Positions 1 through 54,294 of a stretch of DNA of 54,294 nt are shown piece by piece. Within the stretch, counting starts at the first letter, position 1. Each line of letters opens with the position of its first letter. The stretch spans positions 1-54,294 of the forward strand of contig JAHCKS010000029.1 in the NCBI GenBank assembly GCA_026125665.1, in the 5' to 3' direction. The notes under the pieces are model-generated. The model saw only the letters and a list, made by a program, of their open reading frames with translations, was not told the origin of the DNA and searched no databases. The translations under genes were made by a program, and so were the position numbers. The DNA is from Rubrivivax sp. GTDB lineage: Bacteria > Pseudomonadota > Gammaproteobacteria > Burkholderiales > Burkholderiaceae_C.

Positions 1-243
1 GAGGATGAGGATCGGCGTGCCCTTGAACTTCGGGTGCTCGCGCAGCTTCTTCGTCAGGCTGATGCCGTCCATGCGCGGCATGTTCTGGTCCGTCAGCACG
101 AGGCTGAAGTCGCGCGCGGCCGCCTTCTCGTAGGCGTCCTGCCCGTCCACGGCCTCGACGACGTTGAAGCCGGCGTTCTTCAGCGTGAACGACACCATCT
201 GGCGCATCGAGGCGCTGTCGTCGACGGCGAGGATGGAATGCAT
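1..243 (-). CDS. cheY: CheY-like response regulator (3' end outside window)
   Basis: Single-domain receiver protein. It starts at the ATG at 243 and runs off the left edge after 81 codons, so about two thirds of the usual 120-130 residues are visible. The N-terminus MHSILAVDDSASMRQ supplies the paired acidic residues of the receiver site. LVLTDQNMPRMDG supplies the phospho-accepting Asp and the following Pro-x-MDG turn. This is the CheY pattern: phosphorylated by CheA, it binds the flagellar switch. It follows the CheZ-like gene by 49 bp on the same strand, which supports a chemotaxis operon continuing to the left. A stand-alone receiver for another kinase is possible, because the C-terminal Thr and Lys are outside the window. 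Confidence 0.88.
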   Translation of the reverse strand, partial: MHSILAVDDSASMRQMVSFTLKNAGFNVVEAVDGQDAYEKAAARDFSLVLTDQNMPRMDGISLTKKLREHPKFKGTPILIL

Positions 244-292
244 TGGAGTTCTCCGTGGGGCGGGCGGTGGACGATGGAAAGGGGCGGGTGCT

Positions 293-757
293 TCAGAACA
301 GCTCGATGGACCCGGCGTCCATCTCGTCCTGCGTGACGGGGTTGGGCCGCAGCGGCATCTCCTCGACGACGGCGGCGCCGTCGTCGTCGGCGCCGAGCGC
401 GTCGCTGGCGATGCGGTCGGCGCAGCCGCGAAGGCGGCGCGACGTGTGCGCGATCAGCTGGCTGGCCATGTCCTGGAACTGCATCGCGGTGATGGCACCG
501 GCCAGGTGCGTGAGCGCCTGCTGCAGCGCGTCGCTGTGCAGCTGCTGCGGCTGCCGCGCGAGCAGCTCCTGCACGCGCTGCATCTCGCTGTTGGCCCCGT
601 GGAAGTGGGCGAGCAGCGCATCACCGGCGTCACCGAGCAGGCGCTGCAGGCGGTCGAGGTCGTTGCTGGCCACCAGCAGGTGGTCCTGCAGGTCGGCGGC
701 CTGCATCAGCGGCAGGCCACCGGCCGGGGGCTCCGTGGCGGGGTCGTTGGCGAACAT
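293..757 (-). CDS. Short CheZ-like chemotaxis phosphatase candidate
   Basis: A 154-residue, largely helical protein without signal peptide or membrane segment. At residues 93-100 it has QFQDMASQ. This gives Asp96 and Gln100 in the D-x3-Q spacing used by CheZ (E. coli Asp143 and Gln147), inside a predicted helix. The C-terminus is acidic and ends EMDAGSIELF, like the short CheY-binding tail of CheZ, and is joined by a proline-rich linker (about 135-142). At 154 residues it is well below the roughly 210 of classical CheZ. It lies directly upstream of cheY on the same strand. I infer a CheY-P phosphatase. The motif and context are visible, but overall similarity to CheZ is low, so another chemotaxis accessory role remains possible. 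No strong ribosome-binding site precedes the start; Met18 is an alternative. Confidence 0.6.
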   Translation of the reverse strand: MFANDPATEPPAGGLPLMQAADLQDHLLVASNDLDRLQRLLGDAGDALLAHFHGANSEMQRVQELLARQPQQLHSDALQQALTHLAGAITAMQFQDMASQLIAHTSRRLRGCADRIASDALGADDDGAAVVEEMPLRPNPVTQDEMDAGSIELF

Positions 758-1013
758 CGGCGGCTCGGGATGGTGTTCTTGGATCGAAAGGGCGCGCGGA
801 TCGCGCCCCGTTGCATGGGCGGCTCACCCGGCCTGAGGTCATTTTTCGGCACGGGGGTGCCGGACATTGAGGGGAACTCGCCGGCCAACGCCGGCCAATT
901 CGTTGCGTTTCGCGCCGACCGCGTGCCGACCGCGTGCCTGGCGGGCCCGATCGGCGCGTGCGGTTGCCGACAGGGGAGAGCGGCCGCCGGAGCGCTTTGT
1001 CATACTGCCCGGC

Positions 1014-2192
1014 ATGCCCCGGCCGCCCCCCATCAGCTCCGCTGCGGGCCAGCCCTGCCGGCTGCTGCATCTGGAGGACTCGGAGCTCGACCACGCGCTG
1101 GCGCTCGCGTACCTGGAGCGTGCCGGGCTGCGCGTGGAGTCGCGGCGCGTCGAGAGCCGTGACGAATTCACGCGTGCGCTCGACGAGGCCTGGGACGTGG
1201 TGCTGTCGGACTACAACCTGCCGGGCTACTCGGGCCTGCAGGCGCTGGCGGACCTGCGCGAGCGCGGCCTGGACCTGCCGTTCATCCTCGTCTCCGGCCA
1301 GATCGGCGAGGACACCGCGGTGGAGGCGATGCGCAACGGCGCCGCCGACTACCTGCTGAAGAACAACCTGGCGCGGCTGGCGCCGGCGGTCGAGCACGCC
1401 ATCGCCGCCGGCGAGGCGCGGCATGCACGGGCCGAGGCCGACCGGCAGCTCGCCGCGTCGCGCCAGCGCCTGTCGGAGCTGGCGCAGCACCTGCAGACGA
1501 GCGTCGAGACCGAACGGCACGCCATCGCTCGCGAGATCCACGACGACGTCGGCGGCTCGCTCGCCGCGCTGCGCTTCGAGCTCGACTGGGTGCAGCGGCA
1601 CAGCCGCGACCCCGCGGTGCACCAGCACATGAGCTCGGCGCTCGAGCTGCTGGCGCACGCGACGCAGGCCAGCCAGCGCATCATGCAGAACCTGCGCCCG
1701 GCCATCCTCGAGCAGGGGCTGGTGGCGGCGCTGCAGTGGATGGCCAGCGGCTTCGAGAAGCGCACGGGCATCCGCTGCGCCTTCCGCAGCAGCCACGAAC
1801 GGCTGACGCTGCCGCCGCTGGTGCCGCTGGTGGCCTACCGCACGGCGCAGGAGGCGCTGACGAACATCGGCAAGCACGCCGGCGCGACGCGCGTGACGAT
1901 GGACCTCTCGCTCGGCCGCGGTGTGCTGTCGCTGGAGATCAGCGACAACGGCCGCGGCATCGCGGCGGCCGACCTGGCCAAGGCGCAGAGCTTCGGCATC
2001 CGCGGCCTGCACGAGCGCGCCGGCACGGTGGGCGGCTGGGTGGAGCTGTCGGGCGGCGGCGCCGGACCGGGCGGGCGCGGAACGACGCTGCTTCTTTCGG
2101 TGCCGGTCGACTCCCCCGAGGACTCGCTGCCGCCGCGCCGCGGCGGCAAGCCGCCCGACCCCGAGGAAGAGGTCTGGTCCACGCGATACTGA
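1014..2192 (+). CDS. Hybrid sensor histidine kinase (REC-HisKA_3-HATPase_c)
   Basis: 392 residues. An N-terminal receiver domain (about 14-130) has acidic Glu21/Asp22, phospho-acceptor Asp66 in LSDYNLPG and Lys116 in YLLKNN. A helical linker follows (131-165), then a HisKA_3 dimerisation domain with phospho-donor His176 in REIHDDVGG. A HATPase_c domain carries the N box EALTNIGKHAG, ISDNGRGI and FGIRGLHERAG. This is the NarX/DegS-type kinase class paired with LuxR-type regulators. It is cytoplasmic with no membrane segment, so the input probably arrives through the receiver domain. I chose the ATG at 1014 because the receiver begins right after it; an in-frame extension to 867 is low-complexity Arg/Pro sequence. 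There is no clear Shine-Dalgarno and the leader may be very short. It is followed 28 bp later by its likely partner regulator. Confidence 0.88.
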   Translation: MPRPPPISSAAGQPCRLLHLEDSELDHALALAYLERAGLRVESRRVESRDEFTRALDEAWDVVLSDYNLPGYSGLQALADLRERGLDLPFILVSGQIGEDTAVEAMRNGAADYLLKNNLARLAPAVEHAIAAGEARHARAEADRQLAASRQRLSELAQHLQTSVETERHAIAREIHDDVGGSLAALRFELDWVQRHSRDPAVHQHMSSALELLAHATQASQRIMQNLRPAILEQGLVAALQWMASGFEKRTGIRCAFRSSHERLTLPPLVPLVAYRTAQEALTNIGKHAGATRVTMDLSLGRGVLSLEISDNGRGIAAADLAKAQSFGIRGLHERAGTVGGWVELSGGGAGPGGRGTTLLLSVPVDSPEDSLPPRRGGKPPDPEEEVWSTRY

Positions 2193-2220
2193 ACTGAAGG
2201 AGCCAGGGAGACGGGCGACG

Positions 2221-2892
2221 ATGATCGATGTCATCCTCTGCGACGACCACGCGCTCATCCGGCGCGGCATTCGCGACACGCTGTGCGACGCGAACGACAT
2301 CCGCGTGCTCGGCGAGGCGTCGGACTACGGCGAGCTGCGCGCGCTGATGCGACAGCTCGCGCAGAGCCGCGCCGAGAGCGGTGGCCGCCCCGGCCCCTGC
2401 GACGTGCTGGTGCTGGACATCAACCTGCCGGGGCGCAGCGGGCTCGATGCGCTGGCAGCGCTGAAGGACGAGGGTTCGCCGGTGCGCGTGCTCGTCGTCA
2501 GCATGTACCCCGAGGACCAGTACGCGCTGCGTGCGCTGCGCGCCGGCGCCTACGGCTACGTCAACAAGGGCGGCGACCCGCAGACCATCGTGCAGGCCGT
2601 GCGCGCGGTGGCGGCGGGCAAGAAGTACGTCACGCCCGAGATCGCGCAGATGCTGGTGGAGAACCTCAACGCGCCGGTGGCCGAGAACCGGCACCAGACG
2701 CTGTCCAACCGCGAGATGGAGACGCTGGTGCTGATCGCCAGCGGCAAGCGGCTGGCGGACATCGCCGAGAAGCTGGCGCTGAGCCCGAAGACGGTGTCCG
2801 TGTACCGCGCGCGTGTGCTCGAGAAGCTGCAGCTCTCGAACAACGCCGAGCTCACCGTGTACGCGATCCGGCACGGGCTGGTGGGGCAGTAG
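2221..2892 (+). CDS. NarL/LuxR-family response regulator
   Basis: 223 residues. The receiver domain (1-125) has Asp8/Asp9, phospho-acceptor Asp66 in VLDINLPGRSG and Lys116 in YVNKGG. The C-terminal LuxR-type helix-turn-helix (about 155-215) reads LSNREMETLVLIASGK, then a recognition helix around SPKTVSVYRARVLEK. It should bind DNA as a dimer when phosphorylated by the HisKA_3 kinase encoded 28 bp upstream. The ATG at 2221 follows GAAGGAG at 2196-2202, a rather distant ribosome site, and a weaker GGGAG at 2206-2210. The next gene begins 6 bp after the stop, so the EgtB-like protein is probably co-transcribed. The target genes cannot be told from sequence. Confidence 0.92.
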   Translation: MIDVILCDDHALIRRGIRDTLCDANDIRVLGEASDYGELRALMRQLAQSRAESGGRPGPCDVLVLDINLPGRSGLDALAALKDEGSPVRVLVVSMYPEDQYALRALRAGAYGYVNKGGDPQTIVQAVRAVAAGKKYVTPEIAQMLVENLNAPVAENRHQTLSNREMETLVLIASGKRLADIAEKLALSPKTVSVYRARVLEKLQLSNNAELTVYAIRHGLVGQ

Positions 2893-2898
2893 CGGCAC

Positions 2899-4257
2899 AT
2901 GGGCGGATCGGCCGTTGCCGGCGCGGACGCCGCGACGCTGGTGCGGCGAGGCGGGCGCGACTGGCTGTCGCTGGCGTTGCTCGAAGCGCGCAACGAGCTG
3001 CTGGCGCGGCTGGCGGCGGCGGTGGCCGGTGCCGCGAAGGCAGGCGAGGCGGCGCACCAGGGCGCGGGCGGCGCAGCGGGCGATGCAGCGAGCGACGCTT
3101 CGTGCGTGATCGCGGCCCATGCATGCCTGGCGGCGCGGGCCGGCTGGTTCCACGAGTGGTGGATCGCTCGCCACGTGCAGCGGGCGCGCGGCGAAGCGGC
3201 CGACGAGCGGTCACCGCGGCTGCCCGGCATCGAGCCGCGCGCCGACGGCTGGGTGCGGCGCGCCGCGGCGGAGGACCTCGACGACATCCGCGCCTACCTC
3301 GGGCAGACGCTGGAGCAGACGCTGGACCTGCTCGGCCATGCCGACGACGACGCGCAGGGGCTCTACTTCTTCCGCCTGGCGCTGCAGCACGACGACCGCA
3401 TCGCCGAGCGGCTGGGCGATGCGCTGACGCCGCTGCTGCCGCCGCCGCGCGCGCAGCGCGAGCCGCTCGGCGTGCCGGCGCAGCGCTGGTGGCTTGGCAG
3501 CGCGGCCGAGGCCGGCGCCTTCGTGCCGCACGGCGAGCACTGGGCGCACGAGGTCGCGGTGCCCGAGTTCGAGATCGACGCGCAGTGCGTGAACTGGGCG
3601 CAGTTCGCCGAGTTCGCCGAGGACGGCGGCTACGACCGGCGCGACTGCTGGAGCGACGCCGGCTGGGCCTGGCTGCAGCGTGACGGCCGGCGCGCGCCGC
3701 GCGACGTGGAGCAGCTCGCCGGCAGCGTGCTCGTGGCGCGCGGCGGCCAGCTGCAGCGCGCGCCGTCGCAGCAGGCGGCGATGCACGTCACGCGGCACGA
3801 GGCCGAAGCGTGGTGCCGCTGGGCCGGCCGCCGCCTGCCGACCGAACCCGAGTGGGAGCTCGCCGCGCACGCGCTGGCGCGGCGCGGCTTCGTCTGGGGC
3901 GATGTGCTGGAGTGGGTGGCGGGCAGCGCCCGGCCGTACCCGGGTGCCGAGGCCCGCGTGCCGCCAGGCACGCTCGACCGGATCCTGCCGCCAGGCACGC
4001 TCGACCGGATCCTGCCGCCAGGCACGCCCGATCGGATCCTGCCGCCAGGCACGCCCGATCACACCTTGCCGGCGGGCACGGGCGAACGCGGTGTGCCGGC
4101 CGATCGCCCCGACGGCGGTACCGGCGGTGCGGCGATGGGCGTGCTGCGCGGCGGCACGTCGGCCACGCCGGCGCGCTGGCGGCACGCGAAGGCGCGCCGC
4201 TTCGCGCCGCCGCACGACGACGGGCAGCGAAACGGCTTTCGCAGCTGCGCGCTCTGA
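2899..4257 (+). CDS. EgtB/SUMF1-like protein with DinB_2-type domain and internal repeats
   Basis: 452 residues in the ergothioneine-synthase-like (EgtB/SenA/SUMF1) superfamily. The N-terminal four-helix DinB_2-like part (about 20-180) has WFHEW (His85) and LQHDDRIAE (His164...Glu170). EgtB-type iron sites use H-x3-H-x-E; here the second His is Arg167, so metal binding is doubtful. The FGE-sulfatase-like part (about 195-452) keeps the family signatures RRLPTEPEWELAA, VWGDVLEW and VLRGGTSAT and ends in NGFRSCAL. Between the last two signatures, residues 355-390 are four tandem copies of a 9-residue unit (PPGTLDRIL and variants), followed by decayed units. It starts 6 bp after the response regulator. 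A sulfoxide-synthase-like or purely structural role is possible; I would not assign EgtB function. Confidence 0.7.
   Translation: MGGSAVAGADAATLVRRGGRDWLSLALLEARNELLARLAAAVAGAAKAGEAAHQGAGGAAGDAASDASCVIAAHACLAARAGWFHEWWIARHVQRARGEAADERSPRLPGIEPRADGWVRRAAAEDLDDIRAYLGQTLEQTLDLLGHADDDAQGLYFFRLALQHDDRIAERLGDALTPLLPPPRAQREPLGVPAQRWWLGSAAEAGAFVPHGEHWAHEVAVPEFEIDAQCVNWAQFAEFAEDGGYDRRDCWSDAGWAWLQRDGRRAPRDVEQLAGSVLVARGGQLQRAPSQQAAMHVTRHEAEAWCRWAGRRLPTEPEWELAAHALARRGFVWGDVLEWVAGSARPYPGAEARVPPGTLDRILPPGTLDRILPPGTPDRILPPGTPDHTLPAGTGERGVPADRPDGGTGGAAMGVLRGGTSATPARWRHAKARRFAPPHDDGQRNGFRSCAL
3961..4068 (+). repeat. 27-bp in-frame minisatellite, four units
   Basis: Four consecutive 27-bp units (3961-3987, 3988-4014, 4015-4041, 4042-4068). 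The first two are identical, the third differs by two bases and the fourth by a few more. Decayed copies can be followed to about 4122. The period is a multiple of three, so the EgtB-like reading frame stays open and gains nine residues per unit. The array sits in the loop between the conserved EW and RGG motifs of the FGE-like domain. Confidence 0.95.
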
Positions 4258-4290
4258 GGCGCGGCCACGCTCGAAACGAGAGGTGCTCCC

Positions 4291-4698
4291 ATGCTGCAGC
4301 CACCGCCCCGTACGGTGATCGCCGGTCAACTGCGGGCCTGGCCCGACGGCGACCCCGACGCGCCGTGGCAGATGCTCTTCAGCACGCGCGGGCGCATCTC
4401 GCGCAAGCGCTTCTGGCTGTGGGGCGTGGGCGCGATGCTCGCCTTCGCGGTCGTGCTGCAGGGCCTGCTGGCGGTGGCACGGGTGCACCTGGGCACGGCC
4501 GAGCAGATCGTCAACGTGCTGCTGCTGTGGCCGCTGGTGGCCGTGTCGGTGAAGCGCTGGCACGACCGAGACCGCCCGGGCTGGTGGGTGCTGGTCGCGC
4601 TGGTGCCCGTGGTCGGCTGGCTGTGGCTGTTGCTCGACAACGGCCTGCTGCCCGGCACGCGCGGCGTCAACCGCTACGGGCCGCCGCCCGTGGCCTGA
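4291..4698 (+). CDS. DUF805 inner-membrane protein
   Basis: 135 residues. After a 30-residue hydrophilic N-terminus comes the DUF805 signature: FSTRGRISRKRFW, then three hydrophobic segments (about 45-65, 68-85, 95-115), with VKRWHDRDRPGWW between the second and third. The C-terminus is polar, ending GVNRYGPPP. Family members are small inner-membrane proteins of unknown biochemical role. The ATG at 4291 is preceded by GAGAGG at 4278-4283. It lies 33 bp after the EgtB-like gene and may belong to the same transcript. It converges on dhaK. Confidence 0.85.
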   Translation: MLQPPPRTVIAGQLRAWPDGDPDAPWQMLFSTRGRISRKRFWLWGVGAMLAFAVVLQGLLAVARVHLGTAEQIVNVLLLWPLVAVSVKRWHDRDRPGWWVLVALVPVVGWLWLLLDNGLLPGTRGVNRYGPPPVA

Positions 4699-4725
4699 AG
4701 ACTGACGTGAGCTTGCGGGCGGGCT

Positions 4726-4745
4726 GCCTGCGGGGCCGGGCAGGC
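4726..4745. terminator. Possible bidirectional terminator hairpin
   Basis: Inverted repeat GCCTGC (4726-4731) and GCAGGC (4740-4745) with an 8-nt loop, in the 85-bp gap between the convergent DUF805 gene and dhaK. There is no run of T on either side, so intrinsic termination is unproven. Confidence 0.3.
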
Positions 4746-4783
4746 GGTGCCGGGTGCCCGTCGCCCCCGCCGCGCGCCGCGCC

Positions 4784-5767
4784 TCACCAGCGCAGCGCCG
4801 CCGTGTGCACCGGCGCGTCCCACAGCGCCTTCAGCTCGTCGTCCAGCGCCGTCAGCGTCAGCGACGCGCCGGCCATCTCGAGCGACGTGGCGTGGTTGCC
4901 CACCAGCCAGCGCTGCACGTTCAGCCCGTTCGCGCGCAGCTGCGCGGTGGCGATGTGGTTCAGCAGGTACAGCTCCGACAGCGGCGTGCCGCCGAAGCCG
5001 TTGACGAGCAGCAGCACCTCGCGGCCCGCGGCGAGTGCCAGGTCCTGCAGCACCGGGCCCAGCAGCAGTTCGACGATCTCGCTGGCCGGCGCGATGGCGC
5101 GCCGGTAGCGGCCCGGCTCGCCGTGGATGCCGACACCCACCTCCATGTCGCGCGGGCCGATCTCGAACGTGGGCGCGGCGGCATCGGGCACGGTGCAGCT
5201 CGTCAGCGCCACGCCCATCGACGCCGTGCTCGCATTGACCCGGTCGCCCACCGCCTTGCATTCGAAGAGGTCGGCGCCGGCCTCGGCGGCGGCGCCGACC
5301 ATCTTCTCCACCACCACGGTGCCGGCAACGCCGCGCCGGCCGGTGGTGTGCGTCGAGTTCTCCACCGCGACGTCGTCGTTGACGAGCACGGTGGCGTGGT
5401 CGACGTCGAGCATGTCGCTGGCCATCTGGAAACTCGCCAGGTCGCCGGCGTAGTTCTTGACGATCAGGAGCACGCCCTTGCCGGCATGCGCGTGGTGCGC
5501 GGCGGCGACGACCTGGTCGGGCACCGGCGCGGTGAACACCTGCCCGGGGCAGGCGGCGTCGAGCATGCCGGGGCCGACATAGCCGGTGTGCAGCGGCTCG
5601 TGCCCCGAGCCGCCGCCGGAGACGAGCGCAACGCGCCTCTGCTTGAGCACGCGCCGGCAGACGAAGAGCGGCTCGGCGTGCAGCGCCAGCAACGGCTCAT
5701 GCGCTCCCACCAGGCCGGCGCAGGCGTCGGGCACGAGATCGTCGACCGCGTCGATGAACTTCTTCAT
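4784..5767 (-). CDS. dhaK: Dihydroxyacetone kinase subunit DhaK (copy 1)
   Basis: 327 residues, a stand-alone DhaK (Dak1) domain. Substrate-site residues match E. coli DhaK: His56 in GGGSGHEPLH, Asp109 in KNYAGD, and His215 in GVGIHGEPG, equivalent to the His that binds the ketose as a hemiaminal. The C-terminus is the family-typical LWDAPVHT. DhaK holds dihydroxyacetone or a related short ketose while DhaL supplies the phosphate. The ATG at 5767 overlaps the LacI-family stop by 4 bp (ATGA), so the two are translationally coupled. A second, clearly similar copy of the same length lies at 13477. No DhaL is next to this copy; the only one in the window is at 12839. The real substrate may be a tetrulose or another ketose rather than dihydroxyacetone. 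Confidence 0.93.
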   Translation of the reverse strand: MKKFIDAVDDLVPDACAGLVGAHEPLLALHAEPLFVCRRVLKQRRVALVSGGGSGHEPLHTGYVGPGMLDAACPGQVFTAPVPDQVVAAAHHAHAGKGVLLIVKNYAGDLASFQMASDMLDVDHATVLVNDDVAVENSTHTTGRRGVAGTVVVEKMVGAAAEAGADLFECKAVGDRVNASTASMGVALTSCTVPDAAAPTFEIGPRDMEVGVGIHGEPGRYRRAIAPASEIVELLLGPVLQDLALAAGREVLLLVNGFGGTPLSELYLLNHIATAQLRANGLNVQRWLVGNHATSLEMAGASLTLTALDDELKALWDAPVHTAALRW

Positions 5768-6831
5768 GCCAGGTTCTCCACGGTCAGGATCTCGACCCGC
5801 GGATGACCCACGGCCAGGGCACCGCGCACCCCGTCGCACAACGCACGCAGCACGCGCGCCGCGGCGGTGACGCAGTAGTGCAGGTCCTGGTGCAGCACGT
5901 AGCTCAGCGTACCCGAGATCAGCATCGAGCGGTGCACGTCGAGCAGGTCGTGTGCGGCGAACATGACCTCGTCGCCGTGCCCGTGCGCGGCGAGGGCGCG
6001 CGCGATGCCGAAGCTGGCCGGGCCGACGTTGTAGACGGCGCCCAGTGTTCCCCCTTGCGTGCCCCCTTGCGCGCCGCCTGGCATGTCGGCGAGTGCGGCC
6101 GGGGCGAGAGCCGCGCGCGTGTACTCGAACGCCTCGTCGTCCGACTCCGGCAGCTCGAAGAGGCGCAGAACGTGCACCAGCGGGAAACGTTCCTCGAGCA
6201 CCTGCTGGAAGCCGATGCGCCGGTCGATCTCGGCGGCGTAGCGCGTGGCCGGTGACAGCAACGCCGCCACGGTGCCGCCGCTGCGCGGCAGCGAGCGGCC
6301 GAGCAGCAGCCCGGCGGTGCGCCCGGCGGCGCGGTTGTCGGCGCCGATCGTCGTCTCGCGCATCGAGCCGGGCACGTCGGAGAACAGCGTCACCACGTGC
6401 ACGCCGGCGCGCACGAGCTCGTTGATCGCCAGCTTCACCGGCGGCAGGTCGGGCGCCAGCAGCGCCACGCCGTCCAGGTCGGTGAGCTTGGCCAGCTCGG
6501 CGGCGAACGGCGCCGCCTCCACCGGCAGCCGGTGCGTGATCTCGGTGATGTGCTGGTGGCGGAACTCGCCCGCGGCCTGCGCGATGACGCGATCGACCGC
6601 GTCGAAGAAGCCGCGCCGCGTGGCCGGCAGCACGAAGCCGAAGCGGTAGTTCGAGGTCGAGCGCGGCCGCCCGCGCACCGGCGCGCCGCCGCCCAGCGCC
6701 GTGACCGCGTCGCGCACCTTCTGCACGGTGCCCGGATTGACGCCCGGGCGGTTGTTCAGCACCCGGTCGACGGTGGCCGTGCTGACGCCGGCGGCCTCCG
6801 CGATCTGGGTGATGGTGAGCGGATTCGGCAT
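5764..6831 (-). CDS. LacI-family transcriptional regulator
   Basis: 355 residues. The N-terminal LacI helix-turn-helix begins at residue 4 (TITQIAEAAGVSTATVDRVL, with hinge RGRPRSTSNYRFGFVLP). A periplasmic-binding-protein-like effector domain (about 65-350) follows. A Gly/Thr-rich stretch around 248-258 (GGAQGGTQGGT) is an unusual insertion encoded by short direct repeats near 6050-6070. I start it at the ATG at 6831 because the HTH begins immediately afterwards; the longer in-frame extension is not LacI-like. It is divergent from the ABC-transporter operon and coupled to dhaK by a 4-bp overlap. It is the likely sugar-responsive repressor of both arms, acting at the palindrome at 6999-7019. 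Confidence 0.92.
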   Translation of the reverse strand: MPNPLTITQIAEAAGVSTATVDRVLNNRPGVNPGTVQKVRDAVTALGGGAPVRGRPRSTSNYRFGFVLPATRRGFFDAVDRVIAQAAGEFRHQHITEITHRLPVEAAPFAAELAKLTDLDGVALLAPDLPPVKLAINELVRAGVHVVTLFSDVPGSMRETTIGADNRAAGRTAGLLLGRSLPRSGGTVAALLSPATRYAAEIDRRIGFQQVLEERFPLVHVLRLFELPESDDEAFEYTRAALAPAALADMPGGAQGGTQGGTLGAVYNVGPASFGIARALAAHGHGDEVMFAAHDLLDVHRSMLISGTLSYVLHQDLHYCVTAAARVLRALCDGVRGALAVGHPRVEILTVENLA

Positions 6832-6998
6832 GAACGGTCGAGAGGGGCTTGCGGAAAGTAAATCGATCGGAGTCCGGGCCGAGAGTGTCGCCGCTTTGCC
6901 TGGGAACCGCCATCGCTGGAACACCCAGGCGGTGCCGGGTGTGCCGAAGCAGGCCCAGGATGATGGGTTTAGGGTTTCCGATGAGTGATTTAATTTTT

Positions 6999-7019
6999 GA
7001 TGGCATCTATATTGCCATC
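6999..7019. promoter_or_regulatory. Candidate operator palindrome over a -10 element
   Basis: Perfect 7-bp inverted repeat GATGGCA (6999-7005) and TGCCATC (7013-7019) around a 7-bp AT-rich centre. It is the only strongly AT-rich patch in the divergent region between the LacI-type gene and the solute-binding-protein gene. A TATATT at 7008-7013 inside it resembles a -10 element reading rightwards; no good -35 is visible. It is 45 bp upstream of the transporter start. LacI family operators usually have a central CG, which this lacks, so the binder is inferred from context. Confidence 0.6.
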
Positions 7020-7063
7020 CCAGCGGCGCCACGCCGCCCGTGGGTCAACCGAGGAGACGTGTC

Positions 7064-8398
7064 ATGGGCTTCGAGATCAAGGGCATCAAGGGGGTGGTGG
7101 CTGCCGGCGTCGCTGCCTTGCTGGCGAGCACCGGCGCGCAGGCGCAGGACAAGCAACTGACGTTGTGCTGGGCCGCCTGGGACCCGGCCAACGCGCTGGT
7201 GGAGCTGTCCAAGGACTTCACGGCCAAGACCGGCATCCAGATGAAGTACGAGTTCGTGCCGTGGCCGAACTTCGCGCAGCGCATGCTCAACGAGCTGAAC
7301 AGCCGCGGCAAGCTGTGCGACCTGCTGATCGGCGACAGCCAGTGGATCGGCTCGGCCGCCACCGAGGGCCACTACGTCAAGCTCAACGACTTCTTCGCCA
7401 AGAACGGCATCAAGATGGCCGACTTCATGCCGGCCACCGTCGAGGGCTACTCGACCTGGCCGAAGGGCACCCCGAACTACTGGGCGCTGCCGGCGATGGG
7501 CGACGCGGTGGCCTTCACCTACCGCAAGGACTGGTTCGCCAAGCCCGAGCTGCAGGCCGAATTCAAGGCCAGGCACGGCCGCGCGCTCGACGCACCCAAG
7601 ACCTGGGAGGAGTTCCGCCAGGTGGCGCAGTTCTTCCAGAACCGCACCGTCGACGGCAAGAAGGTCTACGGCGCGGCCCTGTACACCGAGCGCGGCAGCG
7701 AAGGCATCACGATGGGCGTGACCAACGTGCTCTACGCGCACGGCTTCGAGTACGCCAACCCGAAGAAGGCGTACGACATGAAAGGCTTCGTCAACGGCGG
7801 TGGCGCCGTCAAGGGCCTGCAGTTCTACAAGGAGCTCTACGACTGCTGCACGCCGCCCGGGCACGGCAACGCCTACATGACCGAGAACCTGGACGCCTAC
7901 AAGTCGGGCCAGGTGGCGATGCAGATGAACTTCATCGCGTTTTTCCCCGGCATCTCGAAGGACCCGCAGGTGGGCGGCGAGAAGACCGGCTTCTTCGCCA
8001 TCCCGAAGGGCGACCGCCAGTTCGCGCAGCTCGGCGGCCAGGGCATCTCGGTCGTCAAGTACTCCGACAAGAAGGACATGGCGCTCGAGTACCTGAAGTG
8101 GTTCGCGCAGCCGGCGGTGCAGAAGAAGTGGTGGGACAGCGGCGGCTTCACCTGCCACCAGGCCATCCTGAGCGCGGCCGGATTCGAAAGGAGCACGCCG
8201 TACGCCCAGGTGTTCCTCGACTCGATGAAGATCGTCAAGGACTTCTGGGCCGAGCCGAGCTACGCGCAGCTGCTGCTGGCGATGCAGAAGCGCGTGCACG
8301 ACTACGTCGTCGCCGGCAAGGGCACGCCGCAGGCGGCGCTCGACGGGCTCGTGAAGGACTGGGGCGACGTGTTCAAGGAGGACGGGAAGATCAAGTGA
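7064..8398 (+). CDS. ABC transporter solute-binding protein (family 1)
   Basis: 444 residues. It has a Sec signal peptide: basic MGFEIKGIKG, a hydrophobic core to about residue 24, and a likely cleavage after AQA at about 27. There is no lipobox. The mature protein has the family-1 pattern, with N-terminal LTLCWAAWDPANAL and LLIGDSQWIG and a C-terminal helical lobe. The ATG at 7064 has GAGGAG at 7051-7056, 7 nt upstream; a GTG at 7040 would add residues before the signal and is less likely. It is the first gene of the transporter operon. Linkage to LacI and DhaK/DhaL suggests a polyol or short sugar, but the ligand is not readable from sequence. Confidence 0.92.
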   Translation: MGFEIKGIKGVVAAGVAALLASTGAQAQDKQLTLCWAAWDPANALVELSKDFTAKTGIQMKYEFVPWPNFAQRMLNELNSRGKLCDLLIGDSQWIGSAATEGHYVKLNDFFAKNGIKMADFMPATVEGYSTWPKGTPNYWALPAMGDAVAFTYRKDWFAKPELQAEFKARHGRALDAPKTWEEFRQVAQFFQNRTVDGKKVYGAALYTERGSEGITMGVTNVLYAHGFEYANPKKAYDMKGFVNGGGAVKGLQFYKELYDCCTPPGHGNAYMTENLDAYKSGQVAMQMNFIAFFPGISKDPQVGGEKTGFFAIPKGDRQFAQLGGQGISVVKYSDKKDMALEYLKWFAQPAVQKKWWDSGGFTCHQAILSAAGFERSTPYAQVFLDSMKIVKDFWAEPSYAQLLLAMQKRVHDYVVAGKGTPQAALDGLVKDWGDVFKEDGKIK

Positions 8399-8443
8399 GC
8401 GGCGCGGGTGCGGCGCGAGCACGGGCCTGACGAGGGGCGCGAC

Positions 8444-9481
8444 GTGGCGCTGAGCGAAGTGCACGCCGGGCTGCGGCCGGACGGCGGGGGCGACGTGGCG
8501 GCGCACGCGAGGCCGGCCGTGGCGGGGCGTGGGCTGTTCGCGGTGCCGGGGGGCTCGGCCGCCGCGGCGGGCCGCGCAACCGGACCCGCCGGCCGGCGCG
8601 GCGCGGGCCTGTCGGACCGCGCGCTCGCCTGGTGCTTCGTCGGCCCCACCGTCGCGCTGCTGCTCGCCTTCAACGTCTTCCCGCTGCTGTGGACGGTGTT
8701 CCTGTCGTTCACGAACTACCGCGCCAACCGTGCCAACGCCGAGCTCGTGTGGCTCGGCCTCGCCAACTACCAGCGCGTGCTCGGCGACGAGGCGATGTGG
8801 GAGCGCATGCGCGCCACCGCGCACTTCCTCGGCTGGTCGATCACGCTGCAGCTGCTGATCGGCTTCGCGCTGGCGCTGCTGCTGAACCGGCGCTTCCGCT
8901 CGCACAGCTTCTGGAGCACGGCGATCCTGCTGCCGATGATGCTGGCGCCCGCCGTCGTCGGCACCTTCTGGAAGTACTTCTTCGAGCCGCAGTACGGCAT
9001 CTTCAACCGCTTCGTCGAGCTGTTCGGCGGCCGCGGCGACCTCTCGATGCTGAGCGAGACGAACCTATCGCCATGGGCCATCGTCATCGTCGACACCTGG
9101 ATGTGGACGCCCTACGTGATGCTGCTGCTGCTCGCGGGCCTGCGCTCGATCCCGCCGTACCTGTACGAGGCGGCGGAGATCGACCGTGCCTCGGAGTGGA
9201 CGAAGTTCTGGCGCATCACGCTGCCGATGGTGATGCCGTTCATCATCCTCGCGCTGCTGTTCCGCACGATCGAGAACTTCAAGATGTTCGACCTGGTGGA
9301 CCAGCTCACCAACGGCGGCCCTGGCTCGGTCACCGAGCTCGCGTCGATCGCGCTGAAGCGCGAGGCCTTCGAGAAGTGGCGCACCGGCTACGCGTCGGCC
9401 TTCGCCATCATCCTCTTCGTCGCCATCTACGGGCTGTCGATGGTGGCGGTGCGTTTCCTCGAGCGGGTGCGGCAGCGATGA
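8444..9481 (+). CDS. ABC transporter permease, MalF/UgpA-like
   Basis: About 345 residues with six predicted membrane segments after an unusually long Ala/Gly-rich cytoplasmic N-terminus (about 55 residues). The first helix begins near LAWCFVGPTVALLLAFN. The cytoplasmic EAA loop that docks the ATPase reads YEAAEIDRASEWTKFWRITL. The start is uncertain: I chose the GTG at 8444 because GAGGGG at 8432-8437 lies 6 nt upstream, but a GTG at 8408 is also in frame. It begins about 45 bp after the binding-protein gene. Its stop overlaps the ATG of the next permease by 4 bp. Confidence 0.9.
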   Translation: MALSEVHAGLRPDGGGDVAAHARPAVAGRGLFAVPGGSAAAAGRATGPAGRRGAGLSDRALAWCFVGPTVALLLAFNVFPLLWTVFLSFTNYRANRANAELVWLGLANYQRVLGDEAMWERMRATAHFLGWSITLQLLIGFALALLLNRRFRSHSFWSTAILLPMMLAPAVVGTFWKYFFEPQYGIFNRFVELFGGRGDLSMLSETNLSPWAIVIVDTWMWTPYVMLLLLAGLRSIPPYLYEAAEIDRASEWTKFWRITLPMVMPFIILALLFRTIENFKMFDLVDQLTNGGPGSVTELASIALKREAFEKWRTGYASAFAIILFVAIYGLSMVAVRFLERVRQR

Positions 9482-10449
9482 ACTCGCTCGCCTGCGCACG
9501 CCACGCGCACTCCACGCGTTCGCCGCTCGAGCCGAGCGTGCGCTCGCAGTGGTTCGCCGGCGCCGTGGTGATCGGCTACGCGCTGCTGTCGCTGATCCCG
9601 CTCGTCTGGATCGTCATGACGAGCCTGCGCACGCCGAGCGACGCCATCGCCTACCCGCCGAAGCTGCTCGCCGAGCCTTCGCTCGTCGGCTACGTGAACC
9701 TCTTCACCACGCGCTCGCGCGTCGGCGCCGACGAGCTCGCCTCGCTGCCGCCGCCGGCGAACTGGGTCGAGGCGCTCGTGCGCGAGCAGCAGATGATCCT
9801 CGCCGGCCCGTCGCGCTTCGCCGACCGCTACCTGAACTCGCTGCTCGTCGGCTTCGGCTCGACGCTGCTTTCGGTGGTGCTGGGCACGCTGGCAGCCTAC
9901 GCCTTCTCGCGCTTTCGCGTGCCGGGCAAGGACGACCTGCTCTTCTTCATCCTCTCCACGCGCATGATGCCGCCGATCGCCGTGGCGATCCCCATCTACC
10001 TGATGTTCCGCCACCTCGGGCTCAACGACACGCACCTCGGGCTGATCCTGCTGTACACCGTGGTGAACCTGTCGCTCGCCACCTGGCTGCTGAAGGGTTT
10101 CATCGACGAGATCCCGCGCGAGTACGAAGAGGCGGCGATGGTCGACGGCTACACGCGCTGGCAGGCCTTCGTGAAGGTCGTGCTGCCGCAGGCGGCCACC
10201 GGCATCGCGACGACGGCGATCTTCTGCCTCATCTTCGCGTGGAACGAGTACGCCTTCGCGCTGCTGCTCACCAGCGGCACGGCGCAGACGGCGCCGCCGT
10301 TCATCCCGACGATCATCGGCGAAGGCGGCCTCGACTGGCCGGCGATGGCCGCCGGCACCACGCTGTTCCTGCTGCCGGTGCTGTTCTTCACCGTGCTGCT
10401 GCGCCGGCACCTGCTGCGCGGCATCACGTTCGGGGCGATCCGCAAATGA
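9478..10449 (+). CDS. ABC transporter permease, MalG/UgpE-like
   Basis: 323 residues, six membrane segments. The EAA loop reads EYEEAAMVDGYTRWQAF followed by VKVVLPQAATG, typical of the MalG-side permease. The periplasmic loop after the first helix is longer than usual (about 70-115). It starts with an ATGA overlap on the first permease and ends with an ATGA overlap on the 71-residue membrane protein, so the module is translated as one chain. It forms the heteromeric channel with the preceding permease. Confidence 0.93.
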   Translation: MNSLACARHAHSTRSPLEPSVRSQWFAGAVVIGYALLSLIPLVWIVMTSLRTPSDAIAYPPKLLAEPSLVGYVNLFTTRSRVGADELASLPPPANWVEALVREQQMILAGPSRFADRYLNSLLVGFGSTLLSVVLGTLAAYAFSRFRVPGKDDLLFFILSTRMMPPIAVAIPIYLMFRHLGLNDTHLGLILLYTVVNLSLATWLLKGFIDEIPREYEEAAMVDGYTRWQAFVKVVLPQAATGIATTAIFCLIFAWNEYAFALLLTSGTAQTAPPFIPTIIGEGGLDWPAMAAGTTLFLLPVLFFTVLLRRHLLRGITFGAIRK

Positions 10450-10661
10450 ACGCGCCGGTCAAGGCTTCGGCCCCGGCGCCTGCGCGGCGCCTTCCTCGGA
10501 TCCTCCGCCGCGCGCGCTGCGAAGCCGCCGCCACCGGCCTCGTCGCGCTCGGCCTCGTCATGCTGATGCAGCCGTGGTCGCTGGCGCTGTACACGCACTC
10601 GTTCGTGGTGCTGCTGGCCGGCGTCCTCGGCCTGTCGGTGGCCGTGAAGCTGCCCGAGTGA
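10446..10661 (+). CDS. Small two-helix membrane protein of the transporter operon
   Basis: 71 residues: a basic N-terminus with several Arg, then two hydrophobic segments (about 28-43 and 50-67) separated by WSLALYTHS, ending KLPE. I do not recognise a named family. It starts on an ATGA overlap with the MalG-like permease and ends 17 bp before the first ATPase gene, so it is inside the transporter operon. Small membrane proteins at this position occur in some polyol and glycerol ABC operons. A role in stabilising or regulating the permease complex is an inference. Confidence 0.75.
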   Translation: MNAPVKASAPAPARRLPRILRRARCEAAATGLVALGLVMLMQPWSLALYTHSFVVLLAGVLGLSVAVKLPE

Positions 10662-10678
10662 GGGCCGGAGCGATCACC

Positions 10679-11785
10679 ATGGCCGAGATCCGCCTGAGCG
10701 CCCTGCACAAGCGCTTCGCCGACTTCGTCGCCGTGCACGACTGCTCGCTCGTGCTGGAAGACGGCAAGTTCGTCGTGCTGCTCGGCCCCTCGGGCTGCGG
10801 CAAGACGACGACGCTGCGCATGGTGGCCGGGCTCGAGCTGCCGAGCGGCGGGCGCATCACGCTCGACGGCGACGACGTCACGCACCGCCGCCCGCGCGAG
10901 CGCGACATCGCGATGGTGTTCCAGCTCTTCGCCCTCTATCCGCACATGGGCGTGCGCGACAACCTCGCCTTCCCGCTGCGCAACGAAGGCGTGCCGCGCG
11001 CCGAGATCGATCGCCGCGTGGGCGAGGTGGCGCGGATCCTGCGCATCGAGCACCTGCTCGGCGCGCGCGTCGGCGGCCTGGCCGGCGGCGACCGGCAGCG
11101 CGTGGCGCTCGGCCGCGCCATCGTGCGCCAGCCGAAGGCCTTCCTGATGGACGAGCCGCTGGGCACGCTGGACGCCGAGTTCCGCGAGCTGATGTGCGTG
11201 GAGCTGCGCAAGCTGCACGAGCGGCTGCGCACCACCACCGTCTTCGTCACGCACGACCAGAACGAGGCGATGGCGCTGGCGGACCACGTCGTCGTGATGA
11301 ACGAAGGCCGCGTGCTGCAGGCCGACGACCCGCACGGCATCTACCACGTGCCCAGCTGCGTCTTCGTCGCGCGCTTCATCGGCCGCCCGCCGATGAACCT
11401 GCTGCCGGTGGGCACGCCGGTGGCCGGCGGCGCGGCGCAGGTGCGCGTGGACGGCGCGGCGGTGCCGGTGCCGGAAGTGCAGGCCAGCGCCGAGCGGGCG
11501 CTGCTGGGCGTGCGGCCGGAGCACGTGCACCTCGGCCCCCCTGGGCAGGGCCTCGCCGCGCGCGTCAGCAACGCCGAGTACTTCGGTTCGCACTGGATCG
11601 CCGAGCTCGACACCGACGCCGGGCCGGTGAAGGCGGTGGTCGACAAGGCAAGCCGGCCGCGCGCCGGCGACGCCGTCGGCCTGTGCTTCGACACCGAGCG
11701 TGTCGTGCTCTTCGACGCCGAGTCCGAGCTGCTGCTGCCCAGCCGCACGACGAGCGCGCACCGCAGCGCGATGCGCCATGGCTAG
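10679..11785 (+). CDS. ABC transporter ATPase, MalK/UgpC-like, with atypical signature motif
   Basis: 368 residues. It has Walker A GPSGCGKTTT, Q-loop VFQLFALYPHM, Walker B AFLMDEP, D-loop GTLDAEF and H-loop VFVTHDQ, then a C-terminal TOBE-type regulatory domain from about 235. The family signature LSGGQ is LAGGD here (within GGLAGGDRQRVALGRA), so the invariant Ser is Ala. The ATG at 10679 has GGAG at 10667-10670, 8 nt upstream. Its end overlaps the start of the second ATPase by 8 bp. The two ATPases probably form a heterodimer with one non-canonical ATP site. Confidence 0.93.
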   Translation: MAEIRLSALHKRFADFVAVHDCSLVLEDGKFVVLLGPSGCGKTTTLRMVAGLELPSGGRITLDGDDVTHRRPRERDIAMVFQLFALYPHMGVRDNLAFPLRNEGVPRAEIDRRVGEVARILRIEHLLGARVGGLAGGDRQRVALGRAIVRQPKAFLMDEPLGTLDAEFRELMCVELRKLHERLRTTTVFVTHDQNEAMALADHVVVMNEGRVLQADDPHGIYHVPSCVFVARFIGRPPMNLLPVGTPVAGGAAQVRVDGAAVPVPEVQASAERALLGVRPEHVHLGPPGQGLAARVSNAEYFGSHWIAELDTDAGPVKAVVDKASRPRAGDAVGLCFDTERVVLFDAESELLLPSRTTSAHRSAMRHG

Positions 11786-12827
11786 CCTGCAGCTGCAAGG
11801 GATCGTCAAGCGCTTCGGCGCCGTGACCGCCGTCGACGCGCTCGACCTGGAGGTCGCGCACGGCGAGTTCTTCGTGCTGCTCGGCCCGAGCGGCGCCGGC
11901 AAGACGACGACGCTGCGCCTGGTGGCCGGCATCGAGACGCCCGATGCCGGCCGCGTGGCCATCGGCGGCCACGACGCGACGCACCTGCCGGCGGCACAGC
12001 GCGACTGCGCCTTCGTCTTCCAGCAGTACTCGCTGTACCCGCACCTGAGCGTCTACGACAACATCGCCTTCCCGCTGCGTTCGCCGCTGCGCCGCACGCC
12101 CGAGGCCGAGATCTGCGCGCGAGTGCAGCGCGTGGCCGAGCTGCTGCACATCGAAGGGCGTCTGGCGCGCAAGGCCACGGCGCTGTCGGGCGGCGAGATG
12201 CAGCGCGTGGCCATCGGCCGCGCGCTCGTGCGCGAGCCGCGCGCCTTCCTGATGGACGAGCCGCTGTCGTCGCTGGACGCGAAGCTGCGCGAGGAGCTGC
12301 GCGTCGAGCTGAAGCGCCTGCAGCGGGACAGCCGCGCCACGGTGCTGTACGTGACGCACGATCAGGTCGAGGCGACGACGCTCGCCGACCGCATCGCCAT
12401 CCTCGAGCAGGGCCGCGTCCGGCAGGTCGGCACGCCGCAGCAGATCTACGACGACCCGCAGTCGCTGCACGTCGCGCAGCGCCTCGGCTCGCCGGCCATC
12501 AACGTGCTGCCGGCGGCGTGGTTCGAGGGCAGCGGGCATCCGCGTGCCGCGCACGTGGCGATCCGGCCCGAGGACGTGGCGCTCGCCGCCGCCGACGGCG
12601 CGGCGCCGAAGGGGTTCGGTGCCGGTGCCGCGCCCGCCCCGTTCGAGGTGGTCGAGAGCTCGCTCGTCAAGCACCTCGTGGTGGCCGAACGCGCCGGCGT
12701 GCAGGTGCGCGCGCGCACGCTGCAGGATCGCGCGCTCAACCCCGGCGCGCAGCTGCGCCTGCACTTCCCGCGCGAGCGCTGCCTGTTCTTCGACGCCGCC
12801 GGCGAGCGCCTCGCCACCGCTTCCTGA
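11778..12827 (+). CDS. ABC transporter ATPase, MalK/UgpC-like (canonical)
   Basis: 349 residues with all canonical motifs: Walker A GPSGAGKTTT, Q-loop VFQQYSLYPHL, signature ALSGGEMQRVAIGRA, Walker B AFLMDEP, D-loop SSLDAKL and H-loop LYVTHDQ. The C-terminal TOBE-like domain is shorter than in the first ATPase. The ATG at 11778 is inside the end of the upstream ATPase gene (8-bp overlap), indicating coupled translation. Two different ATPases in one import operon is the arrangement of the rhizobial glycerol transporter (GlpS/GlpT), rather than the single MalK of most sugar importers. Confidence 0.94.
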   Translation: MASLQLQGIVKRFGAVTAVDALDLEVAHGEFFVLLGPSGAGKTTTLRLVAGIETPDAGRVAIGGHDATHLPAAQRDCAFVFQQYSLYPHLSVYDNIAFPLRSPLRRTPEAEICARVQRVAELLHIEGRLARKATALSGGEMQRVAIGRALVREPRAFLMDEPLSSLDAKLREELRVELKRLQRDSRATVLYVTHDQVEATTLADRIAILEQGRVRQVGTPQQIYDDPQSLHVAQRLGSPAINVLPAAWFEGSGHPRAAHVAIRPEDVALAAADGAAPKGFGAGAAPAPFEVVESSLVKHLVVAERAGVQVRARTLQDRALNPGAQLRLHFPRERCLFFDAAGERLATAS

Positions 12828-12838
12828 AGAGAACCGCC

Positions 12839-13480
12839 ATGAACACGAGCCTTCTCCTCGACGCACTGGCCGCGGTGCAGCGCGCGATCCTCGCCAACGA
12901 GCCGCATATCGAGTCGCTCGACCGCGCCATCGGCGACGGCGACCACTTCATCAACGTGCGCCGCGGCTGCGAGGTGCTGATGGCGATGCGCGACGAGCTG
13001 CGGCCGCTGCCACCGGCGGCGGCGCTGCACAGGATCGGCATGAAGCTGCTGGTGACGATCGGTGGCGCGTCGGGCCCGCTCTTCGCGAGCCTGTTCATGG
13101 CCATGGCGAAGTCGCTGGAGGGGCAGGCGGAGCCTGACCGGCGGCAGGTCGCGGCCGCCTTCTCCGCCGGCGTCGAGGCCATCAAGGCGCGCGGCAAGGC
13201 CGACGTCGGCCAGAAGACGATGCTCGACGTGCTCATCCCCGTGGCACGCCTGTTCGCGCGGCTGGCCGACGAAGGCGCGGCGCTGGCGCCGCTGTGTGTG
13301 CAGCTCAAGGACGAGGCGCACCGCAACATGCTGGCGACCAAGGACATGATCGCCAGCAAGGGGCGCGCGCACTTCCTCGGCGAGCGCGCGCTCGGCCACA
13401 TCGACCCCGGCTGCAAGACCTGCGAGGTGGCGATCGGCGCCGTCTGCGACACGGTGCTGGCGGCCAAGGAGCTGGCATGA
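12839..13480 (+). CDS. dhaL: Dihydroxyacetone kinase subunit DhaL
   Basis: 213 residues, the nucleotide-binding Dak2 domain. LDRAIGDGDHFINVRRG carries Asp28, Asp33 and Asp35, the Mg-ADP ligands equivalent to E. coli DhaL Asp30/35/37. GGASGPLF and KGRAHFLGERALGH are also typical. The ATG at 12839 is preceded by GAAGAGA. It ends with an ATGA overlap on the second dhaK. In PTS-type systems DhaL keeps ADP bound and is recharged by DhaM. No DhaM is present here, so either DhaM is elsewhere or DhaL exchanges ATP directly. Confidence 0.94.
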   Translation: MNTSLLLDALAAVQRAILANEPHIESLDRAIGDGDHFINVRRGCEVLMAMRDELRPLPPAAALHRIGMKLLVTIGGASGPLFASLFMAMAKSLEGQAEPDRRQVAAAFSAGVEAIKARGKADVGQKTMLDVLIPVARLFARLADEGAALAPLCVQLKDEAHRNMLATKDMIASKGRAHFLGERALGHIDPGCKTCEVAIGAVCDTVLAAKELA

Positions 13481-14460
13481 AGAAGTTCATCAACGACGTC
13501 GACGCGCTGATGCGCGAGTCGCTCGGCGGCCTGGCCGATGCGCACGCCGACGTGCTGCGCGTGCAGTTCGAGCCGACCTTCGTGGCCCGTGCCACGAAGG
13601 CCGAGGGCAAGGTGGCGCTGCTGTCCGGCGGCGGCTCGGGGCACGAGCCGCTGCACGCCGGCTTCGTCGGCCGCGGCATGCTTGACGCCGCCTGCCCCGG
13701 CCAGGTCTTCACGTCGCCCACGCCCGACCAGATGCTCGCCGCCGCGCACGCCGCCGAGGCCGGCCGCGGCGTGCTCTTCATCGTCAAGAACTACGCCGGC
13801 GACACGATGAACTTCCAGATCGCCGGCGAGATGCTCGAGCTCGAGAACGCCACCGTGCTCGTCAACGACGACGTGGCGGTAGCGCACTCGACGCACAGCA
13901 CCGGCCGGCGCGGCGTGGCCGGCACGCTGATGGTGGAGAAGATGGCCGGCGCCGCCGCCGAGCAGGGCGCGACGCTGGCGCAATGCAAGGCGGTGGGCGA
14001 CCGCGTCAACGCCGCCACGGCGTCGATGGGCGTGGCCTTCAGCAGCTGCACCGTGCCGGCGGCCGGCCGAGCCACCTTCGACATCGGCGACGACGAGATG
14101 GAGGTGGGCGTCGGCATCCACGGCGAACCGGGGCGGCGGCGCGAGAAGCTGCGGCCGGCGGGGGCGATCGTCGAGGAGCTGCTCGGCGCGATCCTCGCCG
14201 ACCTGAAACCGGCGCCGGGGCGCGAGCTGCTGCTGCACGTCAACGGCTTCGGCGGCACGCCGCAGATGGAGCTGTACCTGCTGTACGAGAACGCGGCCCG
14301 GCAGCTGCGCGGGAAGGGCCTGCGACCGGTGCGCTCGCTGGTGGGCAACCTGACGACATCGCTCGAGATGGCAGGTGCGTCATTGACCGTGACGCTGCTC
14401 GACGAGGAGCTGAAGGCGCTGTGGGACGCGCCGGTGCACACGGCGGCCCTGCGGTGGTAG
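13477..14460 (+). CDS. dhaK: Dihydroxyacetone kinase subunit DhaK (copy 2)
   Basis: 327 residues, the same length as the copy at 4784-5767. It shares long identical stretches with it, for example around SGGGSGHEPLH and HGEPG, and has the same active-site residues His56, Asp109 and His215. It differs most in the N-terminal 45 residues and near 100-125. It is translationally coupled to dhaL (ATGA overlap) and is the last gene of the transporter operon, 36 bp from the convergent clsB. This copy is the natural partner of the adjacent DhaL. The two paralogues may bind different ketoses or stereoisomers, or the other may act as a sensor. Confidence 0.94.
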   Translation: MKKFINDVDALMRESLGGLADAHADVLRVQFEPTFVARATKAEGKVALLSGGGSGHEPLHAGFVGRGMLDAACPGQVFTSPTPDQMLAAAHAAEAGRGVLFIVKNYAGDTMNFQIAGEMLELENATVLVNDDVAVAHSTHSTGRRGVAGTLMVEKMAGAAAEQGATLAQCKAVGDRVNAATASMGVAFSSCTVPAAGRATFDIGDDEMEVGVGIHGEPGRRREKLRPAGAIVEELLGAILADLKPAPGRELLLHVNGFGGTPQMELYLLYENAARQLRGKGLRPVRSLVGNLTTSLEMAGASLTVTLLDEELKALWDAPVHTAALRW

Positions 14461-14496
14461 GTGTCGCGGCGGAAGGCGCACCCCCGCGGCCCGCGC

Positions 14497-15780
14497 TCAG
14501 TACCGTCCGGTGATGCCCGCCACGCGCAGGTAGAGGTTGGCCGCCCACGCGACGCCGGCGCGGCGCAGCCAGCCGCGCCAGCCGGCACGGGCCGGTTTGC
14601 CGCTCACTTCGGTGGACAGGGCGAACAGCGCCTCGAAGCGCGCGCCGAGCGAACGCGCGAACCCGGTGTCGCGCACGACGACGTTGGCCTCCAGGTTGAG
14701 CAGCAGCGACAGCGGGTCGATGTTGGAGCTGCCCACCGTGGCCCACTGCTCGTCGACCACCGCCACCTTGGCGTGCAGGAACGCCGGCGTGTACTCGTAG
14801 ATGCGCACGCCGTTGGCGCGCAGCTCGTCGTACAGCGCGCGCGCGGCGATGGCGGCGATGCGGTAGTCGACCTTGCCTTGCAGCAGCAGCCGCACGCGCA
14901 CGCCGCGGCGTGCGGCGCGGCGCAGCGCGCGGCGGAACACGCGGCCGGGGTAGAAGTACGGCACGGCGATGTCCACCCGCTCGCGCGCGGCGCGGATCGC
15001 CTCCACGTAGCTGCGCTCGATGGCGCGGCGCTGGCGCAGGTTGTCGCGCACGAGGAAGGCGGCGCGCATGGGCCGCGGGTCGTCCTCGGCGGCCAGCTCG
15101 GCCGCGCCGCGCAGCTGGCGCACCAGCTGCTTCGCCCGGTCCATGCGCGCGGCGCTGCGCGCCAGCGTTCGCACCTCCTCGCGCCAGCCGCGTGCCAGGT
15201 GCGCACGCGCCCACATCGCGCGTGCCGTGGCGTGCACGGCGGTGGCAAGCGGGCCGCGCACCTCGACGGCGAAGTCCAGCCGCGGCTGCTCCGTCCAGCC
15301 GTGGCGCAGGTCGAGCCTGTCGTCGATGACGTTGATGCCGCCGACGAACGCCACCTCGCCGCCTTCGCCCGTGTCGCAGACGCACAGCTTCTGGTGCAGG
15401 CGGCGCAGCTGCCCCGGCTGCAGCCACGCCCACCAGCGCTCCAGCGGGCGGAAGACCTCCAGCTGCACGGCCGTGCCCTCCAGCCGCCGGCGGATCGCGG
15501 GCAGCGTGCCGTTGCTGCCGAAGCCGTCGAGCACGACGTGCACGGCCACGCCGCGCGCCGCGGCCCGGCACAGGTCGTCGAGCAGCGAGCGCGCGGTGTC
15601 GTCGTCGTGGAAGATGTACGTGGCGAGCCAGACTTCGCGCGCCGCCGCGGCGATGGCCTCGCGCATGCGCGGGAACAGCTCGTTGCCGCCCTCGAGCAGA
15701 TCGACGCGGTTGCCGCCGACGAAGCGCGGCGCCGGCACGGTGGTCCAGGCACGCAGGTGGGCGAGGTCGACCGGGGCCAT
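14497..15780 (-). CDS. clsB: Cardiolipin synthase B-type phospholipase D
   Basis: 427 residues, no membrane helix at the N-terminus. It has two HxKx4D catalytic motifs, HQKLCVCD at about residue 130 and HAKVAVVD at about 330, each followed by a GG or GSSN element (FVGGIN, VGSSNID). This is the ClsB pattern (E. coli ClsB, about 410 residues), which joins phosphatidylglycerol with another phospholipid at the inner membrane. The gene 31 bp upstream is YbhP-like. The pair reproduces the E. coli ybhP-clsB(ybhO) order, which supports the assignment over a generic PLD. The start at 15780 (MAPVDLAHL) places the first motif at the normal distance. Confidence 0.88.
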   Translation of the reverse strand: MAPVDLAHLRAWTTVPAPRFVGGNRVDLLEGGNELFPRMREAIAAAAREVWLATYIFHDDDTARSLLDDLCRAAARGVAVHVVLDGFGSNGTLPAIRRRLEGTAVQLEVFRPLERWWAWLQPGQLRRLHQKLCVCDTGEGGEVAFVGGINVIDDRLDLRHGWTEQPRLDFAVEVRGPLATAVHATARAMWARAHLARGWREEVRTLARSAARMDRAKQLVRQLRGAAELAAEDDPRPMRAAFLVRDNLRQRRAIERSYVEAIRAARERVDIAVPYFYPGRVFRRALRRAARRGVRVRLLLQGKVDYRIAAIAARALYDELRANGVRIYEYTPAFLHAKVAVVDEQWATVGSSNIDPLSLLLNLEANVVVRDTGFARSLGARFEALFALSTEVSGKPARAGWRGWLRRAGVAWAANLYLRVAGITGRY

Positions 15781-15811
15781 GGCAGCGGTGCGCGGCGGCT
15801 CGCTGCGCCGG

Positions 15812-16624
15812 TCAGGCCGGCTCGAGCTCGGCCACCAGCGGCAGGTGGTCGGACATGCGCGCCCAGCTGATGCCGCGCGGCACCATCGTCGAGCGGCACT
15901 CGAGCCCGCGCAGGTAGAAGCGATCGAGCGCGAACACCGGCGCCAGCGACGGGAACGTGGCGCGGCTGCGATGGCCGCCGCCGGGCTGGCGCGCGCGCAC
16001 GAGGCCGAGCTCGGCCATCGGGCCGTCCAGGCGTTCGCCCCAGTCGTTGAAGTCGCCTGCGACCACGAGCATCGCATCCTTCGGCACCTCGGCGGCGATG
16101 AACTGCGCCAGCCGCTGCACCTGGCGCACGCGGCTGGCGTGCACGAGGCCGAGGTGCACGACCACGGCGTGTACCGTGGCGCCGTTCCACACCACCGGCA
16201 CGTGCAGCAGGCCGCGCTGTTCGAACGGGTGGTCGCTGACGTCGTGGTGGCCGATGTCGCCCAGCGGCCAGCGCGACAGCAGCGCGTTGCCGTGCTCGCC
16301 GTGGCGCGTGATGGCGTTGGTGCGGTAGGCGGTGTCGTAGCCGAGCGGCGCCAGGAACTCCGCCTGCCCGCCTTCGGGCCAGCCGAACCAGGTGCGCTCG
16401 AAGCGGCGCGCCTCGCGGGTGTGGAAGAGGCGCACCTCCTGCAGGAACACGAGGTCGGCGTCGAAGGCCTCGATGGCCAGGCCCAGGTTGTGGATCTCCA
16501 GCCGCTTGCGCGGGCCCATGCCGCGCACACCCTTGTGGATGTTGTAGGTGGCCACGCGCAGCGAGCCGATGCCCGTGTAGGGCGGCATCAGCGTGCTTTG
16601 CAGCGGGTTGACGCGCGTCATCAT
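15812..16624 (-). CDS. YbhP-like endonuclease/exonuclease/phosphatase-family protein
   Basis: 270 residues in the EEP superfamily of Mg-dependent phosphoesterases. Motifs in order: VATYNIHKG (metal-site Asn), FLQEVR (metal-site Glu), VVAGDFNDW and the C-terminal SDHLPL with catalytic His. No signal peptide is seen. Two successive ATG codons (16624 and 16621) start the gene, and the first overlaps the nudB stop by 4 bp. Its partner clsB follows 31 bp downstream as in E. coli, where the exact YbhP substrate is unknown. A phospholipid-related phosphoesterase activity is inferred from this pairing. Confidence 0.85.
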   Translation of the reverse strand: MMTRVNPLQSTLMPPYTGIGSLRVATYNIHKGVRGMGPRKRLEIHNLGLAIEAFDADLVFLQEVRLFHTREARRFERTWFGWPEGGQAEFLAPLGYDTAYRTNAITRHGEHGNALLSRWPLGDIGHHDVSDHPFEQRGLLHVPVVWNGATVHAVVVHLGLVHASRVRQVQRLAQFIAAEVPKDAMLVVAGDFNDWGERLDGPMAELGLVRARQPGGGHRSRATFPSLAPVFALDRFYLRGLECRSTMVPRGISWARMSDHLPLVAELEPA

Positions 16625-17121
16625 GGGCGTTGCGCGGTGGACGGTTCGACGTGCGGCGCGAAGCGCGGCAGCTGCAGGATGGCCTCGGCGTTGCTCGGCG
16701 AGAAGCAGGCATCGGCCGCCTCGCGCCACGGCAGCCAGCGCCAGGCGAGATGCTCGCGCGGATTCAACCGCACCGGCGTGCCTTCGGGCACGGTGAGGCC
16801 GAACACGTGCTCGGTGTTGTGCGTGATGCCCGGCGCGTACCGGTGCCGCCACACCGGGTAGATCTCGTAGACGTTGCTCAAGCCCCAGTCGGCGAGCCGG
16901 CCGCCGCGGCGAAGCACGTCGGCGATGTCGATGCCGGTTTCCTCTTGCACCTCGCGCGCGCAGGTGGCCTCCAGCGGCTCGTCGCGGGTGGCGAGCGAGC
17001 CGGTGACGCTCTGCCAGTAGCCGGGCCGGTCGGCGCGCTCGATGAGCAGCACGTCGAGCGCCGGCGTGTGGATCACGACCAGCACCGACTCGGGGATCTT
17101 GAAGGGGCGGGCGACGGTCAT
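16621..17121 (-). CDS. nudB: Dihydroneopterin triphosphate diphosphatase (Nudix)
   Basis: 166 residues. The Nudix box begins at GSLATRDEPLEA and ends REVQEETGI, fitting G-x5-E-x7-REUXEEXGU. The N-terminus KIPESVLVVIHT and the later LNPREHLAWRWLPW are typical of NudB, which removes pyrophosphate from dihydroneopterin triphosphate in folate synthesis. The gene order aspS-nudB is the same as in E. coli. I start at the ATG at 17121, 41 bp after the aspS stop; a longer in-frame reading would overlap aspS and lacks family similarity. Confidence 0.92.
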   Translation of the reverse strand: MTVARPFKIPESVLVVIHTPALDVLLIERADRPGYWQSVTGSLATRDEPLEATCAREVQEETGIDIADVLRRGGRLADWGLSNVYEIYPVWRHRYAPGITHNTEHVFGLTVPEGTPVRLNPREHLAWRWLPWREAADACFSPSNAEAILQLPRFAPHVEPSTAQRP

Positions 17122-17161
17122 CGGTCGGATCGCCAGCGTACCGCCCCTTTCGCCTCGCCGG

Positions 17162-18952
17162 TCAGCGCGCCCCTTGCGGGTTGCGCAGCCGGATGTGCAG
17201 TTCACGCAACTGCGCCTCGTCCACGGCGCTCGGGGCGCCGGTGAGCAGGCACTGCGCGCGCTGCGTCTTCGGGAAGGCGATGACGTCGCGGATGCTCTCG
17301 GCGCCGGTCATCAGCGTGGCGATGCGGTCCAGGCCGAAGGCCAGGCCGCCGTGCGGCGGCGCGCCGTACTGCAGCGCGTCGAGCAGGAAGCCGAACTTGG
17401 CGCGCTGCTGCTCGGGGCTGATGTCCAGCGCCTCGAACACCTTGGCCTGCACGTCGGCGCGGTGGATGCGAACCGAGCCGCCGCCGATCTCCCAGCCGTT
17501 GAGCACCATGTCGTAGGCCTTGGCCACGCAGCGACCGGGGTCGGTGGCCATGAACTCCTCGTGGCCGTCCTTCGGGCTCGTGAACGGGTGGTGCATGGCG
17601 TTCCAGCGCTTCGCCTCCTCGTCGTACTCGAACATCGGGAAGTCGATCACCCAGGCCGGTGCCCAGCGGTCCTCGAACAGGCCCTTGCCGCGGCCGAACT
17701 CGCTGTGGCCGATCTTCGTGCGCAGCGCGCCGAGCGCGTCGTTGACGACCTTGGCCTTGTCGGCGCCGAAGAACACGAGGTCGCCGTTGCGCGCACCGGT
17801 GCGCGCGATGATCTGGCGAAGAGCGCCGTCGTGCAGGTTCTTGACGATCGGGCTTTGCAGCCCGTCGCGGCCCTTGCCGGCGTCGTTGACCTTGATCCAC
17901 GCGAGGCCCTTGGCGCCGTAGATCTTGACGAACTCGGTGTAGCCGTCGATCTCGCCGCGGCTCATCTCGCCGCCGCCGGGGATGCGCAGGGCCGCGACGC
18001 GGCCGCCCGGCATGGTGGCGGGGCCCGAGAAGACCTTGAACTCGACGTCGCGCATCGCGTCGGTGAGCTCGGTGAACTCGAGCTTCACGCGCAGGTCGGG
18101 CTTGTCGCTGCCGAAGCGGTGCATCGCCTCGGCGTAGGTCAGCTCGGCGTACGGCGGCAGCTCCACACCCATCGTCTTGCGGAAGACGGTGCGCACCATC
18201 GCCTCGGTGACGGCGCGGATCTCGGCCTCGCTGAGGAAACTCGTCTCGATGTCGATCTGCGTGAACTCGGGCTGGCGGTCGGCGCGCAGGTCCTCGTCGC
18301 GGAAGCACTTGGTGATCTGGTAGTAGCGGTCGAAGCCGGCCACCATCAGCAGCTGCTTGAACAGCTGCGGGCTCTGCGGCAGCGCGAAGAACATGCCGTC
18401 GTGCACGCGGCTCGGGACGAGGTAGTCGCGCGCGCCCTCGGGCGTGCTCTTCGTCAGCATCGGCGTCTCGATGTCGATGAAGCCCTGCTCGTCGAGGAAC
18501 TTGCGCACCTCCATCGCCACGCGGTAGCGCAGCATCATGTTCTTCTGCATCTGCGGCCGGCGCAGGTCGAGCACGCGATGCGTCAGGCGCACCGTCTCGC
18601 TCAAGTTCTCGTCGTCGAGCTGGAACGGCGGCGTCACGCTGGCGTTGAGCACCTCGAGCTCGTGCGCGAGCACCTCGACCTTGCCGCTGGTGAGCGAGGC
18701 GTTCTCGGTGCCGGCCGGGCGCGGGCGCACCTTGCCCTTCACCTGCAGGCAGAACTCGTGGCGCACGCCCTCGGCCGTCCTGAACATCTCCGGCCGGTCG
18801 GGGTCGCAGACGACCTGCACGAGGCCTTCGCGGTCGCGCAGGTCGATGAAGATGACGCCGCCGTGGTCGCGGCGGCGATGGGCCCAGCCCATCAGGGTGA
18901 CGTCCTGGCCCAGCAGCTTCTCGCTGACCAGGCCGCAGTAGGTGCTTCTCAT
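17162..18952 (-). CDS. aspS: Aspartyl-tRNA synthetase
   Basis: 596 residues, the full length of bacterial AspRS. The N-terminal OB-fold anticodon domain (about 1-110) starts [18 protein letters not shown] and includes [19 protein letters not shown]. Class II motif 2 ([19 protein letters not shown]) and motif 3 (GGLAFGLDR) are present, with the GAD insertion domain between them. The start at 18952 removes a short unrelated N-terminal extension. Many beta-proteobacteria use a non-discriminating AspRS with the amidotransferase GatCAB; the sequence alone does not settle that here. Confidence 0.97.
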
Positions 18953-19108
18953 CGTTGTCTCGCTGTCGGAGTCGGTGGAGCAGGCCCGCGGCACGGGCCG
19001 GCGGGCGAAACGGGTTGGCTCTCGAGCCGGCGCGCACCGGCGGGGGCTGGCCCCGTGGCGATGCCGTGCGTCCTCGGGCGGGCCGGCTGCCGGGCCGGGC
19101 CCGCCCGG

Positions 19109-19813
19109 TCAATTTCGCGGGCCGGCGGCGGCCGGCAACGCGGCCGGGGCGCCATTCTGGGCGCGCGCGCCGGGCGCCACCACGCCCATGGAGATGACGT
19201 ACTTGAGCGCCTCGTCCACGCTCATCTTCAGCGGCACGACGTCGGCGCGCGGCATCATGAGGAAGAAGCCCGAGGTCGGGTTCGGCGTCGTCGGCACGTA
19301 CACGCTCACCCAGTCCAGGCGCGGGTCGACGCCGATCACCGTGTTCGGGCTCGCACCGAGGTGCGCGGCCACCTCGCCGGCCGGGCGCCCCGTGACGAAG
19401 GCGATCGTCCAGGCGCCCGGGCGCGGGTATTGCACCAGCACCGCCTCGCGAAAGGCCTGGCCGCTGCTCGAGAACAGCGTGTCCGAGACCTGCTTGACCG
19501 AGTTGTAGATGCTCTTGACGATGGGGATCTTGCCGATCAGCCGGTCCCACAGCGCCAGCCACCACTGGCCGACGAAGTTGGCGGCGAACACGCCAGTGAC
19601 GAACAGCAGTGCCGCCAGCACCACCACCGACAGCCCCGGCACGTGCCGCAGCGACTCCAGCCAGGCATGCGCCGACTCCGGCAGCAGCGCCTGCGTCACC
19701 GAGAGCACCGCCGAGAAGAGGCTGTCGATGCCGCCCAGCACCCAGGCGAGCACCCAGATCGTGATGGCCAGCGGCAACCACACCAGCAGGCCGGCGACGA
19801 TGTACTTCTTCAT
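19109..19813 (-). CDS. DUF502 inner-membrane protein
   Basis: 234 residues. Two membrane segments (about 4-27 and 61-80) flank a loop. The conserved DUF502 core follows: KIPIVKSIYNSVKQVSDTLF, then a soluble C-terminal domain with YVPTTPNPTSGFF. The C-terminus is Ala/Pro-rich. The function is unknown in bacteria; plant relatives (LIKE COV) are Golgi membrane proteins. It lies between the FmdB-like gene (15 bp away) and aspS, an arrangement I associate with Burkholderiales and likely co-transcribed. Confidence 0.9.
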   Translation of the reverse strand: MKKYIVAGLLVWLPLAITIWVLAWVLGGIDSLFSAVLSVTQALLPESAHAWLESLRHVPGLSVVVLAALLFVTGVFAANFVGQWWLALWDRLIGKIPIVKSIYNSVKQVSDTLFSSSGQAFREAVLVQYPRPGAWTIAFVTGRPAGEVAAHLGASPNTVIGVDPRLDWVSVYVPTTPNPTSGFFLMMPRADVVPLKMSVDEALKYVISMGVVAPGARAQNGAPAALPAAAGPRN

Positions 19814-19828
19814 TCCGGCCGTGCGGCA

Positions 19829-20242
19829 TCAGCCGCCGGAGGAGGGCGGCGCAGCGGCGGTGGGGGGCGCCGGAGCACTCGACGGCGCGGCCGCGGGCAC
19901 CGCCGCGGCCGCACTCGCGCCGCCGGCGGCCTTGCCGGCGGCCGGGTCCGCCGGCTTGTCCGCGGCGCGGTCACCGGCCTTGTCCCCGGTCTTCTCGCCG
20001 CCCTCGGCTGCCTTGTCCTTGCTGCCCTCGCCGTCGGCGGCCTTGCCGGCGGCGTTGCTGCCGCCGCGGAAGTCGGTGACGTACCAGCCCGAACCCTTGA
20101 GCTGGAAGCCTGCAGCAGTGACCTGCTTGACGAACGTCGGCGCGCCGCAGGCCGGGCAATCGGTCAGCAGCGGATCGGACACCTTCTGCAGTACGTCTTT
20201 CGCGTGCCCGCAGCTCGTGCAGCGATACGCGTAGATCGGCAT
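19829..20242 (-). CDS. FmdB-family zinc-ribbon protein
   Basis: 137 residues. The N-terminal zinc ribbon (1-60) has CTSCGH and CPACGAP, giving the four Cys of the FmdB/CxxC_CxxC_SSSS family, and continues to GSGWYVTDF. The remaining 75 residues are a low-complexity Ala/Lys/Asp/Pro tail, variable in this family. It was named after a putative regulator of formamidase in Methylophilus; the true role is unknown. It is followed by the DUF502 gene. Confidence 0.9.
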   Translation of the reverse strand: MPIYAYRCTSCGHAKDVLQKVSDPLLTDCPACGAPTFVKQVTAAGFQLKGSGWYVTDFRGGSNAAGKAADGEGSKDKAAEGGEKTGDKAGDRAADKPADPAAGKAAGGASAAAAVPAAAPSSAPAPPTAAAPPSSGG

Positions 20243-20360
20243 GGTCGTGGTCCCTCGCCTCGGGCGAAAAAACCGGGAATTATAGGTTCGCGCCCGCGTG
20301 GTGGGGCCCGGCGGCGCCCGGGCGCGGGGCCGCCGCCGCGGCCGGCGCAGGCCCTCGGGC

Positions 20361-20383
20361 GGGCCCCCGGCGATCCGGGGCCC
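20361..20383 (-). terminator. Possible terminator hairpin after the symporter gene
   Basis: GGGCCCCCGG (20361-20370) pairs with CCGGGGCCC (20375-20383) across CGAT, leaving one bulged C. It begins 10 bp beyond the symporter stop in the direction of transcription. No T tract is visible in this very GC-rich 150-bp gap. Confidence 0.4.
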
Positions 20384-20392
20384 GTGCCGCGG

Positions 20393-21925
20393 TCAGGCCT
20401 TGTGCGAACCGGCGTGCGCGCCTTGGCCCGACGGATGCGCCGCGTGCTCCCCGGCGTGCCCGTGCGTGCCGGCGGTGTGCGCCTGGCGCAGCGCCGTCTC
20501 GATCGCGTGGCCCCGGTTGCCGATGAGCTGCGGCGCCAGCGAGCCCATCAGCATGCCGATGATCGAGGCGAAGAAGCCGATCAGGTTGGGCGGCACCATC
20601 GCGTCGGCGGCCACCGTATCGGCGGCAAACCAGCTGCCGATGCCCAGCACGATCGAGAACAGCGCCCCCTGCGTCGTGGCGCGTTTCCAGTACGCGCCGG
20701 CCAGCAGCGGGATGAAGGCACCGGCGAGCGTCACGTTGTAGGCGTTCTGCACCATCTCGTACATCGTGCTGCGGCTGTTCAGTGCGAACAGCAGCGCGCC
20801 GGCGGTGAAGGTGACGAGGATGACGCGCACCATGAGCAGGAACTGGCGGTCGCCCATGCGCGGCGCGAACGGGCGCAGCACGTTCTCGCTGAACAGCGTC
20901 GCCGGCGCCAGCAACGCGCCGGCCGAGGTCGACAGGATCGCCGACAGCAGGGCTCCGAAGAACATCACCTGCGCCCACAGCGGCATCTTGCCGAGCACGA
21001 GGTCGGGCAGGATGCGCTGGATCTCGCGTGCGTCCTCGGCCTCGAACAGCTTGGCCACCGAGGCGTCGGCGACGACCGCCGAGTAGGCGATGAACATCGG
21101 CACGAACGCGAAGCAGAAGTAGACGATGGCGCCGATGACGGTGCCGCGCACGGCGGTGGCCTCGTTCTTCGCGCTCGTCATGCGCTGGAACACGTCCTGC
21201 TGCGGGATCGAGCCGAAGGCGAAGGCGAAGAAGGCGCCGGCCATCGCCCACCAGCCTGCGGCGTCGGAGGGGAAGAACACGAACTTGCCGTCGGCGGCCG
21301 CCTGCGAGATGACCTTGCCGGCACCGCCCGCGACGTCGCCCACGAGGTAGGCGACGAGTGCCAGGCCGATGATGATGACCAGCGTCTGCAGCAGGTCGGT
21401 GAAGGCGATCGACCACATGCCGCCGAAGATCGTGTAGACGAGCACGACCGCCGCGCCGATCATGATGCCTTCGTTGATCGAGATGACACCGCCGGACAGC
21501 ACGTGCAGCACGAGGCCGATGGCCGTCATCTGCGCCGATGTCCATCCGAGGTACGAGATGACGATGGACAGGCTGGTCAGCACCTCGACGCCCTTGCCGT
21601 AGCGCACCTTGTAGAAGTCGCCGATGGTCAGCAGGTTCAGGCGGTAGAACAGGCGCGCAAACAACAGCGCCGCGATGACCAGGCACACGCTGGCGCCGAA
21701 GGGGTCGCCGGCGACGCCGTTCAGGCCGTCCTTGGAGAAGGTGGCCGAGACGGCGAGCACCGTCTCCGCACCGAACCAGGTGGCGAACACCGTGGCCACG
21801 TTCATGTACAGCGGCAGCGCGCGCCCGGCCACCATGAAGTCCCTGGTGTTGTGCACGCGGCGCGCGGCGAGCAGGCCGATGGTGATGGTGACGGCGAGGT
21901 AGGCGACGACGAAGGTGATGAGCAC
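20393..21925 (-). CDS. Sodium:solute symporter (SSS family) with His-rich tail
   Basis: 510 residues, about 13 predicted membrane helices. SSS-family features include TIGDFYKVRYGKGVE and GSIPQQDVFQR. I start at the GTG at 21925: GGAGA precedes it by 5 nt, and the first membrane helix begins at once (LITFVVAYLAVTITIG). The longer in-frame start at 22054 adds charged, Arg-rich sequence unlike the family. The C-terminal 40 residues contain about eight His in a Gly/Ala background, which could bind metal or simply be low-complexity. The transported solute is unknown. It lies between ubiB and the FmdB-like gene on the same strand. Confidence 0.88.
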   Translation of the reverse strand: MLITFVVAYLAVTITIGLLAARRVHNTRDFMVAGRALPLYMNVATVFATWFGAETVLAVSATFSKDGLNGVAGDPFGASVCLVIAALLFARLFYRLNLLTIGDFYKVRYGKGVEVLTSLSIVISYLGWTSAQMTAIGLVLHVLSGGVISINEGIMIGAAVVLVYTIFGGMWSIAFTDLLQTLVIIIGLALVAYLVGDVAGGAGKVISQAAADGKFVFFPSDAAGWWAMAGAFFAFAFGSIPQQDVFQRMTSAKNEATAVRGTVIGAIVYFCFAFVPMFIAYSAVVADASVAKLFEAEDAREIQRILPDLVLGKMPLWAQVMFFGALLSAILSTSAGALLAPATLFSENVLRPFAPRMGDRQFLLMVRVILVTFTAGALLFALNSRSTMYEMVQNAYNVTLAGAFIPLLAGAYWKRATTQGALFSIVLGIGSWFAADTVAADAMVPPNLIGFFASIIGMLMGSLAPQLIGNRGHAIETALRQAHTAGTHGHAGEHAAHPSGQGAHAGSHKA

Positions 21926-22075
21926 GGCACTCTCCGTGGCGTGGAATGGTTTCTTCTCGCGGGCGGCGGCCACCGCGGGCAGGCGGGCTCGGCCCGTGCC
22001 CCGCGCCGGCGGGGCCGCAGTGTAGGGCGGCTCGCGGCCGCCGCCCTGCGGCAAGACCCTGCCTCGCGTGCCGCC

Positions 22076-23647
22076 TCAGGCGCGCAGCGGACCCACGTGC
22101 AGCGCGGCCAGCGCGATGGCGAGCCCGGCGATGAAGCCGAGCGCGGCCCAGATCAGGGCCTGCAGCATCCGGTTGGTGCGGCGCTGCTCGGCCAGCAGCT
22201 GCCGCAGCAGCTCGTGCTCGCCTTCCTCGGCTCGCCGGGCCAGGGCGCGGTGCACCAGGCGCGGCAGCCCCGGCAGCATCTGCGCGTAGCGCGGCGCCTC
22301 GTTGCGCAGCCGCTCCGCGAGGCCGCGCCAGCCCACCTGCTCGCTCATCCAGCGCTCGAGGAAGGGCTTGGCCGTGGTCCAGAGGTCCAGATCGGGGTCG
22401 AGCTGGCGACCCAGGCCCTCGATGTTGAGCAGCGTCTTCTGCAGCAGCACGAGCTGCGGCTGGATCTCGACGTTGAAGCGGCGCGAGATCTGGAACAGGC
22501 GCATCAGCACGTGCCCGAGCGAGATGTCCTTGAGCGGCCGCGCGAACTGCGGTTCGCACACGGTACGCACGGCGCCTTCGAGCTCGTCGACGCGCGTGGC
22601 CGCCGGCACCCAGCCGCTCTCGATGTGCAGCTCGGCCACGCGCCGGTAGTCGCGGCGGAAGAAGGCGATGAAGTTGTGCGCGAGGTAGTCCTTGTCGCGC
22701 TCGGTCAGCGTGCCCATGATGCCGAAGTCGAGCGCCACGTAGCGCCCGAACGTGGCCGGCACGGTGCTGACGAGGATGTTGCCCGGGTGCATGTCGGCGT
22801 GGAAGAAGCCGTCGCGGAACACCTGGGTGAAGAAGATCGTCACGCCGTCGCGCGCCAGCCGCTTCAGGTCCACGCGCGCCTCCCGCAGCTGCTCGACCTG
22901 GCCGATCGGCAGGCCGTGCATGCGCTCCATGACGATCACGTCGGTACGGCACAGGTCCCACACCATCTCGGGCACGAGCACGAGGCCCAGCCCCTCCATG
23001 TTGCGGCGCAGCTGCGTCGCGTTGGCCGCCTCGCGCACGAGGTCGAGCTCGTCGTGCAGGTAGGTGTCGAACTCGGCCACCACCTCGCGCGGCTTCAGCC
23101 GCCGGCCGTCGGCCGACAGGCGCTCGACCCACGCCGCGAGCTGGTGCAGCAGCGCCAGGTCGCTCTCGATGACGGCCAGCATGCCCGGGCGCAGGACCTT
23201 CACCGCCACCTCGCGGAAGCGCGGGCCGCTCTTCAGCGTGGCCAGGTGCACCTGGGCGATCGAGGCACTGGCCACGGGTTCGGGCTCGAACGACTCGAAG
23301 ATCTCCTCGATGCGCCGGCCGTAGGTCCTCTCGATGATGGCGCGTGCGGTGGCGGCGGCAAACGGCGGCACGCGGTCCTGCAGCTTGGCCAGCTCGTCGG
23401 CGACGTCCGGCGGCAGCAGGTCGCGGCGCGTCGAGAGCACCTGGCCGAACTTGACGAAGATGGGGCCGAGGCGCACGAGGCCCTCGCGCAGGCGCACGCC
23501 ACGCGGCGCATCAAGCCGCCGGCCGAGGCGGACGATGCGCACCAGTGCGCGCACCCACCGCTGCGGAAAGGCCGACAGCGCCACCTCGTCCAGGCCGAAG
23601 CGCAGGACGACGATGACGATGGTCAGCAGACGGGCGAGCCGCTTCAT
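22076..23647 (-). CDS. ubiB: UbiB ubiquinone-biosynthesis ATPase/kinase-like protein
   Basis: 523 residues, ABC1/ADCK family. It has the KxGQ motif in [16 protein letters not shown] (about 66-80), the Ala-rich nucleotide loop [14 protein letters not shown], the invariant Lys in [17 protein letters not shown], and the metal-binding Asp of ALDFGIMG. The C-terminus has two hydrophobic helices (about 495-520) that anchor it in the inner membrane. UbiB supports coenzyme Q synthesis through an ATPase activity that helps deliver lipid intermediates. Its start codon lies in the last unit of a 26-bp repeat array that separates it from ubiJ. Confidence 0.96.
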
Positions 23648-23747
23648 CGGCGCCCCGCGCCGCGGCGCTTCACCGGCGCCTCGTGCCGCGCCGCCTCACC
23701 GGCGCCTCGTGAGCCGCCGCGTCATCGGCGCCCCGCGCCGCGCCGCG
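23644..23747 (-). repeat. 26-bp tandem array forming a minigene chain at the ubiJ/ubiB junction
   Basis: Four units start at 23644, 23670, 23696 and 23722; the outer two share 21 identical bases and the inner two share 16. Reading leftwards, the ubiJ stop overlaps an ATG (23725) that opens a 9-codon frame ending at 23696. A GTG (23699) there opens a 9-codon frame ending at 23670. A GTG (23673) opens a 9-codon frame ending at 23644, and that stop overlaps the ubiB ATG (23647). Peptides are [18 protein letters not shown] and MKRRGAGRR, degenerate copies of the UbiB start MKRLAR. Each junction is a 4-bp overlap. Translation of the minigenes is inferred. Confidence 0.85.
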
Positions 23748-24351
23748 ACGCGGCCTGCGCGAGCCTGTCGGCCCAGGGCGAGGCCGCCGCGGCATCGAGC
23801 GCGCCGCGCAGCCCGCGCGCGAGCGCCCGTCCCGCCTGGTGCAGCTGGTGCGCCACCACCGGCCCGAAGAGGCGTTCGAGGTCGCCGGCCACGTCCCAGC
23901 GGACGTTGGCCAGCAGCCAGCCGATGTCGGCGGCGAAGGCGGCGTCGCCATCCGCTTGCACGGCGGGCCGCTCGCCGGCGAGCGCTCGCGCCAGCAGTGC
24001 CGCCGGATTGCCGGCATCGACGGCGACTCGCAGGTCGGGCGTCGCGAACGCCGATGCGCCCCCGGCCGGGGCGGGCGCGGCCGTGGAGGGGCCCGCCGCA
24101 GTGGCCCCAGCCGCATCGCGCGGCGGCAGCCCGCACCACTCCAGCAGCCCGGCGGGCGTGACCCGCCAGCGCATGTCGGGCGGCCTGGGCAGCAGCGAAG
24201 GCCAGCCGTCGAGGCTCAGCTGGATCGTGCGGCCGCTGTGCGGCAGAAGGCGGGCCACCGCCGCCGGCTCGGCGCGCAGCACGTGGTTCAGCACCAGCGT
24301 CAGGCGTTCGAGCACCGGCGGTGCGAGCAGGTCCGCGAGGGCATCGAGCAT
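23722..24351 (-). CDS. ubiJ: UbiJ-type SCP2-domain ubiquinone accessory factor
   Basis: 209 residues. The N-terminal SCP2-like lipid-binding domain (about 10-145) includes LERLTLVLNHVLRAEP and IQLSLDGWPSLL, interrupted by an Ala/Pro/Gly-rich insertion (about 82-102). A helical C-terminal part follows (DVAGDLERLFGPVVAHQ). UbiJ organises the soluble Ubi complex that modifies the quinone ring. Position immediately upstream of ubiB on the same strand is the usual proteobacterial arrangement. Its stop lies in the first-read unit of the 26-bp repeats, where an ATGA overlap is preserved although ubiB itself now starts 78 bp later. Confidence 0.9.
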   Translation of the reverse strand: MLDALADLLAPPVLERLTLVLNHVLRAEPAAVARLLPHSGRTIQLSLDGWPSLLPRPPDMRWRVTPAGLLEWCGLPPRDAAGATAAGPSTAAPAPAGGASAFATPDLRVAVDAGNPAALLARALAGERPAVQADGDAAFAADIGWLLANVRWDVAGDLERLFGPVVAHQLHQAGRALARGLRGALDAAAASPWADRLAQAASRRGAGRR

Positions 24352-24528
24352 GGCCGCGGCATTGTAGGCAGGCCCTGCGCTCCCCTCGGATGGGCGGTGG
24401 CGCCGCCGGCCGCCGGTTCACCGCGGGAACAAATGCACGCCCGCATCGCGCGCCGAAGCAGCGACGAAGGCGGCGCGATCGTTGCTGGCATGGTGCTCGC
24501 ATAGCATGCGCGCTGCCTTCGCCGCACC

Positions 24529-25551
24529 ATGCCCGCCACTGTCCTGCTCACCGGGGCCACCGGCTACATCGCCTCGCACACCTGGCTGGCCCTGCTGGCG
24601 GCGGGCCACCGCGTCGTCGGCGTCGACGACTTCTCCAACAGCTCGCCCGAGGTGCTGAATCGCCTGGCCGAGCTCTCGGGCCGGGCGCCGGCCTTCGAGC
24701 GGCTCGACGTGGGCGATGCCGCGGCGCTGGAGGCGTTGTTCGCGCGGCAGCGCATCGACGCCACGGTGCATTTCGCCGCCTTCAAGGCGGTGGGCGAATC
24801 GACCGCGAAACCGCTCGACTACTACGCCAACAACCTGGGCGGCCTCGTCAACGTCTGCCGCACGATGCGCCGGCACGGCGTCGCGCGCTTCGTCTTCAGC
24901 TCCAGCGCCACCGTCTACGGTGATCCGCAGCGCCTGCCCATCACCGAGGACATGCCGCTTTCGGCCACGAACCCCTATGGCCGCACGAAGCTGATGGGCG
25001 AACAGGTCATCGGCGACCTGGCCCACGCCGAGCGAACCTGGCAGAACGCCATCCTGCGCTACTTCAACCCGGTGGGCGCACACGAGAGTGGCCGCATCGG
25101 CGAAGACCCGCGCGGCACGCCGAACAACCTGATGCCCTACGTGGCACAGGTGGCCGTCGGGCGGCGCGCGCATCTCAACGTGTTCGGCAACGACTACCCG
25201 ACGCCCGACGGTACTGGCGTGCGCGACTACATCCACGTCGTCGACCTGGCCGAGGGCCACGTGGCGGCGCTCGAGCGGCTGCTGGCGCAGCCCGGCTCGT
25301 TCACGGTGAACCTCGGCACGGGCCGCGGTGCCAGCGTGCTCGAAGTGGTGCGCGCCTACGAGGCGGCGAGCGGCCGCCCGGTGCCCTACCGCATCGAGCC
25401 GCGCCGCCCCGGCGACGTGGCTGCCTGCTGGGCCGACCCGACGCTGGCGCAGGAGCTGCTCGGCTGGCGCGCCCGCCACGACCTGCATCGCATGTGCGCC
25501 GACAGCTGGCGCTGGCAGCAACACAATCCCAGGGGATACGACAACGCATGA
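24529..25551 (+). CDS. galE: UDP-glucose 4-epimerase
   Basis: 340 residues, extended SDR. The NAD motif LLTGATGYIASH is at 5-16; the active-site Ser/Thr is in FSSSATVYG and Tyr-x3-Lys is in NPYGRTK. GalE signatures include YFNPVGAHESGRIGEDP, NNLMPYVAQVAVG and DGTGVRDYIHVVDLA. It interconverts UDP-glucose and UDP-galactose for surface polysaccharides. It opens the nucleotide-sugar operon and its stop overlaps manC by 4 bp. The 177-bp gap before it, divergent from ubiJ, holds no convincing promoter match and no Shine-Dalgarno. Confidence 0.96.
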   Translation: MPATVLLTGATGYIASHTWLALLAAGHRVVGVDDFSNSSPEVLNRLAELSGRAPAFERLDVGDAAALEALFARQRIDATVHFAAFKAVGESTAKPLDYYANNLGGLVNVCRTMRRHGVARFVFSSSATVYGDPQRLPITEDMPLSATNPYGRTKLMGEQVIGDLAHAERTWQNAILRYFNPVGAHESGRIGEDPRGTPNNLMPYVAQVAVGRRAHLNVFGNDYPTPDGTGVRDYIHVVDLAEGHVAALERLLAQPGSFTVNLGTGRGASVLEVVRAYEAASGRPVPYRIEPRRPGDVAACWADPTLAQELLGWRARHDLHRMCADSWRWQQHNPRGYDNA

Positions 25552-27017
25552 GCACTTCGTCGAACAAGGCGGCCGCGGCGGCCGCGATCCAGGTGGTGCC
25601 GGTCGTGATGGCCGGCGGCTCGGGCACACGCCTGTGGCCGCTGTCGCGTGCCGGCTTCCCCAAGCAGTTCCTCGTGCTCGGCGGCAACGGCTCGAGCCTG
25701 TTCCAGCAGGCCGTGGCGCGCCTGCAGGGGCTGGCGGACGACCGCATCGAGGTCGGCGCGCCGCTCGTCGTCGGCAACGAGGAACACCGTTTCCTCGTGC
25801 TCGACCAGCTGCGCGAGCTTCAACGCGAGCCGGCCGCGGTGCTGCTGGAGCCGACGGGGCGCAACACGGCGCCGGCCCTGACGCTCGCGGCGCTGCAGGC
25901 CGCCGAGGGGGGCGGCGATCCCGTGCTCGTCGTCACGCCGGCCGACCAGACGGTGACCGACGACACCGCCTTCGCCGTCGCGGTGCGCCGCGCCGTGCAC
26001 CAGGCCGCCGACGGCGCCATCGCCATCCTCGGCGTCAAGCCGACGCGGCCCGAGACCGGCTACGGCTACATCCGTACCGATGGCGTGGCGCCGGAGCTGC
26101 GCGTCGTCCGCTTCGTCGAGAAGCCCGACGCCGAGACCGCGCAGCGCTACATCGAGGCCGGCGGCTACTCGTGGAACGCCGGCATGTTCGTGCTGAAGGC
26201 CTCGGTCTGGATGGCGGCGCTCGAGCGCTTCCGGCCCGACATCGCCGCCGCCTGCCGCGCCGCGTTCGCGGCGCGCGCCACCGACGAGAAGTTCGTGCGC
26301 CCCGGCAAGGCCGAGTTCGCCGCGGTGCCCTCGGAGTCGGTGGACTATGCGGTGATGGAGAAGTGCCCCGGCGTGCTCGACATCCGCATGCAGGAGCTCG
26401 ACGCCGGTTGGAGCGACCTGGGCGCCTGGGACGCCGTGTGGCAGGTGCTGCCCAAGGACGGCGACGGCAACGCCACGGTGGGCGACGCGCTGGTCGCCGA
26501 CAGCCACAACACGCTGGTGCATGCGACGAGCCGGCTGGTGAGCGTGGTCGGTCTCGACGACGCGGTGGTCGTCGAGACGCCCGACGCCGTGCTCGTGGCC
26601 AGCCGCGAGAAGAGCCAGCACGTCAAGACCATCGTCGCGCGGCTGGGCCAGGAACAGCGCGGCGAGCAGACGCTGCATCGCAAGGTGCACCGCCCCTGGG
26701 GCTGGTACGACAGCATCGACCATGGGCCGCGCCACCAGGTCAAGCGCATCCTGGTCAAGCCGGGCGCGGCCCTTTCTCTGCAGATGCACCATCACCGCGC
26801 CGAGCACTGGATCGTCGTCTCCGGCACGGCCGAGGTGACGAACGGCGACAAGGTGATCATGCTCACCGAGAACCAGAGCACCTACATCCCGCTCGGCGAG
26901 AAACATCGGCTGCGCAACCCGGGCAAGGTGCCGCTCGAGATCATCGAGGTGCAGTCGGGCAGCTACCTGGGCGAGGACGACATCGTCCGTTTCGAGGATA
27001 CCTACGGACGGAGATAG
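25548..27017 (+). CDS. manC: Mannose-1-phosphate guanylyltransferase / mannose-6-phosphate isomerase
   Basis: 489 residues, the bifunctional type II ManC/AlgA architecture. The N-terminal nucleotidyltransferase domain has MAGGSGTRLWPLSR at 25-38 and FVEKPD near 190. The C-terminal cupin isomerase (about 370-485) has PGAALSLQMHHHRAEHW and STYIPLGEKHRL. It makes GDP-mannose from fructose-6-phosphate with a phosphomannomutase that is not in this window. The start at 25548 overlaps the galE stop (ATGA). Downstream, 12 bp after the stop, the 29-bp repeat chain leading to rfbB begins. Confidence 0.96.
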   Translation: MSTSSNKAAAAAAIQVVPVVMAGGSGTRLWPLSRAGFPKQFLVLGGNGSSLFQQAVARLQGLADDRIEVGAPLVVGNEEHRFLVLDQLRELQREPAAVLLEPTGRNTAPALTLAALQAAEGGGDPVLVVTPADQTVTDDTAFAVAVRRAVHQAADGAIAILGVKPTRPETGYGYIRTDGVAPELRVVRFVEKPDAETAQRYIEAGGYSWNAGMFVLKASVWMAALERFRPDIAAACRAAFAARATDEKFVRPGKAEFAAVPSESVDYAVMEKCPGVLDIRMQELDAGWSDLGAWDAVWQVLPKDGDGNATVGDALVADSHNTLVHATSRLVSVVGLDDAVVVETPDAVLVASREKSQHVKTIVARLGQEQRGEQTLHRKVHRPWGWYDSIDHGPRHQVKRILVKPGAALSLQMHHHRAEHWIVVSGTAEVTNGDKVIMLTENQSTYIPLGEKHRLRNPGKVPLEIIEVQSGSYLGEDDIVRFEDTYGRR

Positions 27018-27029
27018 AGTTCCGCCCTC

Positions 27030-27116
27030 ATGACCCTCCTCGTCAAGGAGCAGCAGCCGTGACGATTCTCGTCAAGGGCCCACAGCCGTGACGATCCTCG
27101 TCACGGGGGGCGCCGG
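27030..27116 (+). repeat. 29-bp tandem triplication of the rfbB initiation region, with two minigenes
   Basis: Units start at 27030, 27059 and 27088, the last being the rfbB start itself. Unit 1 encodes [10 protein letters not shown] and stops at 27060-27062. Unit 2 (GTG at 27059) encodes [10 protein letters not shown] and stops at 27089-27091. RfbB then begins MTILVTGG at the GTG 27088. Every stop overlaps the next start by 4 bp (GTGA). AAGGAG in unit 1 (27045-27050) and AAGGGC in unit 2 (27074-27079) lie 8 nt before the following start, so the minigenes carry the ribosome sites. Units 1 and 2 match at 21 of 29 positions; units 2 and 3 match at 18 of the first 20. Confidence 0.88.
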
Positions 27117-28149
27117 CTTCATCGGCAGCAACTTCGTGCTCGACTGGTTCGAGCACGCCGGCGAGCCGGTCGTCAACCTCGACGCGCTGACCTACGCCGG
27201 CAACCTGCGCAACCTGGCTTCGCTCGCCGGCGACGCGCGGCACGTGTTCGTGCGCGGCGACATCGGCGATCGCCCTCTCGTCGACCGCCTGCTCGCCGAG
27301 CATCGCCCGCGCGCCATCGTCAACTTCGCCGCCGAGAGCCACGTCGACCGCAGCATCCTCGGGCCGGCCGCGTTCATCAAGACCAACGTCGAGGGCACCT
27401 TCACGCTGCTGGAGGCGGCGCGCGTGTTCGTGCAGGCGCTGGAGCTCGCCGAGCGCGAGCGCTTCCGCTTCCTGCACGTCAGCACCGACGAGGTCTACGG
27501 CAGCCTGGCGCCCGGCGCGCCGGCCTTCACCGAGGCGCATCCTTTCGAGCCGAACAGCCCCTACTCGGCGAGCAAGGCGGCCAGCGACCACCTCGTGCGT
27601 GCCTGGCACCACACCTACGGCCTGCCGGTGCTGACGACGAACTGCAGCAACAACTACGGGCCGTACCACTTCCCGGAGAAGCTCATCCCGCTCGTGATCG
27701 TCAACGCGCTGGCCGGCAAGCCGCTGCCGGTGTACGGCGACGGCCTGCAGGTGCGCGACTGGCTCTACGTGCGCGACCACTGCTCGGCCATCCGCACGGT
27801 GCTCGCGAAGGGCCGCCCCGGCGAGACCTACAACGTCGGCGGCTGGAACGAGAAGCCGAACATCGAGATCGTCAAGACGGTCTGCGCTCTGCTCGACGAG
27901 ATGCGGCCCGACCCTGCCGGAGCGCGCTCGCGCCTCATCACGCACGTGAAGGACCGCCCGGGGCACGACCGCCGCTACGCCATCGACGCGCGCAAGATCG
28001 AGCGCGAGCTCGGCTGGCGCCCGGCCGAGACCTTCGAGACCGGCATCCGCAAGACGGTGCGCTGGTACCTCGACCATGCCGACTGGGTGCACGAGGTGCA
28101 AAGCGGCGCCTACCGCGACTGGGTGGCGGCCAACTACGTCGCACGCTGA
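27088..28149 (+). CDS. rfbB: dTDP-glucose 4,6-dehydratase
   Basis: 353 residues. The NAD motif [11 protein letters not shown] is at 6-16. The catalytic triplet Thr-Asp-Glu is in VSTDEVYG and Tyr-x3-Lys is in [10 protein letters not shown]. RfbB signatures [15 protein letters not shown] and YVRDHC are present. It converts dTDP-glucose to the 4-keto-6-deoxy sugar, step two of dTDP-L-rhamnose synthesis. The GTG at 27088 is set by the N-terminal strand MTILVTGG and by AAGGGC 8 nt upstream, which lies in the second copy of the 29-bp repeat. rfbD starts 6 bp after its stop. Confidence 0.97.
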
Positions 28150-28155
28150 AGAGCG

Positions 28156-29058
28156 ATGAGTCGCATCCTGCTGCTGGGAAAGAACGGCCAGGTGGGCTGG
28201 GAGCTGCAGCGTGCGCTGGCGCCGCTGGGCGAGCTCACCGCCTGCGACTTCGACTCCGCGGGCGACGAACGCGCCGACTTCACAGAGCCCGAGTCTCTGC
28301 GCGCGCTGGTCTGGCGCGTGCAGCCGGCGGTGATCGTCAATGCCGCCGCCTACACCGCGGTCGACAAGGCCGAGGCCGAGCCCGAGCTCGCCGGGCGCAT
28401 CAATGCCGTCGCACCGGCGGTGCTGGCCGACGAGGCCGAGGCCTGCGGTGCGCTGCTCGTGCACTACAGCACCGACTACGTCTTCGACGGCAGCGGCGTC
28501 GAGGCCCGCGAGGAGGACGAAGGCACCGGCCCGCTCAACGTCTACGGCCGCACCAAGCTCGAAGGCGAGCGCGCCATCCGCACGAGCGGCTGCCAGCACC
28601 TGATCCTGCGCACCAGCTGGGTCTACGCGGCGCGCGGCGGCAACTTCGCGCGCACGATGCTCAAGCTCGCCGCCGAGCGGGAGCTGCTGAAGGTGGTGGA
28701 CGACCAGTTCGGCGCGCCCACCGGGGCCGAGCTGCTGGCCGACGTGACGGCGCACGTCATGCAGCGCCTGCGTGCAGCGCCGGAGCTCGCCGGCACCTAC
28801 CACTGCGTGGCCGCCGGCGAGGCGAGCTGGTTCGACTACGCCCGGCATGTCATCGAGTGGGCACGCGCTGCCGGCGTGGCGCTGAAGCTGCCGCCCGAGG
28901 GCCTGCGGCCCGTGCCGAGCAGCGAGTACCCCACGCCGGCGAAGCGCCCGCTCAACTCGCGGCTGTCCACGCGCAAGCTGCGCGACACCTTCGGGCTCGT
29001 GCCGCCGCTGTGGACCGCGGGCGTCGAACGCATGCTCGCCGAGGTGCACGGCCGCTAG
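28156..29058 (+). CDS. rfbD: dTDP-4-dehydrorhamnose reductase
   Basis: 300 residues. The NADP motif LLGKNGQVGWELQ is at 5-17. YSTDYVFDG and the active-site NVYGRTKLEGE are typical of RfbD, followed by ILRTSWVY. It performs the last step to dTDP-L-rhamnose. The order rfbB-D-A-C is the standard rhamnose cassette. The start at 28156 has GAAGAG just upstream. The stop at 29056-29058 touches one arm of a 12-bp inverted repeat in the following gap. Confidence 0.96.
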   Translation: MSRILLLGKNGQVGWELQRALAPLGELTACDFDSAGDERADFTEPESLRALVWRVQPAVIVNAAAYTAVDKAEAEPELAGRINAVAPAVLADEAEACGALLVHYSTDYVFDGSGVEAREEDEGTGPLNVYGRTKLEGERAIRTSGCQHLILRTSWVYAARGGNFARTMLKLAAERELLKVVDDQFGAPTGAELLADVTAHVMQRLRAAPELAGTYHCVAAGEASWFDYARHVIEWARAAGVALKLPPEGLRPVPSSEYPTPAKRPLNSRLSTRKLRDTFGLVPPLWTAGVERMLAEVHGR

Positions 29059-29179
29059 AAGGCGTGAATGAACCTGCTGCGCGCCCCGATCTCGCGCCTG
29101 TGCTCCTCGCCGTACAGCAGGACGGCTGCGGTGCTCGACGCGACCTCGGGTCGCTCGCGACGGTTCCTTCACGCCTTCT
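29057..29179. repeat. 12-bp inverted repeats bounding a 123-bp segment between rfbD and rfbA
   Basis: AGAAGGCGTGAA (29057-29068) and TTCACGCCTTCT (29168-29179) are perfect inverted copies 99 bp apart, filling most of the 136-bp rfbD-rfbA gap, which breaks otherwise tight spacing. A smaller hairpin GCGACC/GGTCGC lies inside near 29140-29155. No flanking target duplication is evident, so it may be a folded mRNA leader rather than a mobile element. Confidence 0.6.
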
Positions 29180-29190
29180 CGAGGGTCTGA
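29068..29190 (+). CDS. Possible 40-residue small protein between rfbD and rfbA
   Basis: An ATG at 29068 opens a 40-codon frame ending at the TGA 29188-29190, just before the rfbA start at 29195. AGAAGG (29057-29062) sits 5 nt upstream as a plausible ribosome site. The peptide is Ser/Arg/Leu-rich with one Cys, and has no signal or recognised motif. The same bases form the inverted-repeat arm, so the apparent ribosome site may be coincidental. It could couple translation of rfbA to rfbD across the gap. Treat it as hypothetical. Confidence 0.25.
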
Positions 29191-29194
29191 ACTC

Positions 29195-30088
29195 ATGAGC
29201 ACACGAGTGGCGCGCAAGGGCATCATCCTCGCAGGCGGTGCCGGCACGCGGCTGCACCCCGCCACGCTGGCGGTCAGCAAGCAGCTGCTGCCGGTCTACG
29301 ACAAGCCGATGGTCTACTACCCGCTGTCGGCGCTGATGCTGGCCGGCATGCGCGACGTGCTCGTCATCAGCACGCCGCAGGACACGCCTCGCTTCGAAAG
29401 CCTGCTCGGCGACGGCAGCGCGTGGGGCATGAACGTCAGCTATTGCGTGCAGCCGAGCCCCGACGGTCTGGCGCAGGCCTTCATCCTCGGCCGGCGCTTC
29501 GTGAACGGCGCGCCGAGCGCGCTCGTGCTCGGCGACAACATCTTCTACGGCCACGACTTCCACGCGCTGCTCGCGCGCGCCGACGCGCGGCGCGAAGGCG
29601 CCACGGTCTTCGCCTACCACGTGCACGACCCCGAGCGCTACGGCGTCGTCGAATTCGACGCCGGGCGCCGCGCCATCAGCATCGAGGAAAAGCCGAAGCA
29701 GCCCAAGAGCAGCTACGCGGTCACGGGCCTCTACTTCTATGACGCGCAGGTGTGCGACATCGCTGCCGCCATCAAGCCGAGCGCCCGTGGCGAGCTCGAG
29801 ATCACCGAGGTCAACGCGCAGTACCTGCGGCAGCGCCAGCTCGAGGTCGAGATCATGGGCCGCGGCTACGCCTGGCTGGACACCGGCACGCACGACAGCC
29901 TGATGGAAGCCGGCCAGTTCATCGCCACGCTGGAGAAGCGCCAGGGGCTGAAGGTTGCCTGCCCCGAGGAGATCGCCTGGCGGTCCGGCTGGATCGATTC
30001 GGCGCAGCTGGAGAAGCTCGCCGCGCCGATGGCGAAGAACGGCTACGGGCAGTACCTGCTCAAGCTGCTGCACGACACCACGTACTGA
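29195..30088 (+). CDS. rfbA: Glucose-1-phosphate thymidylyltransferase
   Basis: 297 residues. The nucleotide-binding motif [20 protein letters not shown] is at 12-31. [24 protein letters not shown] and [10 protein letters not shown] are RfbA signatures, as is [15 protein letters not shown]. It makes dTDP-glucose, the first step of dTDP-rhamnose synthesis. The ATG at 29195 has GAGGG at 29181-29185, 9 nt upstream. It is followed 14 bp later by rfbC. Confidence 0.97.
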
Positions 30089-30102
30089 CCTCGCTGCCGC
30101 CG

Positions 30103-30672
30103 ATGAAGCTCATCCGCACGGAACTTCCCGGCGTGCTGCTTGCCGAGCCGGCCGTCTTCGCGGACGACCGTGGCTGGTTCATGGAGAGCTTCAGCCAGCC
30201 GCGCTGGGAGGCGGCTCTGGCCGAGCTGGGCGAGCCGTTGCCGCCGGCTTTCGTGCAGGACAACCATTCGATGAGCCGCGCCGGCGTGCTGCGCGGCCTG
30301 CACTACCAGCTGCCACCGCACGCGCAGGGCAAGCTCGTGCGCGTGGTGCAGGGCGCCGCGTTCGACGTGGCGGTGGACATCCGCCGCGGCTCGCCCCACT
30401 TCGGCCGCTGGTTCGGCGCCGAGCTCACGGCGGCCAACCGGCGGCAGATGTGGATCCCCCCCGGCTTCGCGCATGCCTTCCTGGCGCTCGCCGACGACAC
30501 GCACTTCCTCTACAAGACGACCGACGTCTACGCCAGGGAGTGCGAGCGTTCGATCCGCTGGGACGACCCGGCGATCGGCGTCGCCTGGCCGCTGCCGCCA
30601 GGCATGGCGGCGCCGCTCGTCGCGCCCAAGGATGCGGCGGCGCCGCCGCTTTCCGGGGCCGAGCTGCCCTGA
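30103..30672 (+). CDS. rfbC: dTDP-4-dehydrorhamnose 3,5-epimerase
   Basis: 189 residues, a cupin fold. The N-terminal ADDRGWFMESFSQ is followed by FVQDNHSMSRAGVLRGLHYQ (catalytic His in RGLHYQ), QGAAFDVAVDIR (catalytic Asp region) and WIPPGFAHAFLAL; the active-site Tyr region is FLYKTTDVYA. It epimerises C3 and C5 of the 4-keto-6-deoxy sugar. It is the last recognisable gene of the rhamnose cassette. 169 bp separate it from the next gene. Confidence 0.97.
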   Translation: MKLIRTELPGVLLAEPAVFADDRGWFMESFSQPRWEAALAELGEPLPPAFVQDNHSMSRAGVLRGLHYQLPPHAQGKLVRVVQGAAFDVAVDIRRGSPHFGRWFGAELTAANRRQMWIPPGFAHAFLALADDTHFLYKTTDVYARECERSIRWDDPAIGVAWPLPPGMAAPLVAPKDAAAPPLSGAELP

Positions 30673-30782
30673 GCCGGCGCGCGGCCGCCGCCGGCCCGAA
30701 GGCGCGCCGCCACTTCTTCACAGCACTTCGTCACCGTTCGAGAACTCCGGGGTGATCGCCCCGGGTAATCCGGCGATGGCCG

Positions 30783-30801
30783 TGTCGACGAAAGGTCGAC
30801 A
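30783..30801. promoter_or_regulatory. Candidate operator upstream of the small secreted protein
   Basis: Perfect 7-bp inverted repeat TGTCGAC-GAAAG-GTCGACA, 41 bp before the start of the small secreted protein. It is followed at once by a GGGG-TTG-CCCC hairpin (30804-30814). The first may be a protein-binding site and the second a leader structure; no -10/-35 pair is obvious in the GC-rich surroundings. Confidence 0.4.
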
Positions 30802-30841
30802 TTGGGGTTGCCCCCAGCCCAGCCTCTCGAAGGGAATGATC

Positions 30842-31147
30842 ATGCGAACCGTCCTCGCTGCCGCCCTCGCCACCGCCCTCCTCTCGGCCGCTCCGCTCGC
30901 CCGGGCGGAGCCGCCGCTCGAGAAGATCCTCGCCCTCGCGCAGTCGTCCGACGGCGCCCGCGTGCTGCTGTACACGCACGCCGGCCCCTGCGTCGGCGAG
31001 GCGCGCTTCGCCGAACACATCTCGCGCGCGGGCGACAAGACGCCCGGCTGCTGGCTCGTCAACCAGGCCTTCGTGATGGTGTCGTTCCTCGACGGCGAGC
31101 GTGGCGACATCCCGGTGGCGCAGCTGAAGCGGCCGACCGACTCCTGA
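30842..31147 (+). CDS. Small secreted protein of unknown function
   Basis: 101 residues. A clear Sec signal peptide is seen (MRTVLAAALATALLSAAPLARA, likely cut before EPPLEK). The mature part is about 79 residues with two Cys (in GPCVGEA and TPGCWLV) that could form one disulphide. I recognise no family. The second of two close in-frame ATGs (30842) is chosen because AAGGGA at 30830-30835 lies 6 nt upstream; the first (30836) directly abuts that site. It is separated from rfbC by 169 bp containing the inverted repeats, so it probably has its own promoter. It converges on ubiE. Confidence 0.7.
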   Translation: MRTVLAAALATALLSAAPLARAEPPLEKILALAQSSDGARVLLYTHAGPCVGEARFAEHISRAGDKTPGCWLVNQAFVMVSFLDGERGDIPVAQLKRPTDS

Positions 31148-31255
31148 TCGCTCCCGGCGCCCGCCTGCCGGGGCTGCCCACGGGGCACGCCCCGGCGGCT
31201 CCGGCCCGGCGCTGAATCCGCCGCGAGCCCGGCTCGTGGAGCGGCCGCTGCCGCC

Positions 31256-32032
31256 TCAGCACTTCACGCCGACGTGCAGCGCCACGATGCCCGCGGCGAG
31301 GTTGTGCACGTCGACATGGCCGAAGCCGGCCGCCTTCATCATCGCCTTCAGCGCCCCCTGGTCGGGGTGCATGCGGATGCTCTCGGCGAGATATCGGTAG
31401 CTGTCGGCGTCGTGCGCGATGAGGCGGCCGAGCAGCGGCATCACCTTGAACGAGTAGAAGTCGTAGGGCGCCTGCAGCGGCCCGGCCGGCTTCGAGAACT
31501 CCAGCACCATCAGCCGCCCGCCCGGGCGCAGCACGCGCGCCATCTCGGCGAGCGCGGCCTCCTTGTGCGTCATGTTGCGCAGCCCGAAGGCGACGCTGAC
31601 GAGGTCGAAGCGGCCGTCGGCGAAGGGCAGCTTCTCGGCATCGCACACGACGGTGGGCAGCACGAAGCCGGCGTCGAGCGCCCGGTCGCGGCCGCGCTGC
31701 AGCATCGCCTCGTTGATGTCCGTGAGCCAGACTTCGCCGCCGCTGCCGCCGCGAGCGGCCCCGCCGCCGCCCGTCTCGCCCCGGCCGACCTGCGCGGCCT
31801 TCGCGAAGGCGAGCGCCAGGTCGCCGGTGCCGCCGGCGATGTCCAGCACCTTCTGCCCCGGTCGCACGTCGGCCACGGCCACCGCGTACGCCTTCCACGC
31901 CCGGTGCAGCCCCATCGACAGCACGTCGTTCATCAAGTCGTAGCGCGACGCGACCGAGTCGAAGACGCCGCGCACGCGCGCTGCCTTGTCGCGCTCGTCG
32001 ACGTGCTCGTAGCCGAAATGCGTCTGGGCCAT
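31256..32032 (-). CDS. ubiE: Demethylmenaquinone/2-methoxy-6-polyprenyl-benzoquinol C-methyltransferase
   Basis: 258 residues. SAM motif I is [13 protein letters not shown]. UbiE signatures are [30 protein letters not shown] and [16 protein letters not shown]. It methylates the quinone ring in ubiquinone synthesis. A Gly-rich segment of about 15 residues (around [16 protein letters not shown]) is inserted after motif I, where homologues have a short loop. The DUF971 gene precedes it by 13 bp on the same strand. Confidence 0.96.
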
Positions 32033-32045
32033 GCCCGGGAAGGCC

Positions 32046-32444
32046 TCAGTGCGACCCGCAGGCGTGGCCCGTGCCGGCCACCTTCATCGGTGCGTCGCGC
32101 TCGACGCCGGCCGCCTTCAGCCGGTCGAAGTAATTGCGCCACAGTGCGTCGGCGTCGGCGCCCAGGTGGTACAGGTACTCCCAGCTGTAGATGCCGCTGG
32201 CGTGGCCGTCGCTGAACTGCGGCTGCAGCGCGTAGTGGCCCACCGGCTCGATGGCGGTGATGCCGACCTCGCGTTTGCCGGTCTGCAGCACCTCCTGCCC
32301 GGGGCCGTGGCCCATCACCTCCGCCGAGGGCGAGTAGACGCGCAGCAACTCGAACGGGATGCGGAAGGTCTTGCCGTCGTCGAAGCCGACCTCGAGCACG
32401 CGCGAGGCCTGGTGCACGGTGACGTGGGTGGGGGTGGCGGCCAT
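32046..32444 (-). CDS. DUF971-domain protein
   Basis: 132 residues. The whole protein is a DUF971 (gamma-butyrobetaine-hydroxylase-like N-terminal) domain: [26 protein letters not shown], then [20 protein letters not shown] and [10 protein letters not shown]. Stand-alone members are common in proteobacteria, often near ubi or iron-sulfur genes, with no proven function. The C-terminus GTGHACGSH has one Cys and two His that might bind metal. It is cotranscribed with ubiE. Confidence 0.9.
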
Positions 32445-32530
32445 GGGGTGCCGAGTGTATGCCCGCGCGGGCCGCCGGCGGGCGTGGCCCGGCGGCCGGC
32501 GGCAGCCCGGCGCGCCGCCGGCAGCGCCGC

Positions 32531-33034
32531 TCAGTCGTCGTCCACCGGCGGCAGCTCGCCGAGCAGGCCGATCAGCTCACCCAGCGTGGCGTAGAAGCGC
32601 TCGATGAAGTCGCGGCCGATGTGCGCCTCGATGGCTTCGTAGACGGCCTCGATCTTCGGCGCCATCGCTGCGGCCAGCGCGCGGCTGCGCGGCGTGAGGC
32701 TCACCTTCACGCGGCGCGCATCCTCGGCCAGGCGCTCGCGGCGCACGAGCTTGAGCTCGTCCATGCGCGCCAGCACGCCGGCCAGGCTCGGGCTCGAGAT
32801 GCGCGTCAGCTGGCCGATCTGCCGCGGCTCCAGCGGCCCCACCTCCAGCAGCAGGCGCACGATGCGCCACTGCTGCTCGGTGAGGCCGTGTGCGTTCAGG
32901 ATCGGCCGGAAGTGCGCGATGACGCTCTCGCGCGCCTGCAGCAGCAGGAGCGGCAGGTTGCGGTGCTGGAAGGCCGCGGCCTCGCGGCGCGGCGCGCCGG
33001 CGGCGCCGGGTACCTTCGCTGGGGTTCTTGACAT
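32531..33034 (-). CDS. hpaR: MarR-family regulator of homoprotocatechuate degradation
   Basis: 167 residues. A winged helix-turn-helix (about 45-125) includes HGLTEQQWRIVRLLLEVGPL, ISSPSLAGVLARMDELKLV and the wing RRERLAEDARRVKVSLT. NLPLLLLQARESV near the N-terminus is characteristic of HpaR. It is divergent from hpaE with a 76-bp gap, the standard arrangement for a repressor released by an aromatic intermediate. Its start codon overlaps a TTGACA that fits the -35 of the hpaE promoter, so repression could be direct. Confidence 0.9.
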   Translation of the reverse strand: MSRTPAKVPGAAGAPRREAAAFQHRNLPLLLLQARESVIAHFRPILNAHGLTEQQWRIVRLLLEVGPLEPRQIGQLTRISSPSLAGVLARMDELKLVRRERLAEDARRVKVSLTPRSRALAAAMAPKIEAVYEAIEAHIGRDFIERFYATLGELIGLLGELPPVDDD

Positions 33035-33057
33035 CGTGCCGAGGCGGCGACTACATT
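33028..33057 (+). promoter_or_regulatory. Probable sigma-70 promoter of the hpaEDFH operon
   Basis: TTGACA (33028-33033) and TACATT (33052-33057) with an 18-bp spacer. It is the best -35 match noted in the window. It places the start of transcription near 33064, about 47 nt before the hpaE ATG. Confidence 0.55.
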
Positions 33058-33075
33058 GCTAATATCATAGTGAAT
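33054..33075. promoter_or_regulatory. AT-rich candidate HpaR operator
   Basis: An AT-rich island in GC-rich surroundings. It contains an imperfect dyad with CTA (33059-33061) and TAG (33068-33070) around ATATCA. It overlaps the -10 and predicted transcription start of hpaE, where a MarR-type repressor would be expected to bind. Confidence 0.45.
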
Positions 33076-33110
33076 TCGGCGGCGCCTGCGAAGCCCCACG
33101 AGCCCCTGCC

Positions 33111-34592
33111 ATGCAAGTGCACCACCTGATCGCCGGCAAGCCGGTGCCGAGCGCCGAGAACTTCACCACCGTCAACCCGGCCACGCAGCACGTGCTGGCC
33201 GAGGTGGCGCGCGGCGGCGCCGAGGAAGTGAACGCCGCCGTCGCCGCCGCGAAGGCCGCCTTCCCGGCCTGGGCCGCGAGGCCCGCCACCGAGCGCGCGA
33301 AGATCGTGCGCACGCTGGGCGACCTGATCACCCGCCACGTGCCCGAGCTCAGTCGCACCGAGACGGAAGACACCGGCCAGGTCATCGCGCAGACGGGCCG
33401 GCAACTGGTGCCGCGCGCCGCCGACAACTTCCACTACTTCGCCGAGATGTGCACGCGCGTCGACGGTCACACCTATCCCACGCCGACACACCTGAACTAC
33501 ACGCTTTTCCACCCGGTGGGCGTGTGTGCCCTCATCAGCCCGTGGAACGTGCCGTTCATGACCGCCACCTGGAAGGTGGCACCGTGCCTCGCCTTCGGCA
33601 ACACGGCGGTGCTGAAGATGAGCGAGCTGTCGCCGCTGACCGCGGCGCGGCTGGGTGAGCTGGCGCTCGAGGCGGGCGTGCCGCCGGGCGTGCTCAACGT
33701 CGTGCACGGGTACGGCAAGGAAGCCGGGGAGCCGCTCGTCGCGCACCCCGACGTGCGCGCCATCAGCTTCACCGGCAGCACGGTCACCGGCAACCGCATC
33801 GTGCAGGTGTCCACGCGAGGGGGGCTGAAGAAGTTCAGCATGGAGCTCGGCGGCAAGAGCCCGTTCGTCGTCTTCGACGACGCCGACCTGGCGCGTGCGC
33901 TCGACGCGGCCGTCTTCATGATCTTCAGCAACAACGGCGAGCGCTGCACCGCCGGCAGCCGCATCCTCGTGCAGAAGAGCATCTATGCCGACTTCGCCGC
34001 GAAGTTCGCCGAACGCGCCAGGCGCATCGCGGTCGGCGACCCGCTGGACGAAAAGACGATCATCGGCCCGATGATCAGCCCGCAGCACCTGGCCAAGGTG
34101 AGAAGCTACATCGAGCTCGGGCCGAAGGAGGGTGCGACGATGCTGTGCGGCGGCGTCGAGCGCCCGTCGTACGCACCGGCGCTGCCGGCGTCACTGGCGC
34201 GCGGCAACTTCGTCTGGCCGACGGTCTTCGCCGACGTCGACAACCGCATGAAGATCGCGCAGGACGAGATCTTCGGCCCCGTGGCCTGCCTGATCCCCTT
34301 CGCCGACGAGGCCGAGGCGATCCGGCTCGCCAACGACATCCCCTACGGCCTGTCCAGCTACGTCTGGACCGAGAACCTCGGCCGCGCGCACCGCGTCGCC
34401 GCGGCCATCGAGGCCGGCATGTGCTTCGTCAACAGCCAGAACGTGCGCGATCTGCGCCAACCCTTCGGCGGCACGAAGGCCAGCGGCACCGGGCGCGAGG
34501 GCGGCACCTGGAGCTACGAGGTGTTCCTGGAGCCGAAGAACGTGGCGGTGAGCCTCGGCTCGCACCACATCCCGCACTGGGGGGCGGCGTGA
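33111..34592 (+). CDS. hpaE: 5-carboxymethyl-2-hydroxymuconate semialdehyde dehydrogenase
   Basis: 493 residues, aldehyde dehydrogenase superfamily. The NAD site FTGSTVTG, catalytic Glu in MELGGKSPF, catalytic Cys in NNGERCTAG and EIFGPV are all present. HpaE-typical segments are the N-terminal VHHLIAGKPV and FGGTKASGTGREGG. It oxidises the ring-cleavage semialdehyde of homoprotocatechuate. It is the first gene of the hpa operon under HpaR. Another aldehyde dehydrogenase type would be considered without the hpaDFH context. Confidence 0.95.
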   Translation: MQVHHLIAGKPVPSAENFTTVNPATQHVLAEVARGGAEEVNAAVAAAKAAFPAWAARPATERAKIVRTLGDLITRHVPELSRTETEDTGQVIAQTGRQLVPRAADNFHYFAEMCTRVDGHTYPTPTHLNYTLFHPVGVCALISPWNVPFMTATWKVAPCLAFGNTAVLKMSELSPLTAARLGELALEAGVPPGVLNVVHGYGKEAGEPLVAHPDVRAISFTGSTVTGNRIVQVSTRGGLKKFSMELGGKSPFVVFDDADLARALDAAVFMIFSNNGERCTAGSRILVQKSIYADFAAKFAERARRIAVGDPLDEKTIIGPMISPQHLAKVRSYIELGPKEGATMLCGGVERPSYAPALPASLARGNFVWPTVFADVDNRMKIAQDEIFGPVACLIPFADEAEAIRLANDIPYGLSSYVWTENLGRAHRVAAAIEAGMCFVNSQNVRDLRQPFGGTKASGTGREGGTWSYEVFLEPKNVAVSLGSHHIPHWGAA

Positions 34593-34597
34593 ACGCC

Positions 34598-34650
34598 GCC
34601 CCCCTGCGGGGCGTCATGGGGCCCCTCCCAACCCTCCCCCGAGGGGAGGG
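34598..34650 (+). repeat. Two GC-rich hairpins between hpaE and hpaD (REP-like)
   Basis: Hairpin 1 is CGCCCC (34598-34603) with GGGGCG (34609-34614). Hairpin 2 is CCCTCCCC (34632-34639) with GGGGAGGG (34643-34650), a perfect 8-bp stem with a 3-nt loop. Sequence of this style recurs as intergenic repeats in Burkholderiales genomes. It could attenuate transcription or protect the hpaE mRNA end. Confidence 0.55.
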
Positions 34651-34671
34651 CTCGGCTTGCAGGAGCCAGCC

Positions 34672-35604
34672 ATGGGTCGACTAGCGCTCGCCGCGAAGGT
34701 CACGCACGTGCCGAGCATGTACCTGAGCGAGCTGCCCGGCCCGCGCCAGGGCACACGCCAGGACGCCATCGACGGCCACGTGGAGATCGGCCGCCGCTGC
34801 CGCGCAGAGGGCGTGGACACCATCGTCGTCTTCGACACGCACTGGCTCGTCAACGCCAACTACCACGTCAACTGCGCGCCGCACTTCAAGGGCACGTACA
34901 CGAGCAACGAGCTGCCGCACTTCATCAGCAACCTGGGCTACGAGTTCCCGGGCAACCCGGCGCTCGGCAAGCTGCTGGCGAAGGTGGCGAGCGAGATGGG
35001 CGTGGAGACGCTCGCGCACGACGCGACGACGCTCGGTCCCGAGTACGGCACGCTGGTGCCGATGCGCTACATGAATGCCGACCGCCACTTCAAGGTGGTT
35101 TCGGTGTCGGCGCTGTGCACGTCGCACTACCTGAACGACAGCGCGCGGCTGGGCTGGGCGATGCGTCGCGCCGTCGAGCAGCACTACGACGGCACCGTCG
35201 CGTTCTTCGCCAGCGGCTCGCTCAGCCACCGCTTCGCGCAGAACGGGCTGGCGCCGGAGTTCGCGTTCAGGATCTGGAGCCCGTTCCTCGAGCATCTCGA
35301 CCACGAGGTGGTGAGCATGTGGCGAGAAGGCCAGTGGCGCGACTTCTGCGCGATGCTGCCCGAGTACGCGAGCAAGGGGCATGGCGAAGGCTTCATGCAC
35401 GACACGGCGATGCTGCTCGGTGCGCTCGGCTGGAGCGCCTACGAGGGCCGGGCCGAGGTCGTCACGCCGTACTTCGGCGCCTCGGGCACGGGGCAGATCA
35501 ACGTGGTGTTCCCGGTGACGCCGCAGGACGGCGAAGCGATCCCGGCGCCGATGGCCTCGGCCGCCGAGGGTTACAGGAGCTTCCAGGCCGCCGGCCGGCT
35601 TTGA
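34672..35604 (+). CDS. hpaD: 3,4-dihydroxyphenylacetate 2,3-dioxygenase
   Basis: 310 residues, class III extradiol dioxygenase (LigB fold). Iron ligands are expected in KVTHVPSM (His) and VVFDTHWL, with further His in [10 protein letters not shown] and GSLSHRFAQ. It cleaves homoprotocatechuate at the 2,3 bond. The ATG at 34672 has AGGAG at 34661-34665, 6 nt upstream; an in-frame TTG at 34657 is discounted. It is separated from hpaE by a 79-bp gap with two hairpins and followed by hpaF after 14 bp. Confidence 0.94.
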
Positions 35605-35618
35605 GCGGGGACTTCACG

Positions 35619-36098
35619 ATGCCGCATCTCGTCATCCTCTACACGCCGAACCTCGACCGGCCCGCGGCCGAAGGCGGCGCCGACATGACGGCGCTGTGCC
35701 GCGCGCTGGCCGACGTGATGCTGGCGCAGCGCGACGAAGCCGGCGCGCCGGTGTTCCCGCCCGGCGGCACGCGCGTGCTGGCGTACCCGGCGCGGCACTT
35801 CGCGGTGGGCGACGGCGGGGCTGCAGGGCGGGCCGCCGGCGGGACGGGAGAGTACGCGTTCGTCTATCTCAACCTGCGCATGGCGAAGGGGCGCAGCGCG
35901 GCGGTGCACCAGGCGTGCGGGCAGGCGCTCGAGGCCTGCGTCAAGGCGCACTTCGCGCCGCTCTTGGAGCGCGGTCATGTCGGTGTGACGCTGCAGATCG
36001 ACGAAGGGCACGAGGTGTTCGATGCGAAGAACAGCTCGCTGCATCCGTTGTTTGCGAAGAAGCAGGACAGTCACGCGGATGCCGTCAGCCGTTCATAG
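35619..36098 (+). CDS. hpaF: 5-carboxymethyl-2-hydroxymuconate delta-isomerase
   Basis: 159 residues. The N-terminus is [13 protein letters not shown]; removal of Met exposes Pro1, the catalytic base of the tautomerase superfamily. [11 protein letters not shown] and [23 protein letters not shown] are HpaF-type. It is somewhat longer than the roughly 125-residue E. coli enzyme because of a Gly/Ala-rich insertion (about 66-80, [12 protein letters not shown]). It isomerises the dehydrogenated ring-cleavage product before decarboxylation. Confidence 0.9.
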
Positions 36099-36244
36099 GA
36101 TGGTGGCGGGCAAGGCCGCGGGCGGCCGAGCGGCGGGGCTTGGCTGCGGCGGTCGTCTCGCCGCGCGAGCTGGCCGCAGCTGAGCGCCGCACCGGGTCCG
36201 CACAGCCCTTTGCCGCCACTGCTGTCGAAGTGAGCAACACGAAC

Positions 36245-37048
36245 ATGCTCGACCCATCCACCATCACCACCCTGGCCCGCCAGCTCTACGAGGCGCGCAA
36301 GACCCGCACCCAGCTGCGCCACTTCTCGATGCAGCACCCTGGCATGACGGTGGCCGACGGCTACGCCATCCAGCAGGCCTGGGTGAAGCTCGAGCAGGCC
36401 GACGGCCGCCGCATCCGCGGCCGCAAGATCGGCCTCACCTCGCGCGCCATGCAGCAGGCGAGCCAGATCGACGAGCCCGACTACGCGCCGCTGATGGACG
36501 ACATGTTCTTCGCCGGCGGCGGCGACATCCCGCTTGACCGCTTCATCGCCCCGCGCGTCGAGGTCGAGCTTGCGTTCATCCTCGGCAAGCCGCTCGCCGG
36601 GCCCGGCGTCACGCTCTTCGACGTGCTCTCGGCCACCGAGTACGTCAGCCCCGCGGTGGAGATCATCGATGCACGCATCGAGCAGTTCGACCGCGAGACG
36701 AGGGCCATGCGCAAGGTCACCGACACCATCAGCGACTTCGCTGCCAATGCCGGCATCGTGCTGGGCGGCCGGCCGGTGAAGCCGCTGGACGTCGACCTGC
36801 GTTGGGTGGGTGCGCTGCTGCACAAGAACGGTGTCGTCGAGGAGACGGGGCTGGCCGCGGCGGTGCTGAACCACCCGGCCACCGGCGTGGCGTGGCTCGC
36901 CAACAAGATCGCGCCACACGGCGAGCGGCTCGAGGCCGGTGACGTGGTGCTCGCCGGCTCGTTCACGCGGCCGGTGGTGGGCGCGCTGGGCGACAGCTTC
37001 CACGTCGACTACGGGCCGCTCGGCTCGATCTCGTTCCGCTTCGCCTGA
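36245..37048 (+). CDS. hpaH: 2-oxo-hept-3-ene-1,7-dioate hydratase
   Basis: 267 residues, the same length as E. coli HpaH. The metal-dependent hydratase/decarboxylase fold shows [12 protein letters not shown] near 60, [16 protein letters not shown] with the metal-binding acidic residues, and [11 protein letters not shown]. It hydrates the heptenedioate after decarboxylation. The ATG at 36245 gives the family length; a GTG at 36230 is in frame, but neither has a good ribosome site. A 146-bp gap with no recognisable content separates it from hpaF. The decarboxylase HpaG and aldolase HpaI are not in the window. Confidence 0.92.
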
Positions 37049-37062
37049 GCGGGAGGCGCACG

Positions 37063-37986
37063 ATGACGACATTGCGGATCGGCTTCGTCGGCCTGGGCGT
37101 GATGGGCGCGCCGATGGCCGGCCACCTGGCGCGCGCCGGGCACGCGCTCACCGTGCTCGATGCCGACGCCGGGCGCACACGCGCCGTCGCGCAGAAGATC
37201 GGCGGCACGGCCGCACGCACGCCGGCCGAGGTGGCTGCGGCGAGCGACATCGTCGTCACGATGCTGCCCGATGGCCGCGTCGTGCAGCAGGTGGCGCTCG
37301 GCGACGAAGGCCTCGTGCACGGCCTGCGTGCCGGCGCGCTGCTGCTGGACACCTCGTCGGCCGAGCCGTGGCTCACCGAGGCCACGGCCGCGGGCCTTGC
37401 GAAGGCCGGCGCGGCGATGGTCGACGCGCCCGTCTCGGGCGCGGCCTGGGGCGCCGAGGCGGCCGAGCTCGTGTTCATGGTCGGTGGCAGCGACGCCGAC
37501 GTGGCGCGCGTCATGCCACTGCTGAAGCTCATGGGCAAGGCGCAGCACCACCTCGGCGGCCTCGGCGCCGGGCATGCGATGAAGTGCATCAACAACACGA
37601 TCACGTCGATGACCTTTCTCGCCACCGCCGAGGGGCTGGTGACGGGCAAGCGCTACGGCCTCGACCCCGAGGCGATGCTCGCCGTGCTCAACCAGAGCAC
37701 CGGGGGCTCCTGGATCACACAGACGCACTTCACGCAGCGCATCTTCAACCGGGCGTTCGACGACCCGTTCAAGCTCGCGCTGATGCTCAAGGACATCGGC
37801 ATCGCGCTGCAGCTGGCGCGCGACACCGGCACGCCGATGCCGCTCTCCGGCCTCGGCCAGCAGCTGTGGCGCATGGCCGACCGGTCGGCCGGCCCGGGCG
37901 CCAGCGTCAGCGAGCTCGTGCGCTGGGTCGAGAAGGAGAGCGGCACCGAGCTGACTCCGGGGCGCGGCCCGCGGCAGGGCGCCTGA
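37063..37986 (+). CDS. 3-hydroxyisobutyrate-dehydrogenase-like oxidoreductase
   Basis: 307 residues. The Rossmann motif FVGLGVMGAPMAGHLARAGH starts near residue 8. The substrate motif is DAPVSGAAWGAEA, and the catalytic Lys is in KCINNTITSMTF, where family members read K-x2-N-N. It is an NAD(P)-dependent beta-hydroxyacid dehydrogenase; the exact acid is not readable. GGGAGG (37051-37056) precedes the start, 14 bp after hpaH. Its place where hpaI often lies suggests it processes a product of this or another pathway. Confidence 0.85.
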   Translation: MTTLRIGFVGLGVMGAPMAGHLARAGHALTVLDADAGRTRAVAQKIGGTAARTPAEVAAASDIVVTMLPDGRVVQQVALGDEGLVHGLRAGALLLDTSSAEPWLTEATAAGLAKAGAAMVDAPVSGAAWGAEAAELVFMVGGSDADVARVMPLLKLMGKAQHHLGGLGAGHAMKCINNTITSMTFLATAEGLVTGKRYGLDPEAMLAVLNQSTGGSWITQTHFTQRIFNRAFDDPFKLALMLKDIGIALQLARDTGTPMPLSGLGQQLWRMADRSAGPGASVSELVRWVEKESGTELTPGRGPRQGA

Positions 37987-38013
37987 GGGCCGCGCAACCA
38001 GGAGGATCTGGTG

Positions 38014-39465
38014 ATGAGCAGGACGGCCGCCTCAGCTGCCGGCAGCAGCAGCGCCACGATCGTTCAGCGCACGCCGGAAGCGCAGCTGGCGGCGTGGATC
38101 GCCGGCTTCGATGCCGGGGCGCTGCCCGAGCGCGCGTCGTACGTCGCGCGGCGTGTGCTGCTGGCGGTGTGCGGCACCGGCGTCGCCGCGGCGCGCGAGG
38201 ACGGCATCGACGCGCTGCGCCGCTGGCACCTCGGGCGCGGCGGTGCCGGGCAGGCGCATACGCTCGTCTTCGGCGACGCGCTGCCGGCCACTGCCGCGGC
38301 GCAGATCAACGGCACGATGTGCCGCGCGCTCGACTTCTGCGACGCGATGGCGCCGGGGCCGCACTTCGGCAGCGCCGTGTTCCCCGTGGCGTTGGCCACC
38401 GCCGAGCTCGCCGCAATGGAGACCGGCGGGCGCGGGCCGAACGGCGCCGAGTTCCTGGCCGCGGTGGCACTGGGTTGCGAGGTCGGCGCGCGCTTCAACC
38501 TCGAGGAGTCGCAGTACGACGGCTTCGACCCCACCGGCGTGGCGGCCGTGTTCGCCGCCGTGGCCACGGCGGCGCGGCTGCTGCGCCTGAGCGCAAGACA
38601 GGTGCACCACGCGCTCGGCCTCGCCTTCAACCGCTGCGGCGGCAGCTTCCAGAGCAACGTCGACGGCAGCCTCGGCGTGCGGCTCGTGCAGGGCTGGGTG
38701 GCGGCGGCCGGCGTCGAGTGTGCCGAGCTGGCCCGTGCCGGCCTTACCGGGCCCGTGCACTTCCTCGGCGGGGTCTACGGCTACGCGCACCTCTTCGGCC
38801 GCGGCCGGCTCGACCCGACGAGCGTCGTCGCCGATCTCGGCGAGCACTGGCGGCTCGAGCGGATGATGTTCAAGCCCTACCCGAGCTGCGGTGCGACGCA
38901 GGGGCTCACGGCGCTCGTGCTGCAGGCGGCGCGCGAGCTGGGTGTCGGCGCGGCCGAGGTCGAGCGGGTGACGGTGCGCCTGAACCCCTACTGCCACCGC
39001 CTCGTCGGCCAGCCGTTCGGCCGCGGCGCCAACCCGCGCGTCGATGCGCAGTTCAGCGCGCAGTACTGTGCCGCGAACGCGCTGGTGCGCGGCAGCTCGC
39101 AGCTCGCGCACTTCACGCCCGAGGCCGTGGCCGACGCCGCCGTGCAGGCGATGGTCGGTCGCGTGCAGGTGATCGGCGACGCGGCGCTCGACGCGCGTGG
39201 CCACACCGCGGTGGACGTGGCACTCGTCGCGCGCGACGGCCGCCGCCGGGAGCTCTCGCTCGACATCGCGCCCGGCTTTCCCGGCAATCCGCTCGGCGAG
39301 GCCGAACACCAGCGGCGTTTCGACGACTGCATGGCCTACGCGCCATGGCCGCTGGCGCCGGCCGCCGCACGGGCGCTGCGTGAAGGCATCGATGCGCTTG
39401 GAGGCCTGGACGACGCACTCGCGCTGTGGCGGCCGCTGTTCGGTTGCGCACCGCCGTCTCGCTGA
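38014..39465 (+). CDS. MmgE/PrpD-family protein
   Basis: 483 residues. Family features: an N-terminal helical domain (AARRVLLAVCGTG-like region at about 45-57), AAAQINGTMCRALDFCDA, a GCEVGARFN segment, and the lid domain with FKPYPSCGATQG. The family includes 2-methylcitrate dehydratase, cis-aconitate decarboxylase and others; members catalyse dehydration or decarboxylation of polycarboxylates. GGAGG (38001-38005) lies 8 nt before the ATG at 38014, and an in-frame GTG is at 38011. It is the last gene of the hpa transcript, 27 bp after the dehydrogenase. The substrate is unknown. Confidence 0.85.
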   Translation: MSRTAASAAGSSSATIVQRTPEAQLAAWIAGFDAGALPERASYVARRVLLAVCGTGVAAAREDGIDALRRWHLGRGGAGQAHTLVFGDALPATAAAQINGTMCRALDFCDAMAPGPHFGSAVFPVALATAELAAMETGGRGPNGAEFLAAVALGCEVGARFNLEESQYDGFDPTGVAAVFAAVATAARLLRLSARQVHHALGLAFNRCGGSFQSNVDGSLGVRLVQGWVAAAGVECAELARAGLTGPVHFLGGVYGYAHLFGRGRLDPTSVVADLGEHWRLERMMFKPYPSCGATQGLTALVLQAARELGVGAAEVERVTVRLNPYCHRLVGQPFGRGANPRVDAQFSAQYCAANALVRGSSQLAHFTPEAVADAAVQAMVGRVQVIGDAALDARGHTAVDVALVARDGRRRELSLDIAPGFPGNPLGEAEHQRRFDDCMAYAPWPLAPAAARALREGIDALGGLDDALALWRPLFGCAPPSR

Positions 39466-39495
39466 CGTCGGTTCAGGTCGGTCGAGGTCGGGGCG

Positions 39496-39610
39496 CGCCA
39501 AGGACGCCGGGCGGTCGGCTCCGCGAATGTCCTTTTTCGGCGGCCCAGCTTCGCTGGTCCCCCGAATGCATCCTTGATTTCGCTGCGCCGACCACCCGGC
39601 GTCCTTGGCG
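39496..39610. repeat. 24-bp inverted repeat element between convergent genes
   Basis: Arms 39496-39519 and 39587-39610 are inverted copies with one mismatch in 24, enclosing 67 bp. A hairpin CCAGC-TTC-GCTGG (39545-39557) lies within. The element is centred in the 248-bp gap between the convergent MmgE/PrpD and MarC-type genes. A bidirectional terminator, BIME-like repeat or miniature inverted-repeat element would fit; no transposase or target duplication is visible. Confidence 0.8.
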
Positions 39611-39713
39611 GGCACCCGGTTCTGTCTTGGACGGCCGCCACCCCGTCGGCCCGATCGCGCCACCGCGCCGCGACCGCCGCGAGGCCAAGCCCGACAGCGA
39701 ATCGTCAGCCGCG

Positions 39714-40358
39714 TCAGCGCAGCGGCGCCGCCCCCGCCAGCACCGGGAACAGCTTCACCAGCCCGTCGGCCAGCAGCTCCACCGCCATCGCCGCGAGGAT
39801 GAGCCCCATCAGCCGCGTCATCACGTTGATGCCGGTGCGGCCGATGACCTTGGCGATGCGCCCCGAGGCCGACAGCACCGCAAAGGTGATGAGTCCGATG
39901 ACCACGCCGTAGCCGACGAACACCGCCAGCTCCCAGAAGTGGCGCGACTTCTCGGCGTAGATCACCATCGTGGAGATCGTCGCGGGCCCCGTGAGCAGCG
40001 GGATCGCCAGCGGCACCACGGCGATGCTCGCGCCGGCGTCGACCTTCTCCTGCCCCTCCTGCACGTCGGCCGGCTTGCTCTCCGCCGGCTGTGCGTTGAG
40101 CATCGCCAGCGCGCTCATCAGCAGCAGCGTGCCGCCGCCCACCTGGAACGACGCCAGCGAGATGCCGAAGAACTCGATGATGCGCAGCCCCGCCAGCGCC
40201 GACAGCGCGATGACGAGGAACACCGTGGTCGACGTGACGCGGATCGTGCGTGCGCGCTGTGCCGGGCTGAAGCCCTGCGTGAAGTGCAGGAAGAAGGGCA
40301 GCACGCCGATCGGGTTGACGATCGCCAGCAGCGCGATGAGCGGCTTCAGCAGGTCCAC
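39714..40358 (-). CDS. MarC-family integral membrane protein
   Basis: 214 residues with six predicted membrane helices. The family motif AIVNPIGVLPFFLHFT is at 12-27 and VPLAIPLLTGPATIS repeats it in the second half; a charged loop (about 88-108) lies between the halves. The start is GTG at 40358. The function is unsettled; the original link to multiple antibiotic resistance was withdrawn. It is 27 bp downstream of the glycerate kinase and probably the last gene of that operon. Confidence 0.9.
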   Translation of the reverse strand: MDLLKPLIALLAIVNPIGVLPFFLHFTQGFSPAQRARTIRVTSTTVFLVIALSALAGLRIIEFFGISLASFQVGGGTLLLMSALAMLNAQPAESKPADVQEGQEKVDAGASIAVVPLAIPLLTGPATISTMVIYAEKSRHFWELAVFVGYGVVIGLITFAVLSASGRIAKVIGRTGINVMTRLMGLILAAMAVELLADGLVKLFPVLAGAAPLR

Positions 40359-40385
40359 GGCCGGCGAGGCGGGCAGTGCAGGGCG

Positions 40386-41708
40386 CTACAGCACCAGCAG
40401 CGCGCGGAAGTCGTTGACGTTGGTGAACGTGGGCCCCGGCACGACGAGGTCGCCGAGGGCGGCGAAGAACGAGTAGGCGTCGTTGCGGTCCAGGAACTCG
40501 GCCGCCTTCATGCCCTGCGCAGCCGCGCGCGCCAGCGTGTCGGGCGTGACGATGGCGCCGGCGTTGGCCTCGATGCCGTCGATGCCGTCGGTGTCGGCGG
40601 CGAGCACGAAGATGCCGTCGACCCCCTGCAGCGCGATGGCGCAGCCGAGCAGGAACTCGCCGGCGCGGCCGCCGCGGCCCGCGGGCTGGCCCGCGATGCG
40701 CGGCCGCACGGTCACGGTGGTCTCGCCGCCCGAGAGCAGCACGCAGGGCTTCGCAAAGGGCGTGCCGCGGCGCGCCACGGCACGCGCCAGCGCCGCGTGC
40801 ACCTTGCCCACTTCGCGGCTCTCGCCCTCGACCTCGTCGCTGAGCACGTGCGCCTGCAGGCCCGCCGCCCGCGCCAGCCCGGCGGCCGCCTCCAGGCTCT
40901 GCTGCGGCGTGGCGATCATGTGCACCTCGTGGCCGGCAAAGGCCGGCGCGCCGGGCTTCGGCGTCTCGAAGGCGCCGCTCTCCAGCCCCGCGAGCGCGGC
41001 CGCCGGCAGCGACAGCCGGTAACGCCTGCAGATGGCCAGGGCGTCGGCGCAGGTGGTGGGGTCGGGCACCGTCGGGCCGCTCGCGACGACGGCCGGGTCG
41101 TCACCCGGGACGTCGCTGATGAGCAGCGTGACGAGCCTGGCCGGCGCGCACATCGCGGCCAGCCGCCCGCCCTTGATGGCCGACAGGTGCTTGCGCACGC
41201 AGTTCATCTCGTCGATGGCGGCGCCGCTGGCGAGCAGCGCCTTGTTCACGGCCTGCTTGTCCTCCAGCGTCAGGCCGGCCGCCGGCAGCGACAGCAGCGC
41301 GGAGCCGCCGCCGGAAACGAGCGCGACGACGAGGTCGTGGGCCGTGAGCCCGCGCACGAGTTGCGCGATGCGCTCGGCGGCGGCACGGCCGGCCGCGTCG
41401 GGCACCGGGTGCGATGCCTCGACGACCTCGACGCGCCCCGGCCGCGCCTTGTAGGCCGGTGGCACGTGGGCGTAGCGGGTGATGACGAGACCGGAGAGCG
41501 GCGCCTCGGCCGGCCACAGCGCGTCGATCGCCGCGGCCATCGCGCCGCCCGCCTTGCCGGCGCCCACGACGACGGTGCGCCCGCGCGGCGGCGGCGGCGG
41601 GAGCCAGCGCGCCAGGTTGTGCGACGGCAGGGCGCGCTCGACCGCGCGGTCGTACAGCGCCCGCAGGAAGCGGCGCGGTTCGGCGTGCGGGTCGGGCACC
41701 GCGCTCAC
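40386..41708 (-). CDS. ttuD: Glycerate 2-kinase (GckA/TtuD type)
   Basis: 440 residues. It has the N-terminal DUF4147-type nucleotide domain (VVVGAGKAGGAMA near 48; VSGGGSALLSLPAAG near 140) and the C-terminal MOFRL domain (LLSGGETTVTV near 335; FVLAADTDGIDG near 388). It phosphorylates D-glycerate to 2-phosphoglycerate. The GTG at 41708 overlaps the glxR stop by 4 bp (GTGA). With hyi and glxR it forms the glycerate branch of glyoxylate use. The older name hydroxypyruvate reductase for TtuD-like proteins is less likely to be correct. Confidence 0.92.
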   Translation of the reverse strand: MSAVPDPHAEPRRFLRALYDRAVERALPSHNLARWLPPPPPRGRTVVVGAGKAGGAMAAAIDALWPAEAPLSGLVITRYAHVPPAYKARPGRVEVVEASHPVPDAAGRAAAERIAQLVRGLTAHDLVVALVSGGGSALLSLPAAGLTLEDKQAVNKALLASGAAIDEMNCVRKHLSAIKGGRLAAMCAPARLVTLLISDVPGDDPAVVASGPTVPDPTTCADALAICRRYRLSLPAAALAGLESGAFETPKPGAPAFAGHEVHMIATPQQSLEAAAGLARAAGLQAHVLSDEVEGESREVGKVHAALARAVARRGTPFAKPCVLLSGGETTVTVRPRIAGQPAGRGGRAGEFLLGCAIALQGVDGIFVLAADTDGIDGIEANAGAIVTPDTLARAAAQGMKAAEFLDRNDAYSFFAALGDLVVPGPTFTNVNDFRALLVL

Positions 41709-42622
41709 TGGTCCGGCGCCACCGGATGCCGGGCCATCAGCTCCAGCGCCTTCACGAGCGCGGAGTGGTCGAGCTGGTCCCAGCCCTGCGCCTGCGCCGC
41801 CTGCATCAGCTGCGCCGCGCCGGCCGTCTGCGGCAGCGCCACGCCGAGGCTCTTGGCGCCCTGCAGCGCCAGGTTCAGGTCCTTCTGGTGCAGCGTGATG
41901 CGGAAGCCCGGGTTGAAGGTGCGCTTGATCATGCGCTCGCCGTGCACCTCGAGGATGCGGCTGGCGGCGAAGCCGCCCATCAGCGCCTGGCGCACCTTGG
42001 CCGGGTCGGCGCCGGCCTTGCTGGCGAAGACGAGCGCCTCGCCGACGGCGGCGATGTTCAGGGCCACGATGATCTGGTTGGCGACCTTCGTCACCTGGCC
42101 GTCGCCGACGCCGCCCACGTGCGTGATGTTCTTGCCCATCAGCGCGAAGAGGGGCTTCACGCGCTCGAAGGTGGCCTCGTCCTTCGCGCCGACCATGATG
42201 GTGAGCGACGCCGCCTTCGCGCCGACCTCGCCGCCGGAGACGGGCGCGTCGAGGTAGTCGCAGCCGAGCGCGGCGATGCGCTGCGCGAACTCCTTCGTGG
42301 CGATGGGCGAGATGCTGCTCATGTCGACGACGGTCTTGCCCACGCGGCCGTCAGGGCCGCGCCCGCTGTTCGCGAGGCCGCTGGCCACGCCGCCTTCGCC
42401 GAACAGCACCTTCTCGACGTCGGCCGTGTCCGGCACCATCAGGAAGACGATGTCGGCGGCGCGTGCCACCTCGGCGCCGCTGGCGCAGGCCTTCGCGCCG
42501 GCATCGAGCAGCGCCTGCGGCACCTTGCTGCGCGTGGTGACGAAGAGCTCGTGCCCCGCGGCACGCAGGTGGCCGGCCATGGGCGTGCCCATGATGCCCA
42601 GGCCGATGAATCCGAGTTTCAT
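41705..42622 (-). CDS. glxR: 2-hydroxy-3-oxopropionate (tartronate semialdehyde) reductase
   Basis: 305 residues of the beta-hydroxyacid dehydrogenase family. The Rossmann motif is LGFIGLGIMGTPMAGHL at 3-19; the substrate motif is DAPVSGGEVGA, and the catalytic Lys is in KVANQIIVALN. It sits between hyi and ttuD, the typical glxR position, and reduces tartronate semialdehyde to glycerate. It is a paralogue of the dehydrogenase at 37063 but diverges in the substrate loop. Confidence 0.94.
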   Translation of the reverse strand: MKLGFIGLGIMGTPMAGHLRAAGHELFVTTRSKVPQALLDAGAKACASGAEVARAADIVFLMVPDTADVEKVLFGEGGVASGLANSGRGPDGRVGKTVVDMSSISPIATKEFAQRIAALGCDYLDAPVSGGEVGAKAASLTIMVGAKDEATFERVKPLFALMGKNITHVGGVGDGQVTKVANQIIVALNIAAVGEALVFASKAGADPAKVRQALMGGFAASRILEVHGERMIKRTFNPGFRITLHQKDLNLALQGAKSLGVALPQTAGAAQLMQAAQAQGWDQLDHSALVKALELMARHPVAPDQ

Positions 42623-42664
42623 GGCGGTCGCCTCTTTCCAGTGGGATGCGGCAGTGCGCGGGTT

Positions 42665-43438
42665 TCAGAAGGACTTCAGCCAGCCGAGGCCGGCCTCGGT
42701 GGTGGTGGCGGGCTTGTACTCGGCGCCGAGCCAGCCCGTGTAGCCGATGCGCTCGATGTGCGCGAAGAGGAAGGCGAAGTTGATCTCGCCGGTGCCCGGC
42801 TCGTGGCGGCCGGGATTGTCGGCGAACTGGATGTGGCCGATCTTCGCCAGGTGCTGCTGCATCGTCGCGGCGAGCTCGCCCTCGTAGCGCTGGGCGTGGT
42901 AGATGTCGTACTGCACGCGCACGTTCGGCAGGCCCAGTTCGTCGACGATGGCCAGCGCCTTGCCGGTGCGGTTGAGCCAGAAGCCGGGCACGTCGTAGTT
43001 GTTGATCGGCTCCATCAGCACCGCCAGGCCCGCCTTCGCGCACGCCTCGGCCGCGAAGCGCAGGTTGTCGACGAAGGTGCGGTGGGTCGTCGCCTCGTCG
43101 ATGCCTTCGCCCGGCTTGCCCGCCAGGCAGTTGAGGTGCGGCACGCCGAGCGTCTTCGCGTAGTCGATGGCCTTGGGCACGCCGGCGCGGAACTCGGCCT
43201 GGCGCGCCGGGTTGCAGGCCAGCCCGCGGTCGCCGGCGGCCCAGTCGCCGGCCGGGAAGTTGTGCAGCACCATCACCAGGCCGTTCGCGTCCAGCCGCTC
43301 GCGGATCGCCGCGGCCGGTGCTTCGTACGGGAACTGCATCTCCACCGCCTTGAAGCCGGCCTTCGCGGCGCGGTCGAAGCGCTCGAGCAGCGGCGCCTCG
43401 GTGAAGAGCATCGAGAGGTTGGCGGCGAAACGGGGCAT
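42665..43438 (-). CDS. hyi: Hydroxypyruvate isomerase
   Basis: 257 residues, TIM barrel of the AP-endonuclease-2/xylose-isomerase-like superfamily. Signatures are MPRFAANLSMLFTE, NCLAGKP near 103, LMEPINNYDVPGF (metal-site Glu) and QYDIYHAQRYEG, ending in GWLGAEYKP (second metal-site Glu). It interconverts hydroxypyruvate and tartronate semialdehyde. It is the first gene of the operon; in many beta-proteobacteria gcl precedes it, but here a promoter region and a divergent GNAT gene follow instead. Confidence 0.95.
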   Translation of the reverse strand: MPRFAANLSMLFTEAPLLERFDRAAKAGFKAVEMQFPYEAPAAAIRERLDANGLVMVLHNFPAGDWAAGDRGLACNPARQAEFRAGVPKAIDYAKTLGVPHLNCLAGKPGEGIDEATTHRTFVDNLRFAAEACAKAGLAVLMEPINNYDVPGFWLNRTGKALAIVDELGLPNVRVQYDIYHAQRYEGELAATMQQHLAKIGHIQFADNPGRHEPGTGEINFAFLFAHIERIGYTGWLGAEYKPATTTEAGLGWLKSF

Positions 43439-43516
43439 CGGGGGCTCCTTGGGGTTCGGGTTTCCATGGGGTCGCGGGGGCGGCGCTTACCGGCTCTTAC
43501 AGTGCGACGCCTTTAG

Positions 43517-43539
43517 GAAATGTGCAACACGCACATTTC
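43517..43539. promoter_or_regulatory. Candidate operator with perfect 9-bp arms between hyi and the GNAT gene
   Basis: GAAATGTGC (43517-43525) and GCACATTTC (43531-43539) are perfect inverted copies around AACAC. The site is in the 133-bp divergent region, 79 bp from the hyi start and 33 bp from the GNAT start. A dimeric repressor or activator of hyi-glxR-ttuD is expected. No regulator gene is adjacent, so the binder is unknown. Confidence 0.65.
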
Positions 43540-43571
43540 GTCTAAGGTCCTGGGCAACGGAATCGCTGCCC

Positions 43572-44546
43572 ATGCTCTGCACGCCACACCCCGCCATGCC
43601 CCCGCGTGTGATCGCCCCCTGGTCCCCCGCGCCGCCGCGTCTCGCCACCGAGCCCGCCGCGGAGGAGGGGCCGGATCCGCACCTGCCGGCGCTTGCCGAG
43701 CTGCGGGCCATGGCGGCCGAGCTCGAGGGGTTGGAGTGCGAGGCCTACCGCAGCCTGTTCGAAGTGGCGACGTGGCTGTTCGGCCGCAGCGCGTTCGAGG
43801 TGATCGAGCTGCACGGCGCCACGGTGTTCCTGTCGTCGCTGCTGCGGCGCCCGGGCGTGTTCAATCGCGTGCTCGGCTGGGGCTTGCACCGTCCGCCGGG
43901 AGTGGGTGCGCTGCACGCCCTGCGCGCCTGCTTCGAGGCGGCCGGTTGCGTGCCTGCCTACGACCTGCTGCCGCCCCTGCTGGGCGAGGACGTGAGCGCC
44001 TCGATGCGGGCGTTGCGCATCCGCAAGGGCGCGGTGGCGGCCGTGCTGCACCGGGCACTGCCGGCCGACGGGGAGCCGCTGTCGCCGCCGCGCGCCCGGC
44101 CGTCCGCGCAGGTGGTGCAGGTCGTCGCCGTGCAGGGCGAGGAAACCTATGCACCAGCGGCCTTGTGCGCCGAGGTGTTCGCGATGCCCGTCACCGTGCG
44201 CGGCATTCTCGAGGCGCTGCGCGAGCAGCCGGGCTGGCAGCACTGGCTGGCCCTGGTCGACGGCGAACCGGCCGGGGCGGCGCTGTCGTTCACGCGCGGC
44301 GGACGCTGCTGGTTCGGCTGGGCCGCGACGCGGCCGCAGTTCCGGGGCCAGGGCGTGAAGGGGGCGCTGGACGATGCACGGATCGCCGCGGCCCGCGCGG
44401 CCGGCTGCCGCTCCATCTCCACCGACACGGCCACCGGCACGCCTGCCGCGCCCGACCCCTCGCTGCGAAGCCTCACGCACCGCGGCTTCGCGCCGGCCTA
44501 CCTGCGCGCCACCTACCTGCCGCTGGCGGGCGGCGCGGGTTCGTAG
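43572..44546 (+). CDS. GNAT-family acetyltransferase with N-terminal extension
   Basis: 324 residues. The C-terminal GNAT domain (about 205-318) has LALVDGEPAGAALSF, the acetyl-CoA pyrophosphate loop PQFRGQGVKGAL and a following helix. The first 200 residues include LFEVATWLFGRSAFEVIELHGA and resemble the divergent N-terminal halves seen in two-lobed GNAT proteins, but I do not recognise them further. The substrate is unknown. The ATG at 43572 is 33 bp from the palindrome, so it may share regulation with the divergent hyi operon. A second ATG at 43596 is possible. Confidence 0.75.
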   Translation: MLCTPHPAMPPRVIAPWSPAPPRLATEPAAEEGPDPHLPALAELRAMAAELEGLECEAYRSLFEVATWLFGRSAFEVIELHGATVFLSSLLRRPGVFNRVLGWGLHRPPGVGALHALRACFEAAGCVPAYDLLPPLLGEDVSASMRALRIRKGAVAAVLHRALPADGEPLSPPRARPSAQVVQVVAVQGEETYAPAALCAEVFAMPVTVRGILEALREQPGWQHWLALVDGEPAGAALSFTRGGRCWFGWAATRPQFRGQGVKGALDDARIAAARAAGCRSISTDTATGTPAAPDPSLRSLTHRGFAPAYLRATYLPLAGGAGS

Positions 44547-44587
44547 CGGCGGGCAGCGCGGGCTCGGCGGGTGCATGGGCGGCAGGC

Positions 44588-46222
44588 TCAGGCCGTGGGC
44601 AGCCTGTAGCCCTTGAACTGCTCGCGCAGCTTGTTCTTCTGCATCTTGCCCGTGGCACCCAGCGGGATGGTGTCGACGAACACGACGTCGTCCGGCGTCC
44701 ACCACTTGGCGATCTTGCCTTCGTAGAAGGCGAGCAGCTGCTCGCGCGTCAGCTCGGCGCCCGGCTTCTTCACCACCACCAGCAGCGGGCGCTCGTCCCA
44801 CTTCGGGTGCGCCGCGGCGATGCAGGCGGCCATCGCCACGGCCGGGTGGGCCATCGCGATGTTCTCCAGGTCGATCGAGCCGATCCACTCGCCACCGCTC
44901 TTGATGACGTCCTTGCTGCGGTCGGTGATCTGCATGTAGCCGTCGGCGTCGATCTTCGCCACGTCGCCGGTGGGGAACCACCCGTCGCGCAGCGGGTCGC
45001 CGCCTTCGCCCTTGAAGTAGCGGTCGAGGATCCAGGGCCCGCGCACGAGCAGGTCGCCGGAAGTTTCGCTGCCGAAGGGGAGCTCGGCCCCCTTCTCGTC
45101 CACGACCTTCATGTCCACGCCGAAGATGGCGCGGCCCTGCTTGGCCATCACGCCGTAGAGCTCTTCCTGCGGCATGCCGGCATGTTTGCCCTTGAACGAG
45201 CAGACGGTGCCCAGCGGGCTCATCTCCGTCATGCCCCAGGCGTGCAGCACATGCACGCCGTAGTTCTCGTTGAAGGCGCGGATCATCGCCGGCGGACAGG
45301 CCGAGCCGCCGATGATCGTGCGCTTCATCGTCGAGAAGCGCAGGCCGTTCGCCTCGACGTGCGCGAGCAGCCCCTGCCAGACGGTGGGCACGCCGGCGGA
45401 GAGCGTGACGCCTTCGCCTTCGAAGAGCTCGTACAGGCTCTTGCCGTCGAGCCCCGCGCCGGGAAACACGAGCTTGGCGCCGACCATGCAGCCCACGTAC
45501 GGCAGGCTCCACGCATTGACGTGGAACATCGGCACCACCGGCAGGATGGTGTCGGCGGCGCCGCAGTTCAGCGCGTCGGGCATCGCTGCGGCGTAGGCGT
45601 GCAGCACGGTGCTGCGGTGGCTGTACAGCACGCCTTTCGGGTTGCCGGTGGTGCCGCTCGTGTAGCACAGCGAGCTCGCGGTGTTCTCGTCGAAGCCGGG
45701 CCAGGTGTAGTGGTCGTCCTCGGCTTCGATCAGGTCTTCGTAGAGGAGCAGGTTCGGGATCTTCGCCGCCGCGTCCGCCGGGAGGTGCGCGCGATCCGTC
45801 ATCGCCACCCAGTGCCGCACGGTCTTCGTGCGCGGCGCCACCGCGGCGACGAGCGGCAGGAACGTCAGGTCGAAGAACAGCACGCCGTCCTCGGCATGGT
45901 CGGCGATGTAGACGACCTGGTCCGGGTGCAGGCGCGGATTCAGCGTGTGCAGCACGGCGCCCGAGCCGCTGACCGCGTAGTACAGCTCCATGTGCCGGTA
46001 GCCGTTCCACGCCAGCGTCGCGACGCGCTCGCCCGGCTTCACGCCCAGGGTCGCCAGCGCCTTGGCCAGGCGCCGGGCGCGCGCGGCGAGCTCCTTGTAG
46101 GTGGTGCGGTGGATGTCGCCCTCGACACGGCGCGAGACGATCTCGCGGTCGCCGTGGTGGCGCTCGGCGTGCAGCAGCAGGGTGGAGATCAGCAGCGGCA
46201 ACTGCATCATCTGGCCGTTCAT
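44588..46222 (-). CDS. Fatty-acyl / 3-(methylthio)propionyl-type CoA ligase
   Basis: 544 residues, AMP-forming acyl-CoA synthetase. The P-loop-like motif [16 protein letters not shown] is near residue 185; [12 protein letters not shown] (A5), [12 protein letters not shown] (A7) and [14 protein letters not shown] (A8) are present, and the C-terminal catalytic Lys is in [11 protein letters not shown]. The N-terminus [16 protein letters not shown] is typical of the DmdB/long-chain ligase group. The substrate, medium/long-chain fatty acid or methylthiopropionate, cannot be fixed. I start at 46222; an upstream in-frame extension is Arg-rich and not conserved in type. Confidence 0.9.
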
Positions 46223-46583
46223 GGGCGTCGTCCTTCGAGGTGGCGCGTGGCGAAGCGGCGCCGCCAGGCGCCGGCGGCGCGCCCGCGGAATGCTACGCGC
46301 CGGCCCTCGGTCCAGCACAGCGGCGGATGGTGCGCACCGGGGCGCAGCGCCGGCGGCTGCATGCCCTCAATAGTGTATACAGTGCAGTGCGCAATTCGGG
46401 GGCAGGAAAACCCGAGGCACGGGACAGGCCGCTGCTCCCGTCTTCGCCCGATCGGCCCGAGCCTGGCCGATGGCCTACCATGGCCTCGGACTCAGGTCCC
46501 GATGGAGGAGCGATGGATGCCTGCGTGACCCTCGATGACGGGCGCGGCTCGACGCGGCGGATGTCGGTGCAAGGGCGCGAGCC
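46223..46583. promoter_or_regulatory. 361-bp divergent intergenic region with a GTATAC dyad
   Basis: The only gap above 300 bp. It separates the CoA-ligase (-) from the first SRPBCC gene (+). The notable element is TAGTGTATACAGTGC at 46371-46385, a dyad centred on GTATAC. It resembles operators of GntR-family (FCD subfamily) regulators, often TNGTATACNA. Its position would suit control of the ligase promoter. No regulator is encoded beside it. I see no small gene with a convincing ribosome site in the rest. Confidence 0.35.
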
Positions 46584-47072
46584 ATGACCGCCGGGCGCGA
46601 CGCGCCCGCGGGCGAGCGCTGGCGGGACACCCTCGAGCATGTCGTGCATCTGGCGCGTCCGCCGGCCGACGTGTTCGCGCTCGTCACGAACCCTTCGCGC
46701 TGGCACGAGTGGCACCCGAACACGCGCGACGTGGATGCCGCGGCGGACCACAGCCTGGGCCTGGGCGAGGCCGTCGTCGAGCGCATCCGCGTCGGGCCCT
46801 TCCGGGGTGCCGTGACCTGGAAGGTGACGGCCGCCGAGCCCGGCCGGCGCTGGGTGCTGCTCGGCGACGCGGGCCGGGGCTTCCAGTCGGAGCTGGAGTA
46901 CACGCTGCAGGCCGAAGGCGAAGGCACGCGCTTTCGCCGCCGCGTGAGGGTGCGCTGGCCGTGGTGGTTCGTGTTCGGCCGCTCGGCCACGCGCACGATG
47001 GCCAGGGACGCGACCGAGGCGCTGGCGAACCTGCAGCGCGTGCTCGTCGCGCAAGGCCGGGACGGGCCATGA
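46584..47072 (+). CDS. SRPBCC (START-like) family protein 1
   Basis: 162 residues, a single helix-grip START-like domain: VVHLARPPADVFALVTNPSRWHEWHP at the N-terminus, a beta-rich centre, and a long C-terminal helix ATEALANLQRVLV. The fold binds hydrophobic ligands in a cavity; the specific ligand is unknown. AAGGG (46571-46575) lies 8 nt before the ATG at 46584. It is translationally coupled to a second SRPBCC gene (ATGA overlap). Proximity to the P450/oxygenase cassette suggests a carrier or cyclase-like partner, but the genes are convergent rather than co-transcribed. Confidence 0.85.
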   Translation: MTAGRDAPAGERWRDTLEHVVHLARPPADVFALVTNPSRWHEWHPNTRDVDAAADHSLGLGEAVVERIRVGPFRGAVTWKVTAAEPGRRWVLLGDAGRGFQSELEYTLQAEGEGTRFRRRVRVRWPWWFVFGRSATRTMARDATEALANLQRVLVAQGRDGP

Positions 47073-47551
47073 AGACGTACAGCTTTCGCGACGAGTGGCA
47101 CGTGCCGGCGCCGCCGGAGCGCGTGTGGGAGCTGATCGAGCAGCCCGAGACCTACCCGCTGTGGTGGCCGATCTACCTCGATGCCCGCATCACCGAGGAC
47201 AACGGCCCCGTCGGCTCGGTGGCGTGCCTGAAGTTCCGCGTGCTGCTGCCCTACACCCTCACCATCACCACGCGCAGCACGCGCTCGGAGGCGCCGCGCC
47301 TGCTCGAAGGCACCGTCGGCGGCGAGCTCGAGGGCACCTGGCGCTGGACGCTCGAGCCGGCGAGCGGCGGCACGCGCGTGGTCTTCGAGGAGACGGTGCG
47401 CACCAACCGGTGGATCCTCGACCTGCTCGGCCCCATCGCCGGACGGCTGTTCGCGATGAACCACGCCATCGCGGCGCGCAAGGGCGCCGACGGCATGCGG
47501 GCCTACCTGGCGCGGCGCGAGGGCGGTGGCGTGGCGGCGGGCTCGACGTGA
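47069..47551 (+). CDS. SRPBCC (START-like) family protein 2
   Basis: 160 residues with the same fold as its neighbour but low similarity: FRDEWHVPAPPERVWELIEQPETYPLWWP, a central sheet, and a C-terminal helix containing FAMNHAIAARKGADGMRAYL. The conserved WW and NH residues are common in the polyketide cyclase/dehydrase subgroup. It overlaps gene 1 by 4 bp, so the two are made together and may form a heterodimer. The stop is 64 bp from the convergent methyltransferase fusion. The function is unknown. Confidence 0.85.
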   Translation: MKTYSFRDEWHVPAPPERVWELIEQPETYPLWWPIYLDARITEDNGPVGSVACLKFRVLLPYTLTITTRSTRSEAPRLLEGTVGGELEGTWRWTLEPASGGTRVVFEETVRTNRWILDLLGPIAGRLFAMNHAIAARKGADGMRAYLARREGGGVAAGST

Positions 47552-47615
47552 CGGGTGGCAGGGGCGAGGCGGCGGCGCACGCCCCGGGTCACGGCGCCTC
47601 GCGTCGCAACGCTCC

Positions 47616-49133
47616 TCATGCCGCCTTGCGGCACGACGCGATCAGCGACACCCGCGCCTCGTCCAGATCCAGGCCCAGCGGCTGGCCGGCGAAGCGCGAG
47701 CGTTCGAACAGCGCGCGCATCTCCGCGATGCCGCGGTGGTGGGCGTGCCAGTGCAGCAGGTTGCCCATCAGCTCCTCGTCCGCGTGGCCGGGCGCCAGAT
47801 TGGTGACGATGAGGCGGCCGCCCGGCAGCAGGGTCTGGTGAGCCAGGTCGAGCATCGCGACCACCTGCTCGTCGGCGAGGTACTCGCACAGCCCGAGCGC
47901 ATAGACGAGGTGGTGCGGGCCCAGCGACAGCCGCGCGGCTTCGGACGGCACGGCGTTGCCGAACAGGAACGACATGCGCTCGCCCAGCCGCAGGCCTTCG
48001 GCGCGGCGCGCACCGGCAACGAGCGCCTGCTCGTCGAGGTCGACGCAGGTGGCCACGGCATTGGCGCCGGGATGGCGCTCGAAGAAGGCGAAGAGCTCGG
48101 CGGCACAGCCGCTGGCGAGGCTCGCCACGCGCAGCTCGGCGGCGGGGCCGGCGCCGCCGCGGGCCGCGGCGGCCATCTCCTCCAGCACCGACAGCACGTG
48201 CTGCACGCCGGCGCGCCGCGACCGGCACAGCGGCCGGCTCAGGAACCAGCGGTCGATGAGCGGGCCGAGCCAATCGTCGCCCTCGGCCTCGTCGCGGTAG
48301 ATCGCCGCCATCGTCTCGGCGTCGTCGGGGAAGCCGCGCGGCTTGGCGTGGCATCGCGCCATCGTGGCGCTGAGCATGAAGGTGGCGTAGGTCTCGCGGA
48401 AGATGAAGTCGCCCACGCCGGCCTCGATCTGGCCGGGGTCGCGAAAGGCGAGCAGGTCGCTGTAGCCGATGTCGACCAGCGCGTCGCCGCGCGTGTAGGT
48501 GCGCAGCAGCGCCACCACGGCGTCGCAGGCGGCACCCACCCGCGCTGCCTCGGTGTCCGGCGGCGCGCCCGAACGCAGCGCCTGCTTGCTGGCCAGCATC
48601 GTGTGCTCGAAGCTCTCCAGCGCGTCGCCCAGCTCGGCGGGGATCTGGCGCACACTGATGTTGCCGGTGCGTGACCGCGGCCACGTCTCGCCGGGGCCGC
48701 CAGCCCCGCCGGCCGCCGCCGCGATGCGCGCGGCGTCGCCGGCGCGCACGCGCTGCGCCAGCGAGATGGCCAGCGAGTGGTAGAAGCGTGCCGCCAGGCC
48801 GGGCTCTGCGGCGATCAACGATTGCATCGCGTCACCCTCGATGGCGTCGACCTCGCAGGCCTCCTGCGCGACGATGGAGGCGCTCGCCGCGCGGTCTTCG
48901 GCGAACCCGATGTCGCCCAGCACCTCGCCGGGACCGAGCTGGGCGAGCACGATGGGGCGGCCCTGCAGCAGCCGCTCGACGCGAATCGAGCCGCTGCGCA
49001 CGATGAGCAGCGCGCGCCGGTACACCCCCTCCTGGATGAGGACGGCGCCGCGCGGGTAGGACACGCGCTTCATGTGCTGGCGCAGCAGCTCCAGGTCGGC
49101 CGCGTTGAGCATCTGCAGCGGTTGCGCCTTCAT
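47616..49133 (-). CDS. cNMP-binding-like domain fused to PhcB-like methyltransferase
   Basis: 505 residues. Residues 8-125 form a CRP-type cyclic-nucleotide-binding fold (PRGAVLIQEG, GEVLGDIGFAEDRAA). In the phosphate-binding cassette the usual Arg-Ser-Ala reads ASA, so cAMP binding is doubtful. Residues about 165-310 are helical with FRETYATFMLSATMARCH and KPRGFPDDAETMAAIY, resembling PhcB-type 3-hydroxy-fatty-acid methyl ester synthases. The C-terminal SAM domain (about 315-505) has VASLASGCAAEL (motif I) and LLPGGRLIVTNLAPG. It is coupled to the DUF2236 gene by an ATGA overlap. I infer methylation of a hydroxy-fatty acid or similar carboxylate. Confidence 0.72.
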   Translation of the reverse strand: MKAQPLQMLNAADLELLRQHMKRVSYPRGAVLIQEGVYRRALLIVRSGSIRVERLLQGRPIVLAQLGPGEVLGDIGFAEDRAASASIVAQEACEVDAIEGDAMQSLIAAEPGLAARFYHSLAISLAQRVRAGDAARIAAAAGGAGGPGETWPRSRTGNISVRQIPAELGDALESFEHTMLASKQALRSGAPPDTEAARVGAACDAVVALLRTYTRGDALVDIGYSDLLAFRDPGQIEAGVGDFIFRETYATFMLSATMARCHAKPRGFPDDAETMAAIYRDEAEGDDWLGPLIDRWFLSRPLCRSRRAGVQHVLSVLEEMAAAARGGAGPAAELRVASLASGCAAELFAFFERHPGANAVATCVDLDEQALVAGARRAEGLRLGERMSFLFGNAVPSEAARLSLGPHHLVYALGLCEYLADEQVVAMLDLAHQTLLPGGRLIVTNLAPGHADEELMGNLLHWHAHHRGIAEMRALFERSRFAGQPLGLDLDEARVSLIASCRKAA

Positions 49134-50257
49134 GGCCGGGCTCCTTCGACTCGGGCGTGCGCGGGCGGTGGCGTTGCCGCGGCGTCGGGCCGCGAGCCGG
49201 CCAGCACCTGCGCGATGATGGTCTCGGCGCGCACCGTGCCCCGGCGCGCGGCGTGCGCGCGCAGCCCGGGGCTCGCACGCTGCAGCAGCTCGGCGCCGGC
49301 CAGCAGCGGCCAGGCCACCCAGCGCAGCCAGCCCCAGCCCTGGCGTGGCGGATAGCCGAGCGCATCGGCCAGCGCCTCGCCCACCAGTTCGCGCGAGAGG
49401 TCGTAGGCCACGGGAACGCGCCAGGCGTAGCGATCGAGCTCGGGCAGGTAGCGCGCGGTGATCACCGCGTTCATCAGCGCACGCGAGTCGTCGTCCGGCG
49501 CGCCTTCGAACTGGTCCATGAACTCGATGACGCGCAGGCCTTCCGCCTCGGTCGAGCACTGCAGCTCCGGCATCACTCCCATCAGGTGGCTCGAGTAGCG
49601 CCACAGCGCCAGCAGCGCCTGCGCGTCGTCATGGCCCACCAGCACGCCCAGGCGCCGCAGGCTGCGCAGGAACACCACCGACAGCGTGATGCCCGTGGCC
49701 GCCATGTACAGCTGGTTCACCGGCTCGCCCCAGGCAGGGTTCCAGCGGCCGGAGGGCCGCAGCAGCCGCCGCACCTGCGCGTGCATCAGGCGCACGCGCA
49801 CGGTCATGCGAAAACCCTCGGCGTCGCGGTGCAGCCCGCCGGGGCGGCTGGTCTCGAGCATGAAGCGCGCCGTTTCGGCCAGCCGCCGCGGCGCCCTGCG
49901 CAGCAGCTGGCCGGTGATGACGAGCGGCTTGTTGCCCGACGGCGATCGGTACATCATCGGCAGGCAGGCGAGGTTGAGCGCCGCGATGCCGACGACGCCG
50001 CTGCGCAGGAACAGCAGGCCGCCGCGGTCGACGAGCTTCCAGTCGACCCACACCGGGACGGCGTCGAGCTGCGCGAAGAAGTCGACCAGCGCCGGCGGGG
50101 CTTCGGGCACGGCGGCGATGCCTTGTGCCAGCGCCACCTCGAGCATCTGGCGCCCGCGGCCCGCGGGCAGCGCGGCGAAAGCGGCGGCCACGGCATCGGC
50201 CGCAGGATCGGCCGCGTTCACGTAGCGGTGGTAGGCGCCGTTCGCCGCCGAGCTCAC
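49130..50257 (-). CDS. DUF2236 / MpaB-like haem oxygenase
   Basis: 375 residues from a GTG at 50257 that overlaps the P450 stop (GTGA). The DUF2236 core includes VWVDWKLVDRGGLLFLRSG, VRLMHAQVRRLL with the His expected to ligate haem b in Lcp/MpaB proteins, GEPVNQLYMAATGITLSVVFL, and RYSSHLMGVMPEL. Characterised relatives cleave carbon-carbon double bonds (rubber oxygenase Lcp) or farnesyl side chains (MpaB). The C-terminal tail is Ala/Pro-rich. Placed between a P450 and a PhcB-like methyltransferase, it probably oxidises a lipid or isoprenoid; the substrate is unknown. Confidence 0.8.
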   Translation of the reverse strand: MSSAANGAYHRYVNAADPAADAVAAAFAALPAGRGRQMLEVALAQGIAAVPEAPPALVDFFAQLDAVPVWVDWKLVDRGGLLFLRSGVVGIAALNLACLPMMYRSPSGNKPLVITGQLLRRAPRRLAETARFMLETSRPGGLHRDAEGFRMTVRVRLMHAQVRRLLRPSGRWNPAWGEPVNQLYMAATGITLSVVFLRSLRRLGVLVGHDDAQALLALWRYSSHLMGVMPELQCSTEAEGLRVIEFMDQFEGAPDDDSRALMNAVITARYLPELDRYAWRVPVAYDLSRELVGEALADALGYPPRQGWGWLRWVAWPLLAGAELLQRASPGLRAHAARRGTVRAETIIAQVLAGSRPDAAATPPPAHARVEGARP

Positions 50258-51591
50258 TCGAACCGCACCCGCATGCTGCCGCGGTACCGCGCGGGAAGGG
50301 TGGAGCCGTCGAGGCGGAAGTCCTGCGGCGGCAGCGTGAAGTGCGCTCCGCGCAGCAACTCGGTGAAGAACACCTGCAGCACGAGGGTGGAGTACTCGAC
50401 GCCGGCACAGCGGTGCGTGCCCAGTGCGCTGCCCGGCCCTTGCGGCGCGAAGGCGTGCGGCGCGCGGCCCTCGCCGCCATCGCCACGCCCGGGCAAGAAG
50501 CGGTCCGGGTCGAAGCTGCCCGGCGATGCGTAGGGCGCGACGCCGTCGACGACGTGCGAGGCGTGCGTGGACCACGTGACCAGCCAGCCCTTGGGGACAG
50601 TGTGGCCGGCGACCGTGAACGTGCGTGCCGCCACGCCGAATGCGGTGAACGGGAAGACCCACCCCGTGCGCTTGACTTCCCGCACGAAGGCGTCCAGCAG
50701 CGCCACCTCGCCGAGCGCCCGGCCCGAGGCCTCGGGCTCGAGCGCGTTCACCGCCCGGGTCAGGCGGTCGCGCAGCGCGGGGTCGTCGGCCAGTGCCTTC
50801 ACGCCGCGGCAGCACCAGGCCCAGATTCCGCCGCCCGCCGCAGCGAGGTGGAACAGCTCCTTGGCGATGTCCTCATCGGTGAGCCGCGCGCCTTCCACCT
50901 CGCTCGCGACGAGGCGCGAGGCGCCGTCGCCGGTGGGATGGCGCCGCCGCTCGGCCACCACCGCCGCAAGGCGCCCGCGCAGTTCGCGCGTGAAGGCCTG
51001 TGCGCGGCGCAGCGCCGTGCCGGGCAGCGCGACGGGGAAGCCGAACAACGCGCCGGCCACGTCGGCGAAGCCCTTGGCGTAACGCGCGCAGACGGCGTCG
51101 CTCTCCGACAGGCCCGCGAAGTTGGCCAGCACCAGTTCCAGCGTGGCAAGCACCGTCTCGTCCTGCAGCGCCACCTCGCCGGCAGCGTGCCAGCGGGCCA
51201 TGCGGGCGCGCAGCAGGGCGCGGATCTGCGGCAGGTAGTGCGCCAGCGCCGCGCCGTCGAGCGCACGCATCACGTGCTGCTTGCGCGCGCGGTGTGCCAC
51301 GCCGTCAAGCTGGTTGACGACTCCGGTACCGAACAGCGCCGCCACGTGCGGCGGCATGGCCCCGCTGCGGCGCACGTTCGCTTCGTCGAGGAAGGCGTCG
51401 GCCGTCTGCGGGCCCGACAACACGACCAGGTCGCGCGACATCAGCCGCGACCGCACCACCGGCCCGTGCCGGGCGGCCCGCTCGCGCACGAACGCGAACG
51501 GGTCGGCCAGCAGCGCGAAGGCCTCGCCGACGACGGGCAGCCCGCGGTCGCCGGGCGGTGGAGGCGCGGGGGTCAACGGATCCGACGCCAT
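50254..51591 (-). CDS. Cytochrome P450 with non-canonical I helix
   Basis: 445 residues. The haem loop is FAPQGPGSALGTHRCAG with ligand Cys395, which resembles the PQGGG...HRC loop of the CYP152 peroxygenases. The ExxR motif is in FVREVKRTG. The I helix reads HLAAAGGGIWAW: the acid-alcohol pair of ordinary monooxygenases (AGxDT) is absent, and so is the Arg-Pro pair of CYP152. No membrane anchor is seen. I start at the ATG at 51591, just before the proline-rich entry PPPPGDRGLPVVGE. No ferredoxin or reductase is encoded nearby. First gene of the coupled P450/MpaB/methyltransferase cassette; substrate unknown, possibly a fatty acid. Confidence 0.85.
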   Translation of the reverse strand: MASDPLTPAPPPPGDRGLPVVGEAFALLADPFAFVRERAARHGPVVRSRLMSRDLVVLSGPQTADAFLDEANVRRSGAMPPHVAALFGTGVVNQLDGVAHRARKQHVMRALDGAALAHYLPQIRALLRARMARWHAAGEVALQDETVLATLELVLANFAGLSESDAVCARYAKGFADVAGALFGFPVALPGTALRRAQAFTRELRGRLAAVVAERRRHPTGDGASRLVASEVEGARLTDEDIAKELFHLAAAGGGIWAWCCRGVKALADDPALRDRLTRAVNALEPEASGRALGEVALLDAFVREVKRTGWVFPFTAFGVAARTFTVAGHTVPKGWLVTWSTHASHVVDGVAPYASPGSFDPDRFLPGRGDGGEGRAPHAFAPQGPGSALGTHRCAGVEYSTLVLQVFFTELLRGAHFTLPPQDFRLDGSTLPARYRGSMRVRFE

Positions 51592-51722
51592 GTCGCGGTG
51601 GCCCTGCGCCTTGCGCTGGCGCACTGCGACGATCGTAGCATCGGGTCGAAGGCAGGCTGCCGTGGGTGCTGCCGCCCGCTTCACAGGAAGCTGAACCCTG
51701 GCTTCATGCGGAATCGCGGCGC

Positions 51723-51856
51723 GCAAGTCCGAGGCCGCGGGGGGCCGCTCAGGGCTTGGCACCCGAACACACGGCTCACCGCCGGCTGCGCTCCAAGGTC
51801 GGTGGCCGCGCCTCGGGCGCCAAGCCCTGAGCGGCCCCCCACGACCTCGGACTTGC
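51723..51856. repeat. 134-bp element with 44-bp inverted repeats
   Basis: Arms 51723-51766 and 51813-51856 are inverted copies with 3 mismatches in 44, around a 46-bp centre that itself contains CACCG/CGGTG pairing. The element lies between the P450 promoter region and the small gene at 51870. GCGGCGC occurs directly outside the left arm (51716-51722) and 6 bp outside the right arm (51863-51869); in GC-rich DNA this may be chance. MITE-like in shape; no coding capacity is apparent. Confidence 0.85.
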
Positions 51857-51869
51857 TTGGGAGCGGCGC

Positions 51870-52184
51870 TCAGACGATGCCGTGCATCGCCTCGTGCCGC
51901 GACGCCGCGGCGCGCAGGTCGGCCGCGAACTGCGGGTCGGTGTGGTCGTAGCGGTCGGCCATTGCGCGCACGCGCGCCACTTCCAGCGCCACGGTGGCGT
52001 GGCCGCGGCTGCGCAGTTCGCGCTCGGCGCGCTCGCGGCCGATCTCCTCGAGCGTCTGCCAGGTGGCGCGCCCGAAGGCGGCCAGACTGTGGCCGATTCG
52101 GCGCAGCAGGGTGGCCGCCCCGGCGGCCAACGCGGCGCCACGCGGCTCGGCAACGGGTGGCGGTGTGTGGATCGAGATCTGCAT
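51870..52184 (-). CDS. Small alpha-helical protein of unknown function
   Basis: 104 residues. After a short Pro-rich N-terminus, most of the protein is predicted helix rich in Ala, Arg and Glu (GRATWQTLEEIGRERAERE; LEVARVRAMADRYDH). There is no signal peptide, Cys pair or recognised domain. AAGGGG lies about 7 nt before the ATG at 52184, a good ribosome site. The stop abuts a GCGGCGC copy beside the 134-bp inverted-repeat element. It is 205 bp downstream of the LysR gene on the same strand, with its own likely promoter in an AT-richer gap. Confidence 0.7.
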   Translation of the reverse strand: MQISIHTPPPVAEPRGAALAAGAATLLRRIGHSLAAFGRATWQTLEEIGRERAERELRSRGHATVALEVARVRAMADRYDHTDPQFAADLRAAASRHEAMHGIV

Positions 52185-52284
52185 GGTTGAACCCCTTCGT
52201 CAGCTCGGCGGCTGGCGGCGACCAGCCGATGGACGAAGGTTAGGGTTAACGCTTATCCTTGCACAAATCACTCGTCCGAATGCA

Positions 52285-52305
52285 GCCATTGCCGGCATCA
52301 ATGGC
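52285..52305. promoter_or_regulatory. Inverted repeat upstream of the small helical protein
   Basis: GCCATTG (52285-52291) and CAATGGC (52299-52305) are perfect inverted copies. The 8-bp palindrome TGCCGGCA (52290-52297) overlaps the left arm and centre. The site is about 100 bp upstream of the 104-residue protein and downstream of the LysR gene, so it could be an operator or a LysR terminator; there is no T tract. Confidence 0.4.
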
Positions 52306-52389
52306 GTCAGTGAGTAGTTGCTCCAAATTGTCGCGCGGCCACGTCGCCTGCCGGCGGCGCGCCACATCGGCAGCGCGGGCCGCACCAGG

Positions 52390-53352
52390 TCAGTGCAGCG
52401 TGCCCGCGATGCGCGAACCGGCGGCGCGCAGCGTCTGGCGCAACCAGCGCTGGGCCGTGTCGTGCTCGTGCCGGCGGTGCCAGAGCAGGCCGACGTCGAT
52501 GCGCGGCATCTCGAACGGCAGGTCGCGCATGGCCAGCTGCTGGCCGAAGCCGGTGGCCGGTACGTAGCTGGCGGGCAGCACGGTGAGGAGGTCGGAGCGA
52601 TGCACCATCGCCCCGGCGGTTGCGAACTGGCCGACGCTGATGAAGACGCGCCGGCGCCGGCCCAGCCGCCCCAGGGCCTCGTCGACGAAGCCGTGCGGCC
52701 GCCCGGCGAAGTTCACGCGCAGGTGCAGCGCGCGGCAGTAGGCATCGAGCGTCAAGGCGCCGGGTTCGGCCAGCGGGTGGTCGCCACGCATCACGCACTG
52801 GTAGCGGCAGGCGTAGAGGGGCTCCAGGCGCGTCAGCGCCGCGTCGCCTTCGGCATCGAGCGCGGCACGCACATCCGGGAAGAAGCCGAGCGCGGCGTCG
52901 GCTTCGCCCTGCTCGAGCAGCGGCCGCGGGTCGCGGCTGGTCAGGTTCACGACGCGCAGGTCCACCTGCGCCTGCTCGCGCTGCAGCGCCTCGGCCAGCA
53001 CCGGCAGGAACAACGCCGCCGTCGCGTCGGCCATGGCCAACGTGAAGTGGCGTTCGTCGCGCCGCGCATCGAAGTCCTCTGGCGCCAGGGCCTGGCGCAG
53101 GCTGTCGAGTGCCGAACGCACGACCGGCCACAGCGACTGCGCCTGCGCGGTGGGCGTGACGCCCGTCGGGGTGGGCACGAAGAGCTCGGCGTGCGTCGCC
53201 TCGCGCAGCCGGCGCAGCGCGTTGCTCACGGCCGGCTGCGACATCGCCAGCCGCTCGGCCGCGCGGGTGACGTTGCGCTCCTGCATCACCTCGTTGAAGA
53301 CGCGGAGCAGGTTGAGGTCGAGAGTGCGGAAGTTGAGCGGGCGAGGGGTCAT
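52390..53352 (-). CDS. LysR-family transcriptional regulator
   Basis: 320 residues. The N-terminal helix-turn-helix (about 9-70) includes FRTLDLNLLRVFNEVMQ, NVTRAAERLAMSQPAVSNAL and RRLREATHAELFVPT. The type 2 periplasmic-binding-like effector domain follows from about 95. RTLDLNLLRVF is common in the NodD/LeuO-like branch. The ATG at 53352 fits the family start. The target is not evident: its upstream neighbour is the caspase-like gene on the same strand, not a divergent enzyme gene. A CTAAG-N8-CTTAG dyad just upstream may mediate autoregulation. Confidence 0.93.
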   Translation of the reverse strand: MTPRPLNFRTLDLNLLRVFNEVMQERNVTRAAERLAMSQPAVSNALRRLREATHAELFVPTPTGVTPTAQAQSLWPVVRSALDSLRQALAPEDFDARRDERHFTLAMADATAALFLPVLAEALQREQAQVDLRVVNLTSRDPRPLLEQGEADAALGFFPDVRAALDAEGDAALTRLEPLYACRYQCVMRGDHPLAEPGALTLDAYCRALHLRVNFAGRPHGFVDEALGRLGRRRRVFISVGQFATAGAMVHRSDLLTVLPASYVPATGFGQQLAMRDLPFEMPRIDVGLLWHRRHEHDTAQRWLRQTLRAAGSRIAGTLH

Positions 53353-53386
53353 GCGCGGCGCGAGCCCGGAGGGGCAGCGCAGCATC

Positions 53387-53404
53387 CTAAGTGAAAACCC
53401 TTAG
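53387..53404. promoter_or_regulatory. Candidate LysR binding dyad
   Basis: CTAAG (53387-53391) and CTTAG (53400-53404) with an 8-bp AT-rich spacer, 35 bp upstream of the LysR start. It falls in the short gap between the caspase-like gene and the LysR gene. It is compatible with LysR-type sites, which are interrupted dyads. Confidence 0.4.
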
Positions 53405-53475
53405 TCCGATGGTGACCAGGGGTTGCCGACCCACGATGCCGGCGACGAAGACCGCGTCGCGCGGCCGGCCGGCGC

Positions 53476-54294
53476 CTACTTGGCCAAGCGCGAGAGCACC
53501 AGCCGGCCGCCGACCAGCGAGCCGTACTCCCATGGCTCCTGGCGCTGGCCCGTCATGTCGAGCACCTCCTGGCGCACGCGCCTGAGCACCAGCGCGATGT
53601 CCTCGTCGGCGTCCAGGTGGCGCAGCAGTGCGGTCGTGTAGGGGCTGTTCTTGCCCGTACCGTCCTCGGCGGTGGAGCCGTCGCGCGTGGCGTAGGAGAG
53701 CAGGGTGCCGCTGACGGTGGACATCGGCGCCAGGCCCAGGCCGGCCGAGCTGCGCGTGGCGCGCAGCGAGCGCGCGACCGGGTTGTCGCGGCAGGCGTCG
53801 AGGAAGACGATGCGCGTGGGCGCCGGCAGGTACTCCAGCGCGTCGTCCAGCGAGATGCCGTTGAGCTTCACCGAGCCGACGGTGGCGCCTTCACCCTGCA
53901 TGTCCACCGGCACGATGTAGTTCGTGCCTGCCACCTGCAGGCCGTGCCCGGCGTAGAAGAGGATGTTCACGTCGTGGCCGGCGGAGCGCGTCTGGAAGTT
54001 GGCCAGCGCGCGCACGAGTGCCGAGCGGTCGGTGTCCAGGTGGAGGTCGACCTCGATGCCGTAGCCGCGCAGCTTGGCCGCGATGGCTTCGGCGTCGCGC
54101 CGCGGGTTGGGCAGCGGGCCGAGGCCGGTGTAGCGGCCGTTGCCGATGACGAGCGCGCGGGCCCGCCGCGCGGGGCTGGTGCCGGCGGCGGGCGACGCGC
54201 CCGTCGTGGTCTCGGGGCGCGTGCGTGCGACCTCGGTGCGCAGCGACTCGAGCTGCTGGCGCAGCGCGGCGATCTCGTCGGCCGTGCTCGGCGG
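53476..54294 (-). CDS. Caspase-like (peptidase C14) domain protein, N-terminus outside window
   Basis: The frame is open from the right edge for 272 residues. A short coiled-coil-like segment (ADEIAALRQQLESLRTEVA) and a Pro/Ala linker are followed by a caspase-fold domain. It starts ALVIGNGRYTGLGPLPNPRRDA, then NILFYAGHGLQ with catalytic His and IVFLDACRDNP with catalytic Cys, so the dyad is intact. SYATRDGSTAEDG and NSPYTTALLRHL complete the domain. Bacterial proteins of this kind cleave after basic or acidic residues and may act in stress or defence. The missing N-terminus may hold a signal peptide or repeats, so location and regulation are unknown. Confidence 0.88.
   Translation of the reverse strand, partial: PPSTADEIAALRQQLESLRTEVARTRPETTTGASPAAGTSPARRARALVIGNGRYTGLGPLPNPRRDAEAIAAKLRGYGIEVDLHLDTDRSALVRALANFQTRSAGHDVNILFYAGHGLQVAGTNYIVPVDMQGEGATVGSVKLNGISLDDALEYLPAPTRIVFLDACRDNPVARSLRATRSSAGLGLAPMSTVSGTLLSYATRDGSTAEDGTGKNSPYTTALLRHLDADEDIALVLRRVRQEVLDMTGQRQEPWEYGSLVGGRLVLSRLAK

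Follow-up and report, generated by a model that had tools for sequence, protein, structure and literature searches.

Translational coupling is well established at junctions where a stop codon and the following start codon overlap by 4 nt (PMC6728339; PMC12548453), and termination-reinitiation at ATGA overlaps gave strict coupling in 13 of the 14 gene pairs tested (PMC6728339). There are also short ORFs, both natural and designed, through which ribosomes reach a gene (PMC12548453; PMC13255528; PMC5574718). The mycobacterial interspersed repetitive units (MIRUs) are repeats located at start codons, whose ORF is coupled to the next gene at -4 nt (PMC12548453); they measure 77 and 53 bp, and their tandem copies differ between strains (PMC4213456). 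By our own arithmetic, both sizes are 2 modulo 3. In Escherichia coli, iraD is translationally coupled to a short upstream ORF, described as the route of its repression by CsrA (PMC5574718), and the natural two-codon minigene of axe-txe raises, in cis, the expression of the next gene (PMC8708949). Among engineered systems, bicistronic designs and short 'nonsense' ORF boosters are reported to increase expression by up to about 20-fold (PMC13255528; PMC5995908; PMC10367133); such booster ORFs need a start, a stop and an internal ribosome site (PMC13255528).

The mini-gene chain between manC and rfbB

The window analysed here is a stretch of 54,294 nt that forms an entire contig (G000:C190) of a draft genome of 6.28 Mb in 268 contigs. 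Its plus strand carries galE, manC, rfbB, rfbD, rfbA and rfbC in this order (names from NCBIfam), the manC start, from a script-based gene call, lying 4 nt inside the end of galE. A sequence-only reading of this DNA had described two ten-codon mini-genes ahead of rfbB, and the description stands: the three successive starts (ATG 27030, GTG 27059 and GTG 27088) follow one another in 29-nt steps, the TGA of each mini-gene sits within the GTGA of the next start (27059 and 27088), and the peptides given for both mini-genes are correct. AAGGAG and AAGGGC each lie 8 nt before the next start, so that the ribosome site of rfbB is located within mini-gene 2, as had been proposed. The chain combines the 4-nt stop-start overlap of ATGA-type coupled ORFs with a feature of bicistronic designs, namely a ribosome site (AAGGGC, and likewise AAGGAG) placed inside the leader ORF. 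The first mini-gene begins 12 nt after the manC stop (TAG, 27015-27017) and has no clear ribosome site within 17 nt.

The same reading took the chain for a triplication of the rfbB start, which has to be refined. TRF reports a tandem array at 27037-27103 (period 29, 2.3 copies, 84% matches), and the identity between the units and rfbB is confined to approximately the first 16 nt of the unit, the remaining 13 nt of its 29 corresponding to the ribosome site and spacer. On the reading favoured below, the duplicated piece comprises the rfbB ribosome site, the start codon and the first five codons. Units 1 and 2 of the window differ at 8 of 29 positions and are therefore not fresh copies. Elsewhere in the window, a 27-nt tandem array of about 4.5 copies (3959-4080, plus strand) lies in frame inside an ORF (2899-4257) and encodes a repeated LPPGTPDRI-like motif.

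Table 1. Coordinates of the features discussed, in window positions.
Feature	Position	Strand	Basis
manC (mannose-1-phosphate guanylyltransferase / mannose-6-phosphate isomerase)	25548..27017	+	TIGR01479, E 1.3e-189
Mini-gene 1, ten codons, ATG start	27030..27062	+	Sequence; TGA 27060-27062 overlaps mini-gene 2 start
AAGGAG inside mini-gene 1, 8 nt before start 27059	27045..27050	+	Sequence
Mini-gene 2, ten codons, GTG start	27059..27091	+	Sequence; TGA 27089-27091 overlaps rfbB start
AAGGGC inside mini-gene 2, 8 nt before rfbB start	27074..27079	+	Sequence
Start hairpin CCGTGACGA-TCC-TCGTCACGG	27086..27106	+	Predicted: 9-bp stem, 3-nt loop, rfbB start codon in 5' arm
rfbB (dTDP-glucose 4,6-dehydratase), GTG start	27088..28149	+	TIGR01181, E 2.6e-149
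ubiB chain: three mini-genes, 26-nt steps, starts 23725, 23699, 23673	23644..23725	-	Sequence

Distribution of the unit and the predicted hairpin over the rfbB start

A duplicated rfbB start was found in six of the 81 genomes of the genus (G000, which is that of the window, G014, G017, G022, G030 and G058) with a pattern whose fixed letters would miss strongly changed units. The period is 29 in all six, though the pattern allowed 21 to 51, and this recurrence with one period makes the chain more than a chance event. The copy number ranges from one to four: G014, G017, G030 and G058 each carry a single 29-nt unit, whereas G022 has three, preceded by an altered first unit of 30 nt. The manC-rfbB junction itself could be read in 58 of the 81 genomes; its commonest state is the direct overlap, with a gap of -4 (24/58), and spacers in other species run from -4 to 226 nt. 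G014, G030 and G058 have a gap of 25 (-4 + 29), so manC, the mini-gene and rfbB form a single continuous chain of overlaps. In G022, as in the window, the first start comes 12 nt after the manC stop.

Beyond the genus, a search of 399 family genomes (141 genera, six genomes being of this genus) for a near-identical pattern matched only the genome of the window. Among public rfbB loci, 68 of 80 of which were readable with our motif, the start is repeated only in L072, the record of G022 (L072 and L073 represent species of this genus that had already been counted). The tail of the unit was found once each in four of the 81 genus genomes, always at rfbB, and in none of the 399 sampled family genomes outside the genus. 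The unit being confined to rfbB in both sets, a mobile element was rejected.

In a tree of 57 species built on manC and rfbB with the trait columns excluded, the six carriers do not form one clade: five changes are needed, four of them forced by well-supported branches. Yet near-identical units occur in different clades. Compared with unit 1 of the window, the G030/G058 unit has 2 differences over the 29 positions and that of G014 has 5, while 25-29% of the rfbB third codon positions differ between the window and G030/G058 (the counts for G017 and G022 were out of register and were left aside). Judging from these sequences, the unit may be old and have been lost many times, may have been transferred, or may have arisen repeatedly with convergence. 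A route for loss is at hand, as one deletion between direct repeats restores the overlap.

What is new at this locus is that the rfbB start codon of the six unit-bearing species lies in a predicted hairpin that most other species avoid. For the window, the folding energy predicted for positions -3 to +21 is -14.9 kcal/mol. Over the same interval in 58 species, the mean is -10.3 kcal/mol for the six species with units and -3.0 for the 52 others, and the six account for six of the eight strongest hairpins; with bases +1 to +18 only, they take ranks 1 to 6. All eight fold windows that we tried point in the same direction, the widest being the least clear, with uncorrected p values from 4e-5 to 0.011 that are too small because the species are related. 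A further interval, -35 to +35, also separated the six species; it includes the repeats and was not used. On the tree, there are four independent pairs on supported branches, of which three or four, depending on the cut-off and pairing, go in the expected direction and none in the opposite one; a sign test on these approximately four contrasts reaches 0.125 at best.

We also compared each start with random synonymous codings drawn from the pooled codon usage. The 52 other species have a mean z of +0.89, only 7 of them folding more strongly than expected, and hence avoid structure at the start, whereas all six unit-bearing species fold more strongly than expected (z of -1.36). The z-score for +1 to +18 is undefined among the others and was not used. 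Of the random synonymous codings of the window's rfbB start, 9% fold equally strongly or more. Moreover, one stem pair links two synonymous positions, the third base of codon 2 and that of codon 4. Among the 54 species counted, the two bases are complementary in all six with units (four with G-C, two with C-G) and in 3 of the 48 without, against about 12 expected for independent bases. Among the others, the 27 starts coupled to manC avoid structure slightly less than the 25 uncoupled ones (z of 0.69 versus 1.09, p of 0.048), and four species have a strong hairpin (-7 or below) without a mini-gene, three of them being directly coupled to manC. Finally, the start of the first mini-gene is predicted to fold less than that of rfbB in all six species over -3 to +21, but in only four of six over +1 to +18.

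Duplicated starts at other genes and the 2-modulo-3 class

The sequence-only reading had also pointed to a similar chain between ubiJ and ubiB and had suggested a recurrent way of building relays at gene junctions. The ubiB chain is real: on the minus strand, its 26-nt steps span the junction between the stop of ubiJ and the start of ubiB at 23647 (ubiB by NF003404, E 1.3e-248; the upstream gene has no NCBIfam hit, and ubiJ is the name given by that reading). We read the ubiB locus in 29 of 30 cases in one set and in 61 of 66 species in another, at least one of which (G080) is probably misplaced. The ubiB start is duplicated by 11 nt in G017 (three units), G044 (two) and G023 (one), a 26-nt mini-gene is present in G057 and G071, and G019 has a bare overlap; the chains of the relatives are those of loci L240, L242, L244, L261 and L282. 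Between close relatives the number of ubiB units thus varies from 0 to 3. A link between mini-genes and start hairpins was not supported at ubiB in four of five fold windows, over 59 starts. The ubiB start of G022 (L243) is immediately preceded by a 21-nt repeat, of the 0-modulo-3 class, which apparently lies inside the frame of the upstream gene. A third gene is concerned in L076, from a MAG titled Rhizobacter sp., where the rfbB-rfbD junction is duplicated by 35 nt (2991-3029), yielding a mini-gene, MSILQYGAEGKA, that keeps the stop-start overlap on either side, with rfbB and with rfbD.

The recurrence is therefore borne out, at rfbB (29 nt), ubiB (26 and 11 nt) and rfbD (35 nt), all of which are 2 modulo 3. 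That an ATGA/GTGA chain requires this class of period holds by arithmetic. An enrichment of the class had been put forward as the check to make, and our scan goes in this direction: at 75% identity, eight of the 2307 called gene starts have an upstream copy with a start codon, all 2 modulo 3. However, these eight matches represent only about five events, one of which (L206, period 50, without an overlapping stop) is probably due to chance. This count is a lower bound, because the scan missed known cases within the scanned set, at rfbB in L072, G030 and G058 and at ubiB in G071. At 65% identity, 38 of the 2307 starts match, 23 of them 2 modulo 3, a result that we did not use because, by our reasoning, the codon phase of genes overlapping by 4 nt biases weak matches towards 2 modulo 3 through chance alone. 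The scan result does favour the 2-modulo-3 class, but it can be accounted for with no benefit at all if duplications of the other classes are filtered out. With so few events, a purifying filter that predicts the same class and the codon-phase bias, selection for relays is only plausible.

Frequent duplication of starts throughout the genome was not found. Among 932 called starts from 1.23 Mb of the 6.28 Mb genome, only the two chains of the window and L206 match, and none of 321 starts does in 400 kb of G004 at 75% identity. The same sample of the window's genome (1.23 Mb in 61 stretches) contains 647 pairs of co-directional neighbours, 85 of which have a 4-nt overlap; junctions able to host chains are thus common, and chains are seen at few of them.

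A putative relay, its alternatives and the described systems

We lean, by a modest degree, towards reading the rfbB chain as a translational relay that arose by duplication of the gene's own start, in which the ribosome on the mini-gene opens the start hairpin. Duplication of the rfbB translation start in 29-nt steps would have created short ORFs whose stops overlap the next start. A ribosome coming from manC, or entering at the first mini-gene, would translate ten codons, terminate at a TGA lying across the next start and begin again at that start. The footprint of a terminating ribosome covers nearby mRNA structure. On the last mini-gene, we infer, it would cover and so open the rfbB hairpin, which would otherwise hide the start codon from direct entry, and the ribosome or its small subunit would restart on the overlapping GTG with AAGGGC as a guide. 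Translation of rfbB would in this way depend on translation upstream, as in a natural bicistronic design, and the chain may have been retained for this reason. In favour of this reading are the invariant period of 29, the unbroken overlap chain of G014, G030 and G058, and the association of the units with start hairpins, including the complementary third bases of codons 2 and 4. Against it count the small number of independent contrasts, the 9% of synonymous codings that fold as strongly as the window's start, the four species with a strong hairpin but no mini-gene, the lack of a clear ribosome site ahead of the window's first mini-gene, the first start being more open in just four of six species over +1 to +18, and the hairpin link that ubiB does not show in four of five fold windows.

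More tentatively, a bacterial gene start could become relay-dependent through tandem copies of itself. A junction duplication of 3k+2 nt makes a mini-gene, which may lift selection against a start hairpin or even select for one; relay and hairpin would then co-evolve and slippage could tune the number of steps, as may have happened repeatedly in Burkholderiales, at rfbB, ubiB and rfbD.

A competing explanation, which we hold to be somewhat unlikely, combines mutation with a filter: the palindrome at the start, or plain slippage, would provoke duplications of which only those of 2 modulo 3 survive, the mini-genes being tolerated passengers. Since no other class leaves both proteins and the coupling intact, the 2-modulo-3 periods can be accounted for without invoking a benefit. 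The 16 rfbB-derived nucleotides of the unit finish where the stem finishes, the copy number is as variable as in a slipping repeat (1 to 4 at rfbB, 0 to 3 at ubiB), and the ubiB chains exist without a hairpin link. On the other hand, the match of unit 1 to the G030/G058 unit at 27 of 29 positions, despite the divergence of rfbB third positions, is unexpected for an idle passenger unless recently transferred, and the presence of the hairpin needs a reason, because the codon choice of other species avoids it.

It is quite improbable that a protein binds the DNA at the palindrome TGACGA-N3-TCGTCA and that the array consists of operator copies. The palindrome does recur in 29-bp steps in several units, but its arms vary by species (TGACG/CGTCA, TGACC/GGTCA), the full palindrome is missing from two of the entry units, those of the window and of G030/G058, and, by our reasoning, a 29-bp spacing does not correspond to an integral number of helical turns. 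Slightly less probable still are attenuator or stalling peptides: ten-codon leader ORFs do precede a biosynthetic gene and their peptides share the form MT(I/L)LVK..., yet beyond the copied start the tails vary by species (EQQP, GPQP, EQHR, RSQP, TERP), and neither a conserved tail nor a regulatory run of a single codon was found. An assembly artefact, conceivable for one of 268 contigs of a draft genome, or a wrong rfbB start is hardly credible, the former being contradicted by the relatives, with period 29 at the same junction in six genomes, one also in a public record (L072/G022), and the latter by the match of rfbB to its family from residue 3.

If the relay reading is right, it suggests a natural and evolvable route to the short-leader coupling that synthetic biology builds by hand. 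Further cases can be sought with a simple rule, which is to look, wherever a stop and a start overlap, for periods of 2 modulo 3. Moreover, the pairing of mini-gene and start hairpin makes it testable across species whether coupling relieves selection against structure at starts.

Compared with the described systems, we file the rfbB chain under translational coupling through short upstream ORFs and not as a MIRU. It shares the 4-nt overlap of stop and start codons with the ATGA-coupled pairs (PMC6728339), in which, however, both partners are ordinary genes, whereas rfbB is preceded by inserted ten-codon ORFs that derive from its own start. Like bicistronic designs, it has a short ORF whose stop adjoins the real start and is closely preceded by an internal ribosome site; those designs, as the cited accounts present them, are synthetic, made in E. 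coli, with differing stop-start distances, and involve neither duplication nor a link to a natural start hairpin. At rfbB, a predicted start hairpin, which translation of the leader may open, accompanies the mini-gene across species. With iraD it shares a natural short ORF ahead of a gene, the coupling being putative for rfbB, and a duplicated start goes unmentioned in the account of iraD drawn on here (PMC5574718). The axe-txe minigene also stands naturally before a gene, but it has two codons, is proposed to act through mRNA stability and is not described as a copy of the gene start (PMC8708949). None of the papers retrieved from the open-licence literature reports, in its title or abstract, a gene start duplicated in tandem to give a chain of mini-genes. 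The nearest natural case is that of the MIRUs, as far as their cited descriptions go: the rfbB unit likewise carries an ORF, putatively coupled, at -4 nt from the next start and has a period, 29, of 2 modulo 3. MIRUs are apparently mobile and occupy many loci, whereas the rfbB unit is not interspersed. What sets the rfbB chain apart is thus that its unit derives from the start of the very gene it precedes, that it has been found at a single locus and that it is accompanied by a predicted start hairpin.
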